32,018 bases of DNA from an uncultured Clostridium sp. GTDB taxonomy: Bacteria > Bacillota > Clostridia > Peptostreptococcales > Peptostreptococcaceae. The notes under the pieces are model-generated. The model was not told the DNA's origin. It did not search any database and saw only the letters and a program-made list of their open reading frames with translations. A program made the translations under genes and the position numbers. The first letter of the stretch is position 1. Every line of letters begins with the position of its first letter. The stretch spans positions 1-32,018 of the forward strand of contig UQCY01000010.1 in assembly GCA_900539645.1 (NCBI GenBank), in the 5' to 3' direction. Positions 1 through 32,018 of the stretch are shown one piece after another.

Positions 1-137
1 ACATTATGTATGAGAATATTAATTAAATTTAATTAAGGGAGATGGTTAAAAAATAGCTTAAGGAAAAATAAATTTTAAACTTGAGCAAATTTGTGGAATA
101 TTCGTATTTAAATGTGTAGGTAAAGGAGATGTGGAAT

Positions 138-3100
138 ATGAATAAAAAATTAATATCATTTTTAGCAGCAACAGCTATGATTGTTACGGTAAGTCAAGAA
201 TCAATGGCATTAATTGGTGAAGAAATAGAAAAGAATAATACAAGTGTAGAACAAACTAATTTATGCCAAGAATTAACAATATATGATGAAATTGATAACA
301 GTAAATATAAAGAAGAACAAAATAATGGAAATAAAAATCAAAACAATAATGTAAAAGAAGTAACAGTATCTAACTGGAATGATTTAAAAAGTAATATTGA
401 AAATGCAAGTGATAATGTTGAAACTAAAATTATTTTAGATGGTAGTAATGGAATCATAAATAAAAATAGTTCAGATGAAGCTATAATTATAAAATCTAAT
501 AAAAACATTACAATAGTAGCTCAAAATAATACAATTATACAAAGAACTTCAAATATGTCTGACAAAGGAGAGTTTGTAGTAGAAAAAGATGGAAATTTGA
601 CTATAGATGGAGATTTGATTATAGAAGCACCTAATTATGAAAATGAAGGAATGCTTACATATGCGAATTTTGTAAAAGTAAATGAAGGTGGAAATTTAAC
701 TATAAATTGTAAATTAACAGTTCATACAAGTGATGGATATAATAACAATAGTCAAGGTGATTTAGGGTTGATTCTTTGTAATGGTAATATGGTAATAAAT
801 GATGGTGCAAAAATTTCTGGGTACACAGTAAATAAGGCAAGTAGAAATGTTGAACTAGCGGCTGTTGTGGTTAAAGGAGAGAATGCTACACTTACTATGG
901 AAGGCGGAGAAGTAAGTGGAAACTATAATTTAGGAGCTAACTATGCTGAAGGAGCATCAATTCAAGTTAGAGAGGGTGCTAACTTTACTATGAATGGTGG
1001 TATGATTAAAGAAAATGGAATTGTACCTAAAGGTGAAGATTGTTGTATGTGTGGAAGTGGTGTTTTTGTAGAAGGAGAAGGGAGTACTTTTATAATGAAA
1101 TCTGGAGAGATTTCTGGTAACAAAGGAATGAAAGGTGCTGGAATTTATGCAAGTAATAAAGCAAATATAGATATAAGAAATGGAATAATAACTGGAAATA
1201 AGATACCATACAATGGCAGAAGTTGTTATGGAGGAGGAATATATGCTCAGAATACAACTATAAAAATAGGTGAAAATGGATATGTAGAAATATCTGATAA
1301 TGGTTCCAGTGAACCTGAAAATGAATATAGAAGGATACAAACTTATGGAGGAGGAATATATACAAAAGATAGTAATGGTACTATTAAAAATACAACAATA
1401 TCAAAAAACACAACAGATGGAAACAATTTACAAGGTGGTGCGGGAATATTCTTTGATAATAGTAATATAAGTATAGAAGATAGTACTATAAAAGAAAATC
1501 AGGCTGGAGAAGCAACAAACCAAGTAGGAGGTGGTATTACAGTACAAGGAGATAGCAAAATAAATTTAAAAAATGTATCTATAAAAAATAATAAAGTATC
1601 TCCAAGTGGTAGACAGTATTTTTCTGGTTTAGGTGGTGGAATATTTATATGGAATAAAGAATCTAAGATTACATTGGAAGATTGTGATATAAGTGGAAAT
1701 ATAGCTAGTAATCTAGGTGCTGGAATATTTATGAATGCGGGTAGCATAAATATAAAAGGTGATACTAAAATAGAAAAAAATAAATTTGAATCTACAGACA
1801 ATTCTCATCAAGGATATAGTAAAGGAATATTAGTAGGAGAAGGTAGTAACTTATCAATAGAAGGCGATATCTATTTAGATAAAGAAGATGACATATGCAT
1901 AGACACAAATGATACGCATATAACTATTTCAAATAAATTAAACAAAGTAAATGGAACAAATCCTATAAGTATAACAAGTGTTGATGAGGATATAGAAGAC
2001 GAAAAAACAGAAGGAACAAAACTAGTAGAATACTCAGAAGCAGCTGGTGGAGAAGCAGAAGCTCTAAAGGCTACACTAGGAAGATACTTCATACCAAGCA
2101 AATATATGAATCCAGATTTGAAAATAGGACAGAGTCAAAAGACAAAAAATGTACTAACATATGTAAAAGAACTACCAACAAACAATTTACCAGTAATAAA
2201 TGCATCAGATAAAGAAATATATGTTGGAGATAACTTCGATCCTCTAAAAGATGTAACAGCTACAGATGCAGAAGATGGAAAAATAACTCTAACTCAAAAC
2301 AACATAAAAGAAAACACAGTAGATATAAGCAAACCAGGGGAATACAAAGTAACATATTCAGTTACAGATTCAGTGGGTGCTACAACTGAAAAAACTATAA
2401 AAGTAACAGTTAAAGTTAAGAATACTGGTGGAGGCGGAACAGTAATACCACCAACTAAACCAGAACAGAAACCTGATCCAGAAGATCCAGATAGAATAGA
2501 AGGTAATGACAGAATAGAAACTTCTATAGAAGCAAGTAAAGATTTATATCCAAATGGAACAAATGCCGTAGTACTTGCAAACTGCGAAAGATACACAGAC
2601 GTACTAACTGCAGATCCATTTGCAATACAGGAAAAAGCATCAGCCCTACTAACATACAAATATGAAATACCAGAAAAAACTCTTAAAGAAATAGAAAGAC
2701 TAGGAGCTAAAAAAATCTACATAAGTGGTGGATATGATGCAGTATCTAAAAAGGTCGTTGACGAACTAGCAGCAAAAGGATATGAAATATTCAGATTCGA
2801 CGGTGTAGACAGATATGATACAGCTAGAAAAATAGCGATAAAAATTAGAGAAAAAGGAAACACAAATGCAGCAGAACTTGCTTCAGGAGAAGATTTCCCA
2901 GATGCGTTATGTATGACACCTCTAGCAGTAAAGGACCATGCACCAATACTACTAACTAAAAAAGATTCTATCCCGAAATACACAAAACAGGCACTGGCAG
3001 AATGGGATATAGAAAATATAAAAATTGGTGGTCTAGACGAAGCTGTATCATCAGAAGTTGAAAAACAGTTAAAAGCTGGATTCGAAATAGATAAAAACAA

Positions 3101-3437
3101 CAAAAAAGATTCAAACGTATACGATGGAGCAAAAGCTGTTAAGAGAATTGGTGGAGAAGATAGATATGAAACATCAGCAAAACTAGCTGCTGAATCATAT
3201 CCAGAATCAAAACTAGGTGTTTACGCAACAGGTGAGGACTTCCCAGATGCATTAATAGCTGGAAACTATGCGGGAACAAAAGAAGCTCCAGTATTATTAG
3301 TTAAAGGTGACTCATTACCAGAACCAATAGAAAAATATACAAAAGAATCTAAAATCAAAAAAGCAACTATAATCGGTGGAGTTAATGCTGTAAGTGATAA
3401 AGTATTTAACCTAATAAAAGCGATAATAAACAGATAG
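138..3437 (+). CDS. Secreted beta-helix surface protein with Ig-like domain and three CWB2 wall-anchor repeats
   Basis: Predicted exported surface protein of 1099 aa, probably an adhesin or glycan-binding factor held on the cell wall. The start is taken at 138, not the in-frame ATG at 129, because the Shine-Dalgarno AAGGAG (123-128) abuts 129 and sits 9 nt before 138. Residues 1-24 look like a signal peptide (MNKKL, hydrophobic core, small residues). About residues 70-600 are repeated Gly/Asn-rich beta-helix rungs, with many copies of GGGIY or GAGIF followed by xNxxSxIxNSTIxxN-type strands. Residues about 683-765 resemble a DUF5011/bacterial Ig-like domain (DAEDGKI, PGEYKVTYSVTD). A Pro-rich linker follows, then from about 785 three CWB2 repeats (RIEGNDRIETS, DGVDRYDTA, IGGEDRYETS), which in Clostridioides bind the anionic wall polymer. 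No catalytic residues are evident. Gln is mostly CAA and Asn mostly AAT in the helix part, but CAG and AAC dominate toward the 3' part, suggesting a mosaic gene. The next gene has the same anchor. Confidence 0.88.
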   Translation: MNKKLISFLAATAMIVTVSQESMALIGEEIEKNNTSVEQTNLCQELTIYDEIDNSKYKEEQNNGNKNQNNNVKEVTVSNWNDLKSNIENASDNVETKIILDGSNGIINKNSSDEAIIIKSNKNITIVAQNNTIIQRTSNMSDKGEFVVEKDGNLTIDGDLIIEAPNYENEGMLTYANFVKVNEGGNLTINCKLTVHTSDGYNNNSQGDLGLILCNGNMVINDGAKISGYTVNKASRNVELAAVVVKGENATLTMEGGEVSGNYNLGANYAEGASIQVREGANFTMNGGMIKENGIVPKGEDCCMCGSGVFVEGEGSTFIMKSGEISGNKGMKGAGIYASNKANIDIRNGIITGNKIPYNGRSCYGGGIYAQNTTIKIGENGYVEISDNGSSEPENEYRRIQTYGGGIYTKDSNGTIKNTTISKNTTDGNNLQGGAGIFFDNSNISIEDSTIKENQAGEATNQVGGGITVQGDSKINLKNVSIKNNKVSPSGRQYFSGLGGGIFIWNKESKITLEDCDISGNIASNLGAGIFMNAGSINIKGDTKIEKNKFESTDNSHQGYSKGILVGEGSNLSIEGDIYLDKEDDICIDTNDTHITISNKLNKVNGTNPISITSVDEDIEDEKTEGTKLVEYSEAAGGEAEALKATLGRYFIPSKYMNPDLKIGQSQKTKNVLTYVKELPTNNLPVINASDKEIYVGDNFDPLKDVTATDAEDGKITLTQNNIKENTVDISKPGEYKVTYSVTDSVGATTEKTIKVTVKVKNTGGGGTVIPPTKPEQKPDPEDPDRIEGNDRIETSIEASKDLYPNGTNAVVLANCERYTDVLTADPFAIQEKASALLTYKYEIPEKTLKEIERLGAKKIYISGGYDAVSKKVVDELAAKGYEIFRFDGVDRYDTARKIAIKIREKGNTNAAELASGEDFPDALCMTPLAVKDHAPILLTKKDSIPKYTKQALAEWDIENIKIGGLDEAVSSEVEKQLKAGFEIDKNNKKDSNVYDGAKAVKRIGGEDRYETSAKLAAESYPESKLGVYATGEDFPDALIAGNYAGTKEAPVLLVKGDSLPEPIEKYTKESKIKKATIIGGVNAVSDKVFNLIKAIINR

Positions 3438-3484
3438 AAATATAAAAAAGTAAGATAAATGGAAAAAAACAGTATAAGAAAAAT

Positions 3485-3527
3485 AAAAATCATCAGTCTA
3501 AAAAATAAATAGGCTGATGATTTTTTT
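3485..3527 (+). terminator. Rho-independent terminator after the beta-helix surface protein gene
   Basis: Arms 3485-3499 and 3511-3525 pair over 15 bp (core ATCATCAG / CTGATGAT, one G-U pair) around an 11-nt loop, and the 3' arm runs into seven T's. Confidence 0.9.
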
Positions 3528-3797
3528 ATTTATAAAATTAGTAAATAAAAATAAAAAATGTAAAAAATATTAAAATAAAAAGAAAAATAACAAAAAATAA
3601 AATTAATAAAATAAAGTATAATATACTAAAATTAGAAAAATAATAAAAAAAGTATTTACAAAAATAAAAAATATTTATAAAATAAAAACAGATAATTGGT
3701 ATATACCTTATTGAATAAATCAACTAGAAAGGGTTTTCTGTTTTGTTTAATAAGAAAAACACAATTATTAAAGAAAGAAGGTTTATAGGAGGATTTT
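3528..3797 (+). other. Very A-rich intergenic region and leader of the GH20 gene
   Basis: No gene is seen here. From about 3530 to 3700 the plus strand is almost entirely A and T with few G or C, so the open frames on the minus strand are low-complexity artefacts. The last ~105 nt form the 5' leader of the hexosaminidase gene. It ends in a strong AGGAGGA ribosome site at about 3787-3793, before ATG 3798. Confidence 0.6.
3655..3683 (+). promoter_or_regulatory. Candidate promoter of the GH20 surface enzyme gene
   Basis: TTTACA at 3655-3660 and TAAAAT at 3678-3683 with a 17-nt spacer fit a vegetative promoter. The predicted start near 3690 gives a leader of roughly 105 nt. The surrounding A-richness makes chance matches more likely. 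Confidence 0.5.
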
Positions 3798-6700
3798 ATG
3801 GGAAGGTTTAAGAAAGCAATTGCGACAATGTTAGTTGCTTGTATGACAATGGTTACGCCAGCGTCATTAGGTATGACTAAGGTTTCAGCTAACGAAGCCA
3901 ACAAAACAAAAATGAGTGTATACTCAATAGATGCAGGTAGAAAGTTTTTCTCAGTAAATCAGATTAAAGAAATAATCGATACTGCAAACAAAACAGGATA
4001 CACACACGTTCAGTTATTATTTGGTAATGACGGACTAAGATTAGTGTTAGATGACATGACAATTACGGCAAATGGGAAAACGTATGCGAGTGATGATGTC
4101 AAAGAAGCTATAAAAAACGGAACAAAAAAATACTATGATGATCCAAATGGAACAGTTTTAACACAGAAAGATATGGAATCTATATTAGCACACGCTAAAT
4201 CAAAAAACGTTAAAATAATTCCAGTTATAAGCAGCCCAGGACACATGGATGCAATATTAAATACAATGGAAGCTCTAGGAATAGAAAATCCAAAATTCAA
4301 CTATCAGGGAACAGTTTCTAAAACTACTCTAGACTTAAATAACGCAAAAGCAGTTGAATTTACAAAAGAATTAGTTGAAAAATATGCAAAATACTTCAAC
4401 GGAAAAGTAGAATACTTCAACTTTGGTGCTGATGAATACGCAAATGATGCAACATATCATGGACCAAGCAAAAAATCAGGATTCCTAGTACTTCAGGAAG
4501 AAAAACTATACGATGATTTCATAGACTATATCAATGATATGTCTACAATGGTAAAAGAAAACAATATGAAACCAATATGTTTCAACGATGGTATATACTA
4601 CAACCAGGACGAAAAAAATGGAACAGTAGATACAGATATAACTGTTGCATATTGGACACCAGGATTTGATAGATACTCTCCAGCTCCAGCTAAATACTTA
4701 ATAGAAAAAGGATTTAAAATACTAAACACAAACGACAACTGGTACTATGTTGTTGGACGTAACGGAGAAGGTTGGTGGTATGGTTCTGCAATGGCTACAG
4801 ACAGTATGAAAAAATTCAAATTTGACAGAGTAGTTGGAACAGCAGACAACGAAAAACCACTTCCTATAGTTGGAAGTATGGCTTGTACTTGGTGTGATGA
4901 ACCACAGAAAGAATACAAACCAGAAATAGTAAAAGGTTTAATGGAATTATTTGCTAATCAGAACAAAGATTACATATATCCAAAAGCTAACTATGCTAAA
5001 GTTGAAGATGCAATAAAAAAAGCACCAAAAGACTTAGCTAAATACACAGAAGAAACAGCATACAACCTAAACAGAGCAATAGCATCTGTAACATATGGTG
5101 AAAAATTATCAGACCAGGCAAAAGTAGATGCTATGGCAAACGAAATAACAAAAGCTACTGCAAACTTAAAAGTAGCTACAAGTAAAAAGAAAAAATCTGC
5201 TATATTCTCAATAGATGCAGGTAGAAAATATTTCTCAAAAGATCAGTTAATAGAGATAATAGAGAAAGCACATAGAAATGGATACACAGATGTTCAGTTA
5301 ATACTAGGAAATGATGGACTTCGTTTTGCACTAGATAATATGGACATAAAAGTAAATGGTAAAACATACAAAAGTGAAGATGTTAAAAAAGCAATAACTA
5401 AAGGAAACGACATATACTACAAAGACCCTAATGGAGATTACCTAACAGAAGCGGAAATGGATGAAATATTAGCCGTAGCAAAAAGATTAGGTATGGGAGT
5501 AATACCAGTAATAAACTCTCCAGGTCATATGGACGGTATATTAAATGCTATGGAAGCTTTAGGAATAAAAAATCCACAGTATAGCCATAATGGTAAAAAA
5601 TCAACAAGAACAATAGACTTAAACAATAAAGAAGCAATAGAATTCAACAAAGAATTAGTAAAGAAATATGCAACATACTTTGCTAAAAAAGGAAGCAAAA
5701 TATTCAACTTCGGTTGTGATGAATATGCAAATGACATAGACTCATCTGAAGAAGGATACTACAACGGATGGAGTAGACTTCAGGGTGAAGGAATGTACCC
5801 TAAATTTGTAACTTATGTAAACGATTTATCAAAAATAATAAAAGATGCTGGAATGAAACCAATGTGCTTCAACGACGGTATATACTACAACAAAAAAGAT
5901 GAATATGGAAAATTTGATAAAGATATAATCATATCTTATTGGACAGCTGGATGGTGGGAATTCTACACAGCTCCAGCAGCATACCTATACGACAAAGGAC
6001 ATCAGATAGTAAACTTAAATGATGGATGGTACTGGGTATTAGGAAGCTACAAAACAGAAGACAACAAACTTCCATACAAATACGAAGATGCAATGGCAAA
6101 TATAGAAAAATTTGACTACAACAAAGTTGCAGGAGATAGCTTAGGTGTTCCTACAATAGCAAGTATGCAGGCTGTTTGGTGTGATGAACCATCTAAAAAA
6201 CACGAAATGGACAAAATAATGAACTTAATGGATGCTTATTCAGCTAAACATACAGATTACCTAAAAAGACCAGGTATGAAAGTTAACGTTGCTGAAAGAA
6301 TAGAGGGTGAAACTAGATACGAAACTTCTCTAGAAGTAAGTAAAAAAGCATTCTCTAAATCAGAAAAAGCATACTTAGTATCTGGAGAAAAATTCCCAGA
6401 TGCATTAAGTGCAGCTTCTTTAACTGCTAATGGAAATGGTCCAATACTATTAGTAAATGATAAAACAATAGACAAAGTATTAGCTGAAGTAGATAGATTA
6501 AACGCTAAAGAAATAGTATTAGTTGGTGGAGGATCTATATCAGCGTCTAACAAAAACAAAGTAAAAGAATTTGCTAAATCTCACTCAGCAACTGTATCAG
6601 AACTTGCAGGAAAAGATAGATTTGATACTGCTGTAAAAGTTGCAAACAAAACTATATCTACACTTGGAAACAAAGGAAAAGTTATAATAGCTGACGGAAG

Positions 6701-7163
6701 AAACTACCCAGATGCTGTATCAATAGCACCATATGCTTCAAAAGAAGGAATACCAGTACTTCTAGCAAATGGAAATAATGTTTCAAAAGAAGTTAAAGAC
6801 TTTGTAGCTAAAAACAATATAAAAGAAGCTATAATAGTAGGTGGAGATAAAGCTGTTGGAAAAGAAGTAGAAAAACTATTCAAAAAAGTAGACAGAATAT
6901 CTGGAGCTAATAGATATGAAACATCTGCAAAAATAGCAGAAAAATTCTTTGCAAGTACAGATGGAATATTTATGGCTAGTGGAGAAGCATTTGCTGACTC
7001 ATTATCTGTAAGCTACTATGCATCACAGAAAAACACTCCAGTTGTACTTACAATACCAAACAGACTTCACGATAATACTAGAAAATATATGGAAAACAAT
7101 AAATATAAAAACTACTATGTTATAGGTGGAGAAGCAGCAGTTACTTCAAATATATTTAAATAA
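3798..7163 (+). CDS. StrH-like tandem GH20 exo-beta-N-acetylhexosaminidase with three CWB2 anchor repeats
   Basis: Secreted 1121-aa enzyme predicted to remove terminal beta-linked GlcNAc (or GalNAc) from host glycans at the cell surface. Residues 1-31 are a signal peptide ending near VSA-NE. Two homologous GH20 catalytic domains follow: about 38-390 (starts YSIDAGRKFF) and 467-810 (starts FSIDAGRKYF). Each has the family features: LGNDGLRF-type strand, INSPGHMD, and the catalytic Asp-Glu pair in FNFGADEYAND (D212-E213) and FNFGCDEYAND (D641-E642). Both pairs are intact, so both domains may be active. A helical linker (about 395-465) separates them. Wording and domain order closely resemble pneumococcal StrH, recognised from memory, but here three CWB2 repeats (from about 831: RIEGETRYETS, AGKDRFDTA, ISGANRYETS) replace the LPXTG and G5 parts. 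Codon use (CAG, AAC) matches the housekeeping genes, suggesting a long-resident, well-expressed gene. It lies downstream of another CWB2 protein but has its own promoter and terminators. Confidence 0.92.
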   Translation: MGRFKKAIATMLVACMTMVTPASLGMTKVSANEANKTKMSVYSIDAGRKFFSVNQIKEIIDTANKTGYTHVQLLFGNDGLRLVLDDMTITANGKTYASDDVKEAIKNGTKKYYDDPNGTVLTQKDMESILAHAKSKNVKIIPVISSPGHMDAILNTMEALGIENPKFNYQGTVSKTTLDLNNAKAVEFTKELVEKYAKYFNGKVEYFNFGADEYANDATYHGPSKKSGFLVLQEEKLYDDFIDYINDMSTMVKENNMKPICFNDGIYYNQDEKNGTVDTDITVAYWTPGFDRYSPAPAKYLIEKGFKILNTNDNWYYVVGRNGEGWWYGSAMATDSMKKFKFDRVVGTADNEKPLPIVGSMACTWCDEPQKEYKPEIVKGLMELFANQNKDYIYPKANYAKVEDAIKKAPKDLAKYTEETAYNLNRAIASVTYGEKLSDQAKVDAMANEITKATANLKVATSKKKKSAIFSIDAGRKYFSKDQLIEIIEKAHRNGYTDVQLILGNDGLRFALDNMDIKVNGKTYKSEDVKKAITKGNDIYYKDPNGDYLTEAEMDEILAVAKRLGMGVIPVINSPGHMDGILNAMEALGIKNPQYSHNGKKSTRTIDLNNKEAIEFNKELVKKYATYFAKKGSKIFNFGCDEYANDIDSSEEGYYNGWSRLQGEGMYPKFVTYVNDLSKIIKDAGMKPMCFNDGIYYNKKDEYGKFDKDIIISYWTAGWWEFYTAPAAYLYDKGHQIVNLNDGWYWVLGSYKTEDNKLPYKYEDAMANIEKFDYNKVAGDSLGVPTIASMQAVWCDEPSKKHEMDKIMNLMDAYSAKHTDYLKRPGMKVNVAERIEGETRYETSLEVSKKAFSKSEKAYLVSGEKFPDALSAASLTANGNGPILLVNDKTIDKVLAEVDRLNAKEIVLVGGGSISASNKNKVKEFAKSHSATVSELAGKDRFDTAVKVANKTISTLGNKGKVIIADGRNYPDAVSIAPYASKEGIPVLLANGNNVSKEVKDFVAKNNIKEAIIVGGDKAVGKEVEKLFKKVDRISGANRYETSAKIAEKFFASTDGIFMASGEAFADSLSVSYYASQKNTPVVLTIPNRLHDNTRKYMENNKYKNYYVIGGEAAVTSNIFK

Positions 7164-7197
7164 TATTTTATTTTAATAAGAGATTATACAAAAATAT

Positions 7198-7228
7198 TAA
7201 AGCTCTATAGAATTTCTATAGAGCTTTA
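7198..7228 (+). terminator. Hairpin after the GH20 gene
   Basis: A 13-bp perfect stem, 7198-7210 with 7216-7228 (AGCTCTATAG / CTATAGAGCT), sits 34 nt after the stop codon. The following bases are not T-rich, so it may terminate weakly or act as an mRNA 3' stabilising stem. Confidence 0.6.
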
Positions 7229-7337
7229 TATAATAATCAAAAGAAAATTATTGAAATATACTATCGACTAATGGTAAAATAGTATAGTACGAAATGTATT
7301 AAGAATGTAAAGACTAAAAACAAAACAAAGCTAAAAA

Positions 7338-7376
7338 CAAAAAATGGCCCGATGGTTTAAATCGGGTCATTTTTTG
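7338..7376. terminator. Bidirectional terminator between convergent genes
   Basis: Arms 7338-7353 and 7361-7376 (core TGGCCCGAT / ATCGGGTCA) form a 16-bp stem with one G-U pair. T-runs lie on the right and A-runs on the left, so it can stop transcription from both sides. It ends just before the stop codon (7380-7382) of the minus-strand gene. Confidence 0.85.
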
Positions 7377-7379
7377 TTT

Positions 7380-7724
7380 TTATAATCCGTCGAATATCCT
7401 ATCAATAACAACTTTTTCGTACTCGTTCTTTATCGAGATTGTAGAGTGAGAAAAATCTATCTCAAAATTAGCAAATGCAGACAGTAAATCAATATCTCTA
7501 AGCATATGTACTGTCATATCGTATCCTTCTTTGTCTATTCTCAAAATAATCGCTCTAACAAATGGAAACTGGATACGAGAGCTAAACATCCTACTGTCAG
7601 ATGCGTCTATATCAACACTTCTGTAGTTAATATCTACAAAAATATCAATATCCTCATCAGACTCTCTAATAACTCTAAACTCAAAATCAGAATCGAGCTT
7701 TAAATTTCCGATATTATAAATCAT
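7380..7724 (-). CDS. Hypothetical protein, 114 aa
   Basis: I do not recognise a family. The 114-aa product is acidic (VIRESDEDIDIFVDINYRS, DIDASDSRMF) with alternating hydrophobic residues that suggest a small beta-rich fold. There is no signal peptide or membrane segment. The start at 7724 is supported by an upstream GGTGA, a moderate ribosome site. It lies 8 nt after the stop of the 82-aa gene on the same strand, so the two form a likely two-gene operon. A bidirectional hairpin follows immediately. Confidence 0.65.
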   Translation of the reverse strand: MIYNIGNLKLDSDFEFRVIRESDEDIDIFVDINYRSVDIDASDSRMFSSRIQFPFVRAIILRIDKEGYDMTVHMLRDIDLLSAFANFEIDFSHSTISIKNEYEKVVIDRIFDGL

Positions 7725-7732
7725 CGAATCAC

Positions 7733-7981
7733 CTATCTCTTTTTAAGGAATTTAGGTCCTAGGTATTTTTTTATTTCTTCTTCTGGAGAGAAGTCATCTA
7801 TTAGTATTTCTTTTCCAGTATCTTCAAACACTACTAAAACTTCACAATCTCCCTGTAAGAAGAATTTTCTAACTGTTTCTTCCTTAACTTCTCTAACTTT
7901 AACGATATTTTTCTTTTCCTTTTCGAAGTCTTTAGTATAATAACTTCCCATCATATTTATATATTTTGTATATCTGTTCAT
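7733..7981 (-). CDS. Hypothetical protein, 82 aa
   Basis: Small soluble protein of unknown function. Its N-terminal half is rich in Lys and Glu (FEKEKKNIVKVREVKEET); it then has a beta-like stretch (CEVLVVFEDTGKEILIDDF) and a basic C-terminus (KYLGPKFLKKR). A clear AGGAGG ribosome site lies 7 nt before the ATG at 7981. It is the first gene of a probable operon with the 114-aa gene and is transcribed divergently from the Cys-cluster gene at 8161. No metal-binding or catalytic motif is visible. Confidence 0.7.
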   Translation of the reverse strand: MNRYTKYINMMGSYYTKDFEKEKKNIVKVREVKEETVRKFFLQGDCEVLVVFEDTGKEILIDDFSPEEEIKKYLGPKFLKKR

Positions 7982-8160
7982 AATGTCCTCCTATAAGTAT
8001 TTCTAAATTTATAAAAATTTTTATCATTAATAATATAATTATACGAAAAAGCTCCTAATCAAGCAATATAAATTGAAATATGCATAATTGATGGAATATA
8101 TGTAAATTAGGCTAATATATGTTAAAATAAAAGAATCAAACATTACAAAGGGGTATTGAG

Positions 8161-8910
8161 ATGGCTAGTATAAAAAGAGATGAAATAGAAAAATCTATAG
8201 CTTATGCTGAAAAAAATGGCATATTTGAAAAATTAAATAAAATATACGATACAGTACCTTCAGGAAAATGTGAAGGTTGTGCAAAATGCTGCATGGAATC
8301 CGTTGGAATAAACCTAACTGAGTTTTTAAATATATACAAATATCTAAAAGAAAGACCTGAAATATACAACAAATACATCGACAAGGTTTTGGACTACTAC
8401 TTTATGGAATACAAAGAAAAGAAACCATGTCCATTCCTTGATGAAAACAAAAGATGTGCAATATATGAAGTTAGACCATTAAACTGTAGAATATTTGGTC
8501 ACTGGTACAAAAGCGACTACAATTTAAACCTAGACTCTATAAAAGAAAAGAATAGAGATTACAGAGATCTTATGAAAGCTAGATACGGATTTGAGATAAA
8601 CGAGGACGTTGTAGAGTATAGAATAGAGTACTGTGAGAAATTCATCCCAGATAGTGGAGAAAGACTATCTAAAGAAGAAAGACTTTCTTACCTAGACCAG
8701 ATAATGATATTGGATTCTCAGATATATTCAAAAGGAATGATAGACATAGATTTTAGAGATAGAGGAATAGTGGAGTACTTTATAGACTCATTATTCTTTA
8801 CAGATACATCATATAATATGAAGATAAAAATTTCTCAGGACTTTGATAAAGGAGAAAAAGTGCTTAGAAAAATTAAAAAGATAGTGTCTGTAGGCAAAAA
8901 AATAAGATAA
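8161..8910 (+). CDS. YkgJ-family cysteine cluster protein
   Basis: 249-aa cytoplasmic protein with the CxxCxxCC cluster of the YkgJ/zinc- or iron-chelating family (PF03692). C37, C40, C43 and C44 lie in GKCEGCAKCC; C90, C99 and C109 lie in KPCPFL, KRCAIY and PLNCR. The family is thought to bind a metal or Fe-S cluster, but its reaction is not established. An AAGGGG ribosome site precedes ATG 8161. The MBL-fold gene starts 18 nt after the stop, so the two are probably co-transcribed. The C-terminal ~80 residues have no motif I recognise. A weak promoter candidate (TTGATG at 8088-8093) lies upstream, in the region shared with the divergent minus-strand genes. Confidence 0.85.
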   Translation: MASIKRDEIEKSIAYAEKNGIFEKLNKIYDTVPSGKCEGCAKCCMESVGINLTEFLNIYKYLKERPEIYNKYIDKVLDYYFMEYKEKKPCPFLDENKRCAIYEVRPLNCRIFGHWYKSDYNLNLDSIKEKNRDYRDLMKARYGFEINEDVVEYRIEYCEKFIPDSGERLSKEERLSYLDQIMILDSQIYSKGMIDIDFRDRGIVEYFIDSLFFTDTSYNMKIKISQDFDKGEKVLRKIKKIVSVGKKIR

Positions 8911-8928
8911 CAAAGAAGAGTGATAGAA

Positions 8929-9873
8929 ATGAAAAATATAGCAAAAAACACATACTTTATAAAAGGTGGAACAAATACTGGTGTATATACATATGGAAAT
9001 AACGCTGTAATAATAGATCCAGGTCTTGCAGGTGCTAGACCTAAAAGGATATTAAAAAAGATAGAGGATGCAGGTTTTGAATTGAAATATATACTAAACA
9101 CACATGAGCATGATGACCATTATGGTGGATGTGGGCAAATTAAAGAGCAAAAACCATCTGTAATCAACGTATCATCAGCTTATGGAAGCCTTTACATAGA
9201 AAATCCAATACTTTTCCCTACATACATAGTAGGTGGAAATAGCTGTGAGATAATGATTAACGCATCTAAGATGAAGGAAAGAGATATAACTACTGTAGAT
9301 AAGGTAATAACAGAGGGAATATTTGACTTAAATACAGGTGAGTGTATAGAGGATGATGGAAGAACTCTTAGTGAAAACGAGATAAGAGTAGTGGATTTAA
9401 AAGGTCATACTGAAGGAAGTATGGGATTTTTAACATCAGATGGAGTATTTTTCATAGGGGATTTACTTGTTGGAGAGGAAATGCTAGATAAATTTGACTT
9501 TCTATTTACATTCGACGTTGCAAAACAATTAAAATCATTAGATAAACTTGAAAAAATGGAATACGACAAGATAGTATTAGGACACTCTAGAGAAATTATA
9601 ACTAGAGAAGAGTCTAAAGCTCTTATAGAAAAAAATAGAGCTGCTGTTATAAAGTATATAAATCAAGTAAAAGAAATTCTATCTAAAGAAGAGTTGGGAT
9701 ATGACAAACTTTTAAAACATATAATAGTAGATAACGACTTAAAGTGTAATTACAAGGAGTATCACTTCTTCAAATCAGCACTTGTATCTCTAGTTGCATA
9801 CTTATTAGACAACGGCGAAATAGATTACAAAATAGAGGATGGAGAATTATTATATTTTTTAAAAGAAAATTAG
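8929..9873 (+). CDS. Metallo-beta-lactamase-fold hydrolase with C-terminal helical extension
   Basis: 314-aa MBL-fold metallohydrolase. The dinuclear metal motif HxHxDH is present as H59-E-H61-D-D63-H64, with later ligands in LKGHTEGS and the Asp in FFIGDLL. A C-terminal segment of about 70 residues (KLLKHIIVDN, LVSLVAYLLD) resembles a small winged-helix tail found on some family members. The start is put at ATG 8929, not the in-frame GTG at 8920, because the AAGAAG ribosome site ends 1-2 nt before the GTG but about 10 nt before the ATG. Family members hydrolyse thioesters, lactones or phosphoesters; the substrate cannot be read from sequence. Gln is mostly CAA here, unlike the pur genes. Confidence 0.87.
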   Translation: MKNIAKNTYFIKGGTNTGVYTYGNNAVIIDPGLAGARPKRILKKIEDAGFELKYILNTHEHDDHYGGCGQIKEQKPSVINVSSAYGSLYIENPILFPTYIVGGNSCEIMINASKMKERDITTVDKVITEGIFDLNTGECIEDDGRTLSENEIRVVDLKGHTEGSMGFLTSDGVFFIGDLLVGEEMLDKFDFLFTFDVAKQLKSLDKLEKMEYDKIVLGHSREIITREESKALIEKNRAAVIKYINQVKEILSKEELGYDKLLKHIIVDNDLKCNYKEYHFFKSALVSLVAYLLDNGEIDYKIEDGELLYFLKEN

Positions 9874-9960
9874 ATTTTAGAAAAAATTATCCTAAAATAT
9901 GTTAAAATAGACAATGGAAAATTTCAAAAGTTAAAAAAGAATAAAAGAGGAGGGATAATT

Positions 9961-10764
9961 ATGCAGTATGAAGATTGGAAGGCCATACTAGCTCCCTACA
10001 ACAATGCAGTAGAAGAACTAAAGGTAAAATTCAAAAATATAAGAAAAGAATTTTTAGAAAGAGGAGATTATTCTCCAATAGAATTTGTAACAGGTAGAAC
10101 TAAAAAAATAGCGTCTATAGTTGCAAAAGCTAAAAAATTAAATGCTAAAGATATAGAAGCTGAAATAGAAGATATAGCTGGTATAAGAATAATGTGTCAG
10201 TTTGTTGAGGATATCTATACAATAGTAGAGCTTATAAAAAACAGAACTGATATGACTATCATAAATGAAAAAGACTACATAAAAAACTACAAGGAAAGTG
10301 GTTATAGAAGCTACCATGTTATTATAAGCTATCCTATAAACACTGTAGACGGATCAAAAGAGGTAACATGTGAGATACAGATAAGAACACTTGCAATGAA
10401 CTTCTGGGCTACTATAGAACATTCTCTAAAATATAAATACGAACACTATATACCAGATACATTGGCGGTAAGACTTAGAAGAGCAGCAGATGCAGCATTC
10501 TTATTAGACCAAGAAATGGGAGAGATAAGAGAGGATATAATGAATGCTCAGTCTATGTATCGGATGAGAGAATTAGCTGTTAAGGACGTACTTGATAGAA
10601 TTCAAGAAGTTAGAGAATTAGGATATACAAACAACGCAATACAGTATCAGAGAAATCTCGATATGATACAGAATTCTATGGAAGACGTAAAAGAAATACT
10701 ACAGCTTAAAGACGAAATAGGTCGCAAAATAGAAGAAATAAAAAATCATAAAATGAAGGAATAA
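9961..10764 (+). CDS. relQ: Small alarmone synthetase, RelQ type ((p)ppGpp synthetase)
   Basis: 267-aa single-domain RelA/SpoT-type synthetase that transfers pyrophosphate from ATP to GDP or GTP, raising (p)ppGpp. Visible motifs: APYNNAVEELK near residue 11, the pocket GRTKKI at 45-50, EDIAGIRIMCQF from about 70 (D71 likely metal ligand), GYRSYHV at 114-120, and the catalytic EIQIRTLAMNFWATIEH from E138. Hydrolase (HD), TGS and ACT domains are absent, as expected for the RelQ/SasB class, and the C-terminal helices match RelQ rather than RelP. A strong GAGGAGGG site lies just before ATG 9961. The metallophosphoesterase gene follows after 5 nt. Nearby purA and purF act in purine nucleotide pathways that (p)ppGpp is known to restrain in Firmicutes; the linkage itself is only suggestive. 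Confidence 0.92.
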   Translation: MQYEDWKAILAPYNNAVEELKVKFKNIRKEFLERGDYSPIEFVTGRTKKIASIVAKAKKLNAKDIEAEIEDIAGIRIMCQFVEDIYTIVELIKNRTDMTIINEKDYIKNYKESGYRSYHVIISYPINTVDGSKEVTCEIQIRTLAMNFWATIEHSLKYKYEHYIPDTLAVRLRRAADAAFLLDQEMGEIREDIMNAQSMYRMRELAVKDVLDRIQEVRELGYTNNAIQYQRNLDMIQNSMEDVKEILQLKDEIGRKIEEIKNHKMKE

Positions 10765-10769
10765 ATAAT

Positions 10770-11462
10770 ATGAGTTTATATGCAATAGGAGATTTACATT
10801 TATCTTCTTCTGTAGATAAACCAATGGATATTTTTGGAGAGAAGTGGCAAAACCACGATGAAAAGATAAAAAATAATTGGGAATCTACAGTTAAAGAAGA
10901 TGATGTTGTTTTGGTGTTGGGCGATGTATCGTGGGGGACTAAGATGAAGGATGCGCAGTCGGACTTCGATATGATACATGAGCTTCCAGGACAGAAGTTC
11001 TTTATAAAAGGGAATCACGACTATTGGTGGACCACAGCTACCAAACTGAATAAGATGTACGACGATATGAAATTTATTCAGACGGGATTTTTTACATATA
11101 AAGACTATGCAATCTGTGGTGGAAGAGGATGGATTTGTCCAAATGAGTTTAAATTTACTGAAGAAGATAAGAAAATTTACGATAGAGAAGCAATAAGAAT
11201 AGAAATATCTCTTAAAGAGGCAAAAAAGGCTGGATACGAAAAAATAATAGTAATCACACATTATCCACCTACTAACGACTCTCTAGATGATTCTGTTTTT
11301 ACAGATTTATATGAAAAATATGGAGTAGAGAGAGTTTACTACGGACATCTTCATGGAGAGGAATCTTTTAAGACAGGTCTTAAAGGTATTAGAAATGGTA
11401 TAGAATACAATCTAGTATCTGCGGATTATATTGATTTTATGCCAGTAAAGGTAATGGATTAA
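10770..11462 (+). CDS. Calcineurin-like metallophosphoesterase
   Basis: 230-aa soluble phosphoesterase with all five blocks of the calcineurin-like fold in order: GDLHLS (residues 7-12), GDVSWG, GNHDYW, THYPP and GHLHG. It resembles the COG1768 group of predicted phosphohydrolases, whose substrates are not known. The ATG at 10770 lies 5 nt after the relQ stop, and its ribosome site AAGGAA (10756-10761) is inside the relQ end, so expression is probably coupled to relQ. A role in dephosphorylating a nucleotide made by the neighbouring genes is inference only. Confidence 0.88.
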   Translation: MSLYAIGDLHLSSSVDKPMDIFGEKWQNHDEKIKNNWESTVKEDDVVLVLGDVSWGTKMKDAQSDFDMIHELPGQKFFIKGNHDYWWTTATKLNKMYDDMKFIQTGFFTYKDYAICGGRGWICPNEFKFTEEDKKIYDREAIRIEISLKEAKKAGYEKIIVITHYPPTNDSLDDSVFTDLYEKYGVERVYYGHLHGEESFKTGLKGIRNGIEYNLVSADYIDFMPVKVMD

Positions 11463-11495
11463 TTAAATACATGGAAAGAGTGAATTAGATTTAAA

Positions 11496-12062
11496 ATGGG
11501 TATAAATATAGGTATAGATATAGATGGAACGGTAACAGATCCATATGGGTTTATACCGTTTTTAAATAAGATTTTTGAAAAAAACATAACAAAAGAGCAG
11601 TACACAACACTTGATTGGGAACAGCTTTATGGAACTGTTGAAGGAGATTTTTATATAAACTTTGACAATAATTACAGCTATACATATGAAGCTGCAGAGC
11701 CAGCAGAGTTTGCAGTAGATGTAATAAAAAAGCTCGAGCAATCTGATGATATAAATGTATATTTTGTAACTGCTAGAAGAGAGTGCTTAAAAGAAATCAC
11801 TGAAAAATGGTTTGATAAGTATGGTATAAATGCAAACAATATATATTTATTAGGTCCAGTCAAAAAAAGTGGAAAAGCTCTTGAATTGGGATGCGATATT
11901 TTTATTGAAGACGATCCAAACAATGCTATGGATATAGCAAAAAATGGAATTGATGTTCTTTTGATTGACACAAACTACAATAAAGATGTAGAATGTGATA
12001 ATATAACTAGGGTAAGAAATTGGAAAGAGATTGATGAATTCATCTCCAATAGACTGAAATAA
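11496..12062 (+). CDS. HAD-superfamily 5'(3')-deoxyribonucleotidase-like protein
   Basis: 188-aa HAD-fold phosphatase. Motif I is DIDGTVTD near the N-terminus (nucleophile and acid/base Asp), motif II is VTARR, and the acidic motif IV is IEDDPNNA, preceded by a Lys-rich stretch (GPVKKSGKA). The layout fits the 5' nucleotidase, deoxy (NT5C, PF06941)/YqfW-like group, which dephosphorylate nucleoside monophosphates; substrate not certain. The ribosome site is weak: the nearest G-rich stretch, GGAAAGAG (11473-11480), is about 15 nt before ATG 11496, so translation may be low or coupled. It is in line with the metallophosphoesterase gene (33 nt gap) and the 163-aa gene (13 nt gap). Confidence 0.82.
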   Translation: MGINIGIDIDGTVTDPYGFIPFLNKIFEKNITKEQYTTLDWEQLYGTVEGDFYINFDNNYSYTYEAAEPAEFAVDVIKKLEQSDDINVYFVTARRECLKEITEKWFDKYGINANNIYLLGPVKKSGKALELGCDIFIEDDPNNAMDIAKNGIDVLLIDTNYNKDVECDNITRVRNWKEIDEFISNRLK

Positions 12063-12075
12063 AGGGGGTAGAAAA

Positions 12076-12567
12076 ATGGTTTCTTTAAAGCTAATGAATG
12101 ACAATGGAAAAATACAGGTCAAGAGTAGAGATATAAAAGATTTACTTTTGATGAGCGAGGATATAGAAAAATGTCAGGACATATCAGACACTATAAAAGA
12201 AAAAGATATATTAGTATTTGATTGTCAGCTGGCTAAAGATTTATTCTTATCTAATAAATATGATTTAGATCCAATAGTGAGTTCTCTTACAGAAGGGTTA
12301 GAAGAAGGATATTTTGATATGTTCTTTGAAGATATAAGAGATTATATAAAAGGTTTCACAGACGAATTTGAAGAGGATTTACAGGAAAAATATGGATTTG
12401 ACGATGTAAGATGTCATTTTGAAATATACAGTATAGGTCAGGATTTTGATGATTTTAAATTTATACTTTTAGTAGCATTTAAAAGAATTGAAATACAGAA
12501 ACTAGATAGTATAGTTAAAATAGTTGGAAGAAGACGGCTTTCAGGAGCTTCAAAATTCTATAGTTAG
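12076..12567 (+). CDS. Hypothetical acidic protein, 163 aa
   Basis: I do not recognise the family. The 163-aa product is soluble and strongly acidic in the middle (FEDIRDYIKG, DEFEEDLQEKYGFDD) with a basic end (VGRRRLSGASKFYS). There is no signal peptide or membrane helix. An AAAGGGGG ribosome site lies just upstream of ATG 12076, and the gene follows the HAD nucleotidase after 13 nt, so it is the last gene of the 8161-12567 run. A clear terminator begins 17 nt after its stop. Confidence 0.75.
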   Translation: MVSLKLMNDNGKIQVKSRDIKDLLLMSEDIEKCQDISDTIKEKDILVFDCQLAKDLFLSNKYDLDPIVSSLTEGLEEGYFDMFFEDIRDYIKGFTDEFEEDLQEKYGFDDVRCHFEIYSIGQDFDDFKFILLVAFKRIEIQKLDSIVKIVGRRRLSGASKFYS

Positions 12568-12583
12568 TTAATAAAATGGAATT

Positions 12584-12618
12584 GACTGCAAGGTTATTAT
12601 ATACTTTGCAGTTTTTTT
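12584..12618 (+). terminator. Terminator closing the relQ-containing gene run
   Basis: Stem 12584-12593 with 12604-12613 (ACTGCAAGG / CTTTGCAGT), 10-nt loop, followed by T's to 12618. Confidence 0.88.
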
Positions 12619-12669
12619 GTGCCTCAAAAGAAATAAATGCGTTTTATTTTAAAAAAATATTAAATATAT

Positions 12670-12685
12670 TTCGTTATATAACGAA
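12670..12685. promoter_or_regulatory. 16-bp perfect palindrome upstream of the purA-leader promoter
   Basis: TTCGTTATATAACGAA is a perfect palindrome centred 56 nt before the -35 box at 12734. Its outward half-sites, ACGAATATT and its mirror, recall the CGAACATT-type PurBox of Firmicute PurR. That likeness is only partial, so it is reported as a candidate operator. Confidence 0.4.
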
Positions 12686-12733
12686 TATTTATGATAAAAT
12701 TTCAAAAATATTTTTGTGTAACGTTTTCCTTGA

Positions 12734-12763
12734 TTGACATATTACTTGATAGAATGATATAAT
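12734..12763 (+). promoter_or_regulatory. Near-consensus promoter upstream of purA
   Basis: TTGACA at 12734-12739 and TATAAT at 12758-12763 are both perfect hexamers with an 18-nt spacer. Transcription should start near 12770, giving a leader of about 220 nt before purA, or a separate short RNA ending at the hairpin that follows. Confidence 0.82.
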
Positions 12764-12780
12764 AACCTAGATTTGAACAT

Positions 12781-12863
12781 GAGGGTGTTTATCAGGGGAA
12801 AAGGGTAATTTTTTAAATTCATTTGGGAATTTTTATACCCTTCTTTTGCTAAACACCTTTTTT
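12781..12863 (+). terminator. Large hairpin with U-tract in the purA leader (attenuator or small-RNA terminator)
   Basis: The outer stem pairs 12784-12791 (GGTGTTTA) with 12850-12857 (TAAACACC), extended by A-U/G-U pairs. An inner stem pairs 12801-12807 (AAGGGTA) with 12836-12842 (TACCCTT), and a third small stem AAATTC/GAATTT lies within. Six T's end at 12863. It starts about 11 nt after the predicted transcription start, leaving no room for an upstream aptamer. I see no match to the guanine, ZTP, PRPP or T-box consensus. The remaining leader to 12990 has an inverted repeat GTTCA/TGAAC (12881-12904) and a hairpin AAAGTACT/AGTACTTT (about 12924-12943). Confidence 0.65.
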
Positions 12864-12990
12864 GGGGCGAAAAATAGAAAGTTCATCTAAACCACATTTT
12901 GAACTAAGAAAAAAATGGGTAGTAAAGTACTATTGAGTACTTTAAATATTGTCATTATCGCAGTAGGGCGGTAGAAAGGATAGGTAATAT

Positions 12991-14271
12991 ATGTTAACAG
13001 CTATAACAGGAATAAACTGGGGAGACGAAGGAAAAGGAAGAATGGTAGACCTTCTTTCAGAAGATTACGATGTTGTTGTAAGATACCAGGGTGGAAACAA
13101 TGCGGGACATACAGTAATAAATGAAAAAGGAAAATTCGTTCTTAATCTACTTCCATCAGGAATATTAAGAGAAGATGTTGTAAATGTTATGGGGAACGGT
13201 GTAGTAATAGATTTAAAACATCTTCATGGAGAAATGGGAAGATTAAGAGAAGCTGGAATAAAAATAACTCCAGCAAACTTAAAAATAAGTGATAGAGCTA
13301 TAATATGTATGCCATATCACGTTCAGCAGGACTGCTTAGAAGAAGAAAGATTAAAAGACGCTAAGTACGGTTCAACAAGAAGAGGTATAGCTCCAGTATA
13401 CGGAGATAAATACATGAAAAAAGGTATAAGAATGGGAGATCTTCTTGATAGTGAAGAAAGCTTAAAAGCTAAAATAGCAAATATAGTTGAATGGAAAAAC
13501 CTTATGATAGAAAAAGGTTACGAATCTGAAAAATTAGATGCAGAAGAAATGTTTGCATGGATAAAAGAGTACGGATATGAATTAAAAGATTATATATGTG
13601 ATACAGGTCTTTTCATAGATAATGCAGCTGCAAATGGTAAAAATGTAATGTTTGAAGCACAGTTAGGTGCTTTAAGAGATATAGACTTTGGTATATATCC
13701 ATTTACATCTTCATCATCAACTATAGCTTCTTATGCACCAATAGGGTCTGGTGTGCCAAATAGAAAATTAGACCTTACTGTAGGTATAATGAAAGCTTAC
13801 TCTACTTGTGTTGGTGAAGGACCTTTCACAGCTGAATTATTTGGAGAAGAAGCAGAACATTTAAGAAAAGCTGGTAACGAATACGGTGCAGCTACAGGTA
13901 GACCAAGAAGAGTTGGTGGATTTGACGTTCTTGCATCTAAATACGGTGTTAGAATGCAGGGAGCAGATGAAATAGCTCTTACTAAATTAGACGTTCTTTC
14001 ATACATGGATAAAATACCAGTATGTGTAGGATATACTTTTGAAGGAAAAGAATTAGATGTATTCCCAATAGGGGAAAAATTAGAAAACGCTAAACCAGTT
14101 TACGAATACGTAGATGGATGGCATGAAGATATATCTGGTTGCAGAAAATTAGAAGAATTACCAAAAGCAGCTAGAGAATACATAGAATATATAGAAAAAG
14201 CTGTTGGGTGCAAGATAAAATACGTTTCAGTTGGAGCTGAAAGAGAAGAATACATAGTAGTACCAGACTAG
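12991..14271 (+). CDS. purA: Adenylosuccinate synthetase
   Basis: 426-aa enzyme that joins IMP and aspartate with GTP to give adenylosuccinate, the first committed step to AMP. The N-terminal GTP-binding loop WGDEGKGR with catalytic Asp is at residues 10-17, NAGHTV follows, and RRGIAP and GRPRRVGGFD are visible. Length is normal (about 430). ATG 12991 has an AAAGG ribosome site about 12 nt upstream. The partner enzyme purB lies about 6.7 kb downstream on the same strand. Transcription is likely from the consensus promoter at 12734, read through or regulated at the leader hairpin. Gln is all CAG, as in highly expressed genes here. Confidence 0.97.
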   Translation: MLTAITGINWGDEGKGRMVDLLSEDYDVVVRYQGGNNAGHTVINEKGKFVLNLLPSGILREDVVNVMGNGVVIDLKHLHGEMGRLREAGIKITPANLKISDRAIICMPYHVQQDCLEEERLKDAKYGSTRRGIAPVYGDKYMKKGIRMGDLLDSEESLKAKIANIVEWKNLMIEKGYESEKLDAEEMFAWIKEYGYELKDYICDTGLFIDNAAANGKNVMFEAQLGALRDIDFGIYPFTSSSSTIASYAPIGSGVPNRKLDLTVGIMKAYSTCVGEGPFTAELFGEEAEHLRKAGNEYGAATGRPRRVGGFDVLASKYGVRMQGADEIALTKLDVLSYMDKIPVCVGYTFEGKELDVFPIGEKLENAKPVYEYVDGWHEDISGCRKLEELPKAAREYIEYIEKAVGCKIKYVSVGAEREEYIVVPD

Positions 14272-14306
14272 TATTTTTGCATCGTTGCAGACAATTTGAG
14301 AATAAT

Positions 14307-14347
14307 GGGATATGTTTTGTAAATTTTTACAGGGCATATCCCTATTT
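14307..14347 (+). terminator. Hairpin between purA and purF
   Basis: 14307-14323 pairs with 14326-14342 (GGGATATG / CATATCCC plus G-U pairs and TGTAAA/TTTACA), followed by TATTT. The U-tract is weak, so readthrough from purA into purF is possible. Confidence 0.65.
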
Positions 14348-14401
14348 AAAAGAAAAACTATAAAGTAAACAAAAACTATATTAAAAAAGAGGAATAGAAG
14401 A

Positions 14402-15805
14402 ATGGAAGAAAAGTTAAGAGAAGAATGTGGAGTTTTTGGGATAAGAACCAAAGAAAATGATTCAGCTAGTATGACTCATTCTGCACTTATGGCACTTCAG
14501 CACAGAGGTCAGGAAGGTGCAGGAATAGCATCGTTAGTTGGAGAAAAAATAAATTTATTTAAAAATAAGGGATTAGTAAGCGAGGTATTCTCACCAAAGG
14601 ATATAAGCGACTTAGGAGATGCTGAAGTATCTATAGGACACGTTAGATACTCTACAACAGGCTCTAACTCAAAGGCAAATACTCAGCCGATACTAGCAGA
14701 GTATTTAAGGGGAAGGGTTGCAGTTGCTCACAATGGGAATATTGTCAACTCAATGGAAATAAGAAAAGGTCTTGAAAAAGAAGGTTGTATATTTAGATCT
14801 ACTAATGATAGTGAATCTATAGCGAAATTAATCGCATTTGAAATGCTTACAGAAAAAGATGAATTAAAAGCTATTGAAAAAGCAGTTGAAAAACTAGAAG
14901 GTGCATTTTCACTTGTTATAATGACATCTCAAAACAAACTAGTAGCGATAAGAGATGGATGGGGATTTAGACCTCTTTGTATAGGTAAAGGTGAAAATGG
15001 AATAGCTGTGGCATCTGAAAGCTGTGCATTTGATAGTATAAACTATGAATTAATTAGAGATATTGAACCAGGAGAAATGGTTGTAATAAATGAAGATCTT
15101 TCTATAGATAGCAAAATGATATTAAATAGAGAAAAAAAGGGCTCTTGTATATTTGAGTATGTATACTTTGCCAGAACAGACTCAAACATAGATGGATTAA
15201 ATGTATACGATGCGAGAATAAACATGGGAAGAGAACTTGCAAAAGAATTCAAAATAGACGCAGATGTCGTATGTGGTGTGCCAGATAGTGGAATAGAGGC
15301 AGCCATTGGATATGCAAAAGAAAGCAATATGCCTTTTGAATTTGGATTTGTAAAGAATAGATACATTGGAAGAAGTTTCATATTCCCAACACAAGAGCAG
15401 AGAGAAAAAGCGGTTAAACTAAAATTAAATCCTCTTGCAAGTAATTTAAAAGACAAGAGAGTAATACTTATAGACGACTCTATAGTAAGAGGAACTACAA
15501 GTGCTAAGATAATCAAAAATGTAAGACGGGCAGGTGCTAAAGAGGTGCATATGCTTGTATCTTCACCGATGTTCAAACACACTTGTAACTTTGGAACAGA
15601 TATAGATAGCGAAGAAAATCTAATAGCAAATAAAATGGAATTAGAAGAAATCAGAAAAAGCATAGGCGCTGATTCACTAGGATTTATAAGCATAGAGGGG
15701 TTAAAGAAAGCATGTGGAAAATGTTGCAGAGATTTCTGTACAGGATGTTTCGATGGAAATTACCCTCTTATAATAGAAAACTACAGCAAATCACAGTTTG
15801 AATAG
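14402..15805 (+). CDS. purF: Amidophosphoribosyltransferase
   Basis: 467-aa enzyme that makes 5-phosphoribosylamine from PRPP and glutamine, the first step of de novo purine synthesis. The Ntn-hydrolase nucleophile is C9 in REECGVFGI, behind an 8-residue propeptide (MEEKLREE) that must be cleaved. The PRPP loop VILIDDSIVRGTT is present. Cys residues near the C-terminus (ACGKCCRDFCTGC) and in FKHTCNFG fit the Fe-S-containing Bacillus-type enzyme, which is oxygen-labile. A GAGG site lies about 9 nt before ATG 14402. carA follows after 19 nt, so glutamine-amide use for purines and for carbamoyl phosphate appears to share one transcript. Confidence 0.96.
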   Translation: MEEKLREECGVFGIRTKENDSASMTHSALMALQHRGQEGAGIASLVGEKINLFKNKGLVSEVFSPKDISDLGDAEVSIGHVRYSTTGSNSKANTQPILAEYLRGRVAVAHNGNIVNSMEIRKGLEKEGCIFRSTNDSESIAKLIAFEMLTEKDELKAIEKAVEKLEGAFSLVIMTSQNKLVAIRDGWGFRPLCIGKGENGIAVASESCAFDSINYELIRDIEPGEMVVINEDLSIDSKMILNREKKGSCIFEYVYFARTDSNIDGLNVYDARINMGRELAKEFKIDADVVCGVPDSGIEAAIGYAKESNMPFEFGFVKNRYIGRSFIFPTQEQREKAVKLKLNPLASNLKDKRVILIDDSIVRGTTSAKIIKNVRRAGAKEVHMLVSSPMFKHTCNFGTDIDSEENLIANKMELEEIRKSIGADSLGFISIEGLKKACGKCCRDFCTGCFDGNYPLIIENYSKSQFE

Positions 15806-15824
15806 AAAAAAGGAGGCACTAACT

Positions 15825-16895
15825 TTGGAAAAGAAAATCAACTTAATTCTTGAAAATGGAAAGATTTTTGAAGGAAAATCTTTTGGACGGGAAAAGGAAA
15901 TAACTGGCGAAATAGTATTTACTACTGGAATGACAGGATATTTTGAAACACTTACAGACCCAAGTTACTGTGGGCAGATAGTTGTTCAGACATTCCCACT
16001 TATAGGAAACTACGGAATAATAGAAGAAGATGCCGAAAGTAGAGGCTCTTTTGTAAAAGCGTATATAGTTAGAGAGTACTGTGAACATCCTTCTAACTAC
16101 AGATGTGAGGGTACACTTGATGAATACCTTAAAAAGAACGATATACCAGGAGTATACGGTATAGATACAAGAGAACTTACAAGAGTACTTAGAGAACATG
16201 GTACTATGAAGGCAAAAATAACTTCTGAACCAGTTAAAGAAAATGAAAAAATAGATGTAGAATACTTTGATATGGTTGAAGCAGTTACTTGTGAAGAGTC
16301 ATTTACTGATAAAGTGGAAGATGCTAAGTATAACGTAGTATTATGGGATTTCGGTGCTAAGAGAAATATAAGAAGAGAATTATTAAAAAGAGGATGCAAT
16401 GTAACAACAGTGCCTGCATCTACAACAGCTGAGGAAATAAAAGCATTAAATCCAGACGGAATAATGCTATCTAATGGACCTGGAGATCCAAAGGACAATG
16501 TAAAAATAATAGAAGAATTAAAAGAACTATGCAAGGCAAATATACCTACATTTGGAATTTGTTTAGGTCATCAGTTATTAGCTCTTTCTCAGGGAGGAAC
16601 TACTATTAAATTAAAATATGGACACAGAGGTGGAAATCAGCCTGTTAAAGACCTTTCAACAGGAAGAATATACGTATCAAGCCAGAATCATGGATATGCA
16701 GTTGACAATGATGAATTACCTAAAAATGCAGAATTATTATTTACAAATGTAAATGACGGTACTTGTGAAGGAATAAAATACACAGATATGCCAGTATTCT
16801 CAGTACAGTTCCATCCAGAAGCTTGTGGTGGACCACAGGATACAGCATATTTATTTGATAGATTTATAAGTTTAATGGAAGGAGTTGAGATATAA
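15825..16895 (+). CDS. carA: Carbamoyl-phosphate synthase small (glutaminase) subunit
   Basis: 356-aa glutamine amidotransferase subunit that passes ammonia to CarB. The start is TTG 15825, 8 nt after an exact AGGAGG (15811-15816); an in-frame TTG at 15798 lies inside purF upstream of that site and is unlikely. The N-terminal carA domain is followed by a class I GATase with LSNGPGDP, the nucleophile C246 in FGICLGHQLL, and a His-x-Glu in FHPEA. Length matches the family (about 350-380). The stop overlaps the carB start by one base (TAATG), so the two are translationally coupled and made in equal amounts. Confidence 0.96.
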   Translation: MEKKINLILENGKIFEGKSFGREKEITGEIVFTTGMTGYFETLTDPSYCGQIVVQTFPLIGNYGIIEEDAESRGSFVKAYIVREYCEHPSNYRCEGTLDEYLKKNDIPGVYGIDTRELTRVLREHGTMKAKITSEPVKENEKIDVEYFDMVEAVTCEESFTDKVEDAKYNVVLWDFGAKRNIRRELLKRGCNVTTVPASTTAEEIKALNPDGIMLSNGPGDPKDNVKIIEELKELCKANIPTFGICLGHQLLALSQGGTTIKLKYGHRGGNQPVKDLSTGRIYVSSQNHGYAVDNDELPKNAELLFTNVNDGTCEGIKYTDMPVFSVQFHPEACGGPQDTAYLFDRFISLMEGVEI

Positions 16896-19800
16896 TGCCT
16901 AAAAATAACGACATACAGAAAGTACTTTTAATAGGTTCAGGACCTATAGTAATAGGACAGGCAGCAGAATTTGATTATTCTGGAACACAGGCTTGTCAGT
17001 CTTTAAAAGAAGATGGAAAGGAAGTTATACTAGTTAACTCAAATCCAGCGACTATAATGACTGACAACGCAATGGCTGACAAAATATATATAGAGCCATT
17101 AACAGTTACTACATTAAAAAGAATAATAGAAAAAGAAAGACCAGACAGTATACTTTCTACATTAGGTGGGCAGACAGCTCTAACTCTTTCAATGCAGTTA
17201 GCTAAAGAAGGATACCTAGAAAAAATGGGTGTTAAGCTTCTTGGAGCAGACCCAGAAACAATAGATAAAGCTGAAGATAGACAGATGTTCAAAGATACAA
17301 TGCTTGAAATAGGACAGCCTGTAATACCTTCAGAAATAGTTGAAGACCTAGATTCTGCTGTAGAATTCGCAGGAAAAATAGGTTACCCAGTAATAGTTAG
17401 ACCAGCGTTTACTCTTGGAGGAAGCGGTGGTGGAATCGCAAACGACGAGGAAGAATTTAAAAAGATTGCAGAAAATGGACTTAGATTATCTCCAATAACA
17501 CAGATATTAGTTGAAAAATGTATATCTGGATGGAAAGAAATAGAGTTTGAAGTTGTAAGAGATGGAGCAGGAAATGCTATAACTGTATGTTCAATGGAAA
17601 ACTTTGACCCAGTTGGAGTACATACAGGAGATAGTATAGTAATAGCTCCAGCGGTTACACTTGCAGATAAAGAATACCAGATGCTTAGAACAGCAGCTAT
17701 AAAAATAGTTGATGCTATGGGTGTTGAAGGTGGATGTAACTGCCAGTTTGCACTTAATCCAAATAGCGACGAATATGCTGTAATAGAAGTAAACCCAAGG
17801 GTTTCAAGATCTTCGGCTCTAGCTTCAAAAGCTACAGGATACCCAATAGCAAAAGTTGCTGCAAAAATAGCACTTGGATATAGATTAGATGAAATAAAAA
17901 ATGAAATAACTAAACAGACTTACGCATGCTTCGAGCCAGCTCTTGACTATGTTGTTGTTAAATTCCCTAAATGGCCATTTGACAAATTTGTATATGCTAA
18001 GAGAGAACTTGGTACTCAGATGAAGGCTACAGGTGAGGTAATGGCTATAGGACAGAACTTTGAAACAGCACTTATGAAAGCTGTTAGAGGATCTGAAAAC
18101 AAAACAGACTGCTGTACTCTTCCAAAAGTTGCTGCGTATTCAGATGAACAGGTAAAAGAAGCTCTTCATGTATGCAACGATGAAAGAGTATTCGTAATAT
18201 ATGAAGCATTAAAAAGAGGAATATCTTGTGAAGAAATACATGAAATAACAAAAGTAGATAACTGGTTCTTATATAAAATGAAAAACATAGCAGAAGTAGA
18301 AAAAGAACTATCTAAAGGAAATGTATCAGAAGCTACTTATAACGTTGCAAAAAGATACGGATTCTTAAACTCTACAATAGAAAGAATAAGTGGAGAAAAA
18401 GTAAATTACTCAGCTCCAGCGTCATTTAAAATGGTCGACACTTGTGCAGGAGAATTTAAAGCAGAAACTCCATACTTCTATAGTTGCTGTGATGAAGTAA
18501 ATGAAGCGGATGAGTTTATAGAAAGAAAAGGAATAAGAGAGAGAAAAACTGTAGTAGTTCTTGGTTCAGGACCGATAAGAATAGGACAGGGGATAGAATT
18601 CGACTACTCTGCAGTTCACTGTGTATGGGCACTTAAAAAAGCAGGATTTGATGTTGTTATAATAAACAACAACCCAGAAACTGTATCTACAGACTTTGAT
18701 ACAGCGGATAGACTATACTTTGAACCACTTACTCCAGAAGATGTAATGAACGTAATGAATACAGAAAAACCTTATGGAGTAGTAGTTGCATTTGGTGGTC
18801 AGACAGCTATAAACCTAACTAAGTTCCTAGAAAGTCAGGGAATAAATGTATTAGGATCTAGTGCAGAAAGCATAGATATGGCAGAGGATAGAGAAAGATT
18901 TGATGAACTTCTTGAATCTCTACACATAAAAAGACCACAGGGACATACAGTTCTTACAGAAGATGAAGCCTTAAAAGCTGCAAATGAACTTGGATACCCA
19001 GTACTTATGAGACCATCTTACGTATTAGGTGGACAGAATATGATAATTGCATTCGGCGATGAAGATATCAAAGAATACATGAAAATAATACTAAAATCAA
19101 ACAAAAAGGACAACCCAATACTAATAGATAAATATATGATGGGTGTAGAAGTAGAAGTTGATGCTATATGTGATGGAGAGGATATATTAATTCCGGGAAT
19201 AATGGAACATATAGAAAGAGCAGGAGTACACTCAGGTGACTCTATAGCAGTTTGTCCTTCATGGAATATAAGTGAAAAACTAAAAGAAAAAATAGTTGAA
19301 TACTCAAAACAGCTTGCAGTTTCTTTAAAAACTAAGGGACTTGTAAATATACAGTACGTTATATACGAAGGAAAAATATATGTAATAGAAGTAAATCCAA
19401 GATCTTCTCGTACAATACCTTACCTAAGTAAAATAACTGGTGTTCCAATGGTTGAGCTTGCAGTTAGAGCAATGCTTGGAGAAAAAATAAAAGATATGGG
19501 ATTTGGAACAGGGCTATTTAAAGGACAGAAATACTTTGCAGCCAAAGTACCAGTATTCTCATTCGAAAAATTAATAGACCTAGATGTACACTTAGGACCA
19601 GAAATGAAATCTACTGGGGAAGTTTTAGGTATAGGTAGAAATCTAAAAGAAGCAGTATTTAAAGGACTAGCAGCTGCTGGATACCATATGGAAAAAGACG
19701 GTGGAGTATTTATATCTGTAAAAGATGGAGATAAACCAGAAATAGCAGAAGTAGCTGAAAAATTTGAAAGACTAGGATTTAAATTATACGCTACAGAAGG

Positions 19801-20101
19801 AACTGCCAAAGTTCTTGAAGAAGAAGGAATGGATGTTACAGTAGTAAATAAAATTCACGAAGACAGAGTAAACAACACAAGTAAGTTAATAGAAAGTGGA
19901 GTAGTAAAATATGTAATTTCAACATCTTCTAAGGGTAGAATACCTACAAGAGACAGTGTTAAAATCAGAAGAAAAGCAATAGATTACGCTGTTCCTTGTC
20001 TAACTTCAATAGACACAGCAAATGCACTTGCAGAAAGTTTATTAAGTCACTACTCAGAAGAAAATACCAGACTAGTTGATATAAATTCAATATATGTATA
20101 A
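16895..20101 (+). CDS. carB: Carbamoyl-phosphate synthase large subunit
   Basis: 1068-aa subunit that makes carbamoyl phosphate from bicarbonate, ammonia and two ATP, for pyrimidines and arginine. Two homologous halves are visible, each with a Rossmann-like pre-ATP-grasp (VLLIGSGPIVIGQAAEFDYS; VVLGSGPIRIGQGIEFDYS) and an ATP-grasp domain with RPA/RPS and EVNPRVSRSS / EVNPRSSRT metal-binding loops. The C-terminal part from about residue 945 is the MGS-like allosteric domain (KLYATEGTAKVLEEEG). Full length for the family. ATG 16895 overlaps the carA stop and has a GGAAGGAG ribosome site inside carA. A strong hairpin follows the stop. No other pyrimidine or arginine genes are adjacent. Confidence 0.97.
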   Translation: MPKNNDIQKVLLIGSGPIVIGQAAEFDYSGTQACQSLKEDGKEVILVNSNPATIMTDNAMADKIYIEPLTVTTLKRIIEKERPDSILSTLGGQTALTLSMQLAKEGYLEKMGVKLLGADPETIDKAEDRQMFKDTMLEIGQPVIPSEIVEDLDSAVEFAGKIGYPVIVRPAFTLGGSGGGIANDEEEFKKIAENGLRLSPITQILVEKCISGWKEIEFEVVRDGAGNAITVCSMENFDPVGVHTGDSIVIAPAVTLADKEYQMLRTAAIKIVDAMGVEGGCNCQFALNPNSDEYAVIEVNPRVSRSSALASKATGYPIAKVAAKIALGYRLDEIKNEITKQTYACFEPALDYVVVKFPKWPFDKFVYAKRELGTQMKATGEVMAIGQNFETALMKAVRGSENKTDCCTLPKVAAYSDEQVKEALHVCNDERVFVIYEALKRGISCEEIHEITKVDNWFLYKMKNIAEVEKELSKGNVSEATYNVAKRYGFLNSTIERISGEKVNYSAPASFKMVDTCAGEFKAETPYFYSCCDEVNEADEFIERKGIRERKTVVVLGSGPIRIGQGIEFDYSAVHCVWALKKAGFDVVIINNNPETVSTDFDTADRLYFEPLTPEDVMNVMNTEKPYGVVVAFGGQTAINLTKFLESQGINVLGSSAESIDMAEDRERFDELLESLHIKRPQGHTVLTEDEALKAANELGYPVLMRPSYVLGGQNMIIAFGDEDIKEYMKIILKSNKKDNPILIDKYMMGVEVEVDAICDGEDILIPGIMEHIERAGVHSGDSIAVCPSWNISEKLKEKIVEYSKQLAVSLKTKGLVNIQYVIYEGKIYVIEVNPRSSRTIPYLSKITGVPMVELAVRAMLGEKIKDMGFGTGLFKGQKYFAAKVPVFSFEKLIDLDVHLGPEMKSTGEVLGIGRNLKEAVFKGLAAAGYHMEKDGGVFISVKDGDKPEIAEVAEKFERLGFKLYATEGTAKVLEEEGMDVTVVNKIHEDRVNNTSKLIESGVVKYVISTSSKGRIPTRDSVKIRRKAIDYAVPCLTSIDTANALAESLLSHYSEENTRLVDINSIYV

Positions 20102-20119
20102 AATTGTAAGTGATGATGA

Positions 20120-20164
20120 AAACTGCACATATATAATAGAAAATTTAATATATGTGCAGTTTAG
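20120..20164 (+). terminator. Terminator after carB
   Basis: 15-bp perfect stem, 20120-20134 with 20148-20162 (ACTGCACATATAT / ATATATGTGCAGT), 13-nt loop, then a short T-run. It probably separates purF-carAB from purC. Confidence 0.78.
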
Positions 20165-20165
20165 A

Positions 20166-20199
20166 ATTTGAACTTATAGAATATTATGAAATGTATACT
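20166..20199 (+). promoter_or_regulatory. TTTGAAC element and promoter-like sequence upstream of purC
   Basis: AATTTGAACTTAT (20165-20177) recurs exactly upstream of purB (20928-20940). TTGAAC at 20168-20173 and TATACT at 20194-20199 look like -35 and -10 boxes, but the 20-nt spacer is long. The motif may therefore be a regulator site (PurBox-like GAAC core) rather than a plain -35. Confidence 0.4.
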
Positions 20200-20218
20200 T
20201 TAAGGGGAGGAAACTAAG

Positions 20219-20929
20219 ATGAATAAAGGAAAAATGTTATATGAAGGTAAAGCCAAAAGAGTCTATGAAATAGAAGGGAATGATGATTGCTTATTAATAT
20301 CATACAAAGACGATGCAACTGCATTCAATGGACTTAAAAAAGGACAGATAGACGGAAAAGGTGTTATAAACAACAGAATGGCCAACTTTATATTTAAAAA
20401 ACTAGAAGAAGAAAAGGGAATAGAAACTCATTTAGTTGAAGAAATTTCAGATAGAGAAACAATAGTTAAAAAGGTGGAAATAGTACCACTTGAAATAATA
20501 GTTAGAAACATAGCTGCAGGTAGCTTTTCTAAGAGATTTGGTGTAGAAGAAGGAACTGTACTAAAAAATCCTACATTAGAATTCTGCTTAAAAGACGATG
20601 CACTTGGGGATCCAATGATAAACGACAGCCAGATAATGGCAATAGGTGCAGCTACTAAGGAAGAACTAGACGCTATAAAAGATATGACAATGAAAATAAA
20701 TGATTTCTTAATAGAGTATTTCAAACAGGCTGACATAGAATTAGTAGACTTCAAAATAGAAATGGGAAGATACCATGGAAGAATAATCTTAGCAGATGAG
20801 ATATCTCCTGACACTTGCAGACTTTGGGATATAAACACTCACGAAAAACTAGATAAAGATAGATTTAGAAGAGATTTAGGTGGAGTGAAAGAAGCCTATG
20901 ATGAAGTAATGAGCAGATTAGGAATATAA
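20219..20929 (+). CDS. purC: Phosphoribosylaminoimidazole-succinocarboxamide synthase (SAICAR synthetase)
   Basis: 236-aa ATP-dependent ligase that joins aspartate to CAIR in de novo purine synthesis. Family features include the N-terminal YEGKAKRVYEIEG, DDATAFNG, the central VEIVPLEIIVRNIAAGS, ELVDFKIEMGR and ADEISPDTCRLWD. Length is typical of the short bacterial form. A strong AAGGGGAGG ribosome site precedes ATG 20219. It lies downstream of the carB terminator and 63 nt before purB, whose upstream region has the same TTTGAAC element, so each may have its own promoter. Confidence 0.96.
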   Translation: MNKGKMLYEGKAKRVYEIEGNDDCLLISYKDDATAFNGLKKGQIDGKGVINNRMANFIFKKLEEEKGIETHLVEEISDRETIVKKVEIVPLEIIVRNIAAGSFSKRFGVEEGTVLKNPTLEFCLKDDALGDPMINDSQIMAIGAATKEELDAIKDMTMKINDFLIEYFKQADIELVDFKIEMGRYHGRIILADEISPDTCRLWDINTHEKLDKDRFRRDLGGVKEAYDEVMSRLGI

Positions 20930-20963
20930 TTTGAACTTATTATATAAACAAAAAGAGTATAAT
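20928..20963 (+). promoter_or_regulatory. TTTGAAC element and TATAAT box upstream of purB
   Basis: AATTTGAACTTAT (20928-20940) is the second copy of the purC upstream motif. A perfect TATAAT lies at 20958-20963, 21 nt after TTGAAC. The spacing is long for a sigma-A promoter but nearly the same as in the purC copy. Confidence 0.4.
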
Positions 20964-20992
20964 AAAAATTAAAATAAAAATCGGAGGATAAT

Positions 20993-22423
20993 ATGAACGA
21001 AATATATCAGTCACCACTAACATCACGTTATGCGAGTAAAGAGATGAAACAGCTTTTCTCTAATGACAAAAAATTCCGTACATGGAGAAAATTATGGATA
21101 GCACTAGCTGAATCAGAAATGGAGCTAGGTCTTGAAATAACTCAGGAACAGATAGACGAATTAAAAGCAAATCAGGATGATATAAACTACGATGTAGCTG
21201 TTGCAAGAGAAAAAGAAGTTAGACACGATGTTATGTCTCATGTTTACGCTTACGGACAGCAGTGCCCTAAAGCAGCAGGAATAATACACTTAGGAGCTAC
21301 TTCTTGCTACGTTGGAGATAATACAGACTTAATACTAATGTACGAAGGTATGGAACTTGTTAGAACAAAATTAGTAATGGCTATAAAAGCATTATCTAAA
21401 TTTGCAGATGAGTATAAGAGTCTTCCAACACTTGGATTTACTCACTTCCAGCCAGCTCAGCCAACAACAGTAGGTAAGAGAGCTACACTATGGATACAGG
21501 ACTTATTATATGATTTAGAAGAAATAGAACACTTCTTATCAGATAAAAGACTTCTTGGATCAAAAGGAACAACAGGAACTCAGGCCTCATTCCTTGAATT
21601 ATTTGAAGGGGATTACGAAAAAGTAAAAGAGCTTGATAGAAAAATAGTTGAAAAAATGGGATACGACAAAGTAATAGCTGTATCTGGACAGACTTACACT
21701 AGAAAAATAGACAGCAAAGTTCTTAATATATTATCTGGTATAGCTCAGTCAGCTACAAAATTCTCAAACGACATAAGACTTCTTCAGCACTTAAAAGAAG
21801 TTGAAGAACCATTCGAAAAGAAACAGATAGGTTCTTCTGCTATGGCATATAAGAGAAACCCAATGAGAAGTGAAAGAATAGCAGCACTTGCTAGATACGT
21901 TATGGTAGATGCTTTAAACCCAGCTATAACAACAGCTACTCAGTGGTTTGAAAGAACATTAGACGACTCTGCCAACAAGAGAATAAGCGTGCCAGAAGCA
22001 TTCTTAGCAGTAGATAGTATACTAAGCTTATACTGCAACGTTGCAGATGGATTAGTTGTATATCCAAAAGTTATAGAACAGAGATTAATGAGCGAACTTC
22101 CATTTATGGCTACAGAAAACATAATGATGGACGCTGTTAGAAAAGGTGGAAACAGACAGGATTTACACGAAAGAATAAGAGTACATTCTTTAGAAGCTGG
22201 TAGAATGGTTAAGGTTGAAGGTAAGAAAAACGACCTAATAGAAAGAATAGCAGCTGACGAAATGTTTGGTGTTACTCTTGAAGAATTAAACGAAATACTT
22301 AAACCAGAAAAATACGTTGGATGCGCACCAATGCAGGTTGAAGAATTCCTAAAAAATGAAGTTGCTCCAGTACTAGAAGCTCACAAAGACGACAAAGAAA
22401 TGGACAACGAAATAAATGTATAA
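20993..22423 (+). CDS. purB: Adenylosuccinate lyase
   Basis: 476-aa fumarase/aspartase-superfamily enzyme with two roles: it splits SAICAR to AICAR and adenylosuccinate to AMP, each releasing fumarate, thus serving both purC and purA products made from this locus. Signature GSSAMAYKRNPMRSE (the flexible catalytic loop) is intact. HLGATSCYVGDN and THFQPAQPTTVGKR are the other conserved blocks. Length fits the longer, eukaryote-like subgroup. A CGGAGG ribosome site lies 6 nt before ATG 20993. It ends the plus-strand nucleotide block with a strong terminator. Confidence 0.97.
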   Translation: MNEIYQSPLTSRYASKEMKQLFSNDKKFRTWRKLWIALAESEMELGLEITQEQIDELKANQDDINYDVAVAREKEVRHDVMSHVYAYGQQCPKAAGIIHLGATSCYVGDNTDLILMYEGMELVRTKLVMAIKALSKFADEYKSLPTLGFTHFQPAQPTTVGKRATLWIQDLLYDLEEIEHFLSDKRLLGSKGTTGTQASFLELFEGDYEKVKELDRKIVEKMGYDKVIAVSGQTYTRKIDSKVLNILSGIAQSATKFSNDIRLLQHLKEVEEPFEKKQIGSSAMAYKRNPMRSERIAALARYVMVDALNPAITTATQWFERTLDDSANKRISVPEAFLAVDSILSLYCNVADGLVVYPKVIEQRLMSELPFMATENIMMDAVRKGGNRQDLHERIRVHSLEAGRMVKVEGKKNDLIERIAADEMFGVTLEELNEILKPEKYVGCAPMQVEEFLKNEVAPVLEAHKDDKEMDNEINV

Positions 22424-22430
22424 AAAATAT

Positions 22431-22467
22431 GGGACTGTTGCATAAATTGCAACAGTCCCTTTTTTTA
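22431..22467 (+). terminator. Terminator after purB
   Basis: 12-bp perfect stem, 22431-22442 with 22448-22459 (GGGACTGTTGCA / TGCAACAGTCCC), 5-nt loop, then eight T-rich bases. Confidence 0.93.
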
Positions 22468-22622
22468 AGAACTCTATTTAGTGATTTAAGTTACGACAGA
22501 TAAATTCCAAGAGTCCTACTTTAAGCTTTTTAAAATAAAAATATGAACCTTTAAAATATGTTATAGTAATTAATGTATTTGTAAACATTAATAGGCTAAT
22601 AACCAAAAAAACCGATTAATAT

Positions 22623-23513
22623 CTACAAATTGATTGCATGTTCTTCAATGAATTTTTTAAATTCATTTATAAGTGGTATTTCATAAGAAGATTTTAAATA
22701 AGCCATATATACAATATTTTGCCAGTCTAAGTCTGATATTTCTATAGATTTAACTCCCTTTAGATTTACAGTATTGTTTTCTGGAACTATTGAAATTCCA
22801 AAGTCACCAGTTACTAGAGAAGCTATAACACCTAAATCATCAGTCTTGTAAGATATATTTGCCCGGCATTCTTTCTTGTTTAAATAAGAAGATAGTTTTT
22901 CTGAAAGTGTATGATTTTTAGTATAAAGAATGTGATTATATTCTAATGTGTCGTCTATAGAAACAGATTCTTTATCGGCTAGAGGGTGCCCCTCTGGAAC
23001 TAGAAGTATAGCATTCTGTTTAAATACAGGTGTATACTCTATATTTTTTTCATTTATTCTATTAGAACAGAATATAAAATCAAAATTCTTTGAATATAAC
23101 CCCTTGATTAATTCCTCAGTAGATTCAGCATCGTAGTAAAATTTAAAGTCGATGTTTTTCCCAGTATGTTCATTTAAAAATTTTCTTGCCAGATCCGGAA
23201 TAAATGAAGCAGCCATATTTTTATGGAAAGCTATATCTATACATCCTTCCCCTATTTCTGAAAGGTGTATTGAGTTGATGCTTTCATCAATAAGAGCTAA
23301 AGCCTTCTCTATGTCTGTTAAAAAATTCTTCCCAGCTCTAGTGAGCACTACATTTCTACCTTCTTTTTCAAATAGGCGAATATTAATCTCTCTTTCTAGT
23401 GAAGCTATAGCATGACTAAGACTAGGCTGAGTGATTGAGAGCTGCTCAGCAGCTTTTGTGTAGTGTTCGAGATGGGCTAAAGTAACAAAATATTTAAGAT
23501 GATATAAGTTCAT
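22623..23513 (-). CDS. LysR-family transcriptional regulator
   Basis: 296-aa LysR-type regulator. The N-terminal winged HTH (residues 1-60) has the expected LKYFVTLAHLEHYTKAAEQL and SQPSLSHAI-type recognition helix (ITQPSLSHAIASLE). The rest is a periplasmic-binding-like effector domain (IDIAFHKNMAA, GDFGISIVPE). Length is standard. ATG 23513 has an AGGAGA ribosome site. It lies downstream of cysK-cysE on the same strand but beyond a terminator. A role in sulfur or cysteine control (as for CysL or YtlI types) is a guess from position only; the effector cannot be read. A -10-like TATAAT (minus strand, 23618-23613) and a palindrome AATAATTAATTATT (23595-23608) lie upstream and could be its promoter and self-operator. 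Confidence 0.9.
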   Translation of the reverse strand: MNLYHLKYFVTLAHLEHYTKAAEQLSITQPSLSHAIASLEREINIRLFEKEGRNVVLTRAGKNFLTDIEKALALIDESINSIHLSEIGEGCIDIAFHKNMAASFIPDLARKFLNEHTGKNIDFKFYYDAESTEELIKGLYSKNFDFIFCSNRINEKNIEYTPVFKQNAILLVPEGHPLADKESVSIDDTLEYNHILYTKNHTLSEKLSSYLNKKECRANISYKTDDLGVIASLVTGDFGISIVPENNTVNLKGVKSIEISDLDWQNIVYMAYLKSSYEIPLINEFKKFIEEHAINL

Positions 23514-23594
23514 AACAATGTCTCCTTTTTTAAATGTAACAAAACAAATTCATCAAATACCTATCTCTTATCCATAGAAAAAATATATAATTGC

Positions 23595-23618
23595 AATAAT
23601 TAATTATTTAACATTATA
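23595..23618 (-). promoter_or_regulatory. Candidate promoter and operator of the LysR gene
   Basis: On the minus strand TATAAT lies at 23618-23613 with only a weak -35 (TAGATA) 17 nt upstream, as expected for an activated or self-controlled promoter. A 14-bp perfect palindrome AATAATTAATTATT sits at 23595-23608. AT-richness lowers confidence. Confidence 0.35.
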
Positions 23619-23780
23619 ACACAATATGAATAAATTATCTACAAAACTTAAAAAATTAAGTGATTAAAATTATGAATTTAAGAAGCTAAATTTATTAAAA
23701 ACTTGAAAAAGTAAATAATAAATTGTTATTAATTTTGGTGAAATGAAAAAAATATATAATAATAAAGCATTATAATTTGA

Positions 23781-23831
23781 TAAAAAAATTTCAGACGTAA
23801 CATATTTTTAGTAAATATGTATGACGTCTGA
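23781..23831 (-). terminator. Terminator after cysE (minus strand)
   Basis: Stem TCAGACGT / ACGTCTGA (23791-23798 with 23824-23831) plus ACATATTT / AAATATGT (23800-23807 with 23813-23820) with a small bulge. On the minus strand it runs into AATTTTTTTA (23790-23781). It separates cysE from the LysR gene. Confidence 0.82.
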
Positions 23832-23859
23832 AGTATTTTTTATAATAAATATCTATGGT

Positions 23860-24396
23860 TTATAGAGCGATATTTACTTTTTCTCCGTTTAGTTTAACTA
23901 TTTTTGCTGGTATTCCAACAACAGTTGCGTTTTCTGGCACGTTTTTAAGAACTACCGCATTTGCACCTATTTTAGAGTTATCCCCAATTTTAATATTTCC
24001 AAGTACTTTTGCACCAGTTGCTATAGTAACGCCATTTCCAACTGTAGGGTGTCTTTTTCCTTTATCGTGTCCTGTACCGCCAAGAGTTACCTGATGAAAC
24101 ATCACTACATCGTCGCCGATTTCAGCTGTTTCGCCTATTACAACACCGTTTCCATGGTCTATAAATAATCTTTTTCCAATTGTAGCACCTGGGTGAATTT
24201 CTATACCTGTAAGAAATCTAGCTACCTGAGATATAAATCTAGCTAAGAATTTTAACCCCAGATTGTTTATAAAATGTGCTATTCTGTGGAAAAATATCGC
24301 GTGAATTCCAGGGTAATTTATTATAATGCTCAGGGCATTTGTCGCCGCTGGGTCCTGTGCTTTATATGTGTTTATTATATTTCTAAAACTGCTCAT
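23860..24396 (-). CDS. cysE: Serine O-acetyltransferase
   Basis: 178-aa enzyme that acetylates L-serine with acetyl-CoA to give O-acetylserine, the substrate of cysteine synthase encoded just upstream. The left-handed beta-helix hexapeptide repeats run from about residue 65 ([33 protein letters not shown]) to [17 protein letters not shown]. The catalytic His region [17 protein letters not shown] is present. It is the short form lacking much of the N-terminal helical domain of E. coli CysE, as is common in Firmicutes. A GGAGG ribosome site lies 7 nt before ATG 24396. It follows cysK after 95 nt with no terminator between, so both should respond to the cysK leader. Confidence 0.96.
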
Positions 24397-24491
24397 ATCT
24401 AATCCTCCAAAGCCTAATCATAATTTTTTATTTCTTTCTATTTATGTTTCTAACTGCCACTTTAAAAATTACTTGTACAGATTTTTAAAAC

Positions 24492-25400
24492 TTATTTGTA
24501 TAAATCTGTTGAAAGGTATCTTTCTCCATTATCGGGAGCTATAAATAGAACTTTCTTGCCTTTACCAAGTCTTTCAGCTGTTTTGATTGCCGCTGCAAGT
24601 GCTGCACCACCTGAAATTCCAAGCATAACTCCTACATCTGATGCTGATTTTATAGCGTTTGAATAAGCTTCTTCAGATGAAATCTGTTCCACTTTATCTA
24701 TTAAATCTGTATCTAGTATTGATGGTATAAATCCTGCACCTATACCCTGAAGTTTGTGAGGAGATGGGCTACCACCTGAGATAACAGGAGATAAATCTGG
24801 CTCAACTGCTATTATTTCGATATCTTTGTAGTTTTCTTTAAGTACGCTTGCATTTCCAGTTAATGTGCCACCAGTACCGACACCAGCTACAAATGCGTCT
24901 AAGTTTTTAAAGTCTTTTATGATTTCTATTGCTGTGGAGTTTTTGTGAGCTTCTGGATTAGATTTATTATTGAACTGATCAAACATTTTGTATCCTCTAG
25001 TTTCTACTAATTCTTCTGCCTTTGCAATAGCTCCATTCATTCCAAGTTTTCCTGGAGTAAGGACTATTTCTGCACCATATGCTTTTAAAATCTTCTGTCT
25101 TTCTATACTCATAGTATCTGGCATAACCATGACAGCCTTTAATCCGTTTGCAGCTGCAGCCATTGCAATTCCTATCCCTGTGTTTCCACTTGTAGGTTCT
25201 ACTATAGTATCACCTGATTTTATAGTTCCATCTAGTAGCATTTTTTCCATTATGAATGCTGCAATTCTGTCTTTTATTGATCCTCCTGGATTGAAGAATT
25301 CAAGCTTTCCGTATATTTCAGCGCTGTTTTCAGTTTCGAACTCTTTAAATCTAAGAACCGGTGTATTTCCTATAGTTTCAGTTATTTTGTTGTATATCAT
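24492..25400 (-). CDS. cysK: Cysteine synthase A (O-acetylserine sulfhydrylase)
   Basis: 302-aa PLP enzyme that forms cysteine from O-acetylserine and sulfide. The PLP lysine is K43 in NPGGSIKDR. The Asn/Ser/Thr loop PTSGNTGIGIA binds substrate and GVGTGGTLTG binds the cofactor phosphate; SGGSPSPHKLQGIGAGF is also conserved. Length is typical. GGAGG lies 8 nt before ATG 25400. A small hairpin GAGC/GCTC lies just upstream of that ribosome site. Expression is probably controlled by the poly-Cys leader and terminator hairpin at 25585-25857, which lie on the same strand between the promoter at 25926-25954 and this gene. Confidence 0.97.
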   Translation of the reverse strand: MIYNKITETIGNTPVLRFKEFETENSAEIYGKLEFFNPGGSIKDRIAAFIMEKMLLDGTIKSGDTIVEPTSGNTGIGIAMAAAANGLKAVMVMPDTMSIERQKILKAYGAEIVLTPGKLGMNGAIAKAEELVETRGYKMFDQFNNKSNPEAHKNSTAIEIIKDFKNLDAFVAGVGTGGTLTGNASVLKENYKDIEIIAVEPDLSPVISGGSPSPHKLQGIGAGFIPSILDTDLIDKVEQISSEEAYSNAIKSASDVGVMLGISGGAALAAAIKTAERLGKGKKVLFIAPDNGERYLSTDLYK

Positions 25401-25584
25401 AATATTTTCCTCCGTCTGAGCCTTTTTGCTCTATTATTTTTATTTGAATTTTGTTTTGAAATTTAAAATAAAGATATTTTGGCGTGAGTTAGACAGTCTA
25501 AAAAAATTATGATTATCTTTTAAAGAATTGTAGATTTACATCTGTTTGATTAGTAATTCTAGATTTGATTGGATTTTTGACATT

Positions 25585-25703
25585 AAAAAACTGTTTCCAT
25601 AAAACATACTCGTAAAAAGCAAAGGCTAAAATATATCTAAAGGGGATGATATGCAAAAATTATTATCAGGCCTGCTACGAGTATTTATTTTTTATGAAAA
25701 CAG
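25585..25703 (-). terminator. Attenuator terminator hairpin in the cysK leader
   Basis: Read on the minus strand, 25703-25690 (CTGTTTTCATAAAA) pairs with 25604-25591 (TTTTATGGAAACAG) over 14 positions with one G-U. Then 25684-25676 (ATACTCGTA) pairs with 25614-25606 (TACGAGTAT), and GCA/GGCC pairs extend it inward, with a further GATAATA/TATCATC stem in the loop. The 3' arm runs directly into TTTTTT (25590-25585), as in an intrinsic terminator. It lies between the poly-Cys ORF and cysK, about 185 nt before the cysK start. Confidence 0.8.
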
Positions 25704-25810
25704 CATTAGAAATCTATTTAATCAATAGATTTGAAATTCAATTTTAAAATTTATCAAACTAAAGAGTAACACCGTTTTTAGAGAAAGTCAAAGTCCCGCC
25801 ATAAAAAATA
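25686..25810 (-). promoter_or_regulatory. Predicted antiterminator pairing in the cysK leader
   Basis: On the minus strand TATTTTTTATG at 25810-25800 (inside the poly-Cys ORF, codons 16-20) is perfectly complementary to CATAAAAAATA at 25696-25686, with a flanking G-U. The latter overlaps the 5' arm of the terminator stem (25703-25690), so the two pairings exclude each other. A separate 9-bp hairpin AAATCTATT/AATAGATTT (25710-25732) lies between them. The pairing is seen in sequence; its use as antiterminator is inferred. Confidence 0.6.
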
Positions 25811-25857
25811 CTGTTATTTAATTGTTTTAAATTGTAGCAACAACAACAGCAACACAT
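25759..25857 (-). CDS. Poly-cysteine leader peptide (upstream ORF of cysK), 32 aa
   Basis: Short ORF in the cysK leader encoding MCCCCCCYNLKQLNN then SIFYGGTLTFSKNGVTL, stop TAG. Codons 2-7 are TGT TGC TGT TGT TGT TGC. AAAGGA at 25874-25869 is spaced from ATG 25857 like the AGGAGG sites of fba and cysK once the core is aligned. It lies about 60 nt after the predicted start of a TTGACA/TATTAT promoter on the same strand and upstream of a terminator hairpin and cysK. Runs of the regulated amino acid are the hallmark of attenuation leader peptides, and poly-Cys upstream ORFs are known before sulfur genes in Actinobacteria. The peptide is therefore probably a sensor of charged tRNA-Cys rather than a working protein. 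ATGs at 25868 and 25862 are in another frame that gives only an 11-13-residue peptide. Confidence 0.8.
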   Translation of the reverse strand: MCCCCCCYNLKQLNNSIFYGGTLTFSKNGVTL

Positions 25858-25925
25858 AGCATGACCATTCCTTTCTTTTCTAAAATTTATCTATTTAAGA
25901 TATGTGTTATCCTTACTTTAATTTG

Positions 25926-25954
25926 ATAATATACCCAAATTAAAAATATGTCAA
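25926..25954 (-). promoter_or_regulatory. Promoter of the cysK leader
   Basis: On the minus strand TTGACA (25954-25949) and TATTAT (25931-25926) are separated by 17 nt. Predicted start is near 25919, giving a leader of about 520 nt before cysK. It lies directly after the fba terminator, which makes cysK-cysE an independent unit. Confidence 0.8.
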
Positions 25955-25960
25955 GATTAT

Positions 25961-25994
25961 AAAAAAAAGAAAGTGTAGCAAAAGCCACACTTTC
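25961..25994 (-). terminator. Terminator after fba (minus strand)
   Basis: On the minus strand 25994-25984 (GAAAGTGTGGC) pairs with 25979-25969 (GCTACACTTTC) around a 4-nt loop, then runs into eight T's. Confidence 0.92.
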
Positions 25995-26025
25995 AAATAA
26001 ATTTCAAATTGAAATCAAAATACAA

Positions 26026-26952
26026 TTAGTTTATAGAGTTTTCTGATCCTAGAACGTTATCTATTTTGCTTTCTACAACAGCCTGTATAGCGTCTTTACC
26101 AGCACCTAAGTATTTTCTTGGGTCGAACTGAGATGGGTTTTCAGCTAAGTATTTTCTTATAGCTGCAGTCATAGCTAATCTTAAGTCAGTATCCATGTTT
26201 ATTTTGCAAACTGCCATTGAAGATGCTTTTCTTAACATGTCAACTGGAACACCTTTAGCACCAGCTATATTTCCACCGAATTCATTACAAGTAGCAACTG
26301 ATTCCTGATCAACTGCAGAAGCACCGTGAAGTACTATTGGGAATCCTGGTAATCTGTTCTGTATTTCTTCTAATATGTCGAATTTTAATTCAGCTTCACC
26401 TTTGAATTTGAAAGCACCGTGAGAAGTACCTATAGCTATAGCTAATGAGTCAACTCCTGTTCTTTCAACGAATTCAACTGCTTCGTCTGGGTCAGTGTAT
26501 TTGTGTACATTTGAGCTAACTTCATCTTCAACACCTGCTAATACACCTAATTCAGCTTCAACAACAACTCCTCTTTCGTGAGCGTAGTCAACAACTTCTT
26601 TAGTAACTCTTACGTTTTCTTCGAAATCGAAGTGAGATCCATCTATCATAACTGAAGTGAATCCAGCATCTATACAAGATTTAACTGTTTCGAAGTTTGG
26701 ACCGTGGTCTAAGTGAAGAGCAACGTCTACACCTATTTCATCAGATGCAGCTTTTACCATTTCAACTAATGTATGAGGTCCAGCATACTGTATAGCTGAT
26801 TTAGAAGCCTGTATCATAACATATGAGTTTTTAGCTTTTGCTCCTTCTAATACACCCTGTAACTGTTCTAAGTCACTTATGTTGAATGCACCTATAGCAT
26901 ATCCACCTTCGTAAGCTTTTTTAAACATTTCTTTAGTAGTAATTAAAGCCAT
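26026..26952 (-). CDS. fba: Class II fructose-1,6-bisphosphate aldolase
   Basis: 308-aa Zn-dependent aldolase of glycolysis and gluconeogenesis. The start is ATG 26952 with AGGAGG 9 nt upstream; a longer in-frame start at 27090 has no such site and adds an unrelated hydrophobic stretch, so it is rejected. Class II features: HLDHG at 80-84 (catalytic Asp82, Zn ligand His83), ELGVLAGVED, GTSHGAFKF and LHGASAVD. Gln, Phe and Asn codons are strongly biased (CAG, TTC, AAC), as expected for a highly expressed gene. A minus-strand TATAAT at 27004-26999 is a likely -10, with a weak -35. It is monocistronic with its own terminator. Confidence 0.96.
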   Translation of the reverse strand: MALITTKEMFKKAYEGGYAIGAFNISDLEQLQGVLEGAKAKNSYVMIQASKSAIQYAGPHTLVEMVKAASDEIGVDVALHLDHGPNFETVKSCIDAGFTSVMIDGSHFDFEENVRVTKEVVDYAHERGVVVEAELGVLAGVEDEVSSNVHKYTDPDEAVEFVERTGVDSLAIAIGTSHGAFKFKGEAELKFDILEEIQNRLPGFPIVLHGASAVDQESVATCNEFGGNIAGAKGVPVDMLRKASSMAVCKINMDTDLRLAMTAAIRKYLAENPSQFDPRKYLGAGKDAIQAVVESKIDNVLGSENSIN

Positions 26953-27156
26953 TTTTAAATTCCTCCTATAAACTTTTAAAAATTTATCCATCAAATATAT
27001 TATACAGAGAAAAACAAAAAAGGTATAGACTAAATTGAAAAACAGTACGTTGCAAACATTTTCTTTTTGAAAAAATGAAATTTGTAACAAAATTGTTTCT
27101 TGAATAAAAAAATAAAATTAAATAATATATTAAATATGAAATAAAAATTAAAATGT

Positions 27157-27193
27157 AAATCCGTTCAATTTATTTAATTGGGCGGATTTTTTT
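27157..27193 (+). terminator. Plus-strand terminator hairpin with no obvious gene before it
   Basis: Arms 27157-27170 and 27176-27189 (AAATCCG...CAATT / AATTG...CGGATTT, two G-U pairs), 5-nt loop, T-run to 27193. No plus-strand gene lies between the divergent fba start and this hairpin. A fair promoter, TTGAAT (27100-27105), 17 nt, TAATAT (27123-27128), lies just upstream, so it may be an attenuator for the RsuA-family gene or end a very short RNA. Confidence 0.65.
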
Positions 27194-27291
27194 CTGTTAA
27201 TTAGAGATAAAAAATGATAATATTAATATATTATGATTTAAGCGAAAAACATACGATGATGTAAATAAAAATTGAAAAAGGAGGAGATAAT

Positions 27292-28017
27292 TTGGCTAAG
27301 AAACAGAGAGTAGACAAGGTATTATCTAACTTAGGCTATGGAAGTAGAGCTGAACTTAAAAAATTCTGCAAACAAGGGCTTGTTTTTGTAAATGGAAAAG
27401 TAGTTTCTAATCCAGGGCTTCAAGTAGATACTGATATAGATGAAATAGTGTTCAACGGAGAGAAGATAAACTACAGAGAGTTTATATACCTTATGATGAA
27501 TAAACCAGATGGATATATTTCTGCGACGTTTGATAAACACGATCCAATAGTGCTTGATTTAATAGACGACGAGTATTTAGTATTTGAACCATTCCCAGTT
27601 GGAAGATTGGACAAAGATACTGAGGGACTTCTTGTACTGACTAATGATGGGCAGCTTGCACATAGAGTACTATCACCTAAAAAACACGTTCCCAAAACAT
27701 ACTATGCAAAAATAGACGGAAAAGTTACTGAGGAAGATATTGAGGCATTTAAAAATGGTGTAACACTAGATGATGGATATGAAACTATGCCTTCAGAGCT
27801 TGTAATATTAAAATCTGATGATATTTCTGAGATAGAACTTACAATACATGAGGGAAAATTCCATCAGGTTAAGAGAATGTTTGAAAGTGTTGGAAAGACA
27901 GTGGTATATCTAAAAAGACTTTCTATGGGAGCTTTAAAACTAGATGAAACACTGAAATTAGGTGAGTATAGAGAGCTTACAGATGAAGAAGTTAAATTAA
28001 TAGAAGTAAGAGAATAA
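27292..28017 (+). CDS. RsuA-family 16S rRNA pseudouridine synthase
   Basis: 241-aa enzyme that isomerises a specific uridine in 16S rRNA (U516 in the E. coli RsuA case). An N-terminal S4 RNA-binding domain (residues 2-60: RVDKVLSNLGYGSRAELKK) is followed by the catalytic domain, with D107 in VGRLDKDTEGLL and later MNKPDGYISA and EGKFHQVKRM. The C-terminal motif and length fit the RsuA/RluB/RluE/F group. The start is TTG 27292, 7 nt after AAGGAGGAG, and the protein then begins (M)AKKQRVDK. rRNA methyltransferase follows after 57 nt, so both are rRNA modification genes on one likely transcript. Confidence 0.92.
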   Translation: MAKKQRVDKVLSNLGYGSRAELKKFCKQGLVFVNGKVVSNPGLQVDTDIDEIVFNGEKINYREFIYLMMNKPDGYISATFDKHDPIVLDLIDDEYLVFEPFPVGRLDKDTEGLLVLTNDGQLAHRVLSPKKHVPKTYYAKIDGKVTEEDIEAFKNGVTLDDGYETMPSELVILKSDDISEIELTIHEGKFHQVKRMFESVGKTVVYLKRLSMGALKLDETLKLGEYRELTDEEVKLIEVRE

Positions 28018-28074
28018 GTTGTTTAGAAAATTTGATAAATTATTAAAAATATAATCGAATAATAGGAGGTAAAC

Positions 28075-29451
28075 GTGAAAAAGAGAGATATAATCGAGTT
28101 TGAAATCGGTAAAATGGAATTTGGCGGTGTGAGTATAAGCCAGTACGGAGATAGAAGAATAAAGATGAAAGGCGGAATAAAAGGCCAGAAAGTGAAAGCT
28201 GCTGTTAAAAGAACTGGAAGAGGTAAGGCAGATGTTAAAATGGTAGAGCTTTTAGAAAGATCTCACATAGAAACTGCGGAAGTTTGTCCTCACTTTGAAG
28301 GTTGTGGTGGATGTACTATGCTTTCTGTTGACTACGCAAAACAGCTTGAAATAAAAGAAGAACAGGTACTTGAACTATTTGAAGATGCTGGAATAAGAGG
28401 GTTTGAGTTTTTAGGTGTTCAGGGAAGTCCTGACAATGTTGGATACAGAAATAAAATGGAATACACTTTTGGTGATGAGGTAAAAGGTGGACCACTTACA
28501 CTAGGACTTCACAAAAAAGGTAGACATATAGATATACAGACAGTTGACGGATGTATGTTAGTTGATTCTGATTTCAACACAATATTAAAAGAGTCTTTAG
28601 CATTCTTCCAGGATGCAGAGTTACCATACTACAGAGTTGTAAACCACGAGGGATATTTAAGAAACCTTGTAGTTAGAAAAGGTATACACACAGATGAAAT
28701 AATGGTAAATATAGTAACATCATCTCAGTGCGAGTTTGATATGAGCAAATTTGCCGATATGATAAACGGATTAGAATTAAAAGGAAATGTAGTGAGCATA
28801 CTTCACACTATAAATGACGGACTTGCAGATGCAGTTCAGTGTGATGAGATGAGAATATTATACGGTGTAGATTATCTACACGAAGAGATATTAGGACTTA
28901 AATTTAAAATATCTCCATTCTCATTCTTCCAGACAAATACAAAAGGTGCAGAGCAGCTTTATACTATAGCTAGAGATTTTATTGGAGATCATTCTAACAA
29001 GGTTGTTTTCGACTTATACAGTGGAACAGGCTCAATAGGTCAGTTAATGGCAGAAAAAGCTAAGAAAGTATATGGTATAGAGATAATAGAAGAGGCTGTT
29101 GTTGCAGCTAATGAAAATGCTAAGTTAAATGGTTTAGACAACTGCGAATTTATTGCTGGGGATGTTAAGGATACTGTTAAGAGCTTAGATGTTAAGCCAG
29201 ATTTAATAATAGTTGACCCTCCAAGACCAGGTATACACAAGCAGGCGATAAAGGATATATGCGATTTCGGAGCTAAGGAGATAGTGTATATTTCTTGTAA
29301 TCCAAAGACTTTAGTTGATGATTTGAAAGATTTTATAGGTTATGGGTATATGCCAGAGAAAGTTAAGTGCATGGACATGTTCCCTAATACGCCACACTGT
29401 GAAAGTGTTGTAAAATTATACAAGATAATGAATATGGCATGTCAGTGCTAA
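28075..29451 (+). CDS. rlmD: 23S rRNA (uracil-C5)-methyltransferase, RlmD/RlmCD type
   Basis: 458-aa TrmA/RumA-family SAM-dependent enzyme that methylates uracil C5 in 23S rRNA (U1939 type; the Firmicute RlmCD also acts at U747). An N-terminal TRAM domain (about 1-60) is followed by Fe-S cluster cysteines C71, C77 and C80 (CPHFEGCGGC), with a fourth in VDGCMLVD. The methyltransferase core has VVFDLYSGTGSIG (SAM), VDPPRPG and the catalytic Cys in YISCNPKTL. The start is GTG 28075, preceded by AGGAGG. Length is usual. Between the two rRNA genes there is no hairpin. The first copy of the dispersed hairpin repeat lies about 70 nt after its stop. Confidence 0.94.
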   Translation: MKKRDIIEFEIGKMEFGGVSISQYGDRRIKMKGGIKGQKVKAAVKRTGRGKADVKMVELLERSHIETAEVCPHFEGCGGCTMLSVDYAKQLEIKEEQVLELFEDAGIRGFEFLGVQGSPDNVGYRNKMEYTFGDEVKGGPLTLGLHKKGRHIDIQTVDGCMLVDSDFNTILKESLAFFQDAELPYYRVVNHEGYLRNLVVRKGIHTDEIMVNIVTSSQCEFDMSKFADMINGLELKGNVVSILHTINDGLADAVQCDEMRILYGVDYLHEEILGLKFKISPFSFFQTNTKGAEQLYTIARDFIGDHSNKVVFDLYSGTGSIGQLMAEKAKKVYGIEIIEEAVVAANENAKLNGLDNCEFIAGDVKDTVKSLDVKPDLIIVDPPRPGIHKQAIKDICDFGAKEIVYISCNPKTLVDDLKDFIGYGYMPEKVKCMDMFPNTPHCESVVKLYKIMNMACQC

Positions 29452-29519
29452 GGTAATTTATAGGTTAATATCCTTCAATCCACCAAGTTAGATATTATTC
29501 CTATAAAATAGAGGATACA

Positions 29520-29559
29520 ATTTAGGTACTCGTTGTTATGACGGGTACCTTTTTTATTG
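29520..29559 (+). repeat. Hairpin-terminator repeat, copy 1
   Basis: A terminator: GGTACTCGTT (29525-29534) pairs with GACGGGTACC (29540-29549) with G-U pairs, then TTTTTT. The 40-nt unit is nearly identical to 31809-31847 (one substitution and one 1-nt gap) and related to 30594-30626. It sits about 70 nt after rlmD. Confidence 0.88.
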
Positions 29560-29571
29560 TAGAAACAAAAA

Positions 29572-29624
29572 TACCAAGTTTTATTGTTAAAAATATTGAC
29601 AATAAAACTTGGTAATGTTATATT
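29572..29624 (+). promoter_or_regulatory. Promoter of the DUF6442/XRE pair covered by a 16-bp inverted repeat
   Basis: TACCAAGTTTTATTGT (29572-29587) and its exact inverse ACAATAAAACTTGGTA (29599-29614) flank an 11-nt centre. The right arm overlaps the -35 TTGACA (29596-29601) and spacer of a promoter with TATATT at 29619-29624 (17-nt spacer). Such a dyad over a promoter in front of an XRE regulator is the usual layout for an autorepressor operator. A small hairpin CTTGTC/GACAAG (29641-29657) lies in the leader. Confidence 0.78.
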
Positions 29625-29680
29625 ATAAATACAAAGAAAACTTGTCAAAAAGACAAGGTAGCTTGGAAAGGAGAAATGTT

Positions 29681-30001
29681 ATGAGCAGAGATGAAATTTT
29701 AAGAAAAAGTCGTGAACAAATGGAAGATGAAGGTGTTATCTATGTAGAAAATACTGGAAGAAGATATGGGTTTATTGGATTAAGTATAACACTTGCAGCA
29801 TATATGATTTTAGTACTATTTAATGGTGGAAACTATTGTATACCAATGAGCTTTTGGTGCGCTTTTACAGGATCAGAATGTATTGGAAGATATAAGAGTA
29901 ACTCACAAAAGAGTGAGCTTTTGGGTGGTATTATATTATGCCTATCTGCAATTACATTCTTTTTAAGTTACGTATTGAGAGATTTATTGAAGGTAATATA
30001 A
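29681..30001 (+). CDS. DUF6442-like three-helix membrane protein, 106 aa
   Basis: Small membrane protein. The soluble N-terminus (MSRDEILRKSREQMEDEG) is typical of DUF6442 proteins, which in Firmicutes are regularly encoded next to a small XRE regulator, as here; the family match is from memory. Hydrophobic segments lie at about residues 31-48 (FIGLSITLAAYMILVLF), 50-65 (weaker, with Cys) and 82-100 (GGIILCLSAITFFLSYVL). The start is ATG 29681, 6 nt after AAAGGAG; an in-frame ATG at 29609 lies inside the promoter and is rejected. The XRE gene starts 3 nt after its stop, so they are co-transcribed. Function unknown; Gln is CAA, unlike the core genes. Confidence 0.75.
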   Translation: MSRDEILRKSREQMEDEGVIYVENTGRRYGFIGLSITLAAYMILVLFNGGNYCIPMSFWCAFTGSECIGRYKSNSQKSELLGGIILCLSAITFFLSYVLRDLLKVI

Positions 30002-30004
30002 GAT

Positions 30005-30238
30005 ATGAAGAAAAATATGAAGAATGATTTAATATTAAAAAATAGATTAAAAGTAGCTCGTGCAGAAAAAAGTCTTTCACAAAGTGAACTTGCTGAAATG
30101 ATAGGTGTATCAAGAAATACGATTAGTTCTATTGAAACAGGACAGTTTAATCCAACAGCCAAATTAGCATTGATTCTATGTATTGCATTAGATAAAAAGT
30201 TTGAAGAATTATTCTATTTTGAAGAACAATTTGAATAA
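30005..30238 (+). CDS. Small XRE-family transcriptional regulator
   Basis: 77-aa DNA-binding protein that is almost entirely one HTH_3/Cro-CI domain: NRLKVARAEKSLSQSELAEMIGVSRNTISSIE (in two parts) then GQFNPTAKLALILCIALDKKFEELF, the YgzD-like layout. It probably represses its own operon by binding the 16-bp dyad at 29572-29614. ATG 30005 lies 3 nt after the DUF6442 stop with only a weak AAGG site about 10 nt upstream; an in-frame ATG at 30017 is an alternative. A terminator follows 20 nt after the stop. Confidence 0.9.
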   Translation: MKKNMKNDLILKNRLKVARAEKSLSQSELAEMIGVSRNTISSIETGQFNPTAKLALILCIALDKKFEELFYFEEQFE

Positions 30239-30257
30239 AAATAATATTTACTTTTAT

Positions 30258-30289
30258 TAAGTAGCTAGTCTTATGGTTAGCTACTTTTT
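30258..30289 (+). terminator. Terminator after the XRE gene
   Basis: Stem 30259-30267 with 30278-30286 (AAGTAGCTA / TAGCTACTT), 10-nt loop, T-run to 30289. Confidence 0.9.
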
Positions 30290-30405
30290 ATGTACATAAT
30301 AATTAAAATTAATATAATCAGAAAATTTAAATAATATATAGATTATAAAAAATCAAAGTGATATAATAATGACAAATAATAAACTGATAATGAGGGGGAA
30401 ATCTT

Positions 30406-30588
30406 ATGTTTAGTGAAATAAATAAAAAATGGTATACAACTGTAATCGTTGAAAGTACAGAAGGACTAGAAGACCTTGCTAAAAAAATTGAAGAGGCTTC
30501 TGAAGAAATGTTGAAAAAACATGCTTTCAAGTTAGTTACTTTTTCAATGGTTGGGACAGATAAAGCTATATTAGTATTTAAAAGATAG
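30406..30588 (+). CDS. Small protein, 60 aa, possibly DUF4177-like
   Basis: 60-aa soluble protein (MFSEINKKWYTTVIVES ... AILVFKR). The pattern beta strand, helix rich in Glu/Lys (LEDLAKKIEEASEEMLKKH), then FKLVTFSMVGTDKAILVFKR (two strands ending in FKR) recalls DUF4177-type small proteins, but the match is loose and the function unknown. A GAGGGGG ribosome site precedes ATG 30406. TATAAT at 30362-30367 is a possible -10. It is followed 5 nt later by the second copy of the hairpin repeat, its likely terminator. Confidence 0.65.
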   Translation: MFSEINKKWYTTVIVESTEGLEDLAKKIEEASEEMLKKHAFKLVTFSMVGTDKAILVFKR

Positions 30589-30593
30589 TATAT

Positions 30594-30626
30594 AGTTACT
30601 TGTTGTTATAACGAGTACCTTTTTAG
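30594..30626 (+). repeat. Hairpin-terminator repeat, copy 2 (diverged)
   Basis: Same unit as at 29520 with several substitutions. TACTTGTT (30597-30604) pairs with AACGAGTA (30610-30617), then CCTTTTT. Several changes keep the stem paired (a G-U in copy 1 becomes A-U here), so the fold appears selected or the copies descend from one structured element. Confidence 0.75.
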
Positions 30627-30659
30627 CATAAGTTTATTGAAAAAAAGAGGTACAAAGAT

Positions 30660-30884
30660 ATGAGTGATGAATTACTAGATAATTTAGATAAGCTGCATAC
30701 AACTGAGCTTGGAGTTATGAGAATAAAAAGAAACTTATCTTTAGATATAAAGGATGTTATTGAGTGGTGTAAAGAAAAAATTAGCCTTTCAAATGCTCAA
30801 ATTATAAGAAAAGGAAAAAATTGGTATGTAACTATTGATAATTGTATTATTACGGTAAATGCTAATAGTTATATAATTATATAA
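30660..30884 (+). CDS. DUF3781-domain protein, 74 aa
   Basis: 74-aa soluble protein recognised as the DUF3781 family (PF12636) by NLDKLHTTELGVMRIKRNL, DVIEWCKEKI and RKGKNWYVTIDNCIITVNANSY. Function unknown. Relatives I recall extend a few residues past this point (an ITAHK-like end), so this copy looks slightly shortened by an early stop after SYIII. An AGAGG site lies about 10 nt before ATG 30660. It lies between repeat copies 2 and 3 with the broken DUF1697 gene. DUF3781 proteins are often scattered in accessory regions of Firmicute genomes. Confidence 0.85.
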   Translation: MSDELLDNLDKLHTTELGVMRIKRNLSLDIKDVIEWCKEKISLSNAQIIRKGKNWYVTIDNCIITVNANSYIII

Positions 30885-30949
30885 TTATTACTACTCATAA
30901 TATAAAATAATAGAAAGAATATAAATTTATATAAAAAGGTAGTGATATT

Positions 30950-31488
30950 ATGAAAAAGTATATTGCATTTCTTAGAGGGATAAATATTAGTGGAAAAAAT
31001 AAAATTTCAATGGAGGAATTAAAAAAGACTTTTGAAGAATTTGGTTTTAAAGATGTTAAAACATATTTAAATAGTGGTAATGTGATTTTTTAAGTGATGA
31101 AAAAGATATAAATGAATTAACAATTGATCTCGAAAAGATGATAAAAAGGTGTTTTGGATTTGATATACCTATATTTTGTATATCTCAAGAAGAACTTACA
31201 GATATTTTACAAAATACACCTGCTTGGTGGGGCAATGAAAACAAAGAAATTTATAATAATTTGATTTTTATAATGCAACCAGCTACATTTTCTGATGTTT
31301 TTAATGAAATTGGAGAACCAAAGAAAAATCTAGAAAATATAAAAAGTTATAAAAATGTAATCTTTTGGTCTTTTATAAAAAAAGACTATAGAAAGACAAA
31401 TTGGTGGTCAAAAACAGCAAGTAGTTATATTAGTAGAAAATTAACTATAAGAACAGCAAATACTGTTAAGAAAGTATCTAAAATGTAA
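30950..31488 (+). pseudogene. Frameshifted DUF1697-family protein gene
   Basis: The 5' part (30950-31093) encodes MKKYIAFLRGINISGKNK ... YLNSGNVIF and then hits TAA in a run of six T's (31086-31091). One extra T would continue the frame as VIFLSDEKDINELTIDLEK and on through the 3' part (from 31093) to the stop at 31488, giving about 179 aa, the normal DUF1697 length. Family features: N-terminal LRGINVGG-like LRGINISGKNK and TYLNSGNV; C-terminal RTANTVKKV. DUF1697 function is unknown. The defect is a single homopolymer indel, so it could be a true recent pseudogene, a phase-variable tract or a sequencing error. An AAAAAGG site lies upstream of ATG 30950. Confidence 0.85.
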
Positions 31489-31808
31489 TTGCTTTAAACA
31501 AACTAGATAATAAATATTTATTTTTTAGAAAAAGTAAAAGCTAATATAAGCGGATGGCGTCTCCAATAGTCGCTAGCTAGTAGTTATATATCTTGCCTTT
31601 TAGTTTGTAAAATGAGAGAATGATTTAAGATTTTATTTTTCTAAGAAAAAGAAAAATCACTCTTACGGAAATAAGAGTGATGATTCCAATAAATAATTTG
31701 TTTTTATTCTAAATGGAAGCCACACTCAGACCAATTAAGCTGTGACTTCCTTTTTTAATTATATCTTCAACTTAATTATATCATTGTAGAGATTTAAAGT
31801 CTATTAAT
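31489..31808. other. Intergenic region with three potential hairpins
   Basis: No gene is supported here. The region 31498-31608 can fold as a long interrupted hairpin: ACAAACTA/TAGTTTGT outside, AAAAG/CTTTT, TATAA/TTATA, and AGCG/CGCT inside. Its centre (31549-31580) is richer in G and C than its surroundings. ATCACTCTTA/TAAGAGTGAT (31656-31681) is a perfect 10-bp stem flanked by A-rich sequence on the left, thus a possible minus-strand terminator. A plus-strand terminator follows at 31715-31756. Confidence 0.5.
31715..31756 (+). terminator. Plus-strand terminator in the 3' intergenic region
   Basis: GGAAGCCACA (31715-31724) pairs with TGTGACTTCC (31741-31750) with one mismatch, then six T's. 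No intact plus-strand gene lies between the DUF1697 remnant and this site, so it may end that transcript or a small RNA. Confidence 0.65.
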
Positions 31809-31847
31809 ATTTAGGTACTCGTTGTTGTGACGGGTACTTTTTTATTG
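31809..31847 (+). repeat. Hairpin-terminator repeat, copy 3
   Basis: Nearly identical to 29520-29559: one A/G difference in the loop region and one missing C before the T-run. GTACTCGTT (31815-31823) pairs with the GACGGGTAC segment (31829-31837), then six T's. It ends the accessory block seen in this window. Confidence 0.88.
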
Positions 31848-32018
31848 CAAAAAATAATACAATATAAAAATTTAGAAAAGTTTTAATAAGTTTTAATAAT
31901 AATTTATGTATTTTAATATAAAATTAAAATCAAAATTAAAAATATTTTATTAATTTTATATTGATAAGACCAGCTATTAAAAGTCAATAGCTGTAATAAA
32001 AAAATAATAATATTTTAA

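Follow-up and report, generated by a model that had tools for sequence, protein, structure and literature searches.

The cysteine genes cysK and cysE of this uncultured Clostridium sp. lie behind a leader encoding a peptide with six consecutive cysteine residues, and this leader is probably a classical ribosome-mediated cysteine attenuator, which would switch cysK-cysE on when cells run short of charged cysteinyl-tRNA. This mechanism is predicted from comparative sequence analysis and folding, and both lines of evidence support the same interpretation in a first-pass annotation of this DNA. The elements described there, namely a promoter, a ribosome-binding site, an MCCCCCC open reading frame (ORF), a hairpin followed by six U residues, and cysK with cysE behind it, are all present as described, as judged by sequence and by family profiles. 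Within the window (the whole stretch of 32,018 nucleotides that was analysed) the locus comprises the following features.

25969..25994, minus strand: intrinsic terminator of the upstream class II fructose-bisphosphate aldolase gene (ORF 26026-27090)
25954-25926, minus strand: sigma-A-type promoter TTGACA-17-TATTAT, 11 of 12 consensus positions matched
25904..25918, minus strand: 5' end of the untranslated leader, which by folding would pair with the ORF end (~25772-25752) when the ribosome is absent
25863..25874, minus strand: ribosome-binding site AAAGGAATGGTC, as read from the sequence
25857-25759, minus strand: leader ORF of 32 codons, MCCCCCCYNLKQLNNSIFYGGTLTFSKNGVTL, with its ATG at 25857 and its stop at 25761-25759
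25837..25854, minus strand: six Cys codons (codons 2-7), the proposed stalling site
25800..25810, minus strand: antiterminator part a, 5' strand (codons 16-20), pairing with 25696-25686 over an exact 11 bp
25767..25778, minus strand: antiterminator part b, 5' strand (codons 27-31 of 32), pairing with 25708-25697 over 12 bp
25686..25708, minus strand: shared strand, which pairs with parts a and b or serves (25703-25690) as the terminator 5' arm
25703-25591, minus strand: terminator hairpin with a 14-bp stem, 25703-25690/25604-25591 (one G-U pair), and U6
25635..25649, minus strand: motif UCAUCCCCUUUAGAU in the loop of the terminator hairpin, shared by the window, L001, L002 and L003 at 14 of 15 positions
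25585..25604, minus strand: terminator 3' arm (25604-25591) and six U residues (25590-25585)
24492..25400, minus strand: cysK, cysteine synthase A (TIGR01139, 402.5 bits, cut-off 350.95)
23860..24396, minus strand: cysE / epsC, serine O-acetyltransferase (NF041874, 244.5 bits, cut-off 150; TIGR01172, 240 bits, cut-off 210.65)

The transcript start was assumed to lie 7 nt behind the -10 box, and 184 bases separate the U tract from the cysK start. The window contains a single ATG with four Cys codons directly after it, and 300 dinucleotide shuffles contain none. The terminator hairpin is about 113 nt long, with a second stem and a large conserved loop, and folding z-scores are -3.7 for the terminator region and -5.3 for the leader. 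No Rfam family reached its gathering score anywhere in the window, including the T-box (RF00230) and the SAM and other riboswitch models. A scan of 25380-26000 at E values up to 10 returned ten matches, none at gathering score and the lowest E being 0.76, with the T-box absent, in agreement with the earlier statement that there is no T-box here.

Comparison within Peptacetobacter

The genus sample consisted of three Peptacetobacter genomes, G001, G002 and G003 (P. hominis, with the cysK locus L002), of which G001 is nearest to the window, sharing 38% of sampled 31-letter words. In all three genomes, the order of fba, promoter, MCCCC(CC) ORF, hairpin, cysK and cysE recurs in diverged sequence, and the ATG with four Cys codons is found in one copy per genome, always before cysK. 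The promoter is kept across an alignment of the window with L001, L002 and L003, the ribosome-binding site has the counterparts AAAGGTGGTA in G003 and AAGGAGTGAT in G002, and terminator counterparts are present in L001, L002 and L003. The run of Cys codons numbers six in G001 and four in both G002 and G003, in leader ORFs of 32 codons in G001, 30 in G003 and 29 in G002, the peptides beginning MCCCCCCYNSKQ... (32 codons), MCCCCNSKYNK... (30 codons) and MCCCCFITSKK... (29 codons). The Cys frame is the only one open in all sequences, its codon 3 varying between TGC and TGT. In G003 the Leu frame runs into a stop after its third Leu codon, and neither G002 nor G003 has the upstream ATG of the Val/Ala frame.

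Behind the Cys run the peptides diverge, while the pairing of the ORF with the terminator arm is kept. The first-pass annotation had noted that 25810-25800 is complementary to 25696-25686 over 11 nt. This helix is real, with an exact 11-bp match, but it represents only half of the structure, the second half being 25778-25767/25708-25697. Folding with a ribosome masked on the Cys codons joins parts a and b into a 23-bp antiterminator that occupies the whole terminator 5' arm. The shared strand is nearly identical in the window, G001 and G002, and the core TTTCATAA of the terminator 5' arm is kept across the genus. In G002, the same two helices form with 9 and 12 pairs; relative to the window, two pairs are changed on both sides, three on one side, and one 2-nt deletion is matched on both strands, with 0 of 21 compared pairs broken (one bulged G002 base being left out of the count). 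The G003 antiterminator is built from unlike sequences, ORF codons ~18-22 pairing with a stretch that holds the 5' arm of the last terminator. A check for covariation, which the earlier annotation had suggested, found the antiterminator pairs of the window and G002 kept through sequence changes; covariation is nevertheless thin, because there are only three diverged sequences, among which the G003 antiterminator does not align with the rest. Absence of the Cys run or of the pairing from relatives had been named as evidence that would count against an attenuator; the run is present in all three genomes and the competing pairing is kept, in G003 through other sequences and another terminator.

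Folding in three ribosome states

Without a ribosome, the 5' leader is predicted by folding to pair with the end of the ORF, in which case the antiterminator would be blocked and the terminator would form. Ribosomes would presumably stall on the Cys codons for lack of cysteine, and a ribosome held on codons 2-7 would leave 25810-25800 and 25778-25767 free to pair with 25708-25686 before the 3' arm is made. With the antiterminator formed during the stall, polymerase would pass into the genes, provided that the structure lasts long enough for polymerase to escape, and cysE is likely to be carried on the same transcript as cysK. A ribosome at the stop codon would cover part b, and the terminator would form. 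The first-pass annotation had conceded a weak point at this step, as the complementary segment seemed to be free again once the ribosome reached the stop codon; the objection falls away because part b of the antiterminator is covered by the ribosome at that position.

Stalled-state folds ran from the edge of the ribosome on the Cys codons to a point before the terminator 3' arm, and all folds ended at the terminator. With the number of 3'-arm nucleotides for comparison picked per species after the state probabilities had been seen, terminator probabilities with no ribosome, a stalled ribosome and a ribosome at the stop codon were 0.947, 0.041 and 0.964 in the window (8 nt of the 3' arm out), 0.896, 0.045 and 0.958 in G002 (6 nt out), and 0.965, 0.000 and 0.937 in G003 (4 nt out). 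Among 400 shuffled leaders for each sequence, 5 for the window, 17 for G002 and 5 for G003 (1 to 4%) agreed with the switch on all three criteria, and 3, 25 and 5, respectively, equalled the real contrast; these fractions are guides and not exact probabilities, because the comparison point was chosen afterwards and the sequences share descent. For pairing between the ORF segment and the terminator 5' arm, an arm chosen after the folds had been seen, fractions of 0.001 (window), 0.001 (G001), 0.005 (G002) and 0.02 (G003) of 1000 dinucleotide shuffles and 0.005, 0.004, 0.005 and 0.022 of 1000 codon shuffles did as well as the real sequence, the window and G001 being near-identical. In the absence of a ribosome, the antiterminator probability was 0.01-0.03 in the window and 0.00 at the start in G002. 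In G003 it was 0.49, dropping to 0.01 with 4 nt of the 3' arm.

As further 3' arm emerges in the stalled state, the terminator reaches a probability of at least 0.95 from 14 nt in the window, 14 nt in G001 and 10 nt in G002, and the antiterminator holds only in G003 (0.98). For the window, the corresponding energies in the stalled state are -40.3 kcal/mol with the 3' arm unpaired vs -45.0 kcal/mol, and those with the ribosome at the stop codon are -24.6 vs -37.2 kcal/mol. Since the terminator wins with the full 3' arm even when the ribosome is stalled (except in P. hominis), the switch must be kinetic; and since the terminator is favoured once more of the 3' arm is out, polymerase must leave before strand exchange. 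In P. hominis, L002 additionally carries, 35 bases behind the stop of the leader ORF, an extra perfect terminator-like hairpin, CCGTCGTATATACGACGG followed by TTTTTT, without a counterpart in the aligned sequences of the other species. Its helix forms in every ribosome state (P 0.998-1.0), and the model therefore does not explain control in P. hominis.

Searches outside the genus

Pattern searches were extended to the family (ATG + 4 Cys, 13 of 71 genomes matched), to a sample of the order (GGAG + ATG + 3 Cys, 37 of 393) and to a sample of the class (AAGG + ATG + 4 Cys, 4 of 391), each count including genus genomes and each pattern missing leaders with other starts or later Cys runs. All 54 of 54 loci were read, comprising every place outside the genus as well as the genus loci L079 and L090, and no further free short ORF of the leader design was found among them in the family, order and class samples. 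Leaving aside L076 and the two genus loci, all matches sit within open frames 120 codons long or more, a length that is poor evidence for a gene where the GC content is high. L076 (G165) encodes, on the minus strand, a 93-aa MCCC protein that contains His and Cys residues, has a ribosome site of its own and is perhaps metal-binding.

In addition, 37 CysK loci were scanned on the cysK strand for short ORFs (10-60 aa) in which a stretch of 7 codons holds 4 Cys. Two turned up outside the genus, one in L012, which has a ribosome site, and one in L022, which lacks such a site and lies far upstream. The L012 ORF (2408-2476; G019, another genus of the family) is a 22-aa Cys-run frame, MTDKEDCCGCCCSYTILKERSC (MTDKEDCCGCCCS...), with a GGAGG ribosome site. 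It overlaps the last codons of cysK and precedes cysE, and its end is part of a long perfect hairpin, in which the terminator scan accepted no U tract; it is perhaps another Cys-sensing leader or a small Cys-rich protein. Within these samples, only one genus has the poly-Cys leader before cysK, and one more has a Cys-run ORF, arranged differently. The search upstream of cysK/cysE in Peptostreptococcaceae that the first-pass annotation had proposed thus recovered the design in 3 of 3 Peptacetobacter genomes and nowhere else in the samples.

Cys T-box leaders serve the same regulatory aim, but they sense uncharged tRNA directly and contain no ORF. In L006 (G022, another genus of the family), tandem T-boxes at 789-1027 and 1122-1358 precede cysK, both with TGC (Cys) specifiers according to a simple pattern. 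Across L001-L030 and L051, Rfam scans placed a T-box upstream on the cysK strand in L006 and in L019 (735 bases away), and none before cysK in Peptacetobacter (L001-L003). Elsewhere, the three Peptacetobacter genomes have 16-19 T-box matches each, and among 30 genus T-box loci no Cys specifier was found in the part readable by the simple pattern. Replacement of a T-box by the leader is not established; L006 and L019 are the only scanned loci with a T-box before cysK.

The conserved loop, alternative explanations and known systems

The loop of the terminator hairpin has the consensus TCATCCCCTT(T/G)AGAT, or UCAUCCCCUU(U/G)AGAU in RNA (UCAUCCCCUUKAGAU), and is fixed in three species while the surrounding stems are rewritten. 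There is one exact copy per genus genome. Four further exact matches occur in 4 of 68 other family genomes; three fall within coding frames, and the fourth (L088) belongs to an intergenic hairpin whose neighbouring genes are unrelated. The loop is left unexplained by the attenuator model and may be a protein site or a second signal. More tentatively, and as a possibility that at present appears rather doubtful, Peptacetobacter may have evolved its own cysteine attenuator, doing the work of the tandem Cys T-box of a related genus, and joined to it a fixed-loop hairpin that carries a further signal.

The same conservation, with 14 of 15 loop positions identical, could also mean that the loop is the real sensor, as a protein site or small aptamer, and that the leader ORF only sets timing, and the motif hairpin of G003, which stands apart from the terminators, fits such a role. 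This is nonetheless improbable, as conservation is no less strict for the Cys run than for the motif, the motif has no Rfam match, and each genus genome holds a single exact copy. The motif resembles the anti-Shine-Dalgarno end of 16S rRNA. Pairing of the motif with the ribosome-binding site of the leader was considered, this site being the best upstream partner in L002 and L003, yet the energies are no better than those of shuffled motifs, 406-959 of 1000 being as good in the four sequences. A function as a ribosome site on the other strand was likewise rejected, since the frames behind AAAGGGGATGA differ between species when inspected by eye. Outside the motif, the complement AAAGGGGATGA occurs once each in G002 and G003 and is absent from G001, which is not above a reversed control pattern; with this distribution, there is no common trans partner.

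A second explanation, and quite an unlikely one, holds that the terminator is constitutive and leaky, that the small Cys-rich product of the ORF has a separate function, for example in metal or thiol binding, and that no switching takes place. In its favour, the stalled antiterminator loses at equilibrium in three of four sequences, and the order contains further small Cys-rich proteins that have ribosome sites (L076 in G165 and L012 in G019). Two observations speak against it, namely the divergence behind the Cys run under a maintained pairing with the terminator arm, and the placing of the ORF, in 3 of 3 genomes, between a promoter on one side and a terminator with cysteine genes on the other.

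The classical amino-acid attenuators of Proteobacteria are those of trp, his, leu and phe. The attenuator proposed here shares with them a leader peptide rich in the pathway amino acid (4-6 Cys codons, predicted to be translated), a predicted intrinsic terminator between the ORF and the first gene, and alternative structures with, by prediction, default termination when untranslated. Folding further points to an exclusive antiterminator freed by stalling, kinetically and not at equilibrium except in G003, and to its blockage by a ribosome finishing the ORF (terminator probability 0.96 at the stop codon). It differs from them in its control codons 2-7 at the very start, the length of its terminator, the second stem, the conserved loop and its occurrence in Clostridia. 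Poly-Cys leaders in mycobacteria are reportedly leaderless, to go by the title of a 2020 paper by Canestrari et al.

Among cysteine leaders, the uORFC-8-2 motif is described, in the part of the source drawn on here, as lying before cysS in Rhodobacterales, with Cys codons 14-15, an intrinsic terminator and predicted ribosome-mediated attenuation (PMC8632094). Cys codons in a leader ORF and an intrinsic terminator are common to both; the present leader, with Cys codons 2-7, cysK and a clostridial host, is set apart from that description in codon position, gene and lineage. Poly-Cys upstream ORFs in Actinobacteria, which the first-pass annotation had mentioned as known, do precede cys operons according to the portion of PMC1262725 consulted, where no conserved terminator hairpin is described in Mycobacterium. 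That 2005 set shares the Cys-codon run before cysteine genes; in the same portion the run lies near the stop codon, whereas here there are a ribosome site, a terminator and an antiterminator. A leader acting through translation or Rho, with the intrinsic terminator secondary, is proposed for these Actinobacteria leaders, Rho being suggested where terminators are lacking (PMC1262725, in part) and translation attenuation being stated for M. smegmatis cysteine genes (PMC13236596, in part), and the 184-base gap before cysK would suit it, but it is very unlikely here, given that folds ending at the terminator predict an intrinsic terminator and a competing antiterminator for all three species.

In Firmicutes, where T-boxes are the rule, regular amino-acid leader peptides have a precedent in the His leader peptides before hisS/hisZ in bacilli, which differ in amino acid (histidine), in genes (synthetases) and in lineage (Bacilli), as far as described in the excerpted text (PMC2965389). 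Before it, according to the same text of this 2010 survey, leader-peptide systems other than the ermC type were known only from Proteobacteria and Actinobacteria (PMC2965389). The BmrC/BmrD leader of Bacillus subtilis is also a case of ribosome-mediated transcription attenuation in a Firmicute, but the excerpts describe a drug transporter that answers to antibiotics and not an amino-acid gene (PMC4191407). No report of a cysteine leader peptide in Firmicutes was found in the literature searched, which covered few subscription journals. For amino-acid genes, T-boxes and riboswitches are the textbook regulators in Firmicutes. If Clostridia do have a cysteine leader that switches fully between three states, this would show that ribosome-based control arises also in genomes rich in T-boxes. 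Furthermore, with terminator and antiterminator sequences that differ among three species and a predicted logic that is kept, the locus offers a small, directly testable case of a switch rebuilt with its function kept.

Two further observations concern the surroundings of the locus. Behind cysE, on the same strand, lies a gene for a LysR-type regulator (window 22623-23513, minus strand), the NCBIfam matches shown being below their cut-offs. On the plus strand, 129-3437 and 3798-7163 encode neighbouring proteins of about 1100 aa with partial matches, below cut-off, to NF033435 (clostridial S-layer).
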